A stretch of DNA of 61,817 nt, taken from Chloroflexota bacterium (GTDB taxonomy: Bacteria; Chloroflexota; Dehalococcoidia; Lucifugimonadales; UBA3495). The notes under the pieces were generated by a model that worked only from the letters and a program-made list of their open reading frames with translations, searched no databases and had not been told where the DNA came from. The DNA is taken from contig VXTR01000071.1 in NCBI GenBank assembly GCA_009837355.1, positions 1 through 61,817 on the forward strand, given 5' to 3'. Below, one piece after another: positions 1 to 61,817 of the stretch. Positions within the stretch are counted from its first letter, which is position 1, and every line of letters begins with the position of its first letter. Position numbers and translations under genes: made by a program.

Positions 1-300
1 ATAGGCATTCACCACTCCTTGCGGGTCGTACACGGGTTTTCTGGGACAGGCTCGAGTGGGAGGCGTCGGCAAGGTGGGAGTTGGCGTGGCTGCGGGTTCG
101 GGTGTCGCGGTAGGAGTTGCCGTGTGCGCGGGCGGCGGAGTGGCGGTGGACGTGGGCAGAGGTACAGCCGTGTTTGTTGGTGCGGCTGCCCTTTGGGTCG
201 CCGGGGCTGTTGCTACGGTTGGTTCGCCGGCATCACAGGCCATCCAGATGGCTGCCCACGCAGACAGCGCCGCAATGACGCATATTCGCAGCAAACCCAT
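1..300 (-). CDS. Thr/Pro-rich lipoprotein, N-terminal part (runs off left edge)
   Basis: An open frame on the minus strand runs from an ATG at 300 to the window edge (100 codons, no stop). The first 22 residues form a signal peptide: MGLLR, a hydrophobic core, then WMAC, so Cys22 is a likely lipidation site. It is followed by about 60 residues rich in Thr, Pro and Ala, a typical exposed linker, and then a more ordered stretch beginning CPRKPVYDPQG that is cut off. A GGGAGGAG ribosome-binding site lies just upstream. The build is the same as the lipoproteins at 17567 and 61684. The functional domain is outside the window, so no activity can be assigned. The gene is divergent from the riboswitch-controlled transporter. 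Confidence 0.75.
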   Translation of the reverse strand, partial: MGLLRICVIAALSAWAAIWMACDAGEPTVATAPATQRAAAPTNTAVPLPTSTATPPPAHTATPTATPEPAATPTPTLPTPPTRACPRKPVYDPQGVVNAY

Positions 301-378
301 GCTTACGCTCCTCCCCTCAATCTACTGCCTCCTCCAACTGCGGCCATCATACCATCGCCTGCGGTTGTAGATTCTCGC

Positions 379-407
379 TTGACCGGTCTCTTTCGCTGTG
401 GTATTGT
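379..407 (+). promoter_or_regulatory. Promoter of the TPP riboswitch/transporter unit
   Basis: TTGACC at 379-384 and TATTGT at 402-407 are separated by exactly 17 bp. This is a good sigma-70-type promoter placing transcription start near 414, just before the riboswitch aptamer. Confidence 0.6.
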
Positions 408-429
408 CGGCGCACAACCGAATATGACT

Positions 430-522
430 TCTGGCGGGAGCTTGGTTATGCCAGGCTGAGAGGGCGGCCACATCAGCCGCCGACCGTTGCACCTGACCCG
501 GGTAATGCCGGCGTAGGAATCG
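430..522 (+). promoter_or_regulatory. TPP (THI element) riboswitch aptamer
   Basis: The conserved THI-box blocks are present in order: GGGAGC near 436, GGCTGAGAGGG at 454-464, a P3 side hairpin (GGCGGC, short loop, GCCGCC), and the second core ACCTGACCCGGGTAATGCC followed by GGCGTAGGAA at 491-519. These are the hallmarks of the thiamine-pyrophosphate aptamer. It lies between a promoter and an intrinsic terminator and precedes a sodium-solute symporter, so the ligand-bound state is expected to shut off the transporter. The first box reads GGGAGC rather than the commoner GGGTGC, a small variation. Confidence 0.92.
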
Positions 523-538
523 GAATCGAGATGTTTTG

Positions 539-570
539 CCGTCAGAGTTTTCAGAGCCTGGCGGTTTTTT
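539..570 (+). terminator. Intrinsic terminator, expression platform of the TPP riboswitch
   Basis: CCGTCAG (539-545) pairs with CTGGCGG (558-564, one G-U pair) around a 12-nt loop and is followed at once by six T residues (565-570). Its position between aptamer and gene makes it the likely switch element for transcriptional attenuation. Confidence 0.8.
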
Positions 571-635
571 GTTGCTGATGGGCGACCGGGGCCGCTGCGG
601 TTGGTTGATTGAACCATCTGGCCGGGAGGTCTGTC

Positions 636-2141
636 ATGCTGGATACCACGTTGGGAATTGCGACCCTAGTAGTCGCCTGCGCCGTCTTCCTCGTTCTGGG
701 CCTCGCCTACGCCTGGCGACGGCGGCGACAGAGCGTAGAGGACTACACCGTCTCCCGTAATCACGCGCCGACCAACGTAGGCATCGCTACGCTGGTGGCG
801 TCGATGTTCGGCACCTGGGTGCTGATGAGCCCGGGCGAGTCCGGGGCCAACTTCGGCATCATATCGCTGGTGGGCTACGCCTTGGGCATGGCCGGCATTC
901 CGGTGATGTTCATGTTCGTCGGCCCCCGCATCCGGCAGTTGATGCCGAACGGCCACTCAATCACCGAGTACGTCAAGCACCGTTTCGGGCTGGCTCCCTT
1001 TGTCGCTATCGCGGTGGCGATCATCTTTGTCATCGGGATATTCATTACGGCCGAGATGGTTGCCATCACCAACGCCGTGAGCGTACTTACGGGCTCGCCC
1101 AAGTGGGCTACCGCCGTGGCCGTGGGACTGGTGGTAATGGCGTACACCGCTTATGGCGGTCTCCGTGTTTCCATCTACACCGACCGCATCCAGTTCTGGA
1201 TTTTGATTCCGGTTCTGCTGCTACTGCTCATTGTCGCCGCCGTTTTCGTCGGCAACGCCGGAGCGTGGAAAGCGGCCAGCGAGGCGGGCGCACTGTCGGT
1301 GTCGAACTCCGGCAGCTATTTCTTCGCCATCGTTCTCATCATCGGCATCGTAGCCTCCAACGCCTTTCACCCCGGCATGTGGCAGCGGGTGTACACCGTG
1401 GAGAGCCAGCGGGCCCTCAACCGCAGCCTTTGGGGGGCGGCAGCCCTGGCCATTCCCATCACTTTCCTCATGGGTATGGCCGGCATCGCTGCCGTTGGCA
1501 ACGAGTCGGTCGCGCCCTTCGGCTATCCTGAGGTCGCGGTGGCGTTGTTTGCGCTGGCGTCCGACGTGTTCCCGCTGTGGATGCACTTTCTGATGCTGAT
1601 TTGCGCGTTGATGCTGGCGATGAGCACACTGGACACGATGATGAACGGGCTGGCGAGCAACATAGCCGCCGACATGGCCGGCATGAGCATCGGGCGAGGC
1701 ACGCTGATGTGGGTGGCCCGCATCGCGACCATCGTGTTGGCGGTTCCGGCCATAATCGTGGCGACGAAAGCCAACAGCGTTCTTTACGTTTTCCTCGTTG
1801 CCGACCTGATCGGCGCGGCCATAGCGGTGCCCATGCTGGTGGGGCTGTACTCCAGCCGTATGCCCGGCTGGGGCGTGCTGGTGGCCGGCGGAGTCGGCAT
1901 CGTCATCGGGGCGTTGTACTATCCCAAGCCCGACCTGCTGTCGCCGTGGGCGCTCACCGCTCCTGATTGGGCCAACAGCCAAATGCTCTGGGCTTTCGCC
2001 TCGGCGCTGATTATCTCGTCCGCCATCTCGCTGGTTATCATTCTGATCCGGCGCATGGCCGCGCCGTCGCAGGAGTACGACTTCGCCGCTCTGAACGCCG
2101 ACGTTGGTCTTATCGACGAACCGTCTCCGGCGGACGACTAG
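636..2141 (+). CDS. thiV: SSS-family sodium:solute symporter, thiamine/HMP transporter candidate (ThiV-like)
   Basis: The 501-residue protein is almost entirely hydrophobic, with about a dozen membrane segments. It carries the sodium:solute symporter signature YTAYGGLRVSIYTDRIQ near residue 170. The start at 636 is preferred over an in-frame ATG at 609 because GGGAGGT sits just before it. The family imports vitamins, sugars, urea and other solutes with sodium. The substrate assignment comes from the TPP riboswitch and terminator directly upstream: SSS transporters under TPP riboswitches are called ThiV and are linked to uptake of thiamine or its pyrimidine precursor HMP. Substrate choice between thiamine and HMP cannot be read from sequence. 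It is a single-gene unit. Confidence 0.8.
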   Translation: MLDTTLGIATLVVACAVFLVLGLAYAWRRRRQSVEDYTVSRNHAPTNVGIATLVASMFGTWVLMSPGESGANFGIISLVGYALGMAGIPVMFMFVGPRIRQLMPNGHSITEYVKHRFGLAPFVAIAVAIIFVIGIFITAEMVAITNAVSVLTGSPKWATAVAVGLVVMAYTAYGGLRVSIYTDRIQFWILIPVLLLLLIVAAVFVGNAGAWKAASEAGALSVSNSGSYFFAIVLIIGIVASNAFHPGMWQRVYTVESQRALNRSLWGAAALAIPITFLMGMAGIAAVGNESVAPFGYPEVAVALFALASDVFPLWMHFLMLICALMLAMSTLDTMMNGLASNIAADMAGMSIGRGTLMWVARIATIVLAVPAIIVATKANSVLYVFLVADLIGAAIAVPMLVGLYSSRMPGWGVLVAGGVGIVIGALYYPKPDLLSPWALTAPDWANSQMLWAFASALIISSAISLVIILIRRMAAPSQEYDFAALNADVGLIDEPSPADD

Positions 2142-2154
2142 ACCCAAAGCAAAT

Positions 2155-2182
2155 GTAGGGGCGAATAATCATTCGCCCCTAC
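2155..2182. repeat. Perfect palindromic repeat, family A (possible terminator)
   Basis: GTAGGGGCGAAT and its exact reverse complement ATTCGCCCCTAC flank a 4-nt loop, 13 nt after the transporter stop and before the convergent dioxygenase gene. There is no T-run, so it may act as a factor-assisted or bidirectional terminator or simply be a dispersed repeat. Related palindromes occur at 24562 and 52043. Confidence 0.7.
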
Positions 2183-2207
2183 CGTTTCGCTGAGTGTCAC
2201 CTGTCAA

Positions 2208-3254
2208 TCATCTGAAAACGGCCAGGCATTTGGTGGAGTTGAAGATGTACGTTTCGTACCAGTCCACAACCTCCGCCTTGTAGTCCAGTTCGTCCACTGC
2301 GCCGACCAGGCAGGCCCAGTTGAGCAGTTCCTGCTGGCCGGCGTCCTCAATCTGCGCGGTGGAGATGCGCGCCCAGGCTCGGTAGTCGCCATCCTTCATT
2401 TCGGCGAAGCGGGCCCGGTCAGACTCGATATCCGGGTACAGCCAGTGGTGCTTTTCGGTCAGGAAGGCATGAGACCAGGACGACGACGCAATCAACGCCA
2501 CCCGGTAGGGAGATTCCTTGATGGCCTGGGCTGCTGCCTTGCCAATCTGCATGCACCGCTTGGGCGACGGGCCGGGCGGGTCCGGGTCGGGCGAGTGTTC
2601 GACGCTGCCGCCCCGGTTGCGGATGACCCGGCTGCCGTAGCAGTTCACCAGCATGGGCACCACCGGGTAATCAAACCCCTTGCGGTCATAGTCCAGGTAG
2701 AGGATGGTGTTGAGGATGGCGTGGCCGAGGCCCGGCTCGTGGAGCGGCTGGTAGGCGTAGGCCATGTCCACCCCCCGGTCGATCATGCCCGACACCAGGT
2801 CGCGGGCGCCCTGCTTGTGGCCCCGGTACTTGAAGGTGGTGCCCGCCGGTTCGTTCCAGACGTTGCGCCGGGTGGCGTGGCCCTCCTCGCCGAAGGGCTT
2901 GCACTCAAACTCGTCGTAGGCCAGCACGCAGAAGGGCGGGATGATGTCCTCGCGGAAGTTCTCGTACTGGTCGTCGCCCCAGATGACCACGAAGTCGGGG
3001 TTGAAGGCGTCCAGTTCCTGGCGCAGCTTGCGGAAGCCGGCGACCATACGCTCGCGCAGGCGCACCGCGGAGGCATAGCCCTCGTCCTCGCCGTACTCGA
3101 TGCGCATGGGTTCCGGCCAGTTGGACGGGTTTTTCATTTCCGCCGGCACGTTGTCGTTGGTGCGCAGGGTGCGCTTGAGGGATGATTCGCCGTCCTCGTC
3201 GGGCCGGATGAACGACGGTGAATGAGTGAGTCCCAATCCCAGAATCTCTGCCAT
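2208..3254 (-). CDS. Class III extradiol dioxygenase, LigB family (copy A)
   Basis: This 348-residue protein belongs to the LigB-type extradiol ring-cleavage dioxygenases, which use non-haem iron to open catechol-like rings. The N-terminus MAEILGLGLTHSP carries the early metal-ligand His (His11) typical of the fold. Further conserved stretches are VVIWGDDQYENF, a histidine-bearing SSSWSHAF near the middle, and PLHEPGLGHAI. It is a near copy of the gene immediately upstream on the same strand (3264-4298), with long identical blocks such as NCYGSRVIRNRGGS, and is separated from it by only 9 nt, so the two are co-transcribed. The true substrate is unknown; protocatechuate or gallate would fit the nearby aldolase. 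Confidence 0.8.
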   Translation of the reverse strand: MAEILGLGLTHSPSFIRPDEDGESSLKRTLRTNDNVPAEMKNPSNWPEPMRIEYGEDEGYASAVRLRERMVAGFRKLRQELDAFNPDFVVIWGDDQYENFREDIIPPFCVLAYDEFECKPFGEEGHATRRNVWNEPAGTTFKYRGHKQGARDLVSGMIDRGVDMAYAYQPLHEPGLGHAILNTILYLDYDRKGFDYPVVPMLVNCYGSRVIRNRGGSVEHSPDPDPPGPSPKRCMQIGKAAAQAIKESPYRVALIASSSWSHAFLTEKHHWLYPDIESDRARFAEMKDGDYRAWARISTAQIEDAGQQELLNWACLVGAVDELDYKAEVVDWYETYIFNSTKCLAVFR

Positions 3255-3263
3255 AATTGCCCC

Positions 3264-4298
3264 CTACTTGAAAATGGCCAGGCACTTGTTGGAGTTGAAG
3301 ACGTAGGTTTCAATGTAGTCCAGGATTTCCGGCTGGTAGTCAAGCTTGTCCATCGCGCCGGCGAGGCACATCCAGTTGAGCATTTCCTGCTGGCCGGCGT
3401 CCTCGACCTGCTCGGTGGATAATCGGCTCCACGCCTGGTAGTCGCCGGCCTTGAGTTCTTCAAAGCGGGCGCGGTCGGATTCGATGTCGGGCCACAGCCA
3501 GTAGTTCTTCTCCACCAGGAAGGCGTGGGACCAGGACGACGAGGCAATCAGGGCGACGCGCCAGGGCGACTCTTTCAGTGCCTCCGCCGTGGCCGCGCCG
3601 ACCTGCATACACCGCTTGGGCGACGGGCCGGGCGGGTCCGGGTCGGGCGAGTGCTCTTCGCTGCCGCCCCGGTTGCGAATGACGCGGCTGCCGTAGCAGT
3701 TCACCAGCATGGGCACGACGGGATAGTCAAACCCCTTGCGGTCGTAGTCCAGGTAGAGCAGGGTGTTCAGGATGGCGTGGCCGAGGCCCGGCTCGTGGAG
3801 CGGCTGGTAGGCGTAGGCCATGTCCACGCCGCGGTCAATCAAGCCGGACGCCAGAGCGCGAGCACCCTCCTTGTGGCCGGCGTACTTGAAGGTCTTGTCC
3901 TTGGGTTCGCCCCAGAAATTGCGCTGGCGGTGGGCAAAGGGCTGACACTCGAAGTCGTCGTAGGCCAGCACGCAGAAGGGCGGGATGATGTCCTCGCGAA
4001 AGTTCTCGTACTGATCGTCGCCCCAAATGACCACGAAGTCGGGGTTGAAGGCGTCCAGCTCCTCGCGGATGCGGCGGAAGCCGGCGACCAGGCGGGCGCG
4101 GTGTTCCAGCGACGAAGTGTAGCCTTCGTCCTCGCCGTACTCGACGCGCATAGGTTCGGGCCACGCGCTGGGGTTCTTCATTTCCTGGGGGATGCGCTGG
4201 TTGCCTTTCAAGGTTCGGGTCAGCGGGAAGGACCGATCCTCGTCGGGGGCGGTCAGCGCGGGGTAGTGAGTGAGGCCGAGGCCCAGAATCTCTGCCAT
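3264..4298 (-). CDS. Class III extradiol dioxygenase, LigB family (copy B)
   Basis: The first gene of a two-gene minus-strand unit encodes a 344-residue LigB-family protein starting MAEILGLGLTHYP. The ATG at 4298 is chosen because GGAAGGTGA precedes it and the paralogue starts with the same residues; a 30-residue extension is open but not conserved. The catalytic core matches copy A along its length, with differences concentrated after residue 140, where copy A has a slightly longer loop. A tandem pair could be diverged isoenzymes or form a mixed complex. It is divergent from the RraA-type aldolase at 4474, which could act further down the same meta-cleavage route. Confidence 0.8.
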   Translation of the reverse strand: MAEILGLGLTHYPALTAPDEDRSFPLTRTLKGNQRIPQEMKNPSAWPEPMRVEYGEDEGYTSSLEHRARLVAGFRRIREELDAFNPDFVVIWGDDQYENFREDIIPPFCVLAYDDFECQPFAHRQRNFWGEPKDKTFKYAGHKEGARALASGLIDRGVDMAYAYQPLHEPGLGHAILNTLLYLDYDRKGFDYPVVPMLVNCYGSRVIRNRGGSEEHSPDPDPPGPSPKRCMQVGAATAEALKESPWRVALIASSSWSHAFLVEKNYWLWPDIESDRARFEELKAGDYQAWSRLSTEQVEDAGQQEMLNWMCLAGAMDKLDYQPEILDYIETYVFNSNKCLAIFK

Positions 4299-4473
4299 TT
4301 CGTCACCTTCCGTAGTAAGCGTGGCGCAGACGGTCAATAATGCCGCCATTTTGCGTTGGCAACCGTCGGCTGTCAACCGGGCGGGCAAAGCGGCGGGTTT
4401 TTGTGGTATGCTTGGCGGTGCGCCGGTGGATTGCCGGCGCGTAACCTGTATGCCAACCTCAGGAGGCCCGGCC

Positions 4474-5160
4474 TTGTATCAAACCGTCAGCGACGCCACC
4501 CTGCAAGCCTTGTCCCAAATCGATTCGCCCAGCATCTGCAACGCTATTGAAGGGTTCAACTTCCGGCCCAAGAACGCCGGCTTCATGCTGCCGGAAATCA
4601 AGACCGTTTTCCAGGACTTCCCACCCCTGGTCGGGTACGCCGTAACCGGCGTCATCTCCGCCAACCGGCCCGAGGGGCGCAGCGTGCCCCGGGAGGAGTG
4701 GTGGGACCTCATCGTATCGGTGCCGGAGCCGCGCTTCATTGTGCTGCACGACATCGACAACCCTCCCCTGGGCGCCTATTGGGGCGAAGTGCAGTCCAAC
4801 ATCCACAAGGCGCTGGGCGCGGTGGGCGTGGCTACTGACGGCACGGTGCGGGACCTGGACGAAGTGCGGGAGCTGGGGTTCCAGTTTTTCGCCAAAGAGG
4901 TGTCGGTGTCTCATGCCTACGTGCACATGGTTGATATGGGCATTCCCATCGACGTGGGCGGCCTCACCGTGTCCACCGGCGACCTGCTGCACGGGGACAA
5001 GCACGGGGTAACCAACATTCCCTTTGAACTGGCCGACCGCATCCCGGACATGGTGGCCACCATCGCCGAATACGAGCAGAAGACCATCGGCCTGTGCCAG
5101 TCTGCCGACTTCACCCTGGAAGCCCTGAAAGAAGTCGCCAAAATCACCCGCCCCTACTAG
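4474..5160 (+). CDS. RraA-family aldolase (LigK / 4-carboxy-4-hydroxy-2-oxoadipate aldolase type)
   Basis: A 228-residue protein of the RraA-like fold, used by divalent-metal aldolases that split 4-carboxy-4-hydroxy-2-oxoadipate or HMG to pyruvate, and by the RNase E inhibitor RraA. The family core is visible: GEVQSNIHKALGAVG near residues 104-118 followed by the metal/pyruvate-site motif TDGTVRD at about 121-127. I chose a TTG start at 4474 because AGGAGG (4461-4466) lies 7 nt before it; ATG codons further upstream lack such a site. Family members range from regulators to lyases. The adjacent divergent extradiol dioxygenases favour the aldolase role, as inference. Confidence 0.75.
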   Translation: MYQTVSDATLQALSQIDSPSICNAIEGFNFRPKNAGFMLPEIKTVFQDFPPLVGYAVTGVISANRPEGRSVPREEWWDLIVSVPEPRFIVLHDIDNPPLGAYWGEVQSNIHKALGAVGVATDGTVRDLDEVRELGFQFFAKEVSVSHAYVHMVDMGIPIDVGGLTVSTGDLLHGDKHGVTNIPFELADRIPDMVATIAEYEQKTIGLCQSADFTLEALKEVAKITRPY

Positions 5161-5175
5161 CATCGAGCCGGACGA

Positions 5176-5955
5176 ATGACAGCTATGACAACTCGGAAAG
5201 TACTTATTACCCTGCTGGCAGCCGGCCTGGCGGCACTGCTTTTCGCCGCTTGCGGATTTATCCCCGGCGTGACGCCGGAAGCGCCGGCGGAGGATTCTCC
5301 AACGCCGGCTGCGGACACGGGACCGGCCACTCAGCCGCCCGCCACTCCGATTTCGGGCAACGGCGGAACCGCAGCCCAATCCGGCGGAGCTGGCCCGGCC
5401 ACGCCAGAGGTTGCCATTGTCGGCGGCCATTCCATCAAGCAATGGCCGTCGCCGCCGCCCATGACCATCGACCCGGCGGCGTCCTATACTGCGGTGCTAA
5501 GCACAACGGCCGGCAGTATCACGGTGGAACTGCTGCCCAGCGAAGCGCCCAACACGGTGAACAACTTTGTCTTCCTGGCCCGGCAGGGGTTCTACGACAA
5601 CGTGATTTTCCATCGCACTCTTGAGGGGTTCATGATCCAGGGCGGCGATCCCACCGGCACCGGCGGCGGAGGACCCGGCTATCGCTTCGCCGACGAGCCG
5701 GTGCAGCGACCTTACACTCGCGGCGTCATGGCCATGGCCAACGCAGGACCCAACACCAACGGCAGCCAGTTCTTCATAATGCACGCCGACTACGCCCTGC
5801 CTCCCAACTACACAATCTTCGGCCAGGCGGTAGCCGGGCTGGAAACCATCGATGCCATCGCCACCGCGCCGACCGTGCCGGTACCCGCTGGCGTAGAGCC
5901 TTCCAAGCCGGTAACCCCGGCGGTCATCCAGTCGGTGGAAATAGTCGGCCCGTAG
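5176..5955 (+). CDS. Lipoprotein peptidyl-prolyl cis-trans isomerase, cyclophilin type
   Basis: The 259-residue product has a signal peptide ending in FAAC (lipidation Cys26), a Pro/Ala/Thr-rich linker to about residue 90, and a full cyclophilin domain. Cyclophilin hallmarks are FHRTLEGFMIQGGDPTGTG, GVMAMAN and GSQFFI. Cyclophilins catalyse proline isomerisation; this one is expected on the outer face of the cytoplasmic membrane, assisting folding of exported proteins. It follows the RraA-like gene by 15 nt on the same strand and may be co-transcribed, though no functional link is evident. Confidence 0.9.
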   Translation: MTAMTTRKVLITLLAAGLAALLFAACGFIPGVTPEAPAEDSPTPAADTGPATQPPATPISGNGGTAAQSGGAGPATPEVAIVGGHSIKQWPSPPPMTIDPAASYTAVLSTTAGSITVELLPSEAPNTVNNFVFLARQGFYDNVIFHRTLEGFMIQGGDPTGTGGGGPGYRFADEPVQRPYTRGVMAMANAGPNTNGSQFFIMHADYALPPNYTIFGQAVAGLETIDAIATAPTVPVPAGVEPSKPVTPAVIQSVEIVGP

Positions 5956-5960
5956 GTACG

Positions 5961-6003
5961 TCCCCCTCACCCCAGCCCTCTCCCGCCAGGGAAGAGGGGG
6001 TTA
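5961..6003. repeat. Dispersed imperfect palindrome, family B
   Basis: A stretch of CCCCTCACCCCAGCCCTCTC followed by a GGGAAGAGGGGG arm fills the gap before the enoyl-CoA hydratase. The same pattern, in reverse orientation, occurs at 37234-37273 and 58720-58757. Confidence 0.6.
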
Positions 6004-6023
6004 GCACCAAACGAGGGAAAGAT

Positions 6024-6842
6024 ATGGCTTTTGAAACGCTGCTGTACGAGGAACGGGAGGGCATTGGTTATCTGACGCTGAACCGTCCCGAAAAGCTCAA
6101 CGCCCTCAGCCCGACGCTGATGGCCGAGTTCCGCGAGGCTTTGGAAGCCATCGAGGCTGACCCGGACGTGCGGGTGGTGATTCTCACCGGGGCGGGCCGC
6201 GCCTTCTCCGCCGGCTTTGACATCGAATCCGAGGCCAGCGGCCCATCCGGCGAACCTTTGTCGGTGGACGGCCGGCGCTCCCGCCTGAAGGCCAACATCG
6301 AGACCTTCTTGATGGTGTGGAACCTGAGCAAGCCGGTGATCGCCGCCGTCAACGGCTACGCGCTGGGGGGCGCCTGTGAACTGGTGCAGGTCTGCGACGT
6401 GAAAATCGCCTCCGAACAGGCCATGCTGGGCGAGCCGGAAATCCGGCTGGGCTACGGCGCGCCGTTCCTGATAACGCCTTACTCGCTCAACCTGGCCCTG
6501 GCCAAAGAGATGATGCTCACGGGCGACATCATTGACGTCCACGAAGCCGCTCGGGTCGGCATGGTCAACCGCGTCGTTCCTCACGACAACCTGATTGCGG
6601 AGTGTGAAAGGGTGGCCCGGAAGATGCGCGGCATATCGGCCATCGGGATCAAGACGACCAAGCTATCCGTGAACCGAGCGCTGGAATCGGCCGGGTTCCT
6701 GTCGGCGCTGAACCACAACCTGGAGTTGATGACGCAGTTCGACACGGCGGAGACGCCGGAGCACGCCGAGTTCGCCCGCATCCGGGCCGAAAGCGGGCTG
6801 CGGGCCGCCCTGGAGTGGAGCCGCAGCCGCTTTCCTGACTAG
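6024..6842 (+). CDS. Enoyl-CoA hydratase/isomerase family protein
   Basis: A 272-residue crotonase-fold enzyme. The oxyanion-hole region GAGRAFSAGFDI (57-67) and the catalytic block GYALGGACEL with Glu119, then GEPEIRLG with Glu139, are in place. The two glutamates 20 residues apart correspond to the pair used by true enoyl-CoA hydratases, so hydration of a 2-enoyl-CoA is the likeliest reaction. The C-terminal trimerisation region is complete. The start has a purine-rich GAGGGAAAGAT before it. It stands alone between a repeat and a convergent dehydrogenase gene, so the pathway (fatty acid, amino acid or aromatic ring degradation) is not fixed by context. Confidence 0.88.
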   Translation: MAFETLLYEEREGIGYLTLNRPEKLNALSPTLMAEFREALEAIEADPDVRVVILTGAGRAFSAGFDIESEASGPSGEPLSVDGRRSRLKANIETFLMVWNLSKPVIAAVNGYALGGACELVQVCDVKIASEQAMLGEPEIRLGYGAPFLITPYSLNLALAKEMMLTGDIIDVHEAARVGMVNRVVPHDNLIAECERVARKMRGISAIGIKTTKLSVNRALESAGFLSALNHNLELMTQFDTAETPEHAEFARIRAESGLRAALEWSRSRFPD

Positions 6843-6848
6843 CGGATT

Positions 6849-7745
6849 TTACCCGCCGCGCTTCACTTCCACATCGGCCAACTTCTCGATGAAATGCAGG
6901 ATGGCCGAGTGGTCGGCGTCGTGCTCGCCGTCGTTGACCAGTGAACCGAGCATCTGCTGAACGAGGGCCGTCACCGGCAGGGGAACGTTGAGTTCCGTGG
7001 CGGTTTGCAGCACGTTGCGCAGGTCTTTCTGATGCAGGCGGATGCGGAATCCGGCGCGGAAGTTGCGGTCCAGCATCATCGGCCCCTTGGCCTCCATCAC
7101 GGCGCTGCCGGCCAGCCCGCCGCGGATGGCGTTGAACACGCGCTCCGGGTCAACACCGGCCTTCTGGGCCAGCACCAGCGCCTCGCTCAACGCCTCAATG
7201 TTGGCGGCGACAATAATCTGATTCGCCAGCTTGGTAATGTTGCCCGCGCCCACGTCGCCGGTGAGGAGTACGTTGCCGCCCACCACGTCCAGGACGGGTT
7301 TGCAAGCATCGAATACCGCCTCGTCGCCGCCGACCATCACGGCCAGCGTGCCGGCGACGGCTCCCGGCTCGCCGCCGCTGACGGGGGCGTCCAGGAAGTC
7401 CACGCCTTTCTCGGCGCAGGCCGCGCCGATTTTTTGCGACATGGAAGGGGCGATGCTACTCATATCAACAATCACCGAACCCGGTTCCGCGCCTTCGAGC
7501 ACGCCATCCGGCCCGAGGATGGCCCGCTCCGAGTCCGCCGAGTCGGGCAGCATGGTGATGGTGCGGACGTTGCCGGCCGCGGCGCCGGCGGGGGACGACG
7601 CCGCCGTCGCGCCCTCGGTAGCCAGCTCTTCCATCGGCTCGCCTACGATGTCGTACACCGTCAGTTCGTAGCCGGCCGCCATCAGGTTGCGCGCCATGGG
7701 CTTGCCCATAATGCCCAGCCCGACGAATCCAATCCGCTCTGTCAT
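6849..7745 (-). CDS. Beta-hydroxyacid dehydrogenase (3-hydroxyisobutyrate / tartronate semialdehyde reductase family)
   Basis: A 298-residue NAD(P)-dependent oxidoreductase. It shows the N-terminal Rossmann motif FVGLGIMG (7-14), the substrate-binding DAPVSGG (119-125), and the catalytic lysine in GNITKLANQ (Lys172), all diagnostic of the family that includes GarR, MmsB and GlyR. The ATG at 7745 is preceded by GGAGG; the open frame continues upstream but without family similarity. Family members act on 3-hydroxyisobutyrate, tartronate semialdehyde or succinic semialdehyde, and the substrate here cannot be chosen from sequence alone. It lies 38 nt downstream of the DinB-methylase fusion gene on the same strand. 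Confidence 0.85.
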   Translation of the reverse strand: MTERIGFVGLGIMGKPMARNLMAAGYELTVYDIVGEPMEELATEGATAASSPAGAAAGNVRTITMLPDSADSERAILGPDGVLEGAEPGSVIVDMSSIAPSMSQKIGAACAEKGVDFLDAPVSGGEPGAVAGTLAVMVGGDEAVFDACKPVLDVVGGNVLLTGDVGAGNITKLANQIIVAANIEALSEALVLAQKAGVDPERVFNAIRGGLAGSAVMEAKGPMMLDRNFRAGFRIRLHQKDLRNVLQTATELNVPLPVTALVQQMLGSLVNDGEHDADHSAILHFIEKLADVEVKRGG

Positions 7746-7783
7746 TGTGTTTCCTCCATTGTCATATCGTGAATTGCAATTTA

Positions 7784-8944
7784 TCACACCCGCCGGCTGG
7801 GGACTACCGGCACAGTTAGAATCAGCGCCGAGTCCACCGCGGCGTCGGTGTCGCCGATTGGCGTGTCCGCCACGTCGCGCAGGGATGTAGCTGTATCCGA
7901 GGGTTGTGCCGACAAGCCGGTGAGCAGCTGCGTTTGAGTTTCCGGCGGTAGGCCCGCTGACGCCAACGACCGGGCTGCGTCGCTCCACTTACCGCCGTCG
8001 TACGCGCCCAGAATCACTACGGTTCGGCCTGGCGGCGGGCTTTGGGCAAGGTCGCCAATCCGCTCCACCGAGGCGCAGACGGCATCCAGCGGTGAAAGCC
8101 CGATTTGCGCCAGCGCCAGCCGGTAGAACCCCGGCGCCGGAATCACCGACACGGCGTCAACGGCAGAATCCAGAGCCGTCAGCAGAACCGGCGCCGATTC
8201 CGCCGGGTCGCCCAGCGTAACCACCATTGACCAGAGGCCGGCGCGCACGTCCCGAACGATACGGTTGACCAACTCGGCGCGGTTGTCGGCGCGCAGCGGC
8301 AGCTCGACTGACCGAATCCAACGCCGGGCCACCGCCAGCGCAGCCGGCGAGCCGATGACGTAATCGGCGTTGGCCAACAGCTCGCGAGCTTGTATCGGAA
8401 CCGCCGCTGGGTCGCCCGGCCCAAGGCCGGCTACCGTAACGGCACGCTCCGCCGAGCGGAAGGCCGCCACGAACTTGCGAGTTTCAACGACTTGTCGGGC
8501 GTGGTTGCCCTCGTGTCCCGCCACCCGTTCAATCAGGTCAAGCAGGGACAGCGCTGGATAGTTGTTCTCCGGGTTGTAAGGCGTGGCCGGCAGGTCCAGC
8601 TGCGCCGGCGACAGCCCGGCAATCAGCGTGCGGAAGCGTTGGTAGTTGGCCTCCAGTTTGGCCACGTCGTTGGCGATGCGGTCACCGCGGGCGTCGAAAG
8701 GCGGCAGCATCTCCCGTTCACCTGAAGCAATCTCCTCCAACGCCTGGACGAAGTTCTCCGTGAACAGGTGCTGCATCACCTCCCAAACCGACCAGCGGGA
8801 ACCGAGGAAGGCGTCGGCCTCATCCACACCGTCCAGGGCGGCCAGCAACGCGGCGTGGCCGTCGTCAAGGCGTTGCAGGGCGCGCTCCCGCCGCTGGGTG
8901 GGGGTCAGCGCGTCGGTGTCATCGGTGAAATCGTGGGAAACCAT
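7784..8944 (-). CDS. DinB-like metal-binding domain fused to a tetrapyrrole-methylase-fold domain
   Basis: The 386-residue protein has two recognisable halves in one uninterrupted frame. Residues about 15-160 form a DinB/YfiT-type four-helix bundle with the three metal-ligand histidines at His59 (VMQHL), His144 and His148 (AGHEGNH). Residues about 168-386 look like a corrin/porphyrin methylase: VTVAGLGPGDP at the start, a VVTLGDPA motif, and a PPPGRTVVILGAYD segment. The family uses SAM to methylate precorrins, or is fused to MazG in YabN. I am not aware of this pairing as a standard architecture. AAGGATG precedes the ATG; an adjacent TTG at 8947 is also possible. Its job is unknown. Confidence 0.75.
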   Translation of the reverse strand: MVSHDFTDDTDALTPTQRRERALQRLDDGHAALLAALDGVDEADAFLGSRWSVWEVMQHLFTENFVQALEEIASGEREMLPPFDARGDRIANDVAKLEANYQRFRTLIAGLSPAQLDLPATPYNPENNYPALSLLDLIERVAGHEGNHARQVVETRKFVAAFRSAERAVTVAGLGPGDPAAVPIQARELLANADYVIGSPAALAVARRWIRSVELPLRADNRAELVNRIVRDVRAGLWSMVVTLGDPAESAPVLLTALDSAVDAVSVIPAPGFYRLALAQIGLSPLDAVCASVERIGDLAQSPPPGRTVVILGAYDGGKWSDAARSLASAGLPPETQTQLLTGLSAQPSDTATSLRDVADTPIGDTDAAVDSALILTVPVVPSRRV

Positions 8945-9009
8945 CAATCAGCATCCTTGTCATGGCAGGTTGAGCAATACGGAGTGGTGCCAGCAGCGGC
9001 CCGGTACGT

Positions 9010-9015
9010 TATCAT
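9010..9015 (+). promoter_or_regulatory. -10 element giving a leaderless VLRF1 transcript
   Basis: TATCAT lies 6 nt before the ATG at 9022. With the usual 6-7 nt from -10 to start site, transcription would begin at the A of the start codon. No ribosome-binding site and no convincing -35 hexamer are visible. Confidence 0.5.
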
Positions 9016-9021
9016 ACAACC

Positions 9022-9819
9022 ATGATGGCTGAGGAAAGCAGAATCTTGTCGGGTTTACGGCCAGGGCAGGCGGTATCCGCAGAACGCGTTCTTCGCACGC
9101 TGGACGGTCTGCACGAGACGGCGCGGTCGGCCAGCCGGGTGGGGACCCTGTACGTTCCGGCGATGCCCGCCGACGACAACGCCACCATGGCGGCGCTGGC
9201 TCGCGCCGCCGGCGGGCCTGACTGGATTGGCGCGCTGGAACGTTCCTGCGGACGGGCGCTGCGCTCGCACGACGGAATTGCAGCTTTCCGCATCGACAAC
9301 TCCGGAGTGGCCTTCCTGCCATCGTTCCCGCTGCAGGCAGCCCTGCTGGACGACGGCATAGTTGACGCGCCGCTGCGCTTCCTGCTTTCCGCCGATTTCA
9401 TCGTGGGGGTCGCCCTGGTGCGGCTGGGTCGCTACGCCATCGCCGTTTACGAGGGGCGGCGGCTGGCAGTATCCAAGACCGATACCCGCTACGTGAAAAG
9501 CCGGCATCACGCCGGAGGCACCTCGCAACGACGGTTCCAGCGCGTCCGTGAAAACCAGATTCATCGCCTTTACGTGGAGGCCGCCGGCGTTCTCGAACGG
9601 CAGTGGCGGCCCTGGCTCGACCGCCTGGACTACGTAGCGCTGGGCGGCGAGGCGGCCACTATCAACGGCTTCGTCAAGGAATGCGCCACGCTAACTCGCC
9701 TGGCGCCCATCACCCTGCAACGCCGCCTGGACGTGCGCGAGCCCAACCGCGCCGTCCTGGACCAGGTTGTTCCAATGCTCTACCAATGCCGCGCCTACCC
9801 GTTGCGGTGGGACGACTGA
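9022..9819 (+). CDS. acVLRF1-family peptidyl-tRNA hydrolase / release factor (Vms1-like)
   Basis: A 265-residue protein matching the Actinobacteria/Chloroflexi VLRF1 family, bacterial relatives of eukaryotic Vms1/ANKZF1. The signature is KTDTRYVKS followed by AGGTSQRRF (164-172); the Gln169 loop corresponds to the catalytic GxQ loop of eRF1-type factors. Vms1 cleaves nascent chains from peptidyl-tRNA on split large ribosomal subunits. The next gene, on the same strand 22 nt on, is mutS2/rqcU, whose product splits collided ribosomes, strongly suggesting a joint role in ribosome rescue. The start has a -10 box 6 nt upstream and no ribosome-binding site. The biochemical role of bacterial members is inferred from homology. 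Confidence 0.82.
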   Translation: MMAEESRILSGLRPGQAVSAERVLRTLDGLHETARSASRVGTLYVPAMPADDNATMAALARAAGGPDWIGALERSCGRALRSHDGIAAFRIDNSGVAFLPSFPLQAALLDDGIVDAPLRFLLSADFIVGVALVRLGRYAIAVYEGRRLAVSKTDTRYVKSRHHAGGTSQRRFQRVRENQIHRLYVEAAGVLERQWRPWLDRLDYVALGGEAATINGFVKECATLTRLAPITLQRRLDVREPNRAVLDQVVPMLYQCRAYPLRWDD

Positions 9820-9828
9820 GGCCGATGC

Positions 9829-9834
9829 TATAAT
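9829..9834 (+). promoter_or_regulatory. -10 element before mutS2 (leaderless start)
   Basis: A consensus TATAAT lies 7 nt before the mutS2 ATG at 9842, so a transcript starting here would have essentially no 5' leader. It allows mutS2 to be expressed independently of the VLRF1 gene. Confidence 0.55.
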
Positions 9835-9841
9835 TTTGCCC

Positions 9842-12277
9842 ATGGTTTCGGCGGACGAACGGCAACAGCCTCCCATCCCTTCTGACGACGGCTTTCAGCG
9901 GGCGCTGGGGTTACTTGAATTCGACGAAATCCGCCGGCAACTGGCCGCCGCCACCCGCACCGCCGTCGGCGCTGAAGCCGCTGCCGAGCTCGCACCATCC
10001 GACGACCCTCACGACGTGGCCGTACGGCAGCAGGAAACCGCCGAGGCCCGCCGCCTTCTTGACACTTCCGGCGCACTGGAACTCGGACCGGAGGACGACC
10101 TGCGTCCAGCCGTCCACCGCGCACTGCTGGGCGGCGTCCTGTCCGGCCTGGAACTCCGGAACGTCGGCGCGTTGGTAGCTGCCGCCCGCTGGAACCGCAG
10201 CGCCCTGGTTCACCGGGAAGACCTGCCCCTGCTGGCCGCCATCACCCAGAACCTGCCGGAACTGCCCGACCTGGAAAGCGCCGTCAACCGTACCGTCAGC
10301 GCTGCCGGCGAAGTGCTGGACAGCGCATCGCCGGAACTGGCACGCCTGCGCCGGGAGTCCCGCTCCGCCTACTCCGCCCTCAACGACGTGATGCAGCGTG
10401 CCCTGCGCCGCTACCAGCGCTCCGGCGTCGCCCAGGAGGACATCGTAACCGAGCGCAACGGGCGCATGGTGTTGCTCATCAAGACCGATTTCAAGGGACA
10501 GGCTCCCGGCATCGTGCACGACGTGTCCGACAGCGGCGCGACGGTATTCATCGAGCCGATGCCAGCCATTGACCTGGGCAACCGCTGGAGGGAAACCCGC
10601 CTGGCCGAACAGCGCGAAGAGGAGCGCGTGCTGCGGGAACTGTCATCCCTGGTGGGGGGATATGCCGAGGACATCACCCTGATGCACCATCTGCTGGGCC
10701 GCCTGGACCTGGCGCTGGCCAAGGGCCGCTATGCCGCGTCCCTGCGCGCGGTTACGCCCAACCTGCTTGCGTCCGATGTACCCCGTCGCCTGCGCTTGGC
10801 GGGCGCGCGCCATCCGTTGCTCACGGGGGACGTGGTGCCCACCACCATCGTCATCGACGCCGGCCATCCCGTCCTGCTCATTACCGGCCCCAACGCCGGG
10901 GGCAAGACTGTCGCCCTGAAAACCGTGGGGCTGCTGGCGATGATGGCACACGCCGGCCTCCAGGTGCCGGCCAGCGACGCCGACCTGCCCCTGTTTGACG
11001 GCATCTACGCCGACATCGGCGACCAGCAGAGCATATTTGAATCCCTGTCCACTTTCAGCAGCCACGTCCGCAACTTGCAACGCATCATGGACGTTGCCAC
11101 CGACCACTCTCTCATTCTCATTGACGAACTCGGCTCCGCCACCGACCCTGAGGAGGGTTCCGCTCTGGCCATTGCGCTGCTATCTCACCTCCGCGACGCC
11201 GGAGCGATGGTAGTGGCAACTACCCATCACCGCAACGTCGCCCGCCTGGCCCAGGAGGAGCCCGGCATGGTCAACGCCAGTGTTGACCTGAACCCCCGCA
11301 CGCTGGAGCCGACTTACCGCCTCACCCACGGCGTGCCCGGCCGCAGCTACGCCTTGACCATCGCCGCTCGCCTGGGCCTGCCGGAGTCGGTCATCGCCGG
11401 AGCGCAGAACCACCTGGAGCCGTCCCACGTGCGGACCGACCGGCTGTTGCAGGAACTGCAGGAGGAACGCCTCACCGTGTCCGAACTGCGCCAGCAGGCC
11501 GAGCAGGCCCTGGACGACGCCCGCCGCCAGGAGCGGGAAGTCGCCGAACGGCTGGCCACCGTGGAAGACGCGAAAGCCCAGCTGGTAGAGGACGCCCGCC
11601 GCGAACTGGCTGAGGAGATTACGGAGGTAGCCACTCGCATCCGGCAGGCCGAACGCTCACTGCAACGTCAGCAGGCGCGCCAATCCGCCGTCGCTGGCGA
11701 CGCACCGGCATCCGCGCCGGACGTTGACCTGACCGCAGAGCGCGAGCGTCTGGCCGCAGCCCAGCGTGAGGTGGTATCGCCCGACTGGACGCCCATCCCG
11801 GTGGAGCGACCGCCCTGGTATCACGACCTGCGCGCCGGCGACCGGGTGTACATCCGGGGCGTCTCCCGCCCGGTGGAGGTGGTTACCCCGCCCAACGAGC
11901 AGCAGGAGGTTGAGGTCATCATCGGCAGTATGCGGGCCCGCCTGCCCGTGTACCAGTTGGACCGGCCCGCCGAACGCGTCCATCCCGCCGCCGAGCAGGC
12001 CGGCGTCGTGTATCGCCGCCCGGAGAGCCGGCGCACCCTGAGCCCGGAGGTCAACCTGCACGGGTACCGGGTGGACGAAGCCCTCAACGTCATCGATTCC
12101 CTGTTGGACGATGCCGCCCTGGAGGGTATGACTTCCCTGAAAATCGTTCACGGCAAGGGCACGGGCGCGCTGCGTCAAGCCATCCGCGAGTATCTCAATG
12201 GGCACCCCCTGGTGAACACCATCGAGCCGGGTGAGGGCGGCAGCGCCGCCGGCGTAACCGTAGTGCAACTCCGCTAG
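9842..12277 (+). CDS. mutS2: MutS2 / RqcU, ribosome-splitting ATPase with Smr nuclease domain
   Basis: An 811-residue MutS2. It has a helical MutS core (about 1-330), an ABC-type ATPase with Walker A GPNAGGKT (about 348-356) and Walker B LILIDELGSATDPEEG (about 424-439), a long coiled coil (about 530-640), a KOW-like basic segment, and a C-terminal Smr domain with NLHG and HGKGTG. The mismatch-recognition domain of MutS is absent, as expected. MutS2/RqcU binds collided ribosomes and splits them using ATP; the Smr domain may cut mRNA. The start at 9842 is fixed by the TATAAT 7 nt before it and by family length. The upstream VLRF1 neighbour supports a translation-rescue role. Confidence 0.93.
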   Translation: MVSADERQQPPIPSDDGFQRALGLLEFDEIRRQLAAATRTAVGAEAAAELAPSDDPHDVAVRQQETAEARRLLDTSGALELGPEDDLRPAVHRALLGGVLSGLELRNVGALVAAARWNRSALVHREDLPLLAAITQNLPELPDLESAVNRTVSAAGEVLDSASPELARLRRESRSAYSALNDVMQRALRRYQRSGVAQEDIVTERNGRMVLLIKTDFKGQAPGIVHDVSDSGATVFIEPMPAIDLGNRWRETRLAEQREEERVLRELSSLVGGYAEDITLMHHLLGRLDLALAKGRYAASLRAVTPNLLASDVPRRLRLAGARHPLLTGDVVPTTIVIDAGHPVLLITGPNAGGKTVALKTVGLLAMMAHAGLQVPASDADLPLFDGIYADIGDQQSIFESLSTFSSHVRNLQRIMDVATDHSLILIDELGSATDPEEGSALAIALLSHLRDAGAMVVATTHHRNVARLAQEEPGMVNASVDLNPRTLEPTYRLTHGVPGRSYALTIAARLGLPESVIAGAQNHLEPSHVRTDRLLQELQEERLTVSELRQQAEQALDDARRQEREVAERLATVEDAKAQLVEDARRELAEEITEVATRIRQAERSLQRQQARQSAVAGDAPASAPDVDLTAERERLAAAQREVVSPDWTPIPVERPPWYHDLRAGDRVYIRGVSRPVEVVTPPNEQQEVEVIIGSMRARLPVYQLDRPAERVHPAAEQAGVVYRRPESRRTLSPEVNLHGYRVDEALNVIDSLLDDAALEGMTSLKIVHGKGTGALRQAIREYLNGHPLVNTIEPGEGGSAAGVTVVQLR

Positions 12278-12305
12278 AGGCATCGCCAGGTCTGGAGGCA
12301 GCATC

Positions 12306-13241
12306 ATGTCAAACCCTATTTTGAACACCGCAGTGGGCAATTACGGCCATACCGCCCCATTGAAGAACGGCGAGGTAACGTCGGATATGTTCGCGATGGA
12401 ACACATCGAAGTGTCTCCTGTTACCGCCATATTTCGCCGCATGGTGCGCGGCCTGGAGTTCGACGTGGCCGAGATGGCCCTGTCCACCTACCTGTGCGCC
12501 CGCGCTCATGGCAAAACGTTCACCGGCATTCCGGTATTTCTGACCCGCGCCTTCTATCACGCCGGCATAACCGTCAGCGCGGCCAGCGGCATCTGCTCGC
12601 CGAAGGACCTGGAAGGCCGTCGCGTCGGCGTGCGCAGCTATACCCTGACTCCAGGCGTTTGGACTCGCGGCTTGCTGGAAACCGAATACGACGTTGACCT
12701 GGACGCGGTTACCTGGGTGCTGTCCGGCGATGAACACGTCGCCGAATACGTTGCCCCGTCCAACGTGGTATCGTCGCCCAACTCTAACCTGGGCGAGATG
12801 CTGTTGTCGGGCGAGATTGACGCCGCCATCGGCGCCGGCCGGATCGATTCCCCCGACGTTCAGCCTTTGTTCTCCAATCCCGAAGAGGCCGATGCCGAAT
12901 GGCACCGTAAAACCGGCATCTATCCCATCAGCCACATGGTGGTGGTCAAGAACTCGGCTTTGGCATCCACTCCCGGCCTTGCCGAAGAGCTGTTCAACGT
13001 TTTCAAGGCCGCCAAAACTCCCTATGTTGATCACCTGCAATCCGGCGCGTCCGGCGAGCCCGACGACGCCGCATTGCTGAAAATGGCTGACGTAGTGGGC
13101 GGAGACCCGCTGCCCTACGGCTTGGAGAGTTCCCGCAAAACCCTGGAAACGTTTATTGACTTCAACGTCAGCCAGGGTGTAATCCCCGAAGGGGTTGACC
13201 CGGCAGCGCTGTTCCCGGCCGAAACCCTGGCGCTGGGTTAG
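12306..13241 (+). CDS. 4,5-dihydroxyphthalate decarboxylase-like protein (NMT1/THI5-like fold)
   Basis: A 311-residue protein without signal peptide, with the two-lobed periplasmic-binding-like fold seen in Pht5-type 4,5-dihydroxyphthalate decarboxylase. Characteristic stretches are LEFDVAEMALSTYLCA, IPVFLTRAFYHAGI and DLEGRRVGVRSYTLTPG. Pht5 removes one carboxyl group from 4,5-dihydroxyphthalate to give protocatechuate, the substrate of LigB-type dioxygenases such as those at 2208-4298. The absence of an export signal favours the enzyme over a transporter receptor. GGAGG precedes the ATG. It follows mutS2 by 28 nt, probably without functional connection. Whether phthalate is the real substrate is unknown. 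Confidence 0.7.
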   Translation: MSNPILNTAVGNYGHTAPLKNGEVTSDMFAMEHIEVSPVTAIFRRMVRGLEFDVAEMALSTYLCARAHGKTFTGIPVFLTRAFYHAGITVSAASGICSPKDLEGRRVGVRSYTLTPGVWTRGLLETEYDVDLDAVTWVLSGDEHVAEYVAPSNVVSSPNSNLGEMLLSGEIDAAIGAGRIDSPDVQPLFSNPEEADAEWHRKTGIYPISHMVVVKNSALASTPGLAEELFNVFKAAKTPYVDHLQSGASGEPDDAALLKMADVVGGDPLPYGLESSRKTLETFIDFNVSQGVIPEGVDPAALFPAETLALG

Positions 13242-13243
13242 CG

Positions 13244-13621
13244 TCAATTCCGGGAATCATCGTAGTCTGAATCCAAATCCCACTCCCGGTCGTAATAAGG
13301 GTCGTAGCCGTCGTAGTACCCCTGCTCATCGGCCTCGTTGCGCCGTCGCCATTGTCCCCAGAGCCACTTGCCGACCACCACGACCACCGCCAGTAGAACC
13401 AGCCCGCCGATTATCCACACGTCCAGATAGGCCAGGAACGACAAGTCGGCCGGGTCGTTGCCGGCCTGCCCGGCCAGGGACAGGATGCCAAGGGGCCCAG
13501 AGGCGTTTCCTTTGGCCAAAGTATAAAAAATCACCGAATCTTGCACCTGCGCAAGTATGTCCGTATCCTTCGGATTTACAATAATAGCACCGTTCCCCCG
13601 CCCGGGCCTTCGCAAACCCAA
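13244..13621 (-). CDS. Hypothetical single-pass membrane protein with acidic Tyr/Asp-rich tail
   Basis: A 125-residue frame with one membrane segment (WIIGGLVLLAVVVVVGKWLW, about 70-90), a basic cytoplasmic border (WRRRNE) and a C-terminal tail of about 25 residues dominated by Tyr, Asp and Glu. The N-terminal 35 residues look less protein-like and contain a possible TATACT promoter box, so the real start may lie further in (for example a TTG near 13518). No family is recognised. It is convergent with the gene at 12306 and divergent from xerD. Confidence 0.45.
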   Translation of the reverse strand: MGLRRPGRGNGAIIVNPKDTDILAQVQDSVIFYTLAKGNASGPLGILSLAGQAGNDPADLSFLAYLDVWIIGGLVLLAVVVVVGKWLWGQWRRRNEADEQGYYDGYDPYYDREWDLDSDYDDSRN

Positions 13622-13662
13622 AGCCGTAATCAGGCGATTCTGAGCGGGCTGATGGTGAGATT

Positions 13663-14577
13663 ATGAAAGAGACCGTAAACGCTTTCCTCCAGTACCTGGT
13701 CGTCGAGCGCGGCTTTTCGCAGAATACCCTGGCGGCTTACAGCAACGACCTCAACCAGTTCCTGACATTCGCCGCCGCAGAGTTGAACGCGTCCGGCGAC
13801 GACGCCGAAGACTGGCGCCGCGTTGACATTGACCTGCTCAACGCCTACATCAACGAGCTGCGCAACGTAAAGCGATACCGGGACACCACCACCGCCCGCA
13901 AGGTGGCGGCGGTGCGTTCCTTCTTCGGTTACCTCAGCGCCAACGAGCTCATCAGCGAAGACCCCACCGAAAACCTCGGTTCCCCCCGCGTCGGACGTTC
14001 CGTGCCCAAGTTCCTGTCCGAGGGAGACGTGAAGCTGCTGCTGTCCACCGCCGCCGACACCGGCACTCCCGAAGGCCGCCGGGACGCCAGCATCCTCGAG
14101 TTGCTCTACGCCACCGGCGTCCGCGTCAGTGAACTGGTCGCCCTCAACGTGCAGGACGTCGACTTTGAAGAGAGTTTCATCCGCGCCTGGGGCAAGGGTT
14201 CCAAGGAGCGTATCGTCTATCTGTACCCCGAAGCGTTGACCAACCTACGCGCCTATATCGGCGGCGCGCGGGCCGAACTGGTCAGCAGCAAAAAAGGCGA
14301 AACGGCGCTTTACGTGAACCAGCGCGGCGAGCGGCTCACCCGACAATGGGTGTGGAACATCCTCAAAACCGCCGCCAAAAAGTCGGGCGTTGACGCGGAC
14401 ATCACGCCGCACACGTTGCGCCACAGCTTTGCCACGCACCTGCTCCAGAACGGCGCCTCCCTGCGCCACGTCCAGGAACTCCTGGGCCACTCCAACATCT
14501 CCACCACCCAGATGTACACCCATCTCACTGACGACCACGTCCGCGACGAATACGAGCAAAGCCACCCCCGCGCTTGA
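13663..14577 (+). CDS. xerD: Tyrosine recombinase XerC/XerD
   Basis: A 304-residue tyrosine recombinase of normal Xer length, with an N-terminal SAM-like core-binding domain (1-100) and a complete catalytic set: Arg154 (TGVRVSE), Lys178 (GKGSKER), His250 and Arg253 (HTLRHS), His276 (LGHS) and nucleophile Tyr285 (QMYTHL). The short length, lack of extra domains and housekeeping setting beside recO fit chromosome-dimer resolution rather than an integrase. Whether it is the only Xer recombinase of the genome, and so XerC or XerD, cannot be told. It ends 4 nt before recO and is likely translated together with it. Confidence 0.88.
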   Translation: MKETVNAFLQYLVVERGFSQNTLAAYSNDLNQFLTFAAAELNASGDDAEDWRRVDIDLLNAYINELRNVKRYRDTTTARKVAAVRSFFGYLSANELISEDPTENLGSPRVGRSVPKFLSEGDVKLLLSTAADTGTPEGRRDASILELLYATGVRVSELVALNVQDVDFEESFIRAWGKGSKERIVYLYPEALTNLRAYIGGARAELVSSKKGETALYVNQRGERLTRQWVWNILKTAAKKSGVDADITPHTLRHSFATHLLQNGASLRHVQELLGHSNISTTQMYTHLTDDHVRDEYEQSHPRA

Positions 14578-14581
14578 AAAC

Positions 14582-15367
14582 ATGACCTCGCCACGCATCT
14601 ACCGCGCTGAGGGCCTCACCCTGCGCAAAGCCTCCGTTGGCGAGGCCGACCTGATATCGTCCCTCTATAGCCGCGAACACGGCAAGTTGGAAGTGCTGGC
14701 CCGCGGCGCCCGGCGCCTCACCAGCAGGTTGATGGGCCACTTCGAGCCGCTGACCCTGGTGCGCCTGTCCATAGTTAGAGGCCGCTCGCTGGACACCGTC
14801 GCCGAGGCCGAGGTCATCAACGCGTTCCCTGCCGTCAAGGCCGAATATGCCAGCGTCGCCCGCGGGCTGTACGTCGCCGAGCTGATTGACGGCTTCAGCG
14901 CCGCCGCCGCTGCCAACCCACCGCTCTTTGACCTGGCGCTGCAAACCCTGGATGCCGTCGGCCGGGCGTCCGGCGCGGCTGACGACGACCCGGCCGTTGA
15001 CCTGCCCCTGCGCTACTTTGACCTGCAGTTGCTGCGGCTGTCGGGCTTTCTGCCCGAGCTCTACCAGTGCGTGGAATGCGGGGCCGACCTGGAACCGGAG
15101 CGCCATCGGTTCGCGGCCGGCGCCGGCGGCGCGCTCTGCTCCGACTGTGCGACCCCGCCGGACGTAATCGTGCGTCCGCTGTCCCTGTCCGCGCTGAAAG
15201 TGCTGCGCCTGCTCCATCGCACTGAATCTCCCGACGGGCTGCCCCGCCTGGATATGCCGGCGTCGGTTCGGCAGGAAGTTCACGGTCTCCTCACCGAAAC
15301 TCTGCAACACTGGCTGGATCGGCAACTGCGCTCCCAAGCCTTTCTGGACGCGACGGAATTTGCCTGA
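14582..15367 (+). CDS. recO: DNA repair protein RecO
   Basis: A 261-residue protein with the RecO plan: an N-terminal OB fold (RIYRAEGLTLRKASVGEAD, then LISSLYSREHGKLEVLARGARR), a helical body, and a zinc-binding group CVECG...CSDC near residues 166-191. RecO loads RecA onto SSB-coated single-stranded DNA with RecR. The start ATG lies 4 nt after the xerD stop without its own ribosome-binding site, suggesting translational coupling. Confidence 0.9.
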   Translation: MTSPRIYRAEGLTLRKASVGEADLISSLYSREHGKLEVLARGARRLTSRLMGHFEPLTLVRLSIVRGRSLDTVAEAEVINAFPAVKAEYASVARGLYVAELIDGFSAAAAANPPLFDLALQTLDAVGRASGAADDDPAVDLPLRYFDLQLLRLSGFLPELYQCVECGADLEPERHRFAAGAGGALCSDCATPPDVIVRPLSLSALKVLRLLHRTESPDGLPRLDMPASVRQEVHGLLTETLQHWLDRQLRSQAFLDATEFA

Positions 15368-15385
15368 AAATTGCATTTGTTTATG

Positions 15386-15414
15386 TTGACCAATTTACCG
15401 GAAAAGCGTAAAAG
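15386..15414 (+). promoter_or_regulatory. Promoter candidate for the biotin carboxylase unit
   Basis: TTGACC (15386-15391) and TAAAAG (15409-15414) are separated by 17 bp in the 135-nt gap between recO and accC. The -10 is weak. Confidence 0.4.
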
Positions 15415-15502
15415 TCTGTCATTGCTCGATCGCGCAGATACGTCGTACCGGGGTTGAAGGCATAGACCGCCGTTCCCCCTGCCCAACAAGCGGGGTGTAG
15501 CA

Positions 15503-17092
15503 ATGTTCAGCAAGATATTGATTGCCAACCGGGGCGAAATCGCCGCCCGCATCATCCGCACCTGCCAACGTCTCGGAGTCGCCACCGTCGCCGTCTATTC
15601 CGAAGCCGACGCCGGCGCTCTGCACACGCAAATGGCCGACCGGTCCGTCTGCATCGGCCCTGCGTCCGCCGCCGAGTCCTACCTGAACGTTGACGCCGTG
15701 ATGACCGCCTGCCTGACCACCGGAGCGCAGGCCATCCATCCCGGCTACGGATTCCTCTCCGAGAACGGCGCGCTGGCCCGGCGTTGCAAGTCGGAAGGCA
15801 TCACATTCATTGGCCCCACCGAAGAGGTGCTCAACCAGATGGGCGACAAGCTTTCCGCCCGTCGCGTTGCGCGCAAGTCCGGCCTCCCCGTGATGCCCGG
15901 CACCGAGGAGCCCGTCAGCGACGACGAGGCCATCGCCAAAGCCTGGGAACTGGGCTTCCCCATGATGGTCAAGGCCGCAGCCGGCGGTGGCGGCATCGGC
16001 ATCCACGTCGTCCACACCATGTCCGAACTGGAACCCATCGTCGAGCGCACGCGCAAGACGGCGCAGGCGGCCTTCGCCGATTCCAGCCTCTTCTACGAAC
16101 GCTATCTGGAAGGCGCGTCCCACATCGAAGTTCAGCTCATCGCCGACCAGTACGGCAACGTGCTGCATCTTTTTGAGCGCGACTGCTCCATCCAACGCCG
16201 CAACCAGAAGCTCATCGAAGAAACCCCGGCCTCGGTCAAGATAACCGGCGAAGTCCGCGCCCAAATCGGCCGCCTCGCCCGCCAGTTGGGGCGGGAAGTC
16301 GGGTACACCAATGCCGGCACCGTGGAGTTCCTGGTAACCCCCGACGGGCATTTCTACTTCCTGGAGATGAACCCGCGCCTGCAGGTTGAGCACGGCGTAA
16401 CCGAGCTGCTCACCGGGCAAGACATTGTAGAGCGGCAACTGCAGTCCGCCGCCGGCATCCCCTTCAACATTAGCCAGCCGGACCTGCGGGCCAACGGCCA
16501 TGCCATCGAAGCCCGCGTCTATCCCGAGGATCCTGACACCTGCTTGCCCAACGTCGGCGTCGTTACTGACCTGCAGTTGCCCCAAGGCGAAAACGTCCGG
16601 GTGGACACGGCCCTTTGCGTTGGCTACGAGGTTTCGCTACACTACGAACCGTTGCTTGCGAAAGTGATGGCTTGGGGTGAAGACCGCGCCGCCGCCATCG
16701 CCACGTTGGACGCGGCCCTGGCCGACTTCAACGTGACTGGCGTGGACACCAACATACCCCTGCTGCGCGACGTGCTGGCCAGCCCCGAATTTTCATCGGG
16801 AGGCTATCACACCGGCAGCCTGGCACGGATTCTCGAGCGACGACAACAAGCCAACAGCGAAAAGAACAGCGTGCACCGGAACCCGATTGCCACATCAGGA
16901 CACCAGCCGGCCAATGGTCAGCGTCCCGAACTGAACCCGCGGGCATTGGCCGCCGCCATCGGCGCCGCCGCGGTCGCAGTAGAGCAAGCCGCCCGACAGG
17001 ACGGCTCAGCCCTGCCGGATGGCGGTTCTCGCTGGCGCACCCTGGGACGCCGGGAACTTTTCCGCTCGCGGCTGGGGAGCGCGTCCTGGTAA
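15503..17092 (+). CDS. accC: Biotin carboxylase subunit of an acyl-CoA carboxylase
   Basis: A 529-residue ATP-grasp biotin carboxylase. It begins MFSKILIANRGEIAARI, has the glycine-rich ATP loop KAAAGGGGIGIH and the carboxylation-site block FLEMNPRLQVEHGVTE, and its catalytic domain ends near residue 455. The extra C-terminal 75 residues, ending SRWRTLGRREL, resemble the linker seen in alpha chains of acyl-CoA carboxylases that carry biotin carboxylase and biotin domains together. Here the frame stops (TAA) and the biotin carrier is a separate gene starting 1 nt later. The enzyme carboxylates biotin with ATP and bicarbonate. No carboxyltransferase gene is nearby, so the acyl-CoA substrate is unknown. 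Confidence 0.88.
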   Translation: MFSKILIANRGEIAARIIRTCQRLGVATVAVYSEADAGALHTQMADRSVCIGPASAAESYLNVDAVMTACLTTGAQAIHPGYGFLSENGALARRCKSEGITFIGPTEEVLNQMGDKLSARRVARKSGLPVMPGTEEPVSDDEAIAKAWELGFPMMVKAAAGGGGIGIHVVHTMSELEPIVERTRKTAQAAFADSSLFYERYLEGASHIEVQLIADQYGNVLHLFERDCSIQRRNQKLIEETPASVKITGEVRAQIGRLARQLGREVGYTNAGTVEFLVTPDGHFYFLEMNPRLQVEHGVTELLTGQDIVERQLQSAAGIPFNISQPDLRANGHAIEARVYPEDPDTCLPNVGVVTDLQLPQGENVRVDTALCVGYEVSLHYEPLLAKVMAWGEDRAAAIATLDAALADFNVTGVDTNIPLLRDVLASPEFSSGGYHTGSLARILERRQQANSEKNSVHRNPIATSGHQPANGQRPELNPRALAAAIGAAAVAVEQAARQDGSALPDGGSRWRTLGRRELFRSRLGSASW

Positions 17093-17093
17093 C

Positions 17094-17534
17094 TTGACCA
17101 CGATTCGGGTTCGCGTCGGCGAACACTGGTACACCGTTGAAGTTGGCGACCTGAGCCAATCTCCCGTCCTCGTAACCGTGGACGGCGAAACCTTTGAGGT
17201 AGATGTTGAGGCCGACGTCGGCCCAACGCCGCCGCGACGGGGCCGGCCGGCCGGCGGCCTTTCCGTTCCTGATGCTCCAACGCCCGCCGCGCCGGGTTCC
17301 TCCGCCCAAGTTAGCGTTGACGATGACATCCTGCGCTCGCCCATGCCGGGCCGGGTGATGTCCGTGCTGGTCCGCCCCGGCGACGCCGTGTCCGCCGGCG
17401 ACGAAGTATGCGTGGTGGAGGCCATGAAGATGGAGCAAAGCATCCTGGCCCACCGGGACGGCACTGTCAAAACGATATTCGTCCACCCGCTGGACTCGGT
17501 CAACGCCAACGACCCTCTGGTAGAGCTAGAATAG
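17094..17534 (+). CDS. Biotin carboxyl carrier protein
   Basis: A 146-residue protein with a short beta-rich N-terminal part (MTTIRVRVGEHWYTVEVG), a Pro-rich hinge (about 45-72) and a biotinyl domain with the biotin-accepting lysine in EAMKME (Lys112). It carries the carboxyl group from the biotin carboxylase encoded immediately upstream to an unlinked carboxyltransferase. The TTG at 17094 is chosen because the conserved N-terminal strand begins there, right after the accC stop. An ATG at 17019 in the same frame would overlap accC by 74 nt and add 25 unconserved residues. The arrangement looks like a split version of a fused alpha subunit. Confidence 0.82.
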   Translation: MTTIRVRVGEHWYTVEVGDLSQSPVLVTVDGETFEVDVEADVGPTPPRRGRPAGGLSVPDAPTPAAPGSSAQVSVDDDILRSPMPGRVMSVLVRPGDAVSAGDEVCVVEAMKMEQSILAHRDGTVKTIFVHPLDSVNANDPLVELE

Positions 17535-17566
17535 CCAGCAATCAGCCCGAATCCGAAGGTCTGACG

Positions 17567-18883
17567 ATGCCGCGATGGGTAGCCCCCAAGTTCCCCGGTT
17601 GCAGAGTGGCTTGGACTACGATTCGGGCTGTCCTGCTCATGGCGCTAGTCGCGGCGGCCTTGATGGCATGCGGCGACGATCCCCAGCTTGGCGCATCGGC
17701 GGCACCCACGCAGACTCTCGCGCCGGTTTCAGTAGCGGTTCCAACGCCGGAACCTCAGCCGTCGGCAACGGCAGTGCCAACGGCGACACCGACACTCAGC
17801 CCTACTGCGACTGCAACAGCCACGCCGCCGCCAACATCCTCCCCGGTGCCCACGGACACGCCGGAACCTACCGCGAAGCCCACGCCCGCCCCCACTCCGG
17901 ATCCGACACGAGCGCCAATGCCGTCTCCTACGACCGCCCCGACACCGACGCCCGAACCCACACCCACGCCGAGTCCAACGGCTACGCCAATTCCCCTTGA
18001 CCAGTTGCTCCAGGACGCTAACCTGCCATCGGATATCCAGTTCAGAATCTTGGGCGAAGTTGACCGGTCAGAAGTGGAATTGGTGCTACTGGGAATCCAC
18101 CTCTTCGACGAATTTCGCAAATCGCTGGATGTTCCGGAGCGGCCAGTGCCCTTGGTGATCCACATGGACAGCGATCTTGACAGGATAGTGCTCCATAATC
18201 AAAGGAGGTATGGCTGGCCAATCGATACGATGAGAAAGTACTGGGAGGACAGATGGATTGCCAATGACAAGAATGAGTTTATGATTCACGCGTTGGAGCC
18301 CGGGGAACAGCCAGGGTCGCGGTCTTCCGAGCGCGGCATTGGATCGATCGCTCATGATTTGGTTCATGCGGCACTTCAACATGGGCTGTTAGGGATCTCG
18401 ACGGACCCCAAAGCCTTTGAGCGATACAAAGGAATAGATGAACCGCGGTGGCTCTCCGAGGGGATGGCAACACTGATGCATACAATGATCGTGGCGGAGG
18501 AAAGGGGCATAACGTACTCCGACGCTCGAATACACTGGGTATCATTCACGAAGGATGCCGATATTCCGCTCCGGGATGCTGAAATCCATCCGGCAAATCA
18601 GCCCTCTGGAGTCATCTTACGCTACGACAGGAGGCAGATCATTGACTGCACCTACCGTTGCGGCGCTCTCGCTGCCGAATTGCTGGCCTCTCACGTCGGA
18701 TTGAGCAAGCTATCGAATTACTGGATGGAGTTGGAAACCAGGATGGTTCCTCTGCGCGTACAAGGCGACCGCGGGTGGACCGAGGCGTTTGAACGCGCCT
18801 ACGGGATGACGGTGGAGGAGTTCTACGAACTGTTCGAGGAGCACCGCGCCGCCGGCTTTCCTGAGATGGACATCGGCCAGTAG
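17567..18883 (+). CDS. Lipoprotein with Thr/Pro linker and gluzincin-like peptidase domain (HDxxH)
   Basis: The 438-residue protein has a signal peptide ending LMAC (lipidation Cys35), a linker of about 100 residues built of TPTPT-type repeats, and a C-terminal domain of about 280 residues. That domain resembles gluzincin metallopeptidases: SIAHDLVHAAL, with an HxxxH pair, is followed by WLSEGMATLM, matching the usual third zinc ligand Glu. The catalytic Glu of HExxH is replaced by Asp, so activity is doubtful or altered. GAAGGT precedes the ATG. Base composition of the C-terminal part is noticeably less GC-biased than its neighbours. It sits 32 nt after the biotin carrier gene, possibly by chance. 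Confidence 0.7.
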   Translation: MPRWVAPKFPGCRVAWTTIRAVLLMALVAAALMACGDDPQLGASAAPTQTLAPVSVAVPTPEPQPSATAVPTATPTLSPTATATATPPPTSSPVPTDTPEPTAKPTPAPTPDPTRAPMPSPTTAPTPTPEPTPTPSPTATPIPLDQLLQDANLPSDIQFRILGEVDRSEVELVLLGIHLFDEFRKSLDVPERPVPLVIHMDSDLDRIVLHNQRRYGWPIDTMRKYWEDRWIANDKNEFMIHALEPGEQPGSRSSERGIGSIAHDLVHAALQHGLLGISTDPKAFERYKGIDEPRWLSEGMATLMHTMIVAEERGITYSDARIHWVSFTKDADIPLRDAEIHPANQPSGVILRYDRRQIIDCTYRCGALAAELLASHVGLSKLSNYWMELETRMVPLRVQGDRGWTEAFERAYGMTVEEFYELFEEHRAAGFPEMDIGQ

Positions 18884-18941
18884 GCTAACGTCGCAATCCT
18901 CTGGTAGAATTTTGAATAACCCGGCCCGTCGCCATTTTTGG

Positions 18942-18947
18942 TAAAAT
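18942..18947 (+). promoter_or_regulatory. -10 element before uvrA (near-leaderless)
   Basis: TAAAAT ends 9 nt before the uvrA ATG at 18957, leaving a leader of about 2-3 nt and no ribosome-binding site. A second TAGAAT at 18904-18909 could be an alternative. Confidence 0.4.
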
Positions 18948-18956
18948 TGGCTTGTT

Positions 18957-21900
18957 ATGCCTCAGGAAACCATCTACATCAAGGGCGCTCGCGAGCACAA
19001 CCTCAAGAACATCGACGTTACCATCCCCCGGGACCGGCTCGTCGTAATCACCGGCGTCTCCGGTTCCGGCAAGAGCAGCCTCGCCTTCGACACTATCTAC
19101 GCCGAGGGCCAGCGCCGCTACGTGGAGTCCCTGTCCGCCTACGCCCGCCAGTTCCTGGGCCGCATGGACAAGCCCGATGTTGACTACATCGAGGGCCTGT
19201 CGCCGGCCATCTCCATCGACCAGAAGGGCGTCTCCAACAACCCACGCTCCACCGTCGGCACGGTAACCGAGATTTACGACTACCTGCGTCTGCTCTTCGC
19301 CCGGGTCGGCCGGCCCCACTGTCCCAAGTGCGGCAACCCCGTGGCCCGGCAGACGGTCCAGCAAATTGTTGACGCCATCCTGGCCCTGCCCGAGTCCTCT
19401 CGCATCACCCTGCTGGCCCCCAAGATTCGCCGCAAGAAGGGCGAGCACCGGGAAATCTTCGAGGCAGCCAAACGGGCCGGATTCGTCCGCCTGCGCGTCA
19501 ACGGCGAAATTATGCTGGTGGAGGACACCGACACCCTAACCCTGGACAAGCAGAAGTGGCACTACATCGACATCGTCGTTGACCGCCTCATCATCCGCAG
19601 CGACACCGAACCGAACCGGGTTACCGAGTCGGTGGAGACGGCCCTGCGCGAAGGCGAGGGGGTGCTGACCGTGGGACGCGAGGGTGAGGACGACCTGACC
19701 TTCAGCGAGCTGTTCGCCTGCGTGGCCTGCGGCGTCAGCCTGCCGGAGATCGAGCCGCGCACTTTCAGCTTCAACAGTCCCCACGGCGCCTGCTCCACCT
19801 GCACCGGCCTGGGCTACCAGTTGGAGGTTGACCCGTCGCTGGTCATTCAGAACCGTTCGCTGTCCCTGCTGGAAGGGGCGGTAGTGCCCTGGGCACGTTC
19901 CGGCGCGGCCAACTCCTGGTACGCCAGCATGATGGAAGCCGTGGCGCGGGAGTACGACTTCTCGCCCCACGCGCCGGTGCGCGAACTCACCGACGACCAG
20001 GTCAACGTCATCCTCTACGGCGCCGGCAAAAAGCAGGTGAAAGTGCGCCACCGCACCGGCCGGGGCCGCACCTACGCCTGGAACACCACCTACGAGGGCG
20101 TCATCCCCAACCTGCAGCGCCGCTACCGCGACACCGAGTCGGACCACACCCGCAGCGAGATTGAGCGGTACATGGCGCAACGGGCCTGCGGTTCCTGCAG
20201 CGGCGCGCGCCTGCGTCCCGAGGCCCTGGGCGTGCTGGTCTGCGGACGCAATATCATGGACGTTACCGGCCTCACAATCGGGACCGGTCTGCAATGGATT
20301 CGCAGCATCAAGCCGGGCGCGGATGCGTCGGCCAACGGGCATAACGGCAGCAATGGACACCATCCGCTGGAAACGCTGGCAGCCGATGAAAACGCATCCG
20401 CCGGCAATGGAACCAAGGCGAAAGCGCGCCGCACTCGCAAGAACGGCAAGCGTGCTGTCAAAGCCGACATCGCCGCCACCCTCACCCAGCGGGAAATGGT
20501 CATCGCCGACCAGATTCTCAAAGAGATTGAGGGCCGCCTCCAGTTCCTGGACAGCATCGGCCTGGACTACGTAACCATGAACCGCACGGCGCGCACGCTG
20601 TCCGGCGGCGAGGCCCAGCGGGTTCGTCTGGCTACACAGATCGGCAGCGGGCTCACCGGCGTGCTCTACGTGTGCGACGAGCCCACCGTTGGGCTGCACC
20701 CCCACGACGACCACCGGCTGATTGGCACCCTGACTCGCCTGCGCGACATGGGCAACACCGTCATCGTGGTAGAGCATGACGACGCAATGATGCGCGCCGC
20801 CGACCACATCGTTGACCTGGGCCCCGGCGCCGGCGAGCACGGCGGCCACATTGTCGCCACCGGCGACGTGTCCGAGGTGATGGCCAACGAGGACTCCCTC
20901 ACCGGCGCCTACCTCAGCGGGCGCAAGCGCATCCCCACGCCGGAGATTCGACGACCGGGCAACGGCAACTCCATCACCATTAGGGGAGCGCGGGAGAACA
21001 ACCTGCAAGGCATCGACGTTGACTTTCCCCTGGGCCTGCTGGGCTGCGTAACCGGCGTATCCGGCAGTGGCAAGAGTACCTTGATGTACGACATCCTGTA
21101 CAAGCGGCTGGCGCAGGCCGTCGCCCAGGGACGCGACCGCCCCGGCGCCCATGACGAAATCACCGGCATCGAGCACATCGACAAGGTCGTCAACATCGAC
21201 CAGTCGCCCATCGGACGGACGCCCCGCAGCAATCCGGCCACCTACACCGGCGCGTTCACGCCCATCCGCGAGGTCTTCGCCGGCCTGCCCGAGGCCCGCA
21301 TCCGCGGCTACAAGCCGGGCCGGTTCTCCTTCAACGTCAAGGGCGGACGCTGCGAGGCCTGCCAGGGCGAGGGCTACAACCAGATTGAAATGCAGTTCCT
21401 CCCCGACGTAACCGTCCCCTGCGAGGTGTGCCAAGGCCGCCGCTACAACCGGGAGGCGTTGGAGGTAACCCTGCGCGACCAGTCCATCGCCGACGTGCTG
21501 TCGATGACCGTGGAGACGGCGCTGGACTTCTTCTGGAACTACTCACGCATCCGCAACCGCCTGGAAACCCTGCGCGACGTGGGCCTCGGTTACATCCGCC
21601 TGGGTCAGCCAGCGACGACGCTGTCCGGCGGCGAGGCCCAGCGGGTCAAGCTGGCCACGGAGCTGTCGCGACGGGCAACCGGGCGCACGTTGTACCTGCT
21701 GGACGAGCCTACCACCGGCCTGTCCTTCGAGGACTGCGCCGCCTTGCTGCGCGTGCTGCACCGCCTGGTTGACCAGGGCAACTCCGTCCTGCTCATCGAG
21801 CACAACCTGGACCTCATCAAAAACGCCGACTGGATAATCGACCTGGGCCCCGGCGCCGGCGACCAGGGCGGCAACCTGCTGGCCTGCGGCACGCCGGAGA

Positions 21901-21986
21901 TGCTGGCGGACGTGGCCGAGTCCCACACCGGCCGTTATCTGAGGGAATCGCTGCAACAGGCCGAACTGGCGGCGACGGCCGATTAG
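18957..21986 (+). CDS. uvrA: Excinuclease ABC subunit A
   Basis: A 1009-residue UvrA, the damage-recognition ATPase of nucleotide excision repair. Both ABC ATPase halves are complete: Walker [10 protein letters not shown] near residue 35 and GVSGSGKST near 703, two LSGGEAQR signatures, and DEPTVGLH and DEPTTGLS Walker B segments. Zinc-binding CxxC pairs are present (CPKCG; CVACG with CSTC; CEAC with CEVC). The protein is about 60 residues longer than usual because of a low-complexity insert at about 450-510 rich in Gly, Asn, His, Ala and then Lys/Arg, placed before the first signature. The gene overlaps the convergent MFS gene by 4 nt. Confidence 0.97.
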
Positions 21987-23269
21987 TCCCGCCCTGGCCG
22001 GGTTGCAGTCAGCATCATTAGCGACACCACCGCCAGGTTGATGCCGAAGGCCGTGAATACCCATTGGTAATTGCCGGTCAGGTCCCAGACGAAGCCGGCC
22101 GCCGTTGGCCCCAGGACCTGGCCGCCCACCTGCGCCGCCAATCCCCAGCTGCGTATCTTGCCCAGGTGCGTGCGGCCGAAGTAGTCGGCCCAGGTCAGCC
22201 GCGCCGTCATGTGCAGGCCGCCCACGCCAAAGCCCAGGATGAACGCTCCGAGCAGGCCCACGCCGATGCCGCTGGCAAAGGCAGTTATCACCGCGCCGCT
22301 GGCTACCACCAGCCCTGACGCCGTCATCACGAACCGGGCCGCCATACGTTCGCCCAGCACTGACCACATTACGCTGGACGGCACCTGAGAAATGGCGAAG
22401 GTCACCGGCGCAAACACCGCTATTGAACCAGGCACTCCCTGATCGGTGAAGTGTGGCGCCTGGTGGAGCGACACTCCACCCTGCACGATAAATCCGGCGA
22501 AGCCGAACAGCATCATCAGCCAGAAAGAGCGCGTCCCCATGGCTTGACGCGGCGTGAAGTTGATTTCCTCGGCGGCGCTGCGGGGCCGACGGCCCGTCGC
22601 CGGTCGCCGGTTGGCGGCGATGGACGCTGCTCCTCCATCCGGTTCCACGCCCAGGTCTTCAGGACGCCGGGCCATCAGCAGAATGGCCGGAATTACTCCC
22701 ACCGCCACCGTCCAAGTGCCCAGGGCGTACCACGCCGTTTCCCAGCCCCAAGCTCCGATGATTGCCTGGGCCACCAGCGGCATCACCGACAGACCGGAAC
22801 CCTGGGATACGTGGTTCAGGGCCAGGGCCAGCGGGCGCCGACGAATGAACCAGTTGCTCACCGCCACCGATGTTCCCAGCTCCAGCGGGCTGGCGAACAC
22901 CGTGCGCCCCGGAACGTAGGCCAGGTAAAACATCCAAATCTGGCTCACCGCGCCCAGGGCTACGGCGCACAGCCCGGCGATTCCTGACGAGATGCCCACC
23001 ACCAGACCGGAGCCGTACCGGTCCAGCACCGGCCCCACCAGCGGCGCCGCGACCACCGCCAGCATCCCGCCGAGGCTCACCGCTCCCGAAAACTGCGCCC
23101 GCGTCCAGCCCAGCTGCTCCGTCATCGGCACGACGAACACCGTCAGCACCGCCAGCGACATCAACGGACGGGAGGAGTACGACGCAACACCCGACAGGGC
23201 CAGTATCACCCAGCCGTAGTAGAAGGGCGTGGCCCGGGCGGCTCGGGATTGGAGCGCGCGCATCACCAT
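21983..23269 (-). CDS. MFS transporter (monocarboxylate/oxalate-type)
   Basis: A 428-residue major facilitator with twelve predicted membrane segments and a hydrophilic central loop (about 205-235, rich in Arg and Pro). The first half carries the loop 2-3 motif [10 protein letters not shown], a variant of GxxxDRxG. Sequence style ([20 protein letters not shown] at the N-terminus) resembles the oxalate:formate antiporter / monocarboxylate group. Substrate is not assignable; an organic acid is plausible. The ATG at 23269 starts ATG-GTG-ATG, and either ATG could be used. It converges with uvrA with a 4-nt overlap. Confidence 0.85.
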
Positions 23270-23492
23270 AGTCGGGGATTATAGCAGGCGAAATTCTACG
23301 CTTGGGTTATTTTTCAATAATTTACACAGGATATGCACGCGCTCGTACTGGCTTGACACGAGCACCCAATGATATTGTCGCCTCGATTCAATTACCCGGC
23401 AGAATCCATAGGACGCTTTAGTGACGCCGCCAGAATTTCCATTCTACAAACTTTCCCCGGCAATCTGGGGCATCGTAAGCAACCTTCCTCCG

Positions 23493-24536
23493 ATGCGTCT
23501 CCGGCGTTCGTCGCCGGTCTTCCCACTGTTGGCGGCGGTTGCGCTGGCCGGCGTGGTTTACATGCTGGCCTGGCCCCATGAGGCCAGCGCCCAGGATGAC
23601 CGGGAGCTCATCATCGTGGAGGACGTGGGACTCAACCGCGCCATCCGCGTCGGTTGGACTTCGAGAAATTACGAAAGGCCTACCTACGGCAGCTATACCG
23701 TGCGGTGGAGAGAGCGGAGCGGGGACCAGAGAACGGCCGACCCAGACCAAGACCGAGCACTGTGCGCCGATGGGTCCGGTTGGCTGGGGCAGGCGACAAC
23801 GCCGGGAACCACTCACTACATCACTGGCCTGACCAACGGCAAACACTACCTGGTACAGGTGAGCGGAGGAGCGTCTGGGTGGTCCGATTGTGTTGCTGCC
23901 ATGCCCGACAGCGCTGGGGGCAATCCGCCGAGTTCGGCCAGCAGCGGAGATGGCGGCACGTCCAAGCGTACCGCGGGCAACCCTGAACCGGAAGCGCAGC
24001 CACAAGCGGAGCCAGCTGCCACGCCCACTCCGACAGTCGCAGCGAGGCTCGTCAGTGTCGCGACTCCTGCCGCCACGCCTACTCTAACCGCACTGCGCGC
24101 CAGAAGCGTCAACGTTCCCACGCCCACGCGGGTACCTACCGCTACGCTTGCTCCGACGCCTACGCCGGTGCCAACGGCTCCACCTACCCCGACGCCTACA
24201 CTGGAACCCACCGCAACTCCCTCTCCCACACCTACACCCACGCCGGAACCTACGGCCAGGCCGCCCTCCACGCTTACTTTCACACTACTGCTGGCGGCGA
24301 TGTCCACTGCGTCGCCTACCCCTACACCGGAACCGACGGCTACACTATCCCCCACGCTAACGCCGACGCCGCCGGAAAATAGGGAAGCGTCCGCTGACCC
24401 GGAAGGCGGCGCCATTACCCAAGTCGGCAACCCGCTGGAGGACGTGGACATGTCGCTTGGCCTGCTCATCGTCCTGGCTATTCTGGCCGGGCTGGTAGTC
24501 CTGACGCTGGGCTACCTCATCCGGCGCCGAGCCTAA
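23493..24536 (+). CDS. Secreted surface protein: Fn3-like domain, Thr/Pro stalk, C-terminal membrane anchor
   Basis: The 347-residue product has a signal peptide ending EASAQ near residue 35, a beta-rich domain of about 100 residues ending YITGLTNGKHYLVQVSGGASGWSD (split here only for description of its Fn3-like edge), a stalk of about 170 residues made of TPTPTPEPT-type repeats, and a C-terminal membrane helix followed by RRRA. It should stand out from the cell surface on its stalk with a single C-terminal anchor. The start at 23493 is chosen for the signal peptide; a GTG at 23421 is open but adds unlikely sequence. Upstream (23270-23492) only an imperfect TTGACA with poor spacing is seen. 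The ligand is unknown. Confidence 0.65.
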   Translation: MRLRRSSPVFPLLAAVALAGVVYMLAWPHEASAQDDRELIIVEDVGLNRAIRVGWTSRNYERPTYGSYTVRWRERSGDQRTADPDQDRALCADGSGWLGQATTPGTTHYITGLTNGKHYLVQVSGGASGWSDCVAAMPDSAGGNPPSSASSGDGGTSKRTAGNPEPEAQPQAEPAATPTPTVAARLVSVATPAATPTLTALRARSVNVPTPTRVPTATLAPTPTPVPTAPPTPTPTLEPTATPSPTPTPTPEPTARPPSTLTFTLLLAAMSTASPTPTPEPTATLSPTLTPTPPENREASADPEGGAITQVGNPLEDVDMSLGLLIVLAILAGLVVLTLGYLIRRRA

Positions 24537-24561
24537 CCTGCGGTACTTCCGCACAATATCC

Positions 24562-24588
24562 TGGGGGCGAGTTTGAAACCCGCCCCCA
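24562..24588. repeat. Palindromic repeat, family A
   Basis: TGGGGGCGAGTTT and AAACCCGCCCCCA flank a single base with one mismatch. It lies between two convergent genes, 25 nt after the surface-protein stop. The core GGGCGNGTTT/AAACCCGCCC is shared with 52043-52063. Confidence 0.65.
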
Positions 24589-24614
24589 TACAATCCACGC
24601 ACTCGGCGCAGCGG

Positions 24615-25628
24615 CTACACCCGTGCCAATTCCCGCTCCTGGTCCTCGCTTGCGGTAGCGGGCGCAAACTTCCCGCCGCGCAGCGGCGCGCGCACCAGCA
24701 ACGTCGGCGCCGGCGAACGACGCACCACTTGATCGGCCACGCTGCCCAGCAAAGCTCGTCCCACTCCCCAGCGGCCGCGGGTGGCCATGACCACCACCGC
24801 GTTGCGCGACCGTCTAGCCAGGTCAACCACAGCGTCCGCCGGCTCCTCCAGCGAGTTCACCGCCTCAACATCGGAAAGGCCGAACCGGGTTTCCAGCTCC
24901 TCGGCCTTGCGCCACATATATTCCCGGGACAGCGCGACCATGCTGGACGCCATCTCGGCGGGGCCGCCGAAATGGAATCCACCCTCGTCGTCCAGACGAG
25001 TCCATTGCGTGTGAGCGCGGAGGTAGTCGGCGTTGCGTGTGCTGCGTACCAGTACGACCTGAGCGCCGCAGGCCCGGGCCAGTTCTCCGGCATAGGCCAG
25101 CGACCGCTCGGCAAAGGCTGAGCCGTCCAGCGGCACGATGACGTTGTCCAGCGACCTGCCAACCCTTGGGCCGACGGGCGATCCGCCGTGCACGACGAGC
25201 GTCGGGTTGCTGACGGATCTGACCACCCGCGCCGTTACGCTGCCCATCACCATGCGGGACAGCCCGCCGCGTCCGTGGGTTGACATTACGATGAGCCGTT
25301 CCGGTTCCCGGCCGGCCAGGTCCGTGATAACCGTCTCGGCCCGGCCTTCCCCTACGAAAACATCGATGGGCACGTTCACGTCCAGCTCTTGCAATCTCTG
25401 CTTTTCCGCGGTCAGATACGCCGTAATCCGGTCGTGCTCGGCCAGGGCCAGGGAGCCGCTGAACCTGCCCAAATCGGCATCGGCGTGCCACTGGGGCACT
25501 CCCTCGAAAGAGCGCAGCAGCGTGATGGGCGAGCCGGCTACTTCGGCCATCAGGCAGGCCGCCGGCAGCGCCTCCGCCGACAACTCCGACCCGTCCAGAG
25601 GAACTATGATGCTCTTGAAAAACGCCAT
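24615..25628 (-). CDS. Tandem universal stress protein (two UspA domains)
   Basis: A 337-residue protein made of two UspA domains. Both begin with the strand IIVPLDGS / VIVPLDGS (residues 7-14 and about 163-170) and end with the ATP-binding loop: GRGGLSRMVMGSVTARVV in the first and GRWGVGRALLGSVADQVV in the second, both matching G-2x-G-9x-G(S/T). ATP-binding Usp proteins respond to starvation and other stress; tandem forms are common. GGAGG precedes the start. An AT-rich region upstream (25670-25725) probably holds its promoter, shared with the divergent nadE. Confidence 0.92.
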   Translation of the reverse strand: MAFFKSIIVPLDGSELSAEALPAACLMAEVAGSPITLLRSFEGVPQWHADADLGRFSGSLALAEHDRITAYLTAEKQRLQELDVNVPIDVFVGEGRAETVITDLAGREPERLIVMSTHGRGGLSRMVMGSVTARVVRSVSNPTLVVHGGSPVGPRVGRSLDNVIVPLDGSAFAERSLAYAGELARACGAQVVLVRSTRNADYLRAHTQWTRLDDEGGFHFGGPAEMASSMVALSREYMWRKAEELETRFGLSDVEAVNSLEEPADAVVDLARRSRNAVVVMATRGRWGVGRALLGSVADQVVRRSPAPTLLVRAPLRGGKFAPATASEDQERELARV

Positions 25629-25773
25629 GACGACACCTCCTCTATCCGTTGCTTCCGTCTTGCGCTGGAATTCACATTGGTAAATACAATACTGTATATT
25701 CGTATATAAGATAATGTAACATAGCGCTGCCGCTCACGCAATCCCTTCTCTCCTTTGCTGCACCGCCTTGCGC
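25629..25773. promoter_or_regulatory. AT-rich divergent regulatory region between usp and nadE
   Basis: The 145-nt gap contains an AT island at 25680-25725, unusual in this GC-rich window, with overlapping palindromic TA-rich steps (ATACTGTAT; ATATTCGTATAT). It offers several -10-like hexamers in both directions and could bind a regulator. No regulator family can be named with confidence. Confidence 0.45.
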
Positions 25774-25779
25774 TATAAT
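25774..25779 (+). promoter_or_regulatory. -10 element giving a leaderless nadE transcript
   Basis: A consensus TATAAT lies 6 nt before the nadE ATG at 25786, and there is no ribosome-binding site. A TTG at 25768 in frame would overlap this box and is therefore an unlikely start. Confidence 0.6.
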
Positions 25780-25785
25780 GCTGCA

Positions 25786-27570
25786 ATGCAGCGCACCTTC
25801 CGTCTGGCGCTAGGCCAGTTCAACCCCACCGTCGGCGACGTCGCCGGCAACGCCGCCCGGGTCATCGAGCTCATCGAGGAGGCTCGGGCCACCCACGCCG
25901 ACTTAGTTGCCTTCCCGGAACTGGCCGTCACCGGCTACCCCCCGGAAGACCTGCTATTCAAGCCGTCCTTCCTGGCCGACGCCGACGACGCGGTACAGCG
26001 CATCGCCGCCGCCGCCCGGGGCATCGCCGTTATTGTCGGCTGTCCTGGACCGTCCACTAACCGCTCCGGCAGCCGGGCCGGCGACGACGTGGCCAACGCC
26101 GCCGCCATCATCAACGACGGGCGCATCCTGGACTGGTATCGCAAGATGTACCTGCCCACCTACGGCGTCTTCGACGAAGACCGCTACTTCCAGCGGGGCG
26201 ACGTCTGTCCGGTGTACGTCATCAACGGCGCTCCCGTCGGCGTCAACATTTGCGAAGACATCTGGTATCCCATCGGGCCCATCGCCGTCCAGCGCGACGC
26301 CGGGGCCGAGGTCATCGTCAACATCAACGCGTCTCCCTTCCATGCCGGCAAGGCTGCCCAGCGCGAGCGCATGATTGCCACCCGAGCTGCCGACAACGGC
26401 GTGTTCGTCGCCTACCTGAATACCGTGGGCGGGCAGGATGAGCTGGTTTTCGACGGCGCCAGCATCGTTTGCGCTCCTGACGGCAACGTAATCGCCCGCG
26501 GCCCGGCCTTTGAAGAAAGCCTGATAATCACCGATCTGGACGTGGATTCCGTATTCCGGCAGCGACTCCACGACCCCCGGCCCCGCAAGGAAAATCGGGC
26601 CATCCTCAGCGAGGTGGGCCAGGCCAAAGTCGCCCCCGTTTCCGATTACCGCCGGGGCAACCGCAGCCAGCCCGCTGAACCGACGCTGTGCCGCACCCTG
26701 GACGAAACCGAGGAAATCTACCAGGCCCTGGTGGTCGGCACCCGCGACTACGTCCGCAAGTCCGGCTTCCGACGCACCCTGGTTGGCCTGTCCGGCGGCA
26801 TCGATTCTGCCCTCACCGCCACCGTGGCTGTGGATGCCCTGGGCGCCGAAAACGTGGTTGGCGTTACCATGCCCTCCCGTTACTCCTCCGAAGGCAGCGT
26901 GGGGGATTCCCAGGAACTGGCCGACAACCTCGGCATCGAGCTGTGGCGCATCCCCATCGAGCCGGCCCATCACGCCTTCACCGATATGCTGGCCGAGCGT
27001 TTCGCCGGCACCGAACCGAACACCGCCGAGGAGAACGTCCAGGCCCGCATCCGGGGCAACGTGCTGATGACCATTGCCAACAAGTTCGGCTGGCTGACGC
27101 TGACCACCGGCAACAAAAGCGAAATGGCCATGGGCTACGCCACTCTCTACGGTGACATGGCCGGTGGGTTCGCCGTGCTCAAGGACGTGCCCAAGACCCT
27201 GGTGTACCGGCTGTGCCGCTGGCGCAACGCCGGCTCCGGTCGGGACTCGTCGGGAAACCTGCGGCCCATCATACCTCAGGCCGTGCTGGACAAGCCGCCC
27301 AGCGCCGAGCTGCGCCCGGACCAGACCGACCAGGACACCCTTCCGCCCTACGAGCAGCTTGACCCCATCATCAAGGCATACGTGGAGGACGATTACGGCT
27401 ACGCCGACATGGTGGCCATGGGGCACAACCCCGACTGGGTGCGGCAGGTGATAACCTACGTTGACCGCAACGAGTACAAACGCCGCCAAGCGCCGCCAGG
27501 CGTCAAAATCACCCCGCGCGCCTTCGGCAAAGACCGCCGCCTGCCCATAGTCAACCGCTACCGTCCGTAA
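25786..27570 (+). CDS. nadE: Glutamine-dependent NAD+ synthetase
   Basis: A 594-residue two-domain NadE. Residues 1-280 are the nitrilase-fold glutaminase with the catalytic triad Glu45 (FPELAVTGYPPED), Lys120 (WYRKMYLP) and Cys156 (VNICEDIW). The rest is the ATP-pyrophosphatase synthetase with the P-loop VGLSGGIDSALT near residue 340. The enzyme amidates nicotinic acid adenine dinucleotide to NAD+ using ammonia channelled from glutamine. nadD, the preceding step, is at 48921 in this window. It is the first gene of a likely nadE-ridA-lhr unit (gaps of 30 and 25 nt). Confidence 0.95.
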   Translation: MQRTFRLALGQFNPTVGDVAGNAARVIELIEEARATHADLVAFPELAVTGYPPEDLLFKPSFLADADDAVQRIAAAARGIAVIVGCPGPSTNRSGSRAGDDVANAAAIINDGRILDWYRKMYLPTYGVFDEDRYFQRGDVCPVYVINGAPVGVNICEDIWYPIGPIAVQRDAGAEVIVNINASPFHAGKAAQRERMIATRAADNGVFVAYLNTVGGQDELVFDGASIVCAPDGNVIARGPAFEESLIITDLDVDSVFRQRLHDPRPRKENRAILSEVGQAKVAPVSDYRRGNRSQPAEPTLCRTLDETEEIYQALVVGTRDYVRKSGFRRTLVGLSGGIDSALTATVAVDALGAENVVGVTMPSRYSSEGSVGDSQELADNLGIELWRIPIEPAHHAFTDMLAERFAGTEPNTAEENVQARIRGNVLMTIANKFGWLTLTTGNKSEMAMGYATLYGDMAGGFAVLKDVPKTLVYRLCRWRNAGSGRDSSGNLRPIIPQAVLDKPPSAELRPDQTDQDTLPPYEQLDPIIKAYVEDDYGYADMVAMGHNPDWVRQVITYVDRNEYKRRQAPPGVKITPRAFGKDRRLPIVNRYRP

Positions 27571-27600
27571 CCTACCGTGCATAACAGGAGTCAACGCGCA

Positions 27601-28065
27601 ATGGAAGTAGAAAACAAGCTGGCCGCGATGGGCCTCACCGTCTCCGAGCCGAACCCGTCCATCGGCAACTTTGTGCCGGCCGTGCGCGTCGGCAATCTGG
27701 TGTTCGTGTCGGGCAACCTGCCCCGCCTGGACGACGGCAGCATGGTCGCCACGGGAAAGGTCGGCCGCGACGTCAGCATTGAGGAAGGCTACGCCGCCGC
27801 TCGCCAGTGCGCCGTCAACTGCCTGTCCAGCGCCAGGAGCATCATCGGCGACCTGGACAAAGTGCAGCGCGTCGCCAAGCTGCTGGTCATGGTCGCTTGC
27901 GACCCGGAGTTCGACCAGCAGCCGGCCGTAGGCAACGGCGCGTCGGATCTGCTGGTGGAGCTGTACGGCGAAAACGGCCGGCACGCCCGTTCCGCCGTGG
28001 GCATGGCCGCCCTGCCTCGAGGCGCTCCGGTGGAAGTGGAGATGATTCTGGAAGTAGCCGACTAG
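27601..28065 (+). CDS. RidA / YjgF-family protein
   Basis: A 154-residue member of the RidA/YjgF/YER057c family, which hydrolyse reactive enamine/imine intermediates or act as related deaminases. Visible family features are VGNLVFVSGNLPR near residue 30, a catalytic-type Arg in RHARSAVGMAALPRGAPVE, and the final VEMILEV strand. It is somewhat longer than RidA proper (about 128) and closer to the atypical subgroups, so enamine deamination is likely but not certain. AGGAG lies 10 nt before the ATG. It sits between nadE and the helicase gene. Confidence 0.85.
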   Translation: MEVENKLAAMGLTVSEPNPSIGNFVPAVRVGNLVFVSGNLPRLDDGSMVATGKVGRDVSIEEGYAAARQCAVNCLSSARSIIGDLDKVQRVAKLLVMVACDPEFDQQPAVGNGASDLLVELYGENGRHARSAVGMAALPRGAPVEVEMILEVAD

Positions 28066-28090
28066 CCCGCGTTGACGAACAGCCCTGCCC

Positions 28091-31000
28091 ATGAGCCTTG
28101 ACCAGTTCCATCCCGTCATACAGGACTGGTTCCGCAGCCGGTTCCAGGAACCTACTGCGGCCCAGGCCCAGGGCTGGCCGGCCATCGCCCAGGGACGCCA
28201 CACCCTCATCGCCGCGCCCACCGGCTCCGGCAAGACGCTGGCCGCCTTCCTGGCCTGTATCGACCAGCTGGTTCGCCGGGGCCTCCGCGAGGGATTGCCG
28301 GACACTACCCAGGTGGTGTACGTGTCGCCGCTGAAGGCGCTGTCCAACGACATCCAGAAGAACCTTGAGGCTCCACTGGAGGAAATTCAAGAGTTGGCGG
28401 CAAGTCGCGGCCTCCCCCTGCCCACCATCAGAACCGCAGTGCGCACCGGGGACACGCCACAATCCCAGCGCCAGCAGATGGCGAAAAACCCGCCGCACAT
28501 CCTGATTACCACGCCGGAATCCCTGTACATTCTGCTCACCTCGGAAAGCGGCCGGCGCGGCCTCAAGGACGTCCGCACCGTCATCCTGGACGAGATCCAC
28601 GCCGTCGCCGATGACAAGCGCGGCTCTCACCTGTCCCTGTCGGTGGAGCGATTGTGCGCCCTGTCGCAGCAGCCCTTGGGGCGGGTCGGCCTGTCGGCGA
28701 CGCAGCGTCCCATCGAGGAAGTGGCCCGGTTCCTGGTGGGCAACCGGCACATCGCCCCGGACGGAACACCCGATTGCCTCATCGTCGATACCGGCCACGC
28801 CAGGCACATGGAGCTGGGAATACGGCTCCCGTCGGCGGAGTTAGGCCCTATTGCCACCCATGAGATTTGGGGGCAAACCCTGGACGCCATCGTCGGGTTG
28901 ACCGCCGACCATGACACCACACTGGTTTTCGTCAACACCCGCCGCCTAGTGGAGCGAGTGGCGCATCAGCTCTCTCTGCGCATGGGCGAGGACGCGGTGG
29001 TCGCCCACCACGGCAGCCTCTCACGCACCACCCGGCTGGCCGCTGAAGAGAAGCTGAAGAATGGCGAGGTCAAGGTTTGCGTGGCCACCGCATCGCTGGA
29101 GTTGGGCATCGACATCGGGGTTGTGGACCAGGTCTGCCAGATTGGTTCTCCCCGTTCCATCGGGCTGCTGCTGCAACGGGTGGGACGCTCCGGCCACACC
29201 GTCGGGGGCACGCCCAAAGGCGTACTGTTCCCGCTGACCCGCGACGAACTGGTGGAGTGCGCCGCGCTCTGCCGGGCCGTGCGCCGGGGCAACCTGGACG
29301 CCCTCACCATTCCCCAGTGGCCGTTGGACGTGCTGGGCCAGCAGATTGTTGCCGCCTGCGCCGCCGAGGAATGGGGCGAGGACGACCTGTTCGATACGTG
29401 CGTCAGGGCGTACCCGTACCGGGACTTGCCCCGGGACAAGTTTGACGAAGTGGTTGCGGCTCTCTCCGAAGGATTCGCGCCGCGCCTGGGCCGTCGGGGC
29501 GCGCACTTGCATCGCGACGGCGTGAATCACGTGCTCAAGGGACGGCGGGGCGCTCGCCTGGCCGCGCTGACCAGCGGCGGCGCCATCCCCGACAACGCCG
29601 ACTACGACGTAATCGCCGAGCCGGAGGACACTTTCGTCGGCACCGTCAACGAGGACTTCGCCATCGAGAGCATGGCCGGCGACGTGTTCCTGCTGGGCAA
29701 CACGCCGTGGAAGATTCGCCGCGTGGAGAGCGGCAAGGTTCGGGTTCAAGACGCCCAGGGCTTGGCGCCGACGATTCCCTTCTGGCTGGGTGAAGCGCCC
29801 GGCCGCACCCGCGAACTGTCCGCCGAAATCACCGAGCTGCGGGAAGCCGTGGACGAGAGGCTGGAACATCCCGACGACGCCGAGGCGTGGCTGGCCCGGG
29901 AGTGCGGCATCAGCGCCGATGCCACCGAGCAGATTGTGGAGTACCTGGCCGAGGGCAAGCGGGTTTTGGGCATCGTACCGACGGGCAATCGCGTCGTCGC
30001 CGAGCGTTTCTTCGACGAAAGCGGCGGGATGCAGTTGGTCATCCACTCGCCCTTTGGCGCGGCCATCAACCGGGCCTGGGGCATGGCGCTGCGCAAAAAG
30101 ATTTGCCGCACCTTCGACTTTGAGCTACAGGCGTCCGCCACCGACGACGGGCTGAACTTCTCGCTGGGGCCGAATCTCTCCTTTCCGCTGAGTGACGTGT
30201 TCGCTTTCCTTTCCTCCCGCACGGTCGACGAGGTGCTGCTGCAGGCGATTTTCCAGGCTCCGCTGTTCGGCACCCGCTGGCGATGGAACGCCACCCGCTT
30301 CCTGGCCCTGCTGCGGCATACCGGAGGCCGCAAGGTGCCGGCGCCGCTGCAAAGAATGCGCTCCGAAGACCTGTTGGCGGCAGTCTTCCCGGCCCAGGTG
30401 CAGTGCCAGGACAACGCCCCCGGCGAGGACATCGAGCCGCCGGACCACCCGCTGGTATTCGAAACCATCCGCGATTGCCTGACCGAGGCCATGGACCTGC
30501 CCGGCCATCAGCAGGTGCTGGCCGCCATCGAGCGGGGCGAGATTGAGGTGTACGCCCGGGACACTGTACAGCCCTCAGTATTTTGCCATCAAATCCTCAA
30601 CGCCATGCCCTACGCCTTCCTGGACGACGCTCCGCTGGAAGAAAGGCGGGCCCGGGCCGTCACGCTGCGCCGCGCCCTGCCCCAGGATACTCGCGATCTG
30701 GGCAAACTTGACGAAGCCATCATTCAGGAAGAGAGTGCCAACGCCCGGCCACCGATACGTGACGCCGACGAACTGCACGACGCTCTGCTGAGCCTGATAA
30801 TTCTCCCGGAGACCGTAGCGTCCGACGCGGCTTGCGATTGGGAACCGGAAAAACTGGCCCGGTGGTTCGCCCAACTTGCCGGCTCCGGACGGGGTTACCG
30901 GCTCGGCCGGCCCGACGGATGGAGCGCCTGGATTGCTGCCGAACGGCTGCCCCTAGCCATCGCCGCCTACCCGACGGCGCAGATTATCCCACCCGCAGCC

Positions 31001-32494
31001 GATCTACCCGACGTTGCTGCTGAACTGACGGCGGAGGACGCCATCCTGTCCATCGTGCGCGGCTGGGTCGAGGCTTCCGGCCCGGTTACTGCTTGCGGTT
31101 TGGCCGACGCTCTGCGCTTGGAACACAGCGCCGTGGTGTACGCGTTGGGTCAACTGGAGGTGGAGGGCACGGTGTTGCGTGGCAGTTTCAGCTCCGGCGC
31201 GGATGAGGAGGAGTTCTGCGACCGGCGGATTCTGGCGCGCATCCATCGGGGCACGCTGGGCCGGCTGCGGCGGGAAATCGAGCCGGTACCGCCGGCCGCC
31301 CTGATGCGTTTCCTGGTCCGCTGGCAGCGCGTGGACACTGGACACCGTGCCGAGGGCGAAGGCGGATTGCTGGACGTGATTGAACAGCTGCAGGGCTTTG
31401 AGGCTGCCGCCGGCGCGCTGGAGTCGGAAGTGATTTCGGCGCGGGTGCGGGACTACAGCCCTCGCCTGCTGGACACGGTGTGCCTGGAAGGCCAGGTGGT
31501 CTGGGGCTGCATGAGCCGCCAATTCAGCGCCGGCAACGGTTCCGCCGGCGTTCGAGGGGCGTTGACCCGTGCCACGCCGGTTGCCCTGGCCCTGCGGGAA
31601 TCCCTGGACTGGCTGCTGTGTCCGTCATCGCCATTCGGCGGCAATCTCAGCGGCGCCGCCGGCGACGTGCTGGCTGTGCTGACCGAACGGGGCGCCAGCT
31701 TTGCGTCCGACATCATCGCCATCACCCGGCGGCTGCCCTCCGACGTGGAGGAGGCTCTGTGGCAACTGGCGGCCCAAGGCTTGATTACCTGCGACAGCCT
31801 GCAACCGCTGCGAAAGCGGGTCAGCAACCGGCCTGATGGACACCGTAGCCGTCCCGTGAACGGAACGCAGCCCTACGTCCGCGCCGCGCTGCCAGCCGGC
31901 CGGACGCCACGACACCGCAGTTCCCGAGGCCGGCCGATGGACCCTCGCCGGCGCGAAAGCTACAGCCGCTGGTCACTCCTGGAGCCGCTGGCTTCGATGA
32001 CCGACGCGGTAGAGTTGCGCGTGCTGCAACTCCTGCGGCGGTACGGCATCCTGTTCCCGGAGTTGCTGGCTCGGGAGTCGATGGCGCCGGCCTGGCGGGA
32101 AGCGCTTCCGGTGCTGCGCCGCATGGAGGCACAGGGAGAGATTAGGGGCGGCCGCTTCGTTACCGGCTTCGTGGGCGAGCAGTTCGCCCTCCCCGAAGCG
32201 GTGGACCTGCTCCGGGAAGTCAACCGCAGCACTCCCACGGGCGGGATGGTGGTAATCTCCGCCTGCGACCCGCTGAACCTGGCCGGAATCATCACTCCGG
32301 GCAAAAAGGTGCCGGCCCTGTCGGGCAACCGCCTGGCGCTCTGCGACGGCGTGCCGGTAGCCGCCCTGGAAAGCGACGGGCCGGTCAGCCTGAACGGAGC
32401 CGACCCGCAGGTGCTGACCCAAGCCTATTCGTTACTGCGGCAACCGAAGCCTTTTCACTCGGACGCGCCGTCCCTGTCTCCGGCGTCCTTGTAG
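28091..32494 (+). CDS. lhr: Lhr-type large superfamily 2 DEAD/DEAH helicase
   Basis: At 1467 residues this is a full-length Lhr helicase. It has Walker A APTGSGKT (42-49), motif II DEIH (167-170), a second RecA domain with VFVNTRR and the QRVGRSGH motif VI, a winged helix, the Lhr core, and a long C-terminal extension (about 850-1467) of repeated winged-helix-like units. Lhr enzymes unwind RNA:DNA hybrids and DNA and act in repair. A segment near 1240-1290 rich in Pro and Arg is probably a linker. The 3' end overlaps the convergent methyltransferase gene by 40 nt. Confidence 0.93.
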   Translation: MSLDQFHPVIQDWFRSRFQEPTAAQAQGWPAIAQGRHTLIAAPTGSGKTLAAFLACIDQLVRRGLREGLPDTTQVVYVSPLKALSNDIQKNLEAPLEEIQELAASRGLPLPTIRTAVRTGDTPQSQRQQMAKNPPHILITTPESLYILLTSESGRRGLKDVRTVILDEIHAVADDKRGSHLSLSVERLCALSQQPLGRVGLSATQRPIEEVARFLVGNRHIAPDGTPDCLIVDTGHARHMELGIRLPSAELGPIATHEIWGQTLDAIVGLTADHDTTLVFVNTRRLVERVAHQLSLRMGEDAVVAHHGSLSRTTRLAAEEKLKNGEVKVCVATASLELGIDIGVVDQVCQIGSPRSIGLLLQRVGRSGHTVGGTPKGVLFPLTRDELVECAALCRAVRRGNLDALTIPQWPLDVLGQQIVAACAAEEWGEDDLFDTCVRAYPYRDLPRDKFDEVVAALSEGFAPRLGRRGAHLHRDGVNHVLKGRRGARLAALTSGGAIPDNADYDVIAEPEDTFVGTVNEDFAIESMAGDVFLLGNTPWKIRRVESGKVRVQDAQGLAPTIPFWLGEAPGRTRELSAEITELREAVDERLEHPDDAEAWLARECGISADATEQIVEYLAEGKRVLGIVPTGNRVVAERFFDESGGMQLVIHSPFGAAINRAWGMALRKKICRTFDFELQASATDDGLNFSLGPNLSFPLSDVFAFLSSRTVDEVLLQAIFQAPLFGTRWRWNATRFLALLRHTGGRKVPAPLQRMRSEDLLAAVFPAQVQCQDNAPGEDIEPPDHPLVFETIRDCLTEAMDLPGHQQVLAAIERGEIEVYARDTVQPSVFCHQILNAMPYAFLDDAPLEERRARAVTLRRALPQDTRDLGKLDEAIIQEESANARPPIRDADELHDALLSLIILPETVASDAACDWEPEKLARWFAQLAGSGRGYRLGRPDGWSAWIAAERLPLAIAAYPTAQIIPPAADLPDVAAELTAEDAILSIVRGWVEASGPVTACGLADALRLEHSAVVYALGQLEVEGTVLRGSFSSGADEEEFCDRRILARIHRGTLGRLRREIEPVPPAALMRFLVRWQRVDTGHRAEGEGGLLDVIEQLQGFEAAAGALESEVISARVRDYSPRLLDTVCLEGQVVWGCMSRQFSAGNGSAGVRGALTRATPVALALRESLDWLLCPSSPFGGNLSGAAGDVLAVLTERGASFASDIIAITRRLPSDVEEALWQLAAQGLITCDSLQPLRKRVSNRPDGHRSRPVNGTQPYVRAALPAGRTPRHRSSRGRPMDPRRRESYSRWSLLEPLASMTDAVELRVLQLLRRYGILFPELLARESMAPAWREALPVLRRMEAQGEIRGGRFVTGFVGEQFALPEAVDLLREVNRSTPTGGMVVISACDPLNLAGIITPGKKVPALSGNRLALCDGVPVAALESDGPVSLNGADPQVLTQAYSLLRQPKPFHSDAPSLSPASL

Positions 32495-33111
32495 GCGTAC
32501 ACTGCGAAGAGCGGGTCGCCGGGCGGCGCCATATCCGGGTTGGCCAGCCCGCCACGCACGCCGCTGAACCCGCCGGCGTGGAGCATGTACTGTCCTACCA
32601 ACTCAACGTGGTCTTCGTCGTTGGTCCCGCGCCACACTCGCACCGCCTTGGTGGGAAAGCAGCGGTTGGAAAAGGTTACGATGAACACGCCGCCAGGCCG
32701 CAGCACCCGCGATACCTCCGCAAACACTTCCACCGGCCTGGTCAGGTACTGCACCGACACCGTAATCGCCACGGCGTCAAAGGATTCGTCCGCAAAGGGC
32801 AGCGAAGGGTCAACGTTGATGTCTTTCAGCAGGTATTCGTCCAGTTGGGGGTTGTCCGCCATTTCGGCGGCGTTCATGCCCAGGCCCACGATGCGCCGGC
32901 GCGGATGCTCTTCCGGCCAGTGCGTCCGCCAGCTGCTCATCAGGTCGAGCACCGCTGCGCTCTCCGGAATCAACTGCTGGAACAGCCGGCCCACCGCAGC
33001 GATGGCGCCGTCGTCAATGTGCACAACGAGACGGGGCATAGTGTAAAACTCGGCGTCGGTGCTATCGTCCTCCCGCTGGAAAAACTCCGGGGGAAAACGG
33101 CTCGGATCCAT
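32455..33111 (-). CDS. Class I SAM-dependent methyltransferase (type 11-like)
   Basis: A 218-residue methyltransferase. The SAM-binding region is VLDLMSSWRTHWPE, an altered motif I in which the usual glycine-rich loop is poor in Gly, followed by RRRIVGLGMN, DINVDPSLPFADESFDAVAI and the strand VLRPGGVFIVTFSNR. AGGAGG on this strand lies 12 nt before the ATG at 33111 and 6 nt before an alternative TTG at 33117; an ATG at 33168 lacks a site. The substrate is not evident. It lies downstream of the Excalibur-domain gene and converges with lhr. Confidence 0.8.
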   Translation of the reverse strand: MDPSRFPPEFFQREDDSTDAEFYTMPRLVVHIDDGAIAAVGRLFQQLIPESAAVLDLMSSWRTHWPEEHPRRRIVGLGMNAAEMADNPQLDEYLLKDINVDPSLPFADESFDAVAITVSVQYLTRPVEVFAEVSRVLRPGGVFIVTFSNRCFPTKAVRVWRGTNDEDHVELVGQYMLHAGGFSGVRGGLANPDMAPPGDPLFAVYAYKDAGDRDGASE

Positions 33112-33187
33112 CGCCAAACCCAACCTCCTGATGAGCGCTACTTCGCCGGTAAGGATCTGGTAGCGCATGGGACCGTCAGTCGTCAAA

Positions 33188-33952
33188 TTACTGGTCAGTT
33201 TCGCAGGCCCAGCCGTCGCCGTCGTCATCCAGCCAATCCCGATAAATGGGATGGCCATGCTCAAAGCCGTCGGGTTCCGGCACGACCGCTTGCAGTTCCA
33301 GGCAGTTGTTGAAACCAAGCGAATGCCACTCACCGCAGCCCGTACTCTCAAACCCCGCGTCGGTGAACGCGATAGTAACTGTCAAGTCGCCGTCGAATCC
33401 GGGCCCGCGGTCAATAACGGCGTCCGGCCGGGCAAAACTGGCCAGACGCGCCCAGTGGCAGGATTCTCCCGCATCAGTAACCTGGTACGTTCCCGGCGCA
33501 ATGCTCTCGCCTACTATGTGCCGACCGTCGCCAACCGCTGCGCTGTACCACACATAGTTGGTCCTAACGTCAGGCAGCGTGACCGCCGACCAGCGGCCAC
33601 AGCCCCGGCTCTCAAAGCCGGCGTCGGAGGGCAATATAGTTACCACCGCGTTATGCTCGGCAATCCGGTGGCTGGAAATAACCGCATCGCTGTTGGCGGG
33701 ATCCGACAATCTGGCCCAATAACATTCTCCCGGCTGTTCCGATGCGCGATAAGTCCCGGGCGCAACGCCGTTCAAGCCCACAATATGCACACCGTCGCTA
33801 AAGTCCCGGGCGGTGGCAGCAGCCGGAGTGCGTGTAGGATGCGGTATAGGAGCTGGCGCCATCACCATGTCTGAGCTTCCGGCCCCCTGGATGGAAGACG
33901 TCCATACCAACAGGGTAATCAGCAGTCCCACCACTAACTCCAGCGACCCCAT
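33188..33952 (-). CDS. Exported protein with two homologous beta repeats and a C-terminal Excalibur domain
   Basis: A 254-residue protein with an N-terminal signal/membrane helix (1-25), a short Pro/Thr linker, and two internal repeats at about 52-121 and 141-209. Each repeat reads roughly DGxHIVG, (V/I)APGTY, a Cys-Tyr/His-Trp-Ala-Arg-Leu block, a short loop and SDAGFES/TDAGFES ending in GCGxW. It closes with an Excalibur calcium-binding domain: NCLEL, GHPIYRDWLD, then DDDGDGWAC (about 242-250). Two conserved Cys per repeat suggest disulphides outside the cell. AAGGA precedes the ATG. The ligand of the repeats is unknown. Confidence 0.75.
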   Translation of the reverse strand: MGSLELVVGLLITLLVWTSSIQGAGSSDMVMAPAPIPHPTRTPAAATARDFSDGVHIVGLNGVAPGTYRASEQPGECYWARLSDPANSDAVISSHRIAEHNAVVTILPSDAGFESRGCGRWSAVTLPDVRTNYVWYSAAVGDGRHIVGESIAPGTYQVTDAGESCHWARLASFARPDAVIDRGPGFDGDLTVTIAFTDAGFESTGCGEWHSLGFNNCLELQAVVPEPDGFEHGHPIYRDWLDDDGDGWACETDQ

Positions 33953-33965
33953 GTTGTCCTTCTTT

Positions 33966-34985
33966 CTACGACAGCCGGTAGGCTCGCGCCGCCGTGTCGT
34001 GGAACAGGTCGGCCCGTTCGCTGGCGGAGAAGTCCGCCGACACCCGCTTGAACGCGTTCCACATCACGCAGTACGAGAATGATTCCTTGTCCACCGGGAA
34101 GTTGCTCTCAAACATGCACCGATTCGGCCCGAACTGCTCGACGCAGTAGCGCATCACGGGGTCAATGGCTGCTGCCAGCTCCTCGGAACCCACCGGCGTC
34201 TCCCGCTGGTGAAAGTCGTAGCCCAGCCGCGGCATACCCACGCCGCCCAGCTTGACCACCACGTTGGGACATTGGGCCACGGCGGCGATGCCGGCGCGCC
34301 AGTTGGCCATTACTTCGTCGGGATTCACCGCGTAGGGGCCGATGCGCATCAGGCCGCCCACGTGGTTCAGCACGATGGTCAAATCCGGAACGACGCGGGC
34401 AAAGTCCGCCAGCTCCGGCAGCTGCGGGTGCAGCAGGGACACGTCTAGCGACAGGTCCATCTGGGAGAGAACCCGCGCGCCGGCCCGGTAGTCATCGCTG
34501 GCCAACTGGTCGGGCATCGGATACGCGCCGACAATGGGAATCTCCGGGTGGGGATCCCAGCCGACGCCGTGGCGGATGCCCTTGAAACGGTTGGGACTGG
34601 CCGCCTGTAGCGCTTCCAGCACCCGCCGCACGTCGGCGCCCAGGTGCAGGTTGGCGTGGCCGACGATGCCGTGGGCCGCCTTAACCCGGCTGTACATCCC
34701 GCTGGCCGACTGCGCCGCGATGCCCTGCACGAACTCCACCTCGCCCACCGGGCGCAGCTCCATGGGCGGGTCGGCCCGGTACATCGCCCGGGCCTCAATA
34801 AACACGGTGGACACGATGTTGTGCCCGCTGTCGGTGTCCGCCAGCAGCTCGGCCAGCATATAGCGGGGTTCCACCCGGTCGTCGCGGCCATCCCAGAAGT
34901 GATGGTGCGGGTCGCAGATGGGCAAATCCGGTTCCAGGGCCGGCTCAACGGTCTTGGCCAGCCAGTCGTTAATGGGGGCTGCCAT
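33966..34985 (-). CDS. COG3618-type amidohydrolase (lactonase family), copy A
   Basis: A 339-residue TIM-barrel metal-dependent hydrolase. The first strand carries the metal-site motif ICDPHHHFWD; later come GIVGHANLHLG, a strand ending LNHVGG, and the C-terminal FESNFPVD, the position of the catalytic Asp. COG3618 includes 2-pyrone-4,6-dicarboxylate lactonase (LigI) and sugar lactonases, so hydrolysis of a lactone is likely. It is followed 13 nt on by the Excalibur gene and preceded 31 nt upstream by a paralogue. The substrate is unresolved. Confidence 0.82.
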   Translation of the reverse strand: MAAPINDWLAKTVEPALEPDLPICDPHHHFWDGRDDRVEPRYMLAELLADTDSGHNIVSTVFIEARAMYRADPPMELRPVGEVEFVQGIAAQSASGMYSRVKAAHGIVGHANLHLGADVRRVLEALQAASPNRFKGIRHGVGWDPHPEIPIVGAYPMPDQLASDDYRAGARVLSQMDLSLDVSLLHPQLPELADFARVVPDLTIVLNHVGGLMRIGPYAVNPDEVMANWRAGIAAVAQCPNVVVKLGGVGMPRLGYDFHQRETPVGSEELAAAIDPVMRYCVEQFGPNRCMFESNFPVDKESFSYCVMWNAFKRVSADFSASERADLFHDTAARAYRLS

Positions 34986-35016
34986 GGTGATACCCTCTCT
35001 GCCCGGGCGGGGACTA

Positions 35017-36042
35017 TCAGCTCTCGTCCACCCGGTACACTCGCACCGCAGTGTCGTGGAACATCGCTGCTCGCTCTCCAGCTGAGTAGCCTTTGGACAG
35101 ACGCTTGAAGGCGTTGTACATCACGTTGTACGAGTAGGACACCTTGTCCACCGGGAAGTTGCTCTCGAACATACAGCGGTCGGGGCCGAACTGCTCGATG
35201 CAGTAGTGAATCAGCGGGGCCATGTCATTTGCCAGTTCTTCCGAGCCGGCCGGAACGTCGCGCTCATGCCAGTCAAAGCCCGTCCGCGGCATCCCGATGC
35301 CGCCCAGCTTGACGACCACGTTGGGACACTCCGCCGCCGCCGCGATGCCGCTGCGCCAGGTCGCCAGCGTCTCATCGCTGTTGCTGTACGGCCCGACGCG
35401 CAGCAGGCCGCCGATGTGGTTCAGGATGATGGTCAGGTCGGGCACGGCCTTGGCGAACTCGGCCAGCTCGAACATCTGTGGGAAGTACATCCAGCCTTCC
35501 AGGGACAGGCCCATGCTGGCCAAAACCCGCGCGCCGGCGCGGAAGTTGTCGCTGGACATCTGGTTCGCGGCCTGGTGCGCCGCCGTGTTCTCAATTTCAG
35601 GATGTGGGTCCCAGGTAACCGAGTGGCGAATGCCCCGGAAACGGTTGGGGCTGGCCGCCTGCAATGCTTCCAGCACCGGCTTGACGCCGTCGCCCAGGTT
35701 CAGGTTGGCGTGACCGACGATGGACGCCGCCGCCCGGCCGGGGCCGTAGAGGCCGCTGGCCGAGGCCGCCGCCAAGCCCTGAACGAATTCCACCTCGCCC
35801 ACTGGCCGCATTTCCTCTGGCCCGGTGGTGCGATACATGGAGCGGGCTTCCACGAAGACGGTCGAGGTAACGTTGTGGCCACTGTTGATGTCGTCGGCCA
35901 ACTCGTGGAGCAGGTAACGCTGGTAGGGAATACGCTCGGAGCGATAGTCCCAGAAGTGGTGGTGAGGGTCGCAGATGGGAATTTCCGGCTCCAGCGTCTC
36001 TTCCTGACGGAGCGCGTGCCAGTCATTGCCTCCAAACGGCAT
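35017..36042 (-). CDS. COG3618-type amidohydrolase (lactonase family), copy B
   Basis: A 341-residue paralogue of the next gene, with the same landmarks: ICDPHHHFWD near residue 22, SIVGHANLNLGDG, ILNHIGGLLRVGPY and MFESNFPVDK. The ATG at 36042 has AGGAGG 7 nt upstream; the much longer open frame extending to 36897 runs antisense through the SIS gene and is not real coding. Differences from copy A lie mainly in loops after strands 4 to 6, which shape the substrate pocket, so the two may handle related but different lactones. It is the first gene of the minus-strand unit and divergent from the SIS gene. Confidence 0.82.
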   Translation of the reverse strand: MPFGGNDWHALRQEETLEPEIPICDPHHHFWDYRSERIPYQRYLLHELADDINSGHNVTSTVFVEARSMYRTTGPEEMRPVGEVEFVQGLAAASASGLYGPGRAAASIVGHANLNLGDGVKPVLEALQAASPNRFRGIRHSVTWDPHPEIENTAAHQAANQMSSDNFRAGARVLASMGLSLEGWMYFPQMFELAEFAKAVPDLTIILNHIGGLLRVGPYSNSDETLATWRSGIAAAAECPNVVVKLGGIGMPRTGFDWHERDVPAGSEELANDMAPLIHYCIEQFGPDRCMFESNFPVDKVSYSYNVMYNAFKRLSKGYSAGERAAMFHDTAVRVYRVDES

Positions 36043-36087
36043 AATCAAGCCTCCTGTGTGGCTGGTTTCAGCGTCTATTGACCGCGT

Positions 36088-36093
36088 TATAAT
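36088..36093 (+). promoter_or_regulatory. -10 element in the amidohydrolase/SIS divergent region
   Basis: TATAAT at 36088-36093 could serve the SIS gene; the complementary strand offers a similar TATTAT. No clear -35 is seen. Confidence 0.4.
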
Positions 36094-36156
36094 AGCATAG
36101 GCCAGTGCATCCCACGCCGAGCTGCCGACCCTCTTCCTACGGAGCGCTCCGCCATT

Positions 36157-37230
36157 ATGACCACTCCCACACCTCGCGCCGCGCATCCTTATCGGATGTA
36201 CGACGCCATCGCGTCCCAACCGGAGGCCATCGCCTCGGTCATCGCCTCCCAGCGCGACCGTTGCGCCGAGGTCAGCCAGACCCTGGCCGGCAAGCGTCGT
36301 ATCTACGTCGTCGGCATCGGCACATCGTGGCACGCCGCCCTGGTCGGCGCGGCGATTATGACCGACGGCCCGGAGGCGTTCACGTACAACTCCTTCGAGT
36401 TCTGCACCGCCACGCCAGCAGTAACGCCCGACGACGCGGTTATCGTCATCAGCCACCGGGGAACCAAGCGCTCTTCCTACGACGCCCTGGACGTGGCGGC
36501 AGCCGCTGGCGCGTACACCGTCGCCATCACCTCCACCAACCCGGGACCGCGCATCCAGGTAGCAGACGCCGGCATCCGTACCGTTGAGCAAGAAACCTCC
36601 GCCGCCTTCACCGTCAGCTACACCACCGCCCTCACCGTGCTGGCCATGCTCAACCTGGGTATGGGCGGACGCCTCAACGACGCCGACAACGGACTGGACG
36701 CTCTGCCCGGACAGGTGGCGCAAATCCTCGCCGCCGAGGACGACGTAAAGGCCGTCGTCGCCGACCACCAGGACAAGCGTCGGTTCATCTCCGCCGCCTG
36801 GGGAGCCAACCGGGCCAACGCCTACGAAGTCGCCCTCAAAATCAAGGAGACCAGCCGCGCCGACTGCGAGGGGTTCCAGATTGAACAGCTGATTCACGGC
36901 CCCTTCTGCTCGCTGGATTCCGACTGCCTGCTGACCATCATCGCCACGCCCGGCGACGACCGGGGCCGCGCTCTGGACCTGACCCGCGCCGCCGCCGCGT
37001 TAGACGCTCCGGTGTGGACGTTGAGCAACCGGCCCGACGACGGATTGGCTGACGCCGGCGCGCGCGTCTTCCCGCTGCCACACTGCTCGCCAATGCTGAC
37101 GCCCATCGCCAGCGTCGTCCCCCTGCAGCTGTTCACCTACCACCTGGCGCTGGCCCGCGGCACCCATCCCGACCTGTTCCAGCAGGACATTCCCGGCCAG
37201 GCCGCCGCCCGCGTCCACTACGACCTGTAA
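36157..37230 (+). CDS. Double SIS-domain protein (GlmS isomerase-like / sugar-phosphate isomerase or deaminase)
   Basis: A 357-residue protein built of two SIS (sugar isomerase) domains, as in the isomerase half of GlmS but without the glutaminase half. The first domain shows YVVGIGTSWHAALVGA and ISHRGTKRSSYDAL; the second shows SAAWGANRANAYEVALKIKET and the GlmS-like stretch IEQLIHGPF. Such proteins bind phosphosugars and act as isomerases or amino-sugar deaminases. CGGAG precedes the ATG. No sugar-metabolism neighbour helps to narrow the substrate. Confidence 0.8.
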   Translation: MTTPTPRAAHPYRMYDAIASQPEAIASVIASQRDRCAEVSQTLAGKRRIYVVGIGTSWHAALVGAAIMTDGPEAFTYNSFEFCTATPAVTPDDAVIVISHRGTKRSSYDALDVAAAAGAYTVAITSTNPGPRIQVADAGIRTVEQETSAAFTVSYTTALTVLAMLNLGMGGRLNDADNGLDALPGQVAQILAAEDDVKAVVADHQDKRRFISAAWGANRANAYEVALKIKETSRADCEGFQIEQLIHGPFCSLDSDCLLTIIATPGDDRGRALDLTRAAAALDAPVWTLSNRPDDGLADAGARVFPLPHCSPMLTPIASVVPLQLFTYHLALARGTHPDLFQQDIPGQAAARVHYDL

Positions 37231-37233
37231 TCT

Positions 37234-37273
37234 CCCTCTCCCTCGATGGAGGAGGGCCGGGGTGAGGGTGAAA
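37234..37273. repeat. Dispersed imperfect palindrome, family B
   Basis: CCCTCTCCCTCGATGGAGGA followed by GGGCCGGGGTGAGGGTGAAA. Its reverse complement matches the pattern at 5961-6003. It fills the gap between the SIS and CMD genes. Confidence 0.6.
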
Positions 37274-37307
37274 TCCTTGCCCATCACAATCAAGAGGAGA
37301 TTCAACC

Positions 37308-37682
37308 ATGCCCGACAACAACGACGCCCAACGCCTGATTGACGAGGCCGCCCAGACTCGCGGCTACACCCTAGAAATGCACCGAATCAACGCCCTGGCC
37401 GACCCGGAGTGGACGCAGAAATACGGCGAGTTCATCGAGGCCACCTACACCGGCCAGCGCCTGCTCGACCGCAAGACCAAGGAGCTGCTGCAAATCGTCG
37501 TGGAGGTCGCCCTGCGCGCAGACCAGGAGCAGATACAGGCCCATATGCGCGTCGCGCTGAACGAGGGGGCCACGCCCCGGGAAATCCTGGAGGCGATGCA
37601 GGCCGTCATCGCTCCCATGGGCGCGCTGGCCTTCCGTCGCGGCGTCCAAGCCTGGGCCGCCGAAACCGGCTTCGAGTACTGA
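37308..37682 (+). CDS. Carboxymuconolactone decarboxylase (CMD) family protein
   Basis: A 124-residue all-helical CMD-domain protein. Family landmarks are LLDRKTKELLQIVVEVAL, HMRVALNEGATPREILEAMQ and a C-terminal helix. The CxxC of peroxidase-type AhpD members is absent (residues around QIVVEVALRADQEQI carry none), so it is closer to decarboxylase-type or uncharacterised members. AGAGGAGA precedes the ATG. It is followed 32 nt on by an SDR, and the two may share a catabolic step; the true reaction is unknown. Confidence 0.82.
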   Translation: MPDNNDAQRLIDEAAQTRGYTLEMHRINALADPEWTQKYGEFIEATYTGQRLLDRKTKELLQIVVEVALRADQEQIQAHMRVALNEGATPREILEAMQAVIAPMGALAFRRGVQAWAAETGFEY

Positions 37683-37714
37683 ACGGTCAACGCTGCGCTT
37701 TACGGAGGGTAACC

Positions 37715-38497
37715 ATGGGTCAGATGGACGGAATGGTCGCCATCGTCACCGGCGCCAGCCGTGGCCTGGGCCGGGCCATCGCCAAAGAATACGCCCGGGA
37801 AGGCGCCAGCGTAGTCATCTGCGCCCGCAGCCAGTCCCCAACCGGCCTGTCCGGCACCCTTGCCGAGACGGCCTCAGACATCAGAAACGACGGCGGAGTC
37901 GTCCTGGCCCTTGACTGCGACGTAACCGATGAGTCTCAAGTCAACGCAATGGTCAGCCAGGCGATGCAACACTTCGGCAGGATTGACGCGCTTTTCAACA
38001 ACGCCGGCGCCATGGTGCTGGGCGAGACCATCCTGGACATCGACGCCGCCCGCTGGGAGCAGCTGATGCGGATCAACGTGAACGGCCCCTACCTGTGCAG
38101 CCGGGCCGTGCTCCCGATAATGATGGAACAGCGGCGGGGCAGCATCATCAACATCGGTTCCAGGATGGCAACCGACCCGGCGCAGGGCGGCGGCGTCCTC
38201 TACAGCGCCAGCAAAGCGGCGGTTCATATGTTCAGCTACTGCCTGGCCGACGAGGTGCGAGACTACAACATCGCCGTCAACATCCTCAGCCCCGGCGGAC
38301 TGCGCAGTGAGGGCTCCGCCGCGATTCCGTGGACGCAACGCGATTGGCACGAAAGGGTTGAGCCCAGCGCCATTGGCCCCATGGCCGTGTACCTAGCCCT
38401 GCAGGACGCCAGCACCTTTACTGGTCAACTGGCGTCCCGTTTCGACTTCGGCACAACCTGGGGCCCCGGCATTGGGGAGCGCTCCGCCGCGCCCTGA
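37715..38497 (+). CDS. Short-chain dehydrogenase/reductase
   Basis: A 260-residue classical SDR. It contains the NAD(P)-binding TGASRGLG (about 13-20), NNAG near residue 91, the catalytic Ser in NIGSRM and the YSASK pair (Tyr and Lys four apart). The Arg pair around residues 18 and 40 suggests NADP preference, weakly. CGGAGGG lies 5 nt before the ATG. The open frame extends upstream into the CMD gene but is out of frame with it and not conserved. Substrate not assignable. Confidence 0.87.
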   Translation: MGQMDGMVAIVTGASRGLGRAIAKEYAREGASVVICARSQSPTGLSGTLAETASDIRNDGGVVLALDCDVTDESQVNAMVSQAMQHFGRIDALFNNAGAMVLGETILDIDAARWEQLMRINVNGPYLCSRAVLPIMMEQRRGSIINIGSRMATDPAQGGGVLYSASKAAVHMFSYCLADEVRDYNIAVNILSPGGLRSEGSAAIPWTQRDWHERVEPSAIGPMAVYLALQDASTFTGQLASRFDFGTTWGPGIGERSAAP

Positions 38498-38511
38498 CCG
38501 GCCCCCGTAGT

Positions 38512-38540
38512 TTGACGCTATTCAGGGGCTACCCTACAAT
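38512..38540 (+). promoter_or_regulatory. Promoter of alaS
   Basis: TTGACG (38512-38517), 17-bp spacer, TACAAT (38535-38540). This is one of the best sigma-70-type promoters in the window. The leader of about 50 nt shows no T-box features. Confidence 0.7.
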
Positions 38541-38598
38541 CGATTGCGCGCTTCAACAACCTGATTTCGTAATCTGACCCACCGGAGTCGTAACCCCT

Positions 38599-41373
38599 AT
38601 GGACACCGCCGGCGACAGCATCCGCAGCGCTTTCATCCGATTCTTCGAGGAGCGAGAGCATCTGCACATGCCTTCCGCCTCTCTGATTCCCGCCGGCGAT
38701 CCCACCCTGATGTTCACCTCCGCCGGGATGGTTCCCTTCAAGCCATTCTTCATGGGCGAGCAGACTCCGCCCCGTCCCCGGCTGACCAGCTGCCAGAAGT
38801 CCTTCCGCACCACCGACATTGACGAGGTGGGCGACCACAAGCACCTCACCTTCTTTGAGATGCTGGGCAACTTCAGCATCGGCGACTACTTCAAGAAGGA
38901 CGCGGTATCGTTCGCCTGGGAACTCTGCACCAACGTGTTCGGCCTGGAGCCGGAGCGGATGTACGTTACCGTCCACCTGGACGACGACGAAGCCTACGAC
39001 CTCTGGAGCAACGACATCGGCATCCCGCCCGAGCGCATCTACCGCTACGGCAACAGCGACAACTGGTGGGGGCCGGCCGGCCTGGAGGGGCCCACTGGGC
39101 CCTGCTCCGAACTGCACTACGACGGCGGCGCAGAGAAAGGCGTCGGCCAGCATCCCGTAACCGACGCAATCATACCCCCGGACGAGTTGACCGCCATGCT
39201 GCGCCGCGAGGCCGACGAGGGCATACCCGCCGAGCCCGGCGGCTGCCATCCTAACTGCGACGCCTGCGAGCGGTTCGTCGAGCTGTGGAACCTGGTCTTC
39301 ATGCAGTTCTACCAGGACACCGACGGCGCCCGCACGCCGCTGCCGGCCCCCAGTGTGGACACCGGCATGGGGCTGGAGCGCGCCGCCGCCGTACTACAAA
39401 ACAGGCCCAACGTCTATGAGACCGACCTGTTCCGCCCCATCATCGACGCCGTGTGCCAGCTGGCCGGCGTAGAATACGGCCAGAACTCCGACGCCGGCGC
39501 CGATACCGACTACGCCATCCGCGTCGTCGCCGAACACGCCCGCGCCGCGTCCGTCCTCATCAGCGACGGCGTCGTGCCCTCCAACAGCGAGCGGGGCTAC
39601 GTGCTGCGGCGCATCATCCGCCGGGCCATCCGCTACGGCCGGCAGCTGGGCCTCGACCGCCCCTTTATGACCGAGGTGGCCGCCGCCGTCATCAACCGCT
39701 TCGCCTCCGCCTACCCGGCGCTTGAAGAAAACCGCGAGTTCATCCAGCGCGTCGTCGGCCTGGAGGAGACCCAGTTCCTGGACAACATCCGCCAGGGAAT
39801 GCCGCTGCTGGAAGAGCGGCTGGAAGCGTCCCGCGCCGCCGGCGTCATTGCCGGCGCGGTACTTTTTGAACTTTACGATACGTACGGGTTCCCGCCGGAG
39901 CTAGTGGACGAAATCGGCCGCCGCGAGTATGGCCTGGCCGTGGACATGGACGGGTTCAACGCCGAGATGGAGGCCAAGCGCGAGCGGGACCGCGCCGGCC
40001 ACCAGGTTATCGGCGGCATGGAAATCGTCACTGCCTACGAAAACCTCGGCGCCGGCCACACCACGTTCAACGGCTACCAGCAGACCGCCATCGAATCCCG
40101 CATCCTGGGCATCCTGCGCGACGGTGAAGCCGTCGGCCACGCCGCCGCCGGCCAGCAGGTGGAAATCGTCCTGGCCGAAACCTGCTTCTACGCCGAGGGC
40201 GGCGGACAGGTCGGCGATCGAGGCGTCATCGCCGGCCCCAACGGGCGCGTCCAGGTCGAGGACACCCAAAGCCCGGTGGCCGGCCTCATCGTCCATCGCG
40301 GCACGGTGTCCGACGGCAACGTTACCCTGGGCGACGCCGTAACCGCACAGGTGGAGGTGGAGCGTCGCCTAGACGCCTCCCGCAACCACAGCGGCACTCA
40401 CCTGCTCCACGCCGCGCTGCGCTCCATCCTCGGCCCCCACGTGCGGCAGGCCGGCTCCCTGTGCGACACCGGACGCCTGCGCTTCGACTTCAACCACGTG
40501 GGCGCGATGACGTCCGACGAACAGCTGGCCGTGCAGAGCCTGGCCAACCGCAAAATCCGCGAGAACCTGGCCGTAACCGCCCGGGAGACCACCTACACCG
40601 ACGCCGTGCGCGACGGCGCCCTGGCCTTCTTCGGCGACCGCTACGGCGACGTGGTGCGCGTCGTCCGCATGGCCGGCACGAACTCCGACTCAGATTCCGA
40701 CGGGCACGACAACGCCTTCAGCTTTGAGGTTTGCGGCGGCACCCACGTCCACGCCACCGGCGAAGTGGGCACCCTGGTGGTGCTGGGCGAGTCCAGCATC
40801 GGCGGAGGGATGCGTCGCATCGAGGCGATTACGGGCCGGGCCGCCGAGGAGCTGGTCGTCCAACAGTCGGCGACTTTGCAGGCCCTTTCCCAGAAGCTGC
40901 AAGCCCCCGTCCACGAGCTGGAAACTCGGCTGGACGCCTACATGGCCGACACCGCCGACCTGCGCCGCCGCTTGGCCGAAACCGAGCGGGCCGGCCTGCG
41001 TTCCGAGGCCGAATCGCTGTTGGGCCGCGTCCGCGACGTGGACGGCGTGAACCTGGTGGCGTCCGTAACCTCTGCCCACAACGTGGAAGCCATGCGGGAA
41101 ATGGGCGACTACCTCAAGCAGAAGCTGGACAGCGTAGCGGTGGCCCTGGGCGCGGTCATCGACGGCTCGCCCATCATCGTAACCATGCTCACGCCCGACC
41201 TGGTGAGCCGCGGCCTCCACGCCGGCAACATCGCCCGGGACGCCGCCAAACTCATGGGAGGCGGCGGCGGCGGACGCCCCGAAACCGCGCAAGCCGGCGG
41301 ACGCCAGCCCGACCGCCTGGGCGCCGCCCTCGACAGCGTAGCCAACTTGGTGCGCGACGGGCTGAACGGCTAG
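38599..41373 (+). CDS. alaS: Alanyl-tRNA synthetase
   Basis: A 924-residue AlaRS with all domains: class II catalytic core (LTSCQKSFRTTDIDEVG, FEMLGNFSIGDYF, then NLVFMQF and DTGMGLERAAA), the editing domain with NHSGTHLLHAALR near 596 and CGGTHVHATGEVG near 712, and a C-terminal domain with the Gly-rich GGGGGGRPETAQAGG. A Cys-containing loop GCHPNCDACERF precedes the NLVF strand, as in other Chloroflexota-type enzymes. It charges tRNA-Ala and clears mischarged Ser and Gly. It is followed 10 nt on by ruvX, a common neighbour. Confidence 0.97.
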   Translation: MDTAGDSIRSAFIRFFEEREHLHMPSASLIPAGDPTLMFTSAGMVPFKPFFMGEQTPPRPRLTSCQKSFRTTDIDEVGDHKHLTFFEMLGNFSIGDYFKKDAVSFAWELCTNVFGLEPERMYVTVHLDDDEAYDLWSNDIGIPPERIYRYGNSDNWWGPAGLEGPTGPCSELHYDGGAEKGVGQHPVTDAIIPPDELTAMLRREADEGIPAEPGGCHPNCDACERFVELWNLVFMQFYQDTDGARTPLPAPSVDTGMGLERAAAVLQNRPNVYETDLFRPIIDAVCQLAGVEYGQNSDAGADTDYAIRVVAEHARAASVLISDGVVPSNSERGYVLRRIIRRAIRYGRQLGLDRPFMTEVAAAVINRFASAYPALEENREFIQRVVGLEETQFLDNIRQGMPLLEERLEASRAAGVIAGAVLFELYDTYGFPPELVDEIGRREYGLAVDMDGFNAEMEAKRERDRAGHQVIGGMEIVTAYENLGAGHTTFNGYQQTAIESRILGILRDGEAVGHAAAGQQVEIVLAETCFYAEGGGQVGDRGVIAGPNGRVQVEDTQSPVAGLIVHRGTVSDGNVTLGDAVTAQVEVERRLDASRNHSGTHLLHAALRSILGPHVRQAGSLCDTGRLRFDFNHVGAMTSDEQLAVQSLANRKIRENLAVTARETTYTDAVRDGALAFFGDRYGDVVRVVRMAGTNSDSDSDGHDNAFSFEVCGGTHVHATGEVGTLVVLGESSIGGGMRRIEAITGRAAEELVVQQSATLQALSQKLQAPVHELETRLDAYMADTADLRRRLAETERAGLRSEAESLLGRVRDVDGVNLVASVTSAHNVEAMREMGDYLKQKLDSVAVALGAVIDGSPIIVTMLTPDLVSRGLHAGNIARDAAKLMGGGGGGRPETAQAGGRQPDRLGAALDSVANLVRDGLNG

Positions 41374-41383
41374 GAGCCGGACA

Positions 41384-41860
41384 ATTGACACGCCGATAAG
41401 TCGCCACCCCGCCGACGCTGATGCCGCAAGCCTGGCGCAAGCCGGCCGCCTCCTCGCCTTGGACGTTGGCGACCGGCGCATCGGCCTGGCCGTCAGCATA
41501 CCCCCGGGCGAACTGATCCTGCCAGCAGGACACATCCAGCGACGCAACCGCCGCGCCGACGTAGCCGCCATCCTGGACGCCGCCGCTCAGCGCGACGCCG
41601 TAGCCATCATCGTCGGCATCCCCTATGACGCACAAGGACGCACCGGCGAGCAGGCTGGCAAAATCCAGTCTCTCGTCCGCGGCCTCGAACGCGACGGCAG
41701 CATCCCGATACTCACCGTTGACGAATCTTTCACCTCCCAGGCCGCCGAAACCGCCCTGCGCGACGCTACGCCAACCGAACCGCCCAGCCGGGGCGACATC
41801 GACGCCGCCGCCGCGGTGGCGATATTGCGGCGGTTCATGGCAGAACAAGAAGCGAGTTGA
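41384..41860 (+). CDS. ruvX: Holliday-junction resolvase-like RuvX/YqgF, likely starting at ATT
   Basis: A YqgF/RuvX nuclease with the RNase H-like core: LLALDVGDRRIGLAVS at the N-terminus, IIVGIPYDAQGRTG, VDESFTSQAAE and a final IDAAAAVAILRRF. It matures the 16S rRNA 5' end or resolves Holliday junctions. The frame has no ATG, GTG or TTG before the conserved first strand; it opens only at 41366 after a TGA. The best candidate is ATT at 41384, with AGGAG (41372-41376) 7 nt upstream, giving 158 residues. CTG at 41432 is the alternative and gives a more typical N-terminus but lacks a ribosome-binding site. TTG at 41459 would delete half of strand 1. Confidence 0.8.
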   Translation: MDTPISRHPADADAASLAQAGRLLALDVGDRRIGLAVSIPPGELILPAGHIQRRNRRADVAAILDAAAQRDAVAIIVGIPYDAQGRTGEQAGKIQSLVRGLERDGSIPILTVDESFTSQAAETALRDATPTEPPSRGDIDAAAAVAILRRFMAEQEAS

Positions 41861-41874
41861 CGCTCGCCTCTTTT
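41852..41874 (+). terminator. Terminator-like hairpin after ruvX
   Basis: GCGAG (41852-41856) and CTCGC (41863-41867) form a short stem over a 6-nt loop, followed by CTCTTTT. It overlaps the ruvX stop codon. A TATACT box for the next gene follows at 41877. Confidence 0.45.
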
Positions 41875-41932
41875 GCTATACTGCGGGCATCATACCGGGC
41901 GCTACGGTCCGGAACCCAAAGGACGTGCCTCA

Positions 41933-43339
41933 ATGCCCTCTAATTCCCTGCCCGCCACCCTCGGCGAACTCCGCGACAGCGGCTACCAAACCGTTTCCGT
42001 GCGCGAGGAAATCCGCCGTAACCTGATTGCCAAAATCCGCGCCGAGGAGCCGGTCTTCCCCGGCATCATCGGCTTCGAGCAAACCGTCATCCCACAGCTG
42101 GAAAACGCCATCCTCGCCGGCCAGGACATCATCCTGCTGGGCGAGCGCGGCCAGGCCAAGACCCGCCTGATTCGCGCCATGGTCAGCCTGCTGGACGAAC
42201 ACATCCCCGTCATCGACGGCGGCGAGCTCAACGACGACCCGTTCAACCCCATCAGCCCCGACGCCCGGCGCATCGTTGACGAAATGGGCGACGACGCTCC
42301 CATCGCCTGGCTGGGCCGGGATCTGCGCTATTCCGAAAAGCTGGCCACTCCCGACATCTCCATCGCCGACCTCATTGGCGAAATCGACCCCATCAAGGTG
42401 GCCGAGGGACGGCACCTGTCCGACGAAACCGCCATCCACTACGGCCTGGTGCCTCGCACCAACCGGGGCATCTTCTGCATCAACGAGTTGCCCGACCTGG
42501 CCGAACGCATCCAGGTGGGCCTGTTCAACCTGATGGAAGAGCGCGACGTGCAGATAAAAGGCTACCGCGTCCGCCTGCCCCTGGACGTCTTCGTCGTCGC
42601 CACCGCCAACCCGGAGGACTACACCAACCGGGGCCGCATCGTAACCCCGCTCAAAGACCGCTACGGCGCCCAGATTCACACCCACTACCCGCGGGTCATT
42701 GAAGAAGAAATCGAGATAATGGAGCAGGAGCGCAACAGCTTCCCCGACGAGGACAAGGTGTTCGTGCCCTCCTTTATGACCGAGATTGTCGCCGAAGTAA
42801 CTGCTAGGGCCCGGACGAGCAACGAAATCAACCAGCGCTCCGGCGTGAGCGTGCGCGTGTCCATCTCCAACTACGAGACCCTCATCAGCAACGCCCTGCG
42901 CCGCAGCATCCGCCAGGGCGAGAGCATCGCCTGCCCCCGCGTCAGCGACCTGCCCTTCCTCATCGCGTCGCTGGGCGGCAAGATTGAGCTGGAAACCTTC
43001 GGCGAGGGACGCGAAGACCGCCTGGTGGAAGACCTGACCAAGCGGGCAACCCTGGCCATCTTCACCAGCTACTGCAACGTGGACGACCTGGACGACATCG
43101 TAACGTCCTTTGACCTAGGCAACGCGGTGGAAACCGGCAGCGACGTGCCCGCCGCATCCTACACGTCAGCGTTGGCCAACGTGGATGGGCTGTCCGCCGT
43201 CGTGTCCCAACTCACTGGCAACGACAGCCGGCCCGAAGTCCAGGCATCCGCGGTGGAGTTCGTGCTGGAGGGACTGCACCTGAACCGCCGCCTCAACTGC
43301 GCCCGCACCCCGGCCGGCGGCTACCGCTACGCCCGCTAG
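41933..43339 (+). CDS. MoxR/magnesium-chelatase-like AAA ATPase
   Basis: A 468-residue AAA ATPase close to the BchI-like/MoxR group. The Walker A region is LLGERGQAKTRLIRAM near residue 70, with Ala for the usual third Gly. The Walker B region reads GIFCINELPDLAERIQVGL, and sensor-like ATANPEDYTNRGRIVTPLKDRY follows. These variants are characteristic of this subfamily. Such ATPases usually work with a VWA-domain partner encoded next door to insert metals or remodel proteins; here the downstream side holds only a convergent small gene, so a partner must be elsewhere. AAAGGACG precedes the ATG; an upstream in-frame Met at 41873 lacks support. Confidence 0.85.
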   Translation: MPSNSLPATLGELRDSGYQTVSVREEIRRNLIAKIRAEEPVFPGIIGFEQTVIPQLENAILAGQDIILLGERGQAKTRLIRAMVSLLDEHIPVIDGGELNDDPFNPISPDARRIVDEMGDDAPIAWLGRDLRYSEKLATPDISIADLIGEIDPIKVAEGRHLSDETAIHYGLVPRTNRGIFCINELPDLAERIQVGLFNLMEERDVQIKGYRVRLPLDVFVVATANPEDYTNRGRIVTPLKDRYGAQIHTHYPRVIEEEIEIMEQERNSFPDEDKVFVPSFMTEIVAEVTARARTSNEINQRSGVSVRVSISNYETLISNALRRSIRQGESIACPRVSDLPFLIASLGGKIELETFGEGREDRLVEDLTKRATLAIFTSYCNVDDLDDIVTSFDLGNAVETGSDVPAASYTSALANVDGLSAVVSQLTGNDSRPEVQASAVEFVLEGLHLNRRLNCARTPAGGYRYAR

Positions 43340-43351
43340 GGCTCGCGCCGG

Positions 43352-43681
43352 CTAGACCAGCGAGGCCCGCCGGCCCAAGGTTATCCCATCCGGCAAAGCA
43401 ATGGTAGCCTTCAGGTTGCGGAACATCAGGAACCGACTCACGGACAGCGACACCTGCTCGGCATAGTCGGCAATGCCGGGAGCCAGCAGCAGTTCGATGT
43501 CGTCCTGCCCGGCGCTCTCGTAAGCGTCCAGATTGCGACGCCGGCGCACGTTGGTATCGACCGATACCTCAACGGACTCGCCGGTTCAACCATTCCAGCA
43601 GATGAGGTCGATCACGGCCCGACCGCCCCGGCTGCGGATGAGCTGGGCTGCTTCCGGTGTTATTTCCAAGCGTGCCGTCAT
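43352..43681 (-). CDS. Putative HesB-like selenoprotein (in-frame TGA read as selenocysteine)
   Basis: One continuous minus-strand frame of 110 codons, interrupted only by a TGA at codon 32 (43586-43588). The first part reads MTARLEITPEAAQLIRSRGG, then AVIDLICWNG, the TGA, TGESVEVSV, and continues to a normal TAG. The ITPEAAQ start and a Cys-x3-(TGA)-Thr-Gly site resemble HesB/IscA-type Fe-S proteins, a family with known bacterial selenoprotein members; this assignment is tentative. Codon use is normal on both sides of the TGA. Immediately after the TGA the mRNA folds into a SECIS-like hairpin. A TATAAT 6 nt before the ATG shows a promoter of its own. The alternative is a pseudogene by a single TGC/TGG-to-TGA change. 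selA, selB, selD and tRNA-Sec are not in the window. Confidence 0.6.
43541..43584 (-). promoter_or_regulatory. Bacterial SECIS-like hairpin directly after the in-frame TGA
   Basis: On the minus-strand mRNA, one base after the TGA, CCGGCG pairs with CGCCGG, CGTT with AACG and GGTATC with GATACC, stacking into a long hairpin. The internal loop is AGTC/TG and GA is a bulge. The apical loop is GGTC, beginning 23 nt after the TGA. Published bSECIS models ask for a G in the first two loop positions and 16-37 nt from TGA to loop; both hold. All 16 outer and inner base pairs are Watson-Crick. Confidence 0.65.
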
Positions 43682-43687
43682 AAGCCA

Positions 43688-43693
43688 ATTATA
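43688..43693 (-). promoter_or_regulatory. -10 element for the TGA-containing gene
   Basis: TATAAT on the minus strand ends 6 nt before the ATG at 43681, the same spacing as at 9022 and 25786. It overlaps the end of yqeK. A leaderless mRNA is expected. Confidence 0.5.
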
Positions 43694-44303
43694 CCCCTGC
43701 CGTCGACTCTGACGCCAACAGCAGCGTGTTCCGCGCCTCAATCGCCGCCGGATGCACCGGGACCCCCTTATCCAGCAGGCGGGTGATGTTCCTGGTGAGG
43801 AACATTATCATCGCAGCGGAGAGGTCATGTTCGGCAAGTTCCTGCAGTTCCGGCTGCCAGGGGTAACGCTTGCGTTTCACCGGGTCCAGCTTGTCAGCCA
43901 GACAGACGATGTGGCCGATGGCGTCGCCGCCGGCAGGGTTGCCGGTGGTATGCCAATAGACAGCGTCGTACAGCTGGGGATGGCTCAGGCCGTCCTCCCG
44001 TTTCAGCAGCTCCGCTCCCACCATGCCGTGCAGCAATTTTGGATAGCTTCGCTCCAGCTCGGTAACCGGCGGCAGGTCGTACTCCTCCATCCGCAGCAGG
44101 TTTTCCACACCGGAGAAATGCTTGGTTGCGTCGTGGGCCAGGGCGGTGAGACCTACGGCATCGGCATCCTGTTCGTGGTTTTCGCACAGGGCGCGGGCAA
44201 TTTGCTCCACACGCTGGCAGTGCTCCACCAGGCCGGGAGGCAAGCGGCGCATCCGGCGATGGATGCGGTCATACACGCGCCCGGGGATTTCAATGGCGGT
44301 CAT
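43689..44303 (-). CDS. HD-domain hydrolase, YqeK-like
   Basis: A 204-residue HD-domain phosphohydrolase. The metal ligands are visible: His28 (GLVEHCQRV), the HD pair His57-Asp58 (LAHDATKHF), a His in LLHGMVGAELL, and an Asp in IVCLADKLDP near 140. This layout matches YqeK, which hydrolyses symmetrical Ap4A to ADP. It lies 3 nt downstream of the HIT-family gene, another dinucleoside-polyphosphate-type hydrolase family, so the two may act together on Ap4A-like alarmones. YqeK is often next to nadD; here nadD is at 48921. Confidence 0.8.
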   Translation of the reverse strand: MTAIEIPGRVYDRIHRRMRRLPPGLVEHCQRVEQIARALCENHEQDADAVGLTALAHDATKHFSGVENLLRMEEYDLPPVTELERSYPKLLHGMVGAELLKREDGLSHPQLYDAVYWHTTGNPAGGDAIGHIVCLADKLDPVKRKRYPWQPELQELAEHDLSAAMIMFLTRNITRLLDKGVPVHPAAIEARNTLLLASESTAGV

Positions 44304-44306
44304 GGA

Positions 44307-44666
44307 TCAGCCCATCTCACCAAGCTCGCGCCCACCCAGCAGGTGCATGTGGGGCCAGGCGATGGTCTGGCCGGCGTCATCGCCGTTGTTGACCACCAAC
44401 CGGTAGCCGCTCAGCGTTACGCCCTCCCGCCGGGCCATCTCCGCCGCGACTACGAACAGGTGCCCCATGATGGCCTCCATGGCCGGGCTGATGTAGTCCA
44501 GCCCGTTGATGGGCATATTGGGGATGATGAGCAGATGCACCGGCGCCTTGGGGTTGATGTCGCGCACCACGAAGCAGCGCTCGTCCCGGTAGATAACGTC
44601 GGGATGCAGCGGGTCGCGGGCCATCGCCGCAAAGGGCGAATTGCGGGCGGGGGTAATGGTGGTCAT
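44307..44666 (-). CDS. HIT-family protein lacking the first His of the HIT motif
   Basis: A 119-residue histidine-triad protein with the expected fold landmarks: FVVRDINPKAPVHLLIIP, LVVNNGDDAGQTI and a terminal LLGGRELGEMG. The triad HxHxH reads W104-P-H106-M-H108, so the first His is replaced by Trp; the catalytic middle and last His remain. HIT proteins hydrolyse nucleoside phosphoramidates or dinucleoside polyphosphates. The start ATG at 44666 lies 22 nt after the acyl-CoA dehydrogenase gene on the same strand. Activity may be altered by the Trp. Confidence 0.82.
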   Translation of the reverse strand: MTTITPARNSPFAAMARDPLHPDVIYRDERCFVVRDINPKAPVHLLIIPNMPINGLDYISPAMEAIMGHLFVVAAEMARREGVTLSGYRLVVNNGDDAGQTIAWPHMHLLGGRELGEMG

Positions 44667-44688
44667 AGGGGATTACTCCTTGGCGACG

Positions 44689-45828
44689 CTACGCCGCTTC
44701 AATCTCCTGCAGCGCTACTTCCTTGTGGTCGTGGACGCTGCCGTAGGAAAGCTCCTGCACCTTGGCGCGGCGGGTGTAGAGTTGCAGGTTGTGCTCCATG
44801 GTGAAACCGATGGCCCCGTGGCACTGGTGACCCAGCGAGCAAACCCGCTGGTAGGCTCCGCTGCACCACGCCTTGGCCACGGCAACCTCCCGACGGGCCG
44901 GCTGCCCCTCGGCGATGGCCCAGGCCGCCTGGTAAGCGACTTGCCGCGCGCCCTCAACGTCGGTGGCCATGTTGGCGCAGTGATGCTGCACCGCCTGGAA
45001 ACTGCCCACCGGTCGGCCGAACTGCGTCCGCTGTTTGACGTATTCCACGGTCATGTCCAGCACGGCCTCGGCGCCGCCCACCATCTGCACGCAGTGAGCC
45101 GCCGTCGCCCGGGCCAGCGTCCGCTGGATGATGGGCCAGCCGTTGCCAACCTCGCCCAGCACGGCGTCGCCCGGCACCGACACGTTTTCCAACCGCACCT
45201 CGCACAGGCGCTCGTTGCCGATGGTGCTGACCTGCTCGATGCTCACTCCCGGCGCGTCCGACCGCACCAAGAACAGCGTGATGCCATCCTCCGGGTTGTC
45301 GCCGGCCGGCGCGGTGCGGGCTGCCACGATGATGATGTCGGCGGCGTGGGCATCGGCCACGAACAGCTTGGTGCCGCTGACGACATAGCCGTCGCCGGAC
45401 GCAGTGGCGGTAGTCTCCACACCCCAGGCCTCGGTGGTGGCCGACGGCTCGGTGAGCGCCAGCGTCAGACGCACGGTGCCGGCGCAGACGCCGGTCAGAA
45501 TGTCGCGCTTCTGCTCGTCGCTGCCGGCGTCAAGCACGGTGAGGCCGCCCAGCACCACGGTGGCGAAGAACGGCGCGGGAAGCAATGCCCGGCCCATTTC
45601 CTCGACCAGCACGGCCAGGTCCAGGAACGAACCGCCGGTGCCGCCGTACTGCTCGGGGAAGGGGATGCCCGTCCAGCCCAAGCCGCTGACCTGGCGCCAG
45701 AGGTCTTCGGTAAAGCCCTGCGAGTCTTCTTCCAGTTCGCGTACCAGCGTGAGGGGACATTCCTGCGCCAGGAATTCCCGGGCCGAGTTCTTCAGCATCT
45801 GCTGAATCTCGCTGAGTCCCATGTCCAT
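44689..45828 (-). CDS. Acyl-CoA dehydrogenase
   Basis: A 379-residue flavin acyl-CoA dehydrogenase. Landmarks are GWTGIPFPEQYGGTGGSFLD near residue 48, LALTEPSATTEAWGV (the FAD/substrate loop), GTKLFVADAHAAD, the helical C-terminal domain with QRTQFGRPVGSFQAVQH, and QCHGAIGFTMEHNLQLYTRR. It oxidises an acyl-CoA to the 2-enoyl-CoA, passing electrons to ETF. The ATG at 45828 with GGAG 9 nt upstream is chosen; the frame is open further upstream but not conserved. It is the first gene of the unit with the HIT and YqeK genes. Confidence 0.9.
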   Translation of the reverse strand: MDMGLSEIQQMLKNSAREFLAQECPLTLVRELEEDSQGFTEDLWRQVSGLGWTGIPFPEQYGGTGGSFLDLAVLVEEMGRALLPAPFFATVVLGGLTVLDAGSDEQKRDILTGVCAGTVRLTLALTEPSATTEAWGVETTATASGDGYVVSGTKLFVADAHAADIIIVAARTAPAGDNPEDGITLFLVRSDAPGVSIEQVSTIGNERLCEVRLENVSVPGDAVLGEVGNGWPIIQRTLARATAAHCVQMVGGAEAVLDMTVEYVKQRTQFGRPVGSFQAVQHHCANMATDVEGARQVAYQAAWAIAEGQPARREVAVAKAWCSGAYQRVCSLGHQCHGAIGFTMEHNLQLYTRRAKVQELSYGSVHDHKEVALQEIEAA

Positions 45829-46034
45829 AGGGGCGTGCTCCGGCCGCGGCGGTATCCGGGGCGTGGTCGCCCCGGTCGGCTCCGCCGGGCAAAAAGATGT
45901 GCAAGCAAGCGGGAGCGAGTATAGCGCACCAAGCCGGCGGCGGCAAACGTGGTTCGGCAGTTTGCCGCCGCCTATCACCCCCGTGTAAAATGACGGCGGA
46001 AGTCATCCTTTCGACCGCACCCACGGAGGCCCCA

Positions 46035-46454
46035 ATGTACCAGAGGCCCACCTTGAGCCTGTCCCAGGTTCGCAACGCCATGAACGTCATGCTTGACCAG
46101 GCCCAGCAGGAACCCGACCGTCCCCTGGCCATCGCCATCGTTGACGCCGACGCCAAGCTCCTCAGCTATGCCCGCATGGACAACTGCCGCGCCCTCCCCC
46201 AGCGCATGGCCGTCAGCAAAGCCTACACCTCCGCAATGTCCGGCTCCGACTCCAACGCCTACGCCGAACGGCTGAAGAACGAGGGCCGCAACATCGCCGA
46301 CTTCGGCGATCCCCAACTGGTTGCCGTCCAGGGCGCCGTCGTCGTCCGCGATCCGGCAACCGACCTGGTGCTGGGCGCCATCGGCGTCAGCGGCCTCACC
46401 GCCCAGGAAGACGAAGACCTGGCCCGGCTGGGTATGCAAGCCCTGGGACTGTAG
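46035..46454 (+). CDS. GlcG/HbpS-like heme-degrading/heme-binding family protein
   Basis: A 139-residue protein of the GlcG/HbpS family: an N-terminal helix, then LAIAIVDADAKLLSYARMDN, ALPQRMAVSKAYTS, LVAVQGAVVVRD and LVLGAIGVSGLTAQEDEDLA. Family members bind haem or occur beside glycolate and diol dehydratase operons, but the function of most is unknown. ACGGAGG precedes the ATG by 5 nt. A TAAAAT box near 45986 may be the promoter. It is followed 8 nt on by the deacetylase-like gene. Confidence 0.82.
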   Translation: MYQRPTLSLSQVRNAMNVMLDQAQQEPDRPLAIAIVDADAKLLSYARMDNCRALPQRMAVSKAYTSAMSGSDSNAYAERLKNEGRNIADFGDPQLVAVQGAVVVRDPATDLVLGAIGVSGLTAQEDEDLARLGMQALGL

Positions 46455-46462
46455 GAGGCCTC

Positions 46463-47341
46463 ATGCCCAACCCACGCGCTGAATACTCCCCCATCTTCGA
46501 CCGTCCCCGGCTCACTCTGCCCGACGGCGCGAAGGTTGCCGTCTGGTTCATCATCAACGTAGAGGAGTGGGACATCGGCCAGCCCATGGCGCGAACGGTG
46601 TTGCCCTCCCCCCAGGGTGCCGCCGTTTCGCCCGACATTCCCAACTACTCGTGGTACGACTACGGGATGCGCGTGGGCTTCTGGCGCATGAAGCGCATCC
46701 TCGACGACTTCAACCTGCCCTGCACCATAAGCCTCAACGCCGCGGTGTGCGAGGAATATCCCCAGATGGTCCAGTCCTGCCTCGACAGCGGGTGGGAGCT
46801 GCTGGGCCATGGCTACGTCCAGCAGGTGTTGCACAGGGAACCCGACGAGCGCGCCACCATCCACAAGACCATTGAAGTGATACGCGAGTTCAGCGGCAAG
46901 GCTCCGCGCGGCTGGATGGGCCCCGGCCTCGCCGAAACCTACGACACGCCCGATATCCTGGCCGAAGAAGGTTTTGAGTACGTCGCCGACTGGGTCAACG
47001 ACGACCAGCCCTACGAAATCAAGGTCAAGTCTGGGCGGCTCGTCGCCCTGCCCTACACGGTGGAGCTGAACGACATCCCCATCTACCTGGTGCAGCACCA
47101 CTCGGCGCCCGAGCTTTTCAACCGCACTAAGGATGTCTTGGACGTCATGCTGGGCGAGGGCGAGGACAACGCCCGCGTCTTTGCCATCTCCATGCACCCC
47201 TACATTACTGGTGCCGCTCACCGTATCGGCCACTTCCGCCGCCTGGTCGAGTACATCACTCAGCAGGACGGCGTAACCTTCTGGACCGGTAGCGGCATCC
47301 TGGACTGGTACAATGGACAGGTGGGCTATACCAGTCGATAA
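46463..47341 (+). CDS. Polysaccharide deacetylase-fold hydrolase (PuuE-like)
   Basis: A 292-residue NodB-fold metal hydrolase. It begins with a strand KVAVWFIINVEEWDIG where the usual catalytic Asp is replaced by the Glu pair, continues with CTISLNAAVCEEYP and LLGHGYVQQVL (metal His), and ends with ISMHPYITGAAHRI. This organisation, lacking the secreted signal peptide, resembles the PuuE allantoinase-like cytosolic branch rather than chitin/peptidoglycan deacetylases. AGGAGG is 5 nt before the ATG. The substrate may be a cyclic amide or an acylated small molecule; not determined. Confidence 0.82.
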   Translation: MPNPRAEYSPIFDRPRLTLPDGAKVAVWFIINVEEWDIGQPMARTVLPSPQGAAVSPDIPNYSWYDYGMRVGFWRMKRILDDFNLPCTISLNAAVCEEYPQMVQSCLDSGWELLGHGYVQQVLHREPDERATIHKTIEVIREFSGKAPRGWMGPGLAETYDTPDILAEEGFEYVADWVNDDQPYEIKVKSGRLVALPYTVELNDIPIYLVQHHSAPELFNRTKDVLDVMLGEGEDNARVFAISMHPYITGAAHRIGHFRRLVEYITQQDGVTFWTGSGILDWYNGQVGYTSR

Positions 47342-47400
47342 TTCGTTCACAAGTCGTTGGTAAGATTGTATCCAACGTGGATTCCATCCCCACAAGTAGG

Positions 47401-47582
47401 TTACAGCCGTTCATATAGGTCCCAGCCCCGCAGGTAGATGGCCATCATCCACGCCAAGGTCCAGTTATCAACGCCGGCAGTCGATACTCGCCTGAGTAAA
47501 TCCCGTAGTTATCAACGACTCTCCCAAGATTGGCCAATTCACCGTTCATCGCTGTCAACACCATTACTGCTAATGCTATCTC
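47401..47582 (-). pseudogene. Possible decayed C-terminal gene fragment in the intergenic gap
   Basis: The 263-nt gap before obg has no intact gene. On the minus strand two overlapping frames look protein-like: IALAVMVLTAMNGELANLGR continuing to RVVDNYG, and after a frame change, DLLRRVSTAG then VDNWTLAWMMAIYLRGWDLY ending ERL and a TAA at 47401. Together they could be the end of a protein broken by a frameshift. An 11-bp direct repeat AGTTATCAACG (47463-47473 and 47507-47517) lies inside. The family is not recognised. Confidence 0.3.
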
Positions 47583-47604
47583 AATAAACTATCCTGAGTT
47601 ATCT

Positions 47605-48921
47605 ATGATTGATACAGTAAGAATCAACGTTAAAGCCGGTAATGGCGGCGACGGCTGCATCAGCTTCCTGCGCCTGAAATACCAGCCTCGTGGCGGGCCG
47701 GATGGTGGCGATGGTGGCGATGGCGGCAGCGCTTACCTCGTCGGCGACAATTCAATCAACACGCTGCTGCACCTGAAGTTCAACAGCACCTTCTACCTGC
47801 AGCGCGGCAGCCACGGCAAGGGTAAGAACCAGCGCGGCTCCAATGGCAAGGACCGGCATATCCCGGTTCCCATGGGTACAGTTGCCTGGCGTCTATACCA
47901 GGACGGCAGCAAGGACTTTCTGGCCGACATTACCACCGAGCAGCCGGTTCTGATTGCCCAAGGCGGCGAAGGCGGTTGGGGCAATGCCCGTTTCGTATCC
48001 TCCACCAACCAGGAGCCGATGCTGGCCCAGTCGGGCAAGAAAGGCGATTTCTCCGTGCTCTGGCTAGAGTTGAAGCTGCTGGCCGACGTGGGCCTGCTGG
48101 CCAAGCCCAACGCCGGCAAGTCCACGCTCATCTCACGATGCTCCGCGGCCCGGCCCAAAGTTGCGGACTATCCCTTCACCACCGTTGAGCCGGTGTTGGG
48201 CGTAGTTACCCACGGAGGACAGGACTTCGTGATGATGGAGATTCCTGGCCTGCTGGAAGGCGCCCACCGCGGCATCGGGTTGGGCCACCAGTTCCTCCGC
48301 CACGCCGAACGTGCCCGGGTGTACGTCCATCTCATCGATGGTCAATCCGACGATCCTGCCGGCGACTTCGTGATGCTGCACCGTGAGCTCCGCGAGTTCA
48401 GCCCCATGCTCGCCGCCAAGCCCCAGGTCGTGGCCGTCAGCAAGTTGGACACCACCGAAACCTACGAACTGCGGGACGTTATCGAAGAAGAACTGCGCAA
48501 GGCCATCGCTGGCATTGATGACTATCCATCGGACCCGGACGACACCCCCATTCACTTCATATCAGCGGTGTCCGGCGATGGTGTGGATGGCTTGCTGGGC
48601 CGCCTCGCCGGAATGTTGTCGGAAGCCCCTCGCACCGGCTTGGACGAATCCGAGTGGGAATATGAAGACGCGGTTGACGTCGCCGCTGTCAGAACTGCGG
48701 AACGCCCGCCGCTGGGCTTTTACCTGGACGGCGACGTGTACGTGGTGGAGTCGGAGCGCTTGGAGCGGCTGACTGGCCGGGCCGATATGCGCGACTACCG
48801 CGTGCTGCTGCAGCTCTGGCGGGAAATGACCCGCCTGGGCCTCGCCCGCCGCCTCGAAGAGGCCGGCATCGAACCCGGCGACACCATCCGCATCGGCAAC
48901 GCGGAACTGGAGTGGTTCTAG
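47605..48921 (+). CDS. obg: GTPase Obg/CgtA with atypical G motifs
   Basis: A 438-residue Obg GTPase with the glycine-rich Obg fold (1-157), GTPase domain (158-345) and C-terminal OCT domain (to the final EPGDTIRIGNAELEWF). Obg assists 50S subunit assembly and stress control. The nucleotide motifs deviate: G1 is AKPNAGKS (166-173) with Ala for the first Gly, G3 is MEIPG (211-215) with Glu for Asp, and G4 is SKLD (279-282) with Ser for Asn. Start 47605 is chosen at the conserved MIDTVRINV; no ribosome-binding site is clear. It heads an obg-nadD-pyrE-xth unit. Confidence 0.92.
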   Translation: MIDTVRINVKAGNGGDGCISFLRLKYQPRGGPDGGDGGDGGSAYLVGDNSINTLLHLKFNSTFYLQRGSHGKGKNQRGSNGKDRHIPVPMGTVAWRLYQDGSKDFLADITTEQPVLIAQGGEGGWGNARFVSSTNQEPMLAQSGKKGDFSVLWLELKLLADVGLLAKPNAGKSTLISRCSAARPKVADYPFTTVEPVLGVVTHGGQDFVMMEIPGLLEGAHRGIGLGHQFLRHAERARVYVHLIDGQSDDPAGDFVMLHRELREFSPMLAAKPQVVAVSKLDTTETYELRDVIEEELRKAIAGIDDYPSDPDDTPIHFISAVSGDGVDGLLGRLAGMLSEAPRTGLDESEWEYEDAVDVAAVRTAERPPLGFYLDGDVYVVESERLERLTGRADMRDYRVLLQLWREMTRLGLARRLEEAGIEPGDTIRIGNAELEWF

Positions 48922-49577
48922 TGCCGGCAACAGCCACCGAAAACCCCAGGCGTGTCGGCCTTTTGGGTGGCACTTTCGATCCGCCGCACCTGGGGCACCT
49001 GATGATTGCCGAAACGGCGCGGGTCGCGTTGCAGTTGGAGTCGGTGCTGTTTGTCCCCGCCGGCGAACCTTGGCTCAAATCCGGCCAGCAGATTACGGCG
49101 GCGACGCACCGCCTGCGCATGGTTGAACTGGCCGTGGCCGACAACCCGTACTTCCACGTCTGCGACTGCGAAATCCGGCGCAGCGGCGCAACGTACACCG
49201 TGGACACCCTGCACGAACTGCGGAGCGCCTACCCTGGAGATGCGGAGCTTTACTTCATCGTCGGCTCCGACGTGCTGTGCGAGTTTCACCGTTGGAAGGA
49301 GCCGGAGTCGATTTTGGCTCTGTGTCGGCTGGCGGTCATTGAACGCCCCGGCGGACCATCGGATGGGATGGAGACGCTTGCACGAAGATTCCCGTCAGCG
49401 ATAGCCAACGGAGCCGTGGTATCGTTAGCCGGGCCACGGGTTGACTTCAGCGCGTCGGAGTTGCGCCGAACGCTGGCGACCGGCCGGTCCGTGCGCTACC
49501 AGGTTCCCGACGCCGTGGCCCAGTACATCACGGAACACCACCTTTACCGCACGGAGTGCAGTGGAAATGACGACTGA
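48921..49577 (+). CDS. nadD: Nicotinate-nucleotide adenylyltransferase
   Basis: A 218-residue nucleotidyltransferase. The signature GGTFDPPHLGH (16-26) and the C-terminal FSASELRR, equivalent to the ISSTxIR motif, identify NadD. It makes deamido-NAD, which nadE at 25786 then amidates. The GTG at 48921 overlaps the obg stop as TAGTG, with GGAG 8 nt upstream; a GTG at 48912 is the alternative. obg-nadD adjacency is common in bacteria. The 3' end overlaps pyrE by 11 nt. Confidence 0.92.
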   Translation: MPATATENPRRVGLLGGTFDPPHLGHLMIAETARVALQLESVLFVPAGEPWLKSGQQITAATHRLRMVELAVADNPYFHVCDCEIRRSGATYTVDTLHELRSAYPGDAELYFIVGSDVLCEFHRWKEPESILALCRLAVIERPGGPSDGMETLARRFPSAIANGAVVSLAGPRVDFSASELRRTLATGRSVRYQVPDAVAQYITEHHLYRTECSGNDD

Positions 49578-50145
49578 ACAGGAGCAAACGACGGCCCGTC
49601 TCCTGGAGTTGGCCCTGGAGCGCAACGCCATCCGGTACGGCGACTTCACGCTGTCCTCAGGGCGTAAAAGTACCTACTACTTCGACGGCCGATTGCTTAG
49701 CCTGGACCCTGAAGGAGCGCATCTGATTGGCAAAGCAATACTGCCCGTGCTGAACGACGCCGGCGTTGCCGCCATCGGCGGCCCGACCCTGGGCGCCGAC
49801 CCCATCGTGGCCGCCGTGGCCATGGCGTCTTGGCAGCATGGAACGCCCCTGCCGGCCTTCATCGTCCGCAAAGAGGCCAAAGAGCACGGCACGGCCCAGT
49901 TGCTCGAAGGGCCGATCCCGCCGCCGGGAACGTCGGTCGCCATCGTGGACGACGCCTGCACCACCGGAGGCTCCCTGTTCCACGCCATCGCCGCCGCCGA
50001 GGGAGCCGGCTGCACCGTGGCCTTGGTCATGGCCGTGCTTGACCGCAACGAGGGCGGCAGTGATACCATACGGCTGCGCGGCTACCGCTTTGCCTCGCTG
50101 CTGGCGGCCGGCACAGATGGGAGCATCCGCCCGTCAGGTGAGTAA
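49567..50145 (+). CDS. pyrE: Orotate phosphoribosyltransferase
   Basis: A 192-residue type I phosphoribosyltransferase with the PRPP loop VAIVDDACTTGGS near residue 120 and the OPRT-type N-terminal FTLSSGRKSTYYFDGR. RKEAKEHG gives the flexible-loop lysines. It converts orotate and PRPP to OMP in pyrimidine synthesis. The ATG at 49567 lies inside the end of nadD; the longer frame upstream is antisense-free but simply overlaps nadD. No other pyr gene is nearby. Confidence 0.93.
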   Translation: MTTEQEQTTARLLELALERNAIRYGDFTLSSGRKSTYYFDGRLLSLDPEGAHLIGKAILPVLNDAGVAAIGGPTLGADPIVAAVAMASWQHGTPLPAFIVRKEAKEHGTAQLLEGPIPPPGTSVAIVDDACTTGGSLFHAIAAAEGAGCTVALVMAVLDRNEGGSDTIRLRGYRFASLLAAGTDGSIRPSGE

Positions 50146-50155
50146 GGAGTAGAGC

Positions 50156-50923
50156 ATGAAGCTGATTTCATGGAACGTCAACGGCATTCGCGCAGTTCAC
50201 AAGAAGGGGTTCCTTGATTGGTTTCAGGAAGCACAGCCCGATGTGCTGTGCCTGCAGGAAACTAAGGCCCACGAGTCCCAGCTGCCCACCGCCCTGAAGC
50301 AGGTCGAGGGTTACTCCAGCTGGTTCACCACTCCGGAGCGAAAGGGTTACAGCGGCGTCGGTCTCTACACCCGCGAAGGGTATATGCCCCGCAGCGTCAG
50401 CTTCGGCCTGGGCGTTGAGCGGTTCGACAGCGAGGGACGCACCATCGTCGCCGACTTCGATGATTTCGTGTTCCTGGGCATCTATTTCCCCAACGGCAAG
50501 CAGTCTGATGAACGGTTGCGCTACAAGATGGATTTCTACGACGCCTTCCTTGATTACGTGGACAATTTGCGACAGGAAGGCCGTAGCGTGGTTGTATGTG
50601 GCGACGTGAATACCGCCCACAAGGAAATTGACCTCGCCCGGCCCAAGGCAAACGAGAAGATTTCCGGCTTCCTCCCGGAGGAACGGGCCTGGATGGACAC
50701 CTTCCTGGAACACGGCTACGTTGACACCTTTCGCCGGTTCAACCAGGAGCCGAACAACTACAGTTGGTGGAACCTGGTGTCGCGCGCCCGGGAACGGAAC
50801 GTGGGCTGGCGCATCGACTACTTCTTCACCGACAGCGATTTCGCCTCCAACCTGACCGATGCCTTCATACTGCCCGACGTGATGGGCTCCGATCACTGTC
50901 CAGTCGGCATCGAAATTTCCTGA
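50156..50923 (+). CDS. xth: Exodeoxyribonuclease III / AP endonuclease
   Basis: A 255-residue exonuclease III-family enzyme with the complete active site: WNVNGIRA (Asn), LQETK (Glu), [12 protein letters not shown] (Asp/Asn pair), the RIDYFF segment and the final SDHCPVGIE. It nicks DNA at abasic sites in base-excision repair. AAGGAG precedes the ATG by 6 nt. It is the last gene of the obg-nadD-pyrE-xth run, 10 nt after pyrE. Confidence 0.95.
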
Positions 50924-50974
50924 GCCGCCCTGAACCGGCTGCGGTCTGGCCAGTAAGTCGGCAGCGAGATTCGG

Positions 50975-52018
50975 CTACCCGCCCGGCGCCGGCTTCTCTC
51001 CGCCGAACAGCAGCGGCTGCGCGGTGATTTCAGCGACGATGCCGGCACCGCCGTCGCTCTCCACCGCCAACTTGCCGCCAACCTGCAACGCCGCTGTCCG
51101 CACGTACCCCAGCCCGACTGCCTCGGCGCCGGCCTCTGCTCCGTCCAATCTGGGCACGATGGTCGCCGACGTTACCAACCCCACTGCCTTGCCCTCACCG
51201 TCCGCCAGCCGCGCGCCGGGCAAGGCCGCGGCCATCCCTGCGGCTTCAGCCCCGTCCGCCTCAAACCGCAGCGACACCAGGTACTTCTGCACCTTCTGGT
51301 AGGTGTCCAGCCGGGCGATGACCTCCTGACCAATGTAGCACCCCTTGTGGAAGTCAATCACCCCGATGAGGCCGGCTTCCAGGGGGTTGTAGGTGTCGCT
51401 CATCTCGGCGCCGTAAGCCGGTCGGCCCTGGATGATGCGCAGCGTTTCGGCGGTGGCCGGGCTGATGCTCACCGCGCCGGCCGATTCCAACGCCGCGATG
51501 ATGTGAGACACAGCATCGGCATCGTCAATCAGCAGGTGATACGTAGGTGGCCGTTGCCCATCGTCTGGATTGGCCGGCGGTTCCACCACCAGTGCGTCGT
51601 CGTGCTCCGCCCGGCCCAGAATCTCGCCGGCGTCCGGCCCGGTCAGCGTCAGCAGGATAGTCTGCCCGGTAATATCCTCGACCTCCAGCTCCTCCATAAT
51701 GGTGTACTTGTCCAGGAAGTCGATGACGTTCTGCTGTTGTCCGGGACTGGTCAGCAGCAACTGGTGGTCGCCGCAATGCACCACGTACACCAGGTCAACT
51801 ATGCGACCCCGGTCGCTGGTCAAGACGGTAACGGCCACTTCGCCGGACTCGCCGGCAGGGTCAATCAGGTTGGTGGACAGGCGGTTGATCAGGTCGCGGG
51901 CGTCCTCGCCGGTGAGCCGCAGCCGGCCGGCGTCGCTGGGAAACACGGCGGCGCGCTCGGTCGCGGTCCGAAACTCCTCGACGGTCATGGCATCGGCGAC
52001 TACAGTGGCATTGGTCAT
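50975..52018 (-). CDS. ygfZ: YgfZ/GcvT-family folate-binding protein (IBA57-like)
   Basis: A 347-residue GcvT-fold protein with the YgfZ signature KGCYIGQEVIARLDTY near residue 223, whose Cys is the key residue of the family. YgfZ and its eukaryotic counterpart IBA57 support maturation or repair of certain [4Fe-4S] enzymes in a folate-dependent way. The gene lies 79 nt downstream of an A-type Fe-S carrier gene on the same strand, mirroring the known ISCA-IBA57 partnership. A family A palindrome sits between them. The start codon follows a purine-poor stretch without a clear ribosome-binding site. Confidence 0.9.
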   Translation of the reverse strand: MTNATVVADAMTVEEFRTATERAAVFPSDAGRLRLTGEDARDLINRLSTNLIDPAGESGEVAVTVLTSDRGRIVDLVYVVHCGDHQLLLTSPGQQQNVIDFLDKYTIMEELEVEDITGQTILLTLTGPDAGEILGRAEHDDALVVEPPANPDDGQRPPTYHLLIDDADAVSHIIAALESAGAVSISPATAETLRIIQGRPAYGAEMSDTYNPLEAGLIGVIDFHKGCYIGQEVIARLDTYQKVQKYLVSLRFEADGAEAAGMAAALPGARLADGEGKAVGLVTSATIVPRLDGAEAGAEAVGLGYVRTAALQVGGKLAVESDGGAGIVAEITAQPLLFGGEKPAPGG

Positions 52019-52042
52019 TGTGAACCTCGCAGTTAGTCGTAA

Positions 52043-52063
52043 GGGCGGGTTTCAAACCCGCCC
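52043..52063. repeat. Palindromic repeat, family A
   Basis: GGGCGGGTTT and AAACCCGCCC flank a single C, a perfect 10-bp inverted repeat between ygfZ and the Fe-S carrier gene. It shares its core with 24562-24588. Confidence 0.65.
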
Positions 52064-52097
52064 CTGCGCCTCTGGAATCGTGGTGAGCCGTGCGGAT

Positions 52098-52454
52098 TCA
52101 GACGGCGAATGACGTGCCGCAGCCGCAGGCTTTCTTGGCGTTGGGATTCTCAAACACGAAACCCTTGCCGTTCAGCCCGTCGGAAAAGTCCAACTGGGTG
52201 CCCACCAGGTAAATGTAGGATTTCTTGTCCACCATCACCTTGACGCCGTACTGCTCCACGATTTTGTCTGACTCCCGCTCCTGGTCGGTTATGGTCAGGT
52301 CGTAGGTGAGGCCGGAGCAGCCGCCGCCTTTGACGGCAACCCGCAGCCCAACGTTGTCGGTGATGCCCTCTTTATCGGCAAAGTACTTGATTTTCTCGGC
52401 GGCCTTTTCCGAAATCTCAACGGTGAGTTCGACGCCGTTCTGGGTAATGGGCAT
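52098..52454 (-). CDS. erpA: A-type iron-sulfur carrier (IscA/ErpA/HesB family)
   Basis: A 118-residue A-type carrier with the three conserved cysteines: GGGCSGLTYDL near residue 46 and CGCGTSF at the C-terminus. It receives Fe-S clusters and delivers them to apoproteins. GGAGGT lies 8 nt before the ATG, and TTGACG/TACAAT promoter boxes sit upstream. Which A-type member it is (IscA, ErpA or SufA) cannot be fixed; no isc or suf operon is nearby. It precedes ygfZ. It differs clearly from the small HesB-like gene at 43352, which lacks the C-terminal CxC. Confidence 0.9.
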   Translation of the reverse strand: MPITQNGVELTVEISEKAAEKIKYFADKEGITDNVGLRVAVKGGGCSGLTYDLTITDQERESDKIVEQYGVKVMVDKKSYIYLVGTQLDFSDGLNGKGFVFENPNAKKACGCGTSFAV

Positions 52455-52491
52455 GATCGGTAACCTCCGCGCGGGGGTTGGTAATGATTAG

Positions 52492-52521
52492 ATTGTACGC
52501 AAATTACGCCCCCGGCGTCAA
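52492..52521 (-). promoter_or_regulatory. Promoter of the Fe-S carrier/ygfZ unit
   Basis: On the minus strand TTGACG (52521-52516) and TACAAT (52497-52492) are separated by 18 bp, about 38 nt upstream of the carrier gene ATG. Confidence 0.65.
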
Positions 52522-52530
52522 ACAGCATCG

Positions 52531-53743
52531 TCAGTTCGCACCCGCGAGTTTTTTGACCTGCCTGTATTCTCCGTCCGGTCCAATCACGGACAGGAACACG
52601 CTGTCAGACCCCTGGTTGTCGTTCGGCCCGAATTTGAGCTCGTAACCGTCGATGTCTATGGCGCCCGTGGTGTGCAGAGCTTCGATGAAGCACCTGCGGC
52701 TCAACTCGGGGCCACAGGCCTCGAGCCCAAAAATGGCCAGGCGACCGGCCAGGTATCCCTCCAGAGAGACAAAGCCCGGTTCTGCGTTGGGATTGTAAGC
52801 GGACAGAGCGTCGTGATACCTGGCGACTATCGGAATGCTTGCGTCTTTAGGAAAGGGTACTACCTCAGTAACCGTAAACACCCTGCCCGTCGTCGCCCAG
52901 CGATTCCGCCAGTGCGGCGGTGCCCACGAAGGAAACTGTCATGAATACCGGACGTATGTCGCGGCGCACGGACTTGATCGCCGAGGCAACCGCCTCCTGC
53001 GTGCCAATCATGATGACCGCTTCGGGATTTGCCTCAACTATGCTGGCCGTCGCTCTTCGCACCAGGCCGGTGTTCCGTTGATAATGCCATGCCCCGACGG
53101 GCTCCAGCCCGCGGCGCTCCAGCGCCTGGCGCACCCCTTCAAGTCCATCCGTGCCGAAAGAATCGTCCTGGTAGAGTACCGCCACTTGGGTTATTCCCAG
53201 GTCCTCGGTCAGACGGGCGATCATCTCCTCCGTTTCCTGGTAATAAGAGGCTCGCAGATTAACTACGTTGTGCAATGCTGGATCTCGCAGGAACTCCGCT
53301 CCGGTGAACGGTGCCACGAAGGGTACGCCGGCCTCCTGGGAGAGCGGAGCTGCGACGCGGGACGTGGGAGTGCCAACCTCCCCGATGAGGGCGAAAACCC
53401 CCACTTCCTCAATGAGCCATCTGGTGATGTGAAACGCGTAGTCGGTTTCGTAAGCGTCGTCCAGCGTCTTGAGTTTCAACCCCCGGCCGTGCACGCCACC
53501 AGCCTGGTTGACCTCGTAAAACGCCGCCTCAATACCCAGGCGCATACCCCGGCCCAAGTCCTGGGAAGGGCCGCTGAGCACTGCCGATTGCCCGAACAGG
53601 ACTTGGCCGTCGGTAACACCCGGATCCGTTTGCTCGTTGGCAGCCGGCGTCTCAACGCACGCCGAGCCGGCAACAGCGACCATCAGCGCCGCGCCAACTG
53701 CCAGGCAAGCCGGTCGCCGAACCATGATGCCGACCGACTTCAT
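52531..53743 (-). pseudogene. ABC transporter substrate-binding lipoprotein (Leu/Ile/Val-binding type), frameshifted
   Basis: The first 292 codons (53743-52865) give a signal peptide with a lipobox-like GSAC (Cys29), then the branched-chain amino-acid receptor fold: VLFGQSAVLSGPSQDLGRGM, LIGEVGTPTSRVAAPLSQ and VAVLYQDDSFGTDG. The frame ends VYGY-stop, but the neighbouring frame continues the same protein as VFTVTEVVPFPKDAS through to 52531. The change occurs at CAGGGTGTTT near 52880; one extra G in the GGG run explains it. It may be a real inactivating mutation, an assembly error, or recoding. GGAGGGCGGAG precedes the ATG. No permease or ATPase genes are adjacent. The gene follows the unknown NTPase-like gene by 23 nt. 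Confidence 0.75.
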
Positions 53744-53766
53744 CACTCCGCCCTCCCGATCCACAC

Positions 53767-55026
53767 CTAAAACAGCGGCCGCTGCGGATCTCCGGCATCG
53801 TCGGGCGCCAGATTGGCGATGGCTTTGAACCAGTCCTCTATTGCGTAGTACGTGCGGTGGTTGAAGTTGCGTAGGAAGGGATGGTCCAGCCCGTTGTCCT
53901 CGGGGTCCGCGTACATCAGCACCGGCCGTGCCGGCTCGGCGGTGTGGGACGCGTACATCAGCTCCGAGTACATCCCGGTCGACAGCCGGCCGCCCATGGT
54001 GATGCGATACGCTGCAACGCACTGTGCCTGCTCCACCATGGTCAAATCCCGGTGGCGCACCTGGTTCTCCATGTCGTCCCACACTTCCAGCGCTTCCCGG
54101 GGGTCGAGAGTCATTGGAAAGGACGATGGCAGGCCCTCTTTCAGCGTGCCGGCGTTATCCAGCGGCCAGCGGGCTTCCTCGGTGGTGATGACGATTTCAT
54201 GCACGCCATCCGAGCAGGCGGCCCGCGCCTTGTCGAATACCTGCGGCGTGCCCTCGTCAAGAGTCAGCGGGTCAAAAACGATGAACCGACGGTGCAGTTC
54301 CTGGCGGATGGCGTCAACAGTGGCCCGGCGGTCAACGTCGTCGCGGATCGCAGTGATGGGAAAGCTGGAATACACCGCCGGGAACCGCCGACGGTGAAAG
54401 ATGAGCCGGTACAGCATCTCGGCGGGATGCTTCACGCTGACCACGTAGTGGGGAATCTTGCGCCGCTCGTACAGGTTGCGTGCCAGCAGGTCGGCCATGG
54501 CGATTTCGGCGGTGCGCCAGGCCAGGATTTCCCGCAGCCGGAGCTGGAAGTTGGTGTGCTGCTCGGCGTCCCGACGAGCCAGTGCCGCTCGGATGTCCAG
54601 CATATCGTCCACCAGGGTGATGATGCAGTCGGGACGCCAGCGGCGGATGGTTGGAATGTCGATCAGCGAGAACTGCCGGCCGCTGGTGTAGTAGGTCAGG
54701 TGCGTCGCCAGCAGGCTGTGCCGCGGGTCCAGGTCCTCCATCTGCTCGGCGATAGCCAAGCCGGCCCGCTGCCAGGCGTCCAACTGGTATCGCGGACGAA
54801 ACGCCGCTAGGGTGCTGGCCAGGTCGTCCCCCTGCCGCGCGAACACGGCCTCCACGCTGGCCGAGAGCAACTCCCGTGGATCCGGCTCCGAGCCGGGGCC
54901 GGCGACCCCATTGCGATAATCCTCTGCAACGCCTCCGATGTCGCCATTGGCGCGCAGCCGGCTGACCAGGTTGGCGACCACGCTGTCCTTGTTCACGCCG
55001 GAGATGCCGGCCAGTAGTGCGCGCAT
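53767..55026 (-). CDS. Uncharacterised P-loop-like protein
   Basis: A 419-residue protein not assigned to a family. The N-terminus MRALLAGISGVNKDSVVANL resembles a kinase P-loop with NKDS in place of GKTS, and a strand FSLIDIPTIRRWRPDCIITLVDD resembles a Walker B/nucleoside-kinase core. Later segments (AWRTAEIAMADLLARNLYE, VVSVKHPAEMLYRLIF, ELHRRFIVFDPLTLDEGTP) suggest an alpha/beta enzyme. No signal or membrane segment is seen. The start at 55026 is the first Met before the P-loop; Met codons further up overlap the WD40 gene's end. It lies 49 nt after the WD40 gene in a four-gene minus-strand run led by cobW. Confidence 0.7.
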   Translation of the reverse strand: MRALLAGISGVNKDSVVANLVSRLRANGDIGGVAEDYRNGVAGPGSEPDPRELLSASVEAVFARQGDDLASTLAAFRPRYQLDAWQRAGLAIAEQMEDLDPRHSLLATHLTYYTSGRQFSLIDIPTIRRWRPDCIITLVDDMLDIRAALARRDAEQHTNFQLRLREILAWRTAEIAMADLLARNLYERRKIPHYVVSVKHPAEMLYRLIFHRRRFPAVYSSFPITAIRDDVDRRATVDAIRQELHRRFIVFDPLTLDEGTPQVFDKARAACSDGVHEIVITTEEARWPLDNAGTLKEGLPSSFPMTLDPREALEVWDDMENQVRHRDLTMVEQAQCVAAYRITMGGRLSTGMYSELMYASHTAEPARPVLMYADPEDNGLDHPFLRNFNHRTYYAIEDWFKAIANLAPDDAGDPQRPLF

Positions 55027-55075
55027 GTTTTCACGATGCCCGCTGCAACAGGATATGTCAAGGCCCAAATGGGTT

Positions 55076-56176
55076 TCAGCAGTAGTCCTCATCGGGCCGT
55101 TGCGGGGCGCGTATACGGGGTACTCGGCCTTTGGTGCGTTCGATCCGCCAAACCGAAACTCCACCTTGCGAGTCCAGCGCGGCCAGCGCGCGTCCGTCGG
55201 GCCTCCAGTACAATTCGGCCACCGCGCCCTCCACCACCGCGGCTCCTATCGGCCCGCCTTGACCATTTTTCCGTAGCGACCACACCACCGCGGCGCCATC
55301 ACGTCCCCCCGAGGCCAGGCGCATGGCGCCGGGAGCGAAGGCAAGCGTCGTGACGGGTTGAACGTGAAACCTTAGACTGCCGGGCCGCGTGCCTTCGGGG
55401 CCTCCTTTGTGGAAGCTCCAGACCGTAGCCGCCTCCCCGCCGCCGGTGGCCAGGAGAGTGCCGGTGTCATCAAAAGCCAGGGCCGAGGGCTTGCCGGGAT
55501 ACCCCGACATCATGGAGTCCATCTCCGTGGAGCGACGCCAGAAATGCACCGTGTTGTCCTGGCTGCCGCAGGCCACCACGTCCCCGTCGGAGCTGAGTAC
55601 CATCGAAACCAGAGACCCCTGCCACTCCATCTTCTGGCGCAGCGCGCCAGTGGAAGGGTCGAAAAAGGACACTCGACCGTAACAGGCCGTCGCCAGTTCC
55701 GCTCCCCTCGACCAGGCAATCGCGCTGACCGTGCTGGGGTGATCATCAGACTCCCAAACTTCCCCGCCGTCTGCATCATACACGCGAACCTGCCGGGAGC
55801 AGGAGGCTGCCAACCATTGCCCGTCCGGCGACCACGCCACGTTTTCCACCCAATCGCTTCCCACGTCGATGGTCCGGCTTACCTGACCATCGGCGGGGCT
55901 CCAGGTGAGGACTCGGCCGTCCTGGCCGGCCGTAGCGAACGTGGTTCGGCTCGGGTGGACCGCCATGGCCAGTACGCCGCCTTCGTGAACCCCGGGGCGC
56001 TCCCAGGCGATCGCGCCGGACTTGCCCTCCAGGGCATAAACGCCGCCCTCGGCATCGCCGACCATCAGGACTTCGCCGTTCTGGCTCCACCCTCCGGCGA
56101 TAGCGTAGTCGCCGACCGCCGCAGACCAGCCCCGACGAAGGACACCTGTCGGGTTGCCGACACTTAAATCAGACAT
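55076..56176 (-). CDS. WD40-repeat beta-propeller protein
   Basis: A 366-residue protein made of about seven WD40 blades, for example HEGGVLAMAVHPSRTTFATA with GRVLTWS, WVENVAWSPDGQWLAASC with VRVYDADG, and VTTLAFAPGAMRLASGGRDG with AVVWSL. It has no signal peptide and is expected in the cytoplasm as a protein-binding scaffold. The start overlaps the end of cobW by 13 nt, so the two are translationally coupled, and CobW plus WD40 pairs are seen in other bacteria. The partner may be the CobW metallochaperone or the unknown protein encoded downstream. Confidence 0.85.
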   Translation of the reverse strand: MSDLSVGNPTGVLRRGWSAAVGDYAIAGGWSQNGEVLMVGDAEGGVYALEGKSGAIAWERPGVHEGGVLAMAVHPSRTTFATAGQDGRVLTWSPADGQVSRTIDVGSDWVENVAWSPDGQWLAASCSRQVRVYDADGGEVWESDDHPSTVSAIAWSRGAELATACYGRVSFFDPSTGALRQKMEWQGSLVSMVLSSDGDVVACGSQDNTVHFWRRSTEMDSMMSGYPGKPSALAFDDTGTLLATGGGEAATVWSFHKGGPEGTRPGSLRFHVQPVTTLAFAPGAMRLASGGRDGAAVVWSLRKNGQGGPIGAAVVEGAVAELYWRPDGRALAALDSQGGVSVWRIERTKGRVPRIRAPQRPDEDYC

Positions 56177-57585
56177 GCTTCGAACCCCTCCCGTATGCCC
56201 CGCTCATCCAGGTTGCGGCCGATGAATACCAGCTGATTGCGGCGGGTCTCGTCTCCCCATTCGCGATCCGGCTGGCCGTCAAAGAGCATATGCACTCCCT
56301 GGAAGACGAAGCGAGAGGACTCACCGGCGACGCTGATGAAACCCTTCATCCGGAAGATGTCCACCCCGCTCTCGCTGAGCAGCTTGCCAAGCCAGGCGTT
56401 GAGCCTTGCCGGGTCACAGTCTCCTTCAATCTCTATAGCCATGGAGCCAACGGTGTCGTCGTGCTCGTGCTGCGCGACCCAGGTTCGCTCGGCCACGGCG
56501 GGAACCTCCGCTCCCTTGATGCGTTGTGTGTCTTCCTCTATGCAGGCCGGCTCGGCGCAAAAGTTGCCCCCGAGCGAGAAAGCCTCGCCATCCGCGTTCT
56601 TCAGTTGGAAATCGAACTCCTCCGGGAGGTGCTGCGTGTAGAAGCCGACCTGCGCCGGCGCATCCACCTGCAGGAAGAACGATTTGCGCCCCGGGGAATC
56701 GAGCTGCAGGCTCACGTGCTTGCCCACCGCAAACTCTCCTCCCGGTTGAATGGTTTCCGCGTCCTCGGCGTACTCCCGCACACACCACTCCGCGCCCTCG
56801 CGGAGGTCAGCGTCATCCGTGCCCTGGTCGGACACGACGACCAGCGACATCGTCGGGTCAGGCCCCTCGGCCAGGCTGAATTCGTAGCGGCCAATACCCA
56901 GCGAATAGACGCCGGTCCATTCGAACGGATACTCCGGCTCCAGGAAGGTGGGACGACGCTCCAGCACCTGGTCCAGGTCGAAGGCACCCAGGTTGAGTAC
57001 CGTATCCACGGAGACGTTCGCCCGCTCGCTGCGCACCACGCGCGCCATACGGTTCATATCCCGCAGTCGGGCTTCGAGACCGTCCAGCGCCTCGTTGTTC
57101 ACGAGGTCGGTCTTGTTGAGCACCAGGACGTCCGCGAACGCGATCTGCTCCGTGCTTTCGTCGCTCCGGCCCAGCTGCTGCTCGATGTGAGCTGCGTCAA
57201 CCAGCGTCACGATCCCGTCCAGCGCGTACTCAGCGCGAAGCTCGTCATCCATGAAGAACGTCTGAGCCACCGGACCGGGATCGGCCAGCCCTGTGGTCTC
57301 CACCAGCACGTAGTCGAACTTGTCCCGGCGCTTATTCAGATTGTTGAGTACCCGAATCAGGTCTCCGCGCACCGTGCAGCAGATGCAGCCGTTCGACATC
57401 TCGAAGACCTCTTCGTCGGCGTTGATGACCAGCCCCTGATCAATGCCGATCTCGCCATACTCGTTTTCGATCACGGCAATGCGCTTGCCGTGCTCTTCGG
57501 TCAAGATCCGGTTGAGCAGGGTGGTCTTGCCAGACCCAAGGAAACCGGTGAGGATGGTTACGGGTACTTTGCTCGGCGTGTTCAT
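56164..57585 (-). CDS. CobW/COG0523 metallochaperone GTPase
   Basis: A 473-residue COG0523 GTPase. It carries Walker A GFLGSGKTT (14-22), the metal-binding CxCC motif (Cys67, Cys69, Cys70 in SNGCICCTVRGD), VETTGLADP, NKTD, and the C-terminal CobW domain. It is longer than the simple members because of a beta-rich middle region (about 225-370). A QHEHDDTV segment adds potential metal ligands. Members deliver zinc, cobalt or other metals to client enzymes under limitation. AAGGAG is 8 nt before the ATG at 57585. The palindrome at 57608 upstream suggests control by a metal-sensing repressor such as Zur, by inference. Confidence 0.88.
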   Translation of the reverse strand: MNTPSKVPVTILTGFLGSGKTTLLNRILTEEHGKRIAVIENEYGEIGIDQGLVINADEEVFEMSNGCICCTVRGDLIRVLNNLNKRRDKFDYVLVETTGLADPGPVAQTFFMDDELRAEYALDGIVTLVDAAHIEQQLGRSDESTEQIAFADVLVLNKTDLVNNEALDGLEARLRDMNRMARVVRSERANVSVDTVLNLGAFDLDQVLERRPTFLEPEYPFEWTGVYSLGIGRYEFSLAEGPDPTMSLVVVSDQGTDDADLREGAEWCVREYAEDAETIQPGGEFAVGKHVSLQLDSPGRKSFFLQVDAPAQVGFYTQHLPEEFDFQLKNADGEAFSLGGNFCAEPACIEEDTQRIKGAEVPAVAERTWVAQHEHDDTVGSMAIEIEGDCDPARLNAWLGKLLSESGVDIFRMKGFISVAGESSRFVFQGVHMLFDGQPDREWGDETRRNQLVFIGRNLDERGIREGFEACLI

Positions 57586-57607
57586 ATGGAATGCTCCTTT
57601 TGCCCTT

Positions 57608-57624
57608 TTGATATAAGGTATCAA
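57608..57624. promoter_or_regulatory. Palindromic operator candidate upstream of cobW
   Basis: TTGATA (57608-57613), TAAGG, TATCAA (57619-57624): a perfect 6-5-6 inverted repeat in an AT-rich patch 22 nt before the cobW start. Form and place resemble Fur/Zur-family operators. Confidence 0.5.
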
Positions 57625-57727
57625 TTAGGGTAGGGTGAACTCTACACCGCCGGGACTGTCTCTGTCAACCGGGCGAGTTGAACGGAGAAAAGCCAAACCG
57701 AACGCCGCACCGAAAGCTCACCCTCGT

Positions 57728-57757
57728 TTGCGGCCCGCCACCGTCCCCTGCTACAAT
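57728..57757 (+). promoter_or_regulatory. Promoter of the SMP-30 lactonase unit
   Basis: TTGCGG (57728-57733), 18-bp spacer, TACAAT (57752-57757), about 35 nt before the start codon. Confidence 0.55.
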
Positions 57758-57791
57758 CCCGCCATCCGACCACCCAAAGGAGAACCCCAAT

Positions 57792-58703
57792 ATGTCCTGG
57801 CGTTTCAGCCTCCTCAATCGCTTTGAAGACCCACCCGGCGGCATCACCGAAGGCCCGGCCTGGAACGGCGAAGTCGTCCTCTTCACCCACATCCACGCCA
57901 GCCGCATCTACGCCTACAACCCCAAGTCCGGAGAGTTTTCCGTTCACCGCGAAAACACCAACCGCACCAACGGCCTGGCTTTCGACGCCGACGGCCGGCT
58001 TTTCGGCTGCTGCCAGAATGGACGCGCCATCGTCCGCTTCGACCCCGACGGCAGCATGGTTACCGTCGCCGACAACCTGGACGGCGTGCCCCTCAACACT
58101 CCCAACGACCTGGCCATCGACTCCAGGGGCCGCATCTGGTTCACCAACCCCTGGAACGCCGGCAACATCGACCCCCACGAAGTCGAGCAGCTGGACCATC
58201 GCTCCGTGCTCTGCGCCGTTCCCCAGCCCGACGGCTCCTACCAGACCGTCCGCTCCACCTACGACACCACCATGCCCAACGGCATCCTCGTCTCCCCCGA
58301 CGGCAACACTCTCTACGTCGCCGAGAGCAACAGCGACCGCATCGACATTGACCGAGAGCTGCGCGCTTACCCCATCAACGACGGCGGCTCTCTCGGCTCC
58401 TACAAGACCCTGCACACCTTCGGGCGCGACGCCAACGCCGTCCACCGCGGCATCGACGGTATGTGTCTGGACGCCGACGGCAACATCATCGCCACTGCCG
58501 GCTGGCCCAGCGGCGGCCCCGGCCCCATGCTCTACGTCTTCTCCCCCACCGGCCGCGTCATCGAAACCCACCCCGTGGCGGCCACCCGGCCCACCAACGT
58601 CTGCTTCGGCGGCCCCGACAACACCGACATCTTCGTTACCTCCACCGACGGCCACTTCTTCCACGCCAAAACCGACACCGTCGGCTGGGCCATCTACCCC
58701 TGA
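57792..58703 (+). CDS. SMP-30/gluconolactonase family lactonase
   Basis: A 303-residue six-bladed beta-propeller of the SMP-30/gluconolactonase family. Blade and metal-site features include EGPAWNG near residue 20 (metal Glu), NTPNDLAIDSRGRIWFTN (metal Asn) and MPNGILVSPDGNTLYVAESN (metal Asn/Asp region), then GIDGMCLDADGNI. These enzymes hydrolyse sugar lactones or related esters with one divalent metal. AAAGGAG lies 9 nt before the ATG. It begins a plus-strand run extending through the methyltransferase and L25 genes. Confidence 0.85.
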   Translation: MSWRFSLLNRFEDPPGGITEGPAWNGEVVLFTHIHASRIYAYNPKSGEFSVHRENTNRTNGLAFDADGRLFGCCQNGRAIVRFDPDGSMVTVADNLDGVPLNTPNDLAIDSRGRIWFTNPWNAGNIDPHEVEQLDHRSVLCAVPQPDGSYQTVRSTYDTTMPNGILVSPDGNTLYVAESNSDRIDIDRELRAYPINDGGSLGSYKTLHTFGRDANAVHRGIDGMCLDADGNIIATAGWPSGGPGPMLYVFSPTGRVIETHPVAATRPTNVCFGGPDNTDIFVTSTDGHFFHAKTDTVGWAIYP

Positions 58704-58719
58704 CGCGACGGAACTCAAA

Positions 58720-58757
58720 CCTTCCCTCATCACGAGGGAAGGCTAGGATGGGGGTGA
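58720..58757. repeat. Palindromic repeat, family B, with a perfect 9-bp stem
   Basis: CCTTCCCTC, a 5-nt loop ATCAC, then GAGGGAAGG, followed by CTAGGATGGGGGTGAAA. The reverse complement fits the pattern at 5961-6003. Placed directly after the lactonase stop, it may also slow or end transcription. Confidence 0.65.
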
Positions 58758-58764
58758 AAACCCG

Positions 58765-59121
58765 ATGCAGCAACGCAGGCTCAGCAACTACGGCATCAAC
58801 CGCGCCCAGCTTCGCCAGGGCGGCGGGCGCGGCAACGGCAACGACCACTTCGACGAGCTGGTGGGTAGCACCGAGTTCTACGTCTATCAAACCCCTGGCC
58901 GGCGCGTGAAGGGGTTTGACAGCCTAAAGCTATACGCCGAGGCCGAGGGTTGCGAGCTGCTCTACACCGCCGACGCGCCCCCCGAACTGGCCGACCACGA
59001 AACCCTGCGCATAACCCATCGTCGCGCCGAACCCATACCCGACGCCGTGCTCAAGCGCGCCCACTCCTGGGCTCACCGCAACAACTTCCTGCATAGCTTC
59101 TTCAAGCCCATGTATCGATGA
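58765..59121 (+). CDS. Conserved-looking hypothetical protein
   Basis: A 118-residue soluble protein with a basic, Gly/Asn-rich N-terminus and an ordered middle (STEFYVYQTPGRRVKGFDSL, LYAEAEGCELLYTADAPPEL). The C-terminal part, AHSWAHRNNFLHSFFKPMYR, is rich in His and aromatics. It overlaps the downstream MidA-type gene in an ATGA and is therefore translationally coupled to it. No family is recognised. Coupling suggests a partner or cofactor role for the methyltransferase, but this is speculative. Confidence 0.65.
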   Translation: MQQRRLSNYGINRAQLRQGGGRGNGNDHFDELVGSTEFYVYQTPGRRVKGFDSLKLYAEAEGCELLYTADAPPELADHETLRITHRRAEPIPDAVLKRAHSWAHRNNFLHSFFKPMYR

Positions 59122-60428
59122 CCGGCCTGCCGCCTACCCCGGCGGAGCGCGCCATCCGTCGCCGCATCGCCCGCCACGGCCCCATCACCTTCGCCGAGTT
59201 CATGGCCGCCGCCCTTTACGCGCCGGGCGGCTACTACACCCGAACCACCGCCGGCGTCGACTATTACACCAGTCCGCAGGTGCATCCGGCTTTCGGCGCG
59301 CTGCTGGCGGTGCAACTGTTTCACCTGTGGACACTGCTGGAACGGCCCCGACCCTGCAACGTGGTGGAACTGGGCGCGGGCGACGGCCGGCTCTGCCGGG
59401 ACATCCTCACCGCAACCCGCTATCTCCCGGACGGCTTCGGTGACGCCGTCAACTACACCGTGGTTGACCGGCGCGCGGCCCCCGGCTGGGAACAGGGCAT
59501 GTCCAACTCCAGCCGGGCAGTCGCAGACGCATTGTCCCCCGACAGTGATAACGCAGCCGTTCCCGCCCCGGCCCACTGCGTCCTGTCCAACGAACTGCTG
59601 GACGCCCTGCCCGTACATCGCGTGCGCATGGAGGACGGCCGCCTCCGCGAGCTGTACGTCGGACTTGGCCCGGATGTGGCGGACGGATACGAGGGCGCGC
59701 TGGTTGAGGTGTCCCGAGATCCCTCAACTCCAGCGCTCCAACGCCGCCTTTGCGATGTTGGCGTCGCACTGTCTGATGGGCAGACGGCTGAAATCTGCCT
59801 GCTCCTGGACGCCTGGGTTAAGGCCACCGCCGCCCGGCTGGAATCCGGCTTCGCGCTGACCATTGATTACGGACGGCCCGCCAGCGACCTCTACGACCCG
59901 GCGCAGCGCCCCCACGGCACGCTGGTTACCTACCGTGCGCACCGTCAAACCGACGCTCCCTTTCAGGACGTCGGCCGGCAGGACATCACCGCCCAGGTGG
60001 ATTTCACCTCCGTGGAGAGTGCCGGCCGGCACGCCGGCCTGATCGCCATCGGCAACATGCCCCAGGGTTGGCTGCTCCAACGCTTGGGCCTGCAAACCAT
60101 CCGGCGCAACGGCCCGCCGGCGGGTTCCGACGTTAGTGGATGGCAGATCCTGCCGGCCGGCCCCGAGGGATTGCCGCCTGACGCCCTGCCCGATAACGTC
60201 GCTAGCGACAGCGACGACGGGCGCGCCTGGCTCACCGGCCTGACCCACCTGGCCCGGCCCGGCGGCCTGGGCGACTTTCGCGCTCTGCTACAGGCCAAAG
60301 GCGTTGCCGACGGCTCGGCTGCCCTGGCCCTGTCCTGGTTGGACGGCGCGCCGGCCGATCATGGCTACACCCCGTCATCGTTGGCGTCGCTCATCCCGCC
60401 CGAGGCGTTGCGTCTCACGCCGGCGTAG
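59118..60428 (+). CDS. MidA/NDUFAF7-type SAM-dependent methyltransferase
   Basis: A 436-residue protein of the MidA/NDUFAF7 (COG1565) family. The typical opening is PITFAEFMAAALYAPGGYYT, then YYTSPQVHPAFGALLAVQ, the SAM site VVELGAGDGRLCRDIL and LSNELLDALPVHRV. NDUFAF7 methylates an arginine in a complex I subunit in mitochondria; bacterial members are less studied. The C-terminal third is somewhat divergent, with an acidic loop. The start overlaps the preceding hypothetical gene (ATGA). Confidence 0.87.
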   Translation: MTGLPPTPAERAIRRRIARHGPITFAEFMAAALYAPGGYYTRTTAGVDYYTSPQVHPAFGALLAVQLFHLWTLLERPRPCNVVELGAGDGRLCRDILTATRYLPDGFGDAVNYTVVDRRAAPGWEQGMSNSSRAVADALSPDSDNAAVPAPAHCVLSNELLDALPVHRVRMEDGRLRELYVGLGPDVADGYEGALVEVSRDPSTPALQRRLCDVGVALSDGQTAEICLLLDAWVKATAARLESGFALTIDYGRPASDLYDPAQRPHGTLVTYRAHRQTDAPFQDVGRQDITAQVDFTSVESAGRHAGLIAIGNMPQGWLLQRLGLQTIRRNGPPAGSDVSGWQILPAGPEGLPPDALPDNVASDSDDGRAWLTGLTHLARPGGLGDFRALLQAKGVADGSAALALSWLDGAPADHGYTPSSLASLIPPEALRLTPA

Positions 60429-60444
60429 CCGCTCATGTATGTGC

Positions 60445-60483
60445 TATCATATGCGCTCACGTCAGGGGCCGCGTCCCGCGGCC
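60445..60483 (+). promoter_or_regulatory. -10 box and leader hairpin upstream of L25
   Basis: TATCAT at 60445-60450 is a candidate -10. Within the leader, GGCCGCG and CGCGGCC (60467-60483) form a perfect 7-bp stem over TCC, which could serve regulation of the ribosomal protein gene. Confidence 0.4.
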
Positions 60484-60523
60484 GGCCCGAGTCACCCGCA
60501 TCTACCCAGGAGTTCCCCTCACC

Positions 60524-60829
60524 ATGACTACCCAGGCGGTTTCCATTGAACTTGAAACCCGCGCGACCTTGGGCAAAAAGGTCAAAGCCCTCCGTCGCGC
60601 CGGCATCGTTCCCGTCCATCTCTACGGAAAAGGCGCCGAATCCCGCGCTTTGCAGTGCGAAACTCGCACCCTGCTGCGCGCCATCAGCGCCGCTGGCGGT
60701 GAGTTCGGCCAGCCCATGCGCGTTACCATCGCCGGCGAACCCGCCGAATACGAGGCCGTCACCTCGGAAATCCAGTGGGATCCGCGCTCCGGCGACATCC
60801 TCCACGTCGATTTCCGTATCGTCCACTAG
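60524..60829 (+). CDS. rplY: Ribosomal protein L25 (5S rRNA-binding, short form)
   Basis: A 101-residue L25. The 5S rRNA-binding fold is shown by LETRATLGKKVKALRRAGIV, VPVHLYGKG and the final DPRSGDILHVDFRIV. It lacks the C-terminal TL5/CTC extension found in many bacteria, so it is the short, E. coli-like form. AGGAG lies 11 nt before the ATG. It is followed 12 nt on by the DUF3800-like gene. Confidence 0.9.
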   Translation: MTTQAVSIELETRATLGKKVKALRRAGIVPVHLYGKGAESRALQCETRTLLRAISAAGGEFGQPMRVTIAGEPAEYEAVTSEIQWDPRSGDILHVDFRIVH

Positions 60830-60841
60830 CAGGAGCCTACC

Positions 60842-61612
60842 ATGTACCTGGTTTTCCTCAGCGAGTCCGGTCTTGCCGGAACCGGCGCCAATGACCCCAG
60901 CCAGCCTCATCACATCCACGCTGGTCTCCTGGTCCACGAAAATCAGTACATCTCCATGGCCGGCGAGTACGATGCCCTCGTCCGACGCCACTTTGGCGAC
61001 CGGCCCGGCTCCAACGGCGTTCCGGCACGCCTCAACCCCCGGCACATCTACCAGGGCACCGGCGCATTCCGCTCCTGGCGTCCCGGCCAGCGCGCCGAGC
61101 TGATCCAGGACTGCCTCAGTATCCTCATCCGTCGGGAAACCCCCCTGCTGGTGTCCTACATCAGCAAGGACGAGTTCACCACCGCCAGCGCTGACGAAGA
61201 CAACTCCCTCTATGGGCATACCGACCCTTCCCGCTTGGCCTTCAGCCGCTTCCTCCTGGCCCTGACCATGTTCCTGGACGAGAACGTCATGTCCCAGATG
61301 AACCCCGACGACATCATGCAGTCCGCTTGGGAGGTCAACGACTACGCCATGCTGATGGCCGGGGCCGAATCGCCGTCCATATCCGCCGCCCTCGCCGAGT
61401 TCCTCGACGCCGAGTCCGACACCGTATCCCCCAACATCTACGACGACCTCATCGTGGCTCCACCCGAAACCTGCGTCGGCGGCCAACTGGCCAGCATCTG
61501 CGCCTATGTCGTCCGTCGTTGGCTGCAGCAGCCCGGTGCCGCCCACGGCTACTTCGACGCCCTGCGCGATGGTCGCGTCATCCAGGTCATCTACCCCTAC
61601 CAGTTCGACTAA
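60842..61612 (+). CDS. DUF3800-like protein
   Basis: A 256-residue soluble protein whose first strand MYLVFLSESG resembles the DUF3800 opening (hydrophobic strand followed by DESG), though the first Asp is Ser here. The middle contains LLVSYISKDEF and a helical stretch FLLALTMFLDENVM; the C-terminal part has YDDLIVAPPETCVGGQLASI, resembling the late acidic motif of DUF3800. The family has an RNase H-like fold and unknown function, often near mobile or defence genes. No such genes are nearby. AGGAG precedes the ATG by 7 nt. Confidence 0.55.
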   Translation: MYLVFLSESGLAGTGANDPSQPHHIHAGLLVHENQYISMAGEYDALVRRHFGDRPGSNGVPARLNPRHIYQGTGAFRSWRPGQRAELIQDCLSILIRRETPLLVSYISKDEFTTASADEDNSLYGHTDPSRLAFSRFLLALTMFLDENVMSQMNPDDIMQSAWEVNDYAMLMAGAESPSISAALAEFLDAESDTVSPNIYDDLIVAPPETCVGGQLASICAYVVRRWLQQPGAAHGYFDALRDGRVIQVIYPYQFD

Positions 61613-61634
61613 TCCGATTACCACTGCCGAACGT

Positions 61635-61656
61635 ACTCTACATACCAGGGTAGAGT
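61635..61656. terminator. Hairpin after the DUF3800-like gene
   Basis: ACTCTAC and GTAGAGT form a perfect 7-bp stem over an 8-nt loop, 22 nt after the stop. No T-run follows; it may be a weak terminator or part of the next gene's leader. Confidence 0.35.
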
Positions 61657-61683
61657 GAGGTTCAGCCGGTGTCGGAGGTCAAT

Positions 61684-61817
61684 ATGGGGCTGTCTCGGAC
61701 AATTGCCCGTCGGGGCGGTATATCGGCCGTCGCCTTCACGGTTCTTGCTATCATCGCGGCCTGTGGGCAACCTTCCCCGGATGGCCAATCCCCCACCGCC
61801 CTCACCCAACCCCCGTC
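61684..61817 (+). CDS. Lipoprotein, N-terminal part (runs off right edge)
   Basis: The frame opens at an ATG with GGAGGT 4 nt upstream and continues to the window end (44 complete codons). The signal peptide MGLSRTIARRGG plus a hydrophobic core ends IIAAC, giving a lipidation site at Cys27, and is followed by the start of a Pro/Thr/Ser-rich linker. It matches the architecture of the lipoproteins at 1-300 and 17567. The functional domain is outside the window. Confidence 0.75.
   Translation, partial: MGLSRTIARRGGISAVAFTVLAIIAACGQPSPDGQSPTALTQPP

Follow-up and report, generated by a model that had tools for sequence, protein, structure and literature searches.

A predicted selenoprotein gene with a putative HesB/IscA fold and a covarying SECIS hairpin in a Dehalococcoidia genome

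Three groups of described proteins lie close to the gene considered here. The HesB-like selenoprotein (TIGR01911) of Methanococcus maripaludis was revealed by labelling with 75Se, and what it does is unclear (PMC11097638). The CC/Se motif family NF041239 (Moor_selen_rel), predicted in Moorella thermoacetica, appears in a 2026 review as a hypothetical protein; the same review gives rules for the bacterial SECIS (bSECIS) element, which concern loop size, G at the first two loop positions, a spacing of 16-37 nt and energy (PMC13188914). The A-type Fe-S carriers IscA, SufA and ErpA (PF01521) have three ligand cysteines, the first in a GCSG motif and the others in a C-terminal Cys-Gly-Cys. In this study, a minus-strand gene was analysed in the window, a stretch of 61,817 nucleotides from a Dehalococcoidia assembly of 3.25 Mb (89 contigs, 97% complete). 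It is predicted to encode a selenoprotein of a kind that is already known and little studied.

The frame (43352..43681, minus strand; 109 codons plus TAG) opens with an ATG at 43681 and closes with a TAG at 43354-43352, and its sole internal TGA is codon 32 (43586..43588, minus strand). Read with the standard code, the locus yields no more than an ORF of 65 aa, starting from a GTG at 43549; ordinary gene finders would truncate this conserved gene. The frame, start, codon-32 TGA, TAG and 65-codon GTG call of the initial annotation all match these coordinates. TGA is an ordinary stop in the source genome, where it terminates the adjacent HIT-like and YqgF-like genes. The window protein had no Pfam match at E 1, and an Rfam scan of the locus returned chance-level matches only. 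When the window was scanned by codon usage for further single-TGA frames, no other convincing candidate emerged; the top hits were neighbours joined over a normal TGA stop, or frames lying opposite genes, and were discarded.

Homologues were sought in 99 genomes of Dehalococcoidia, one of them labelled SAR202 cluster bacterium and the source genome counted in. The gene was carried by 41 of these genomes, representing 17 genera, and all 47 homologue matches contained the in-frame TGA, which goes well past what chance would produce. In the alignment of 41 homologues, the Sec32 TGA forms one invariant column. No Cys version of the site was seen among these related carriers (47 matches; 41 aligned sequences), and the order seems to be Sec-only for this family. 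Distant relatives in other Chloroflexota read CC (L086, L087) or CU (L088) at the site, with the second residue aligned to Sec32, so that Cys homologues at the Sec position do exist. The homologue comparison proposed in the initial annotation therefore returned an invariant TGA with Cys in distant Chloroflexota, rather than the unconserved residue expected of a simple nonsense mutation. Few members were found beyond the order when 400 genomes of the phylum were searched with the NF041239 and A1 profiles, and plasmid records held no homologue. Among 13 genomes of the genus, pN/pS was 0.23 upstream of the TGA and 0.26 downstream, which bears out the earlier statement that coding character is the same on either side of it.

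The source genome encodes SelB (E 5e-106), SelA (E 5e-167), a tRNA-Sec with anticodon TCA scoring above the Rfam threshold, and SelD, whose gene likewise contains an in-frame TGA, in the context SHCAG-U-AAK. All four components that the initial annotation had named for checking, including the selB and tRNA-Sec whose absence would have spoken for a nonsense mutation, are thus present. Because SelA occurs in nearly all relatives, its co-occurrence with the gene carried no information. SelD (L013, about 1478-1600, plus strand) is likewise predicted to be a selenoprotein, and a strong hairpin of -19.6 kcal/mol follows its TGA.

A putative SECIS element lies directly downstream of codon 32. The sequence GAGGTATCGGTCGATACC 3' of the TGA encodes Glu-Val-Ser-Val-Asp-Thr and folds as a 6-bp apical hairpin, GGUAUC-GGUC-GAUACC (43553..43568, minus strand), with the GGUC loop located 23 nt downstream of the UGA. 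The whole element predicted for this species covers 44 nt (43541..43584, minus strand), has lower stems CCGGCG/CGCCGG and CGUU/AACG, and reaches -21.9 kcal/mol, with a z of -1.97 that is modest by energy alone. The hairpin satisfies the published bSECIS rules (PMC13188914). It resembles the consensus bSECIS model of the fdhF type in its apical loop (N-G-U-N with its closing pair), in G at loop positions 1 and 2, and in its distance of 23 nt from the UGA; unlike that model, the lower part of the stem differs among species and is not conserved.

The consensus of this hairpin across homologues is GGURUC-GGUC-GAYACC; 28 of 40 sequences share its 18 bases (GAGGTATCGGTCGATACC) without a change, and the apical GU is conserved in 40/40. 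The remaining hairpins vary in matched pairs (GTA/GAT to GTG/GAC; TCG/GTC to TCC/GTG or TCA/GTT), with two-sided changes in three of seven pairs, and all of these paired changes are silent at the protein level. The covariation score was 0.405, against 0.148 in shuffles, one in 500 of which reached it, and was at most 0.13 when the partners were slid. Silent substitution per site was 0.033 in the hairpin codons vs 0.45 elsewhere. The hairpin is built from several codons that the window seldom uses (GTA, 12% of Val; TCG, 14% of Ser; GAT, 9% of Asp), and the exact combination of TGA and hairpin is found at a single place in the genome. The locus is thus a clean case of a SECIS element demonstrated by silent covariation.

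These observations bear on two simpler readings of codon 32. A real stop, produced by a nonsense mutation, a sequencing error or gene decay, has in its favour only that TGA terminates neighbouring genes normally; the presence of the TGA in every homologue across 17 genera already refutes this reading, the equal purifying selection on both sides excludes a decaying gene, and the covarying hairpin 3' of the TGA also contradicts a stop. The probability left to it is close to nil. Plain readthrough, or reassignment of UGA to another amino acid such as Trp, would account for an in-frame TGA and for nothing more. It is opposed by the complete Sec machinery of the genome, a hairpin of published SECIS type, homologues with Cys at the aligned site and neighbouring genes that end in TGA, and is scarcely more credible than a stop. 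With complete Sec machinery, an invariant UGA, a covarying SECIS and Cys homologues, the selenoprotein reading of the initial annotation is upheld, and we put the probability that 43681..43352 (minus strand) is a genuine selenoprotein gene at about 95%. By established selenocysteine biology, SelB with Sec-tRNA(Sec), the parts for which are encoded in the genome, would recognise the hairpin just downstream of UGA32. Selenocysteine would then be inserted at this codon to yield a selenoprotein of 109 aa.

The AlphaFold model of the window protein (pLDDT 86.7) is predicted to adopt the HesB/IscA (IscA/SufA) fold. Its best Foldseek match was SufA (E 7e-4, probability 1.00), and the top ten were mostly IscA-type proteins; structure comparison gave Z 9.3 to SufA and 8.5 to IscA, with unrelated rows at 2.8 or less. 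Profile-profile comparison with ErpA/IscA-type proteins (E 1.1e-5) placed Sec32 on the Cys of GGCSG, i.e., at the first IscA cluster-ligand cysteine, where GCSG becomes GUTG. The product would be a single domain of this fold, with Sec where IscA has its first ligand cysteine out of three. The fold and this GUTG-on-GCSG correspondence are shared with the A-type carriers, whereas identity to them is 7-15% and the C-terminal Cys-Gly-Cys is missing; across the 41 members, only the first ligand position is kept, as Sec.

By profile matching, the nearest named family is NF041239, not TIGR01911. NF041239, the 'CC/Se motif family (seleno)protein' profile, was matched over nearly its whole length by 41/41 members, and the motif position of its alignment is occupied by Cys or Sec, the second residue of the CC/CU relatives falling on Sec32. 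Orthologues with the same gene order exceed the curated cut-off of 40 bits (L055, 45.9; L059, 42.1), as do two relatives (L082, 49.6; L078, 42.1), whereas the window protein, at 32.2 bits, falls short of it. The present proteins also differ from the family in that the residue before Sec is Gly or Ser instead of Cys, and in the apparent restriction of the order to Sec. This comparison connects the HesB/IscA fold with a CC/Se selenoprotein family listed as hypothetical, and the function of the family thereby becomes testable.

The remaining alternative is that the gene encodes a true TIGR01911 HesB-like selenoprotein, or an A-type Fe-S carrier with Sec as a cluster ligand. In two other Dehalococcoidia genomes, HesB-like (UxGP) frames (L114:282-577, plus strand; L115:272-553, minus strand) have a TGA in frame where IscA has its cysteine, and read GHGUGGPQLG and GMGUNGPNIG. 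The window protein shares their fold and has its Sec at the same point; in addition, IscA_HesB_Se was matched by 5 of the 41 members and PF01521, weakly, by 14. TIGR01911, however, gave no match at E 1 with the window protein and was not among the families matched by the 41 members; the proline of its UxGP motif is lacking here, where UTGE (U-x-G) is read instead, as are the C-terminal Cys-Gly-Cys ligands, and the window contains a separate ErpA-type carrier gene (52101-52454, minus strand) whose product has the motifs GGCSG and CGCG. This alternative is therefore unlikely. The term 'HesB-like' in the initial annotation proves right for the fold and distant homology, and wrong for the named family, since an IscA-type fold is combined with no TIGR01911 match.

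Returning to the diverged, NF041239-related selenoprotein favoured here, the 41 aligned sequences show conservation concentrated around Sec, at G19, G20, D25, L26, U32, G34 and E38-T43; the last of these stretches also forms the SECIS, and its conservation is thus partly RNA-driven. A Cys-x3-Sec redox pair (CWNG-(TGA)-TG) had been proposed, but it is rejected as a family feature because Cys28 occurs in 22 of the 41 members, and nine of the 41 contain no Cys besides Sec. As Sec replaces the first ligand Cys and the C-terminal Cys-Gly-Cys is missing, a role as an ordinary Fe-S carrier is improbable. The selenol, standing alone, would most probably serve in one of two ways, as a nucleophile in redox chemistry or in metal/chalcogen handling as a ligand, at perhaps even odds; its partner may be a thiol of an outside molecule, a metal or a second subunit. 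The neighbouring genes hint weakly at its role.

The gene is the last of a cluster that begins with an acyl-CoA dehydrogenase-like gene (44689..45978, minus strand) and continues through a HIT-family gene (44307..44666, minus strand), both named from sequence and placed in the cluster by synteny, to a YqeK-like HD hydrolase gene (43689..44303, minus strand; TIGR00488, E 7e-24). This order is conserved in most carriers, where the YqeK-like gene is kept as the upstream neighbour; in some, other sequence is inserted ahead of the selenoprotein gene. A bolder proposal is that the order has its own, apparently Sec-only branch of HesB/IscA proteins, with a lone selenol whose undescribed chemistry would be linked to the YqeK-HIT-acyl-CoA dehydrogenase cluster, and that the CC/Se family as a whole is diverged HesB; we regard this as tentative and rather less probable than otherwise. 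If true, such chemistry would mean metal, sulfur or selenium handling, or electrophile reduction, without a conserved Cys partner.

The gene had also been credited with its own -10 box at the 6-nt spacing of a leaderless promoter. A TATAAT is indeed present at 43693-43688, six bases before the ATG, where it overlaps the yqeK stop codon. Its spacing to the ATG is not kept in congeners, so that a conserved leaderless promoter is unsupported and the idea was dropped. Outside the genus, a Shine-Dalgarno sequence of GAGG type precedes the start in most relatives.

Several further genes related to this family or fold were observed. In the source genome, an IscA-like protein (L110:308-682, plus strand) lacks the first ligand Cys and carries a long Cys/Gly-rich C-terminal tail. 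In several genomes of the same taxonomic family, a tandem second copy, its frame likewise containing a TGA at this site, lies directly 3' of the selenoprotein gene (L057:1889-2245 and L061:1886-2242, plus strand; L056:1254-1430, L063:1176-1430 and L062 near 1031, minus strand). These copies have a different hairpin, with EISVST in place of EVSVDT, and in L056 and L063 the frame looks truncated. A homologue with the TGA and the same SECIS was also found on a contig labelled as an Actinomycetes MAG (L038:2995-3309, plus strand), which could reflect transfer or mis-binning.

Follow-up and report, generated by a model that had tools for sequence, protein, structure and literature searches.

Bacterial SECIS elements are stem-loops located directly 3' of an in-frame UGA and within the coding region, with a G in a small apical loop, as set out for the Sargasso Sea selenoproteome (PMC1088965). 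The presence of selenocysteine (Sec) in the HesB/IscA fold family has precedent (PMC1794560, PMC13188914): the HesB-like selenoprotein TIGR01911 is a small HesB/IscA-related protein with the published motif UxGP (PMC13188914). Another catalogued selenoprotein family of small size, NF041239 (CC/Se motif, Moorella type), is listed in a 2026 review with a CxxU motif, and counted in its inventory with one Sec (PMC13188914). Finally, the A-type carriers IscA, SufA and ErpA (PF01521) have three ligand Cys, in the motifs GCSG and CGC.

In the window, i.e. the whole 61,817-nt stretch of DNA analysed here, we identified a gene of 109 codons on the minus strand (43355..43681), which starts with an ATG at 43681, ends at a true TAG stop at 43354-43352, and is open but for one TGA at codon 32 (43586..43588). 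With this TGA translated as Sec (U), the product reads MTARLEITPEAAQLIRSRGGRAVIDLICWNGUTGESVEVSVDTNVRRRR...RRASLV, with the motif C28-W-N-G-U32-T-G. The gene follows, and is likely co-transcribed with, a YqeK-like HD-domain gene (43689..44303, minus strand; family named from the sequence alone), itself preceded by a HIT-family gene (44307..44666, minus strand). This same-strand order, HIT-YqeK-selenoprotein, is kept in most relatives of family f1. Our best explanation for the hairpin that the mRNA is predicted to form after the TGA is that it represents a bacterial SECIS, and that the UGA at 43588-43586 is read as selenocysteine. We assign to this reading a probability of about 0.94, a figure that covers the SECIS/Sec part only, the binding of SelB, the insertion of Sec and the function of the protein being further steps that we infer.

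The genome encodes selA (556 bits), selB (355 bits), selD (382 bits), and a tRNA-SeC with anticodon tca (tRNA-Sec(UCA)), the set by which a selenoprotein-encoding genome is recognised. A general reassignment or readthrough of TGA in this organism would also leave the frame open across one TGA, but the Sec machinery present is a dedicated one, and neighbouring genes such as HIT end in an ordinary TGA stop, which therefore cannot be globally reassigned. Moreover, apart from the window gene, an in-frame TGA was met in this genome only in selD, a known selenoprotein family, and we regard general reassignment as having a negligible chance of being correct. The selD gene (L169, about 1532-1582; genome G000, C39) thus encodes a selenoprotein too, with the arrangement HCAG-TGA-AAK, followed by a GGACCTG/CAGGTCC hairpin.

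We gathered homologues from 393 genomes of the class, 250 genomes of the order, and public MAG contigs, with a search profile that scores TGA as Cys, so that Cys codons were equally findable. All 108 distinct relatives recovered (108/108) have TGA in the column of codon 32, and the protein is conserved downstream of it. These relatives come from 85 of the 250 order genomes, from further members of the class, and from 15 public MAG contigs; within this sampling of Chloroflexota, no Cys form at codon 32 was found among the nearer relatives examined. The A1 profile, run against 400 genomes of the phylum, recovered the window's own gene and only one other TGA homologue, a remote one. Thirteen MAGs carry genes that are 72-88% identical to that of the window and align with it end to end. 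As the window represents a single assembly, its TGA might have been a nonsense mutation or an assembly error in a dying gene, but the same TGA recurs in all 108 relatives together with the conserved downstream protein, including the 13 close genes from independent MAGs, which makes such an origin extremely improbable. A pseudogene was likewise ruled out by the relatives that share the TGA, and a frameshift or a separate downstream ORF was considered and rejected.

Two of the relatives deserve a separate mention. One TGA-bearing gene with the same GGTGTCGGTCGACACC hairpin (L063, 2998-3309) is found in a MAG labelled Actinomycetes, which we read as a horizontal transfer or a mislabelled bin. Another (L089, about 185-460) has an extra in-frame TGA where its relatives have Trp (KFLMFK-TGA-LKV), which we read as a nonsense mutation or a sequencing error in that MAG.

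RNAfold reproduced exactly the fold proposed in the initial annotation, with 16 Watson-Crick pairs (6+4+6) and an energy of -21.9 kcal/mol for the TGA plus 48 nt. On the minus strand, this comprises a lower helix CCGGCG/CGCCGG (43584-43579 paired with 43546-43541), a middle helix CGTT/AACG (43574-43571 with 43552-43549), and an upper hairpin GGTATC-GGTC-GATACC (43553..43568; 43568-43563 paired with 43558-43553), capped by the apical tetraloop GGTC (GGUC, 43559..43562, read 43562-43559). That annotation had the loop starting 23 nt after the TGA with GG: the GG and the 23-nt gap are correct, the first base of the loop being nt 24. The position directly 3' of an in-frame UGA, the small G-bearing loop, and a distance of 20-23 nt all match known bacterial SECIS elements. 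A scan of 43480-43700 against Rfam at E up to 1 gave no match.

It had also been proposed that such a hairpin was unlikely to form here by chance, since its pairs must encode protein as well, and that it was evidence for recoding by itself. The first claim is wrong for the upper stem, because the peptide V-S-V-D-T itself dictates most of the pairs: its codons (GTN TCN GTN GAY ACN) are near-palindromic and fix four of the six, leaving free the loop and two wobble pairs, one between the preceding codon and Thr and one between Val and Asp. Random codon draws for this peptide give all six upper pairs in 11% of cases, and in 3% when a GG loop is also required. Taken alone, the hairpin of the window does not differ significantly from dinucleotide shuffles (z -0.79 for the 71-nt fold, 48 of 200 shuffles being as good), nor from 5,000 synonymous codings of this peptide (p 0.057 for the observed energy), and single-sequence folding energy was dropped as evidence. 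The bacterial SECIS/Sec reading is supported by the relatives, but a single hairpin makes a weak case for it, since the peptide forces most of the upper stem.

This raises an alternative, in which the hairpin is a mere by-product of the palindromic coding of V-S-V-D-T, and some other signal decodes the TGA as Sec. The four pairs forced by the amino acids, and the 11% of synonymous codings that give all six, fit such a view, but the choice of codons among relatives does not. The inner pair joins the third positions of Val and Asp, where both changes are silent; across the 108 relatives it is G-C in 59, A-U in 42, G-U in two, and unpaired in five, four of which are tandem copies lacking the Asp. 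A-U and G-C therefore switch together, which is the compensatory change that the initial annotation had suggested looking for in TGA-bearing relatives. Among the 100 relatives with Asp, 97 are Watson-Crick at this pair, against a mean of 51.5 and a maximum of 67 in shuffles, and the codon usage of the rest of these genes predicts pairing in 0.40 (40%). Mapped on the protein tree, the pair has changed at least eight times, and a single genus-level group contains both of its forms. The number of independent changes is approximate, the tree being poorly resolved (50 open branches); an independent-pairs test on starred branches alone has too few pairs for significance. The two Val codons of the motif also differ, the first being almost solely GTG or GTA, yet the second, two codons later, is GTC in 99 of the 108 relatives.

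Twenty of the 108 relatives have no fully paired upper stem, several of them with Pro or Ala in place of Ser, and six being tandem copies. In these second gene copies (L114, L120, L121, L122, L125, L127), V/I-S/T-V-S-T replaces V-S-V-D-T. With Ser for Asp, they lose the standard stem, but by-eye reading finds the hairpin re-registered a few bases upstream, at a near-equal distance from the TGA, with a loop that is mostly GGTC, GGTG or GATC, and so mostly with G at its start. Such a shift would be hard to reconcile with a coding by-product, which we judge very unlikely.

The bacterial SECIS remains our preferred reading, and it is the comparison of relatives at the sequence level, not the window sequence, that shows the hairpin to be non-random. 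In the 42 sequences that have the spacing of the window, 99.6% of the cells of the upper helix are paired, against 65.9% in the lower and 54.2% in the middle helix, both of which vary among lineages. Overall, 75.6% of cells are paired versus 28-42% in slid controls, and the mean fold z at the hairpin site is -1.35 in 107 relatives versus -0.04 in 49 control 3' ends. Of the 108 relatives, 96 have a GGTC loop and all have a G within the first two positions of the loop; the distance from the TGA to the loop is either 20 or 23 nt. Where the initial annotation took the whole 16-pair structure as the element, this conservation points to the upper GGUC hairpin as its functional core, the full structure being largely particular to the lineage of the window. 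Unlike in other bacterial SECIS elements, the upper stem has no bulge, and it is very uniform across the whole order, as the codons of V-S-V-D-T occupy the same stretch.

Concerning Cys-encoding homologues, we found two, both remote and of NF041239 type (L173 and L174), which have TGC and TGT at the position of the TGA, with another Cys just before. V-S-V-D-T is absent from both, and neither folds into a GG tetraloop hairpin or a comparable one at this place. With two remote sequences, this agrees weakly with the SECIS reading, and part of the reason for the conservation of V-S-V-D-T may lie in the RNA hairpin and not in the protein.

We could not find any match for the window protein in a Pfam scan, nor anything relevant in a PDB sequence-profile search. 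NF041239 matches it over its full length (4-92 of the protein), at 32.2 bits, below the cut-off of 40, and the two also share a small size and a Sec in the same region, where L173 and L174 have CC; however, the window motif is CxxxU and not CxxU or CC. All 40 aligned relatives match NF041239 at E up to 1 (40/40), and one from family f1 (L062) passes the cut-off with 42.1 bits. By sequence, the window protein is a remote relative of NF041239, not filed as a member. With TIGR01911 it has in common a Sec in a small HesB/IscA-related protein, but it lacks the UxGP motif and is not matched by this family even at E 1; the score of L045, a sister relative, is only 14.6 bits against a cut-off of 66.35.

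The AlphaFold model of the window protein (pLDDT 79, with its minimum, under 50, at residues 29-31 next to U32) superposes on E. coli SufA with Z 8.8 over 86 residues at 2.8 A, and on IscA with Z 7.8, versus 2.3 for unrelated folds. A sister-group model (pLDDT 89) gives Z 9.5 with both IscA and SufA. In a profile-profile alignment with three A-type carriers (E 1.1e-4), U32 falls on the GCSG cysteine (IscA Cys35), GUTG aligning with GCSG. The protein is thus predicted to have the IscA/SufA/ErpA fold, in which Sec32 occupies the position of the first Cys ligand of the cluster. It differs from A-type carriers in having Sec for Cys35 and in lacking the C-terminal CGC, which is replaced by UxH or CxH in sister lineages and by nothing in the window gene, so that of the three ligand places only the first is occupied, by U32. 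PF01521 itself is matched by just two of the 40 relatives (best E 0.04), and not by the window protein. A canonical three-Cys A-type carrier, ErpA, is encoded in the same window (52098..52454, minus strand; GGCSG ... CGCG; PF01521 69.8 bits; NCBIfam ErpA 119.1 bits, cut-off 117), and the selenoprotein is therefore an addition to the normal carrier, not its replacement. The second PF01521 protein of the genome (L149, 308-685) is without the first ligand Cys (AGPGL), and its tail is long and rich in Gly and Cys (GGGCGSGGCGCGGGGCGCGGGGCGGGCGGH).

From these data, a functional scheme may be proposed. SelB with GTP and Sec-tRNA(UCA) would bind the GGUC-capped upper stem-loop, and the ribosome would decode the UGA at 43588-43586 as Sec, giving a 109-residue selenoprotein in which Sec32, perhaps with Cys28, most likely binds a metal or an Fe-S cluster or carries out thiol/selenol redox chemistry. 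We hold a carrier ligand and a CxxxU redox residue to be about equally likely roles for Sec32. In the latter case, the protein would truly contain Sec but would not carry clusters, its IscA-like fold hosting a CxxxU thiol/selenol redox centre, a serious contender that we place slightly short of even odds. In the window group, indeed, a Cys precedes Sec by four residues (CWxGU) and the C-terminal CGC of carriers is missing, and the CxxU motif under which NF041239 is listed (PMC13188914) points in the same direction. In most sister lineages, by contrast, Sec has no Cys close by (PPxGU), and their C-terminal UxH/CxH seems closer to a ligand set.

The sister lineages differ from the window gene, which has no second TGA, in a further respect. 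Of 58 genes in the groups with a 20-nt spacing, 51 carry another in-frame TGA close to the C-terminus. It is the first stop met downstream of U32 (the second in L089), and between it and the true stop lie two to four codons, typically x-H. Five relatives have Cys at this place (LTCQH, PTCAH, PTCRH, GPGCRH, PACTH). This pattern was noted at the 3' ends of loci L024-L027, L030, L031, L033-L036, L038-L048, L083-L113, L136, L139, L144 and L145. Many of the TGA forms have a hairpin beyond the true stop, whose sequence varies while pairing is kept (e.g. GGGCCGCC/GGCGGCCC, CTCGTCGA/TCGACGAG, AGCGAC/GTCGCT); the Cys forms mostly have none, although L037 has a GC-rich fold. The 3'-UTR has a mean z of -0.98 in the 51 TGA forms, compared with +0.40 where Cys takes the place of the TGA (five genes) and -0.04 where there is a single Sec (49 genes). 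The second TGA is therefore probably a second Sec with its own 3'-UTR SECIS. The divergent L144 and L145 end in ECPE-U-RT and DCPE-U-RR, a CxxxU-like C-terminal motif and not TUxH.

NF041239 is counted with one Sec in the 2026 inventory, whereas these sister lineages appear to have two, and our literature searches found no description of a two-Sec form, which is the part that may be new. We tentatively propose, as a possibility that we rate at rather less than even, that this IscA-fold group of Chloroflexota has rebuilt the three ligand Cys of the carrier with selenium, with Sec for Cys35 in all recovered members, and UxH for the C-terminal CGC in sister lineages, where the second Sec would be inserted via a 3'-UTR SECIS. 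Its members would then carry a metal or an Fe-S (or Fe-Se) cluster on selenolate ligands.

SECIS-directed recoding is established biology, and the gene described here gives an already catalogued selenoprotein family one more relative, which scores below the threshold and which standard annotation would truncate at residue 31. The gene adds a well-supported selenoprotein to the Dehalococcoidia/SAR202-type MAGs, on whose selenoproteins our literature searches found little. In this family, V-S-V-D-T represents a protein motif that may be kept for an RNA hairpin, and not for the protein. If the two-Sec reading of the sister lineages holds, selenolate ligation of an A-type carrier would become directly testable.
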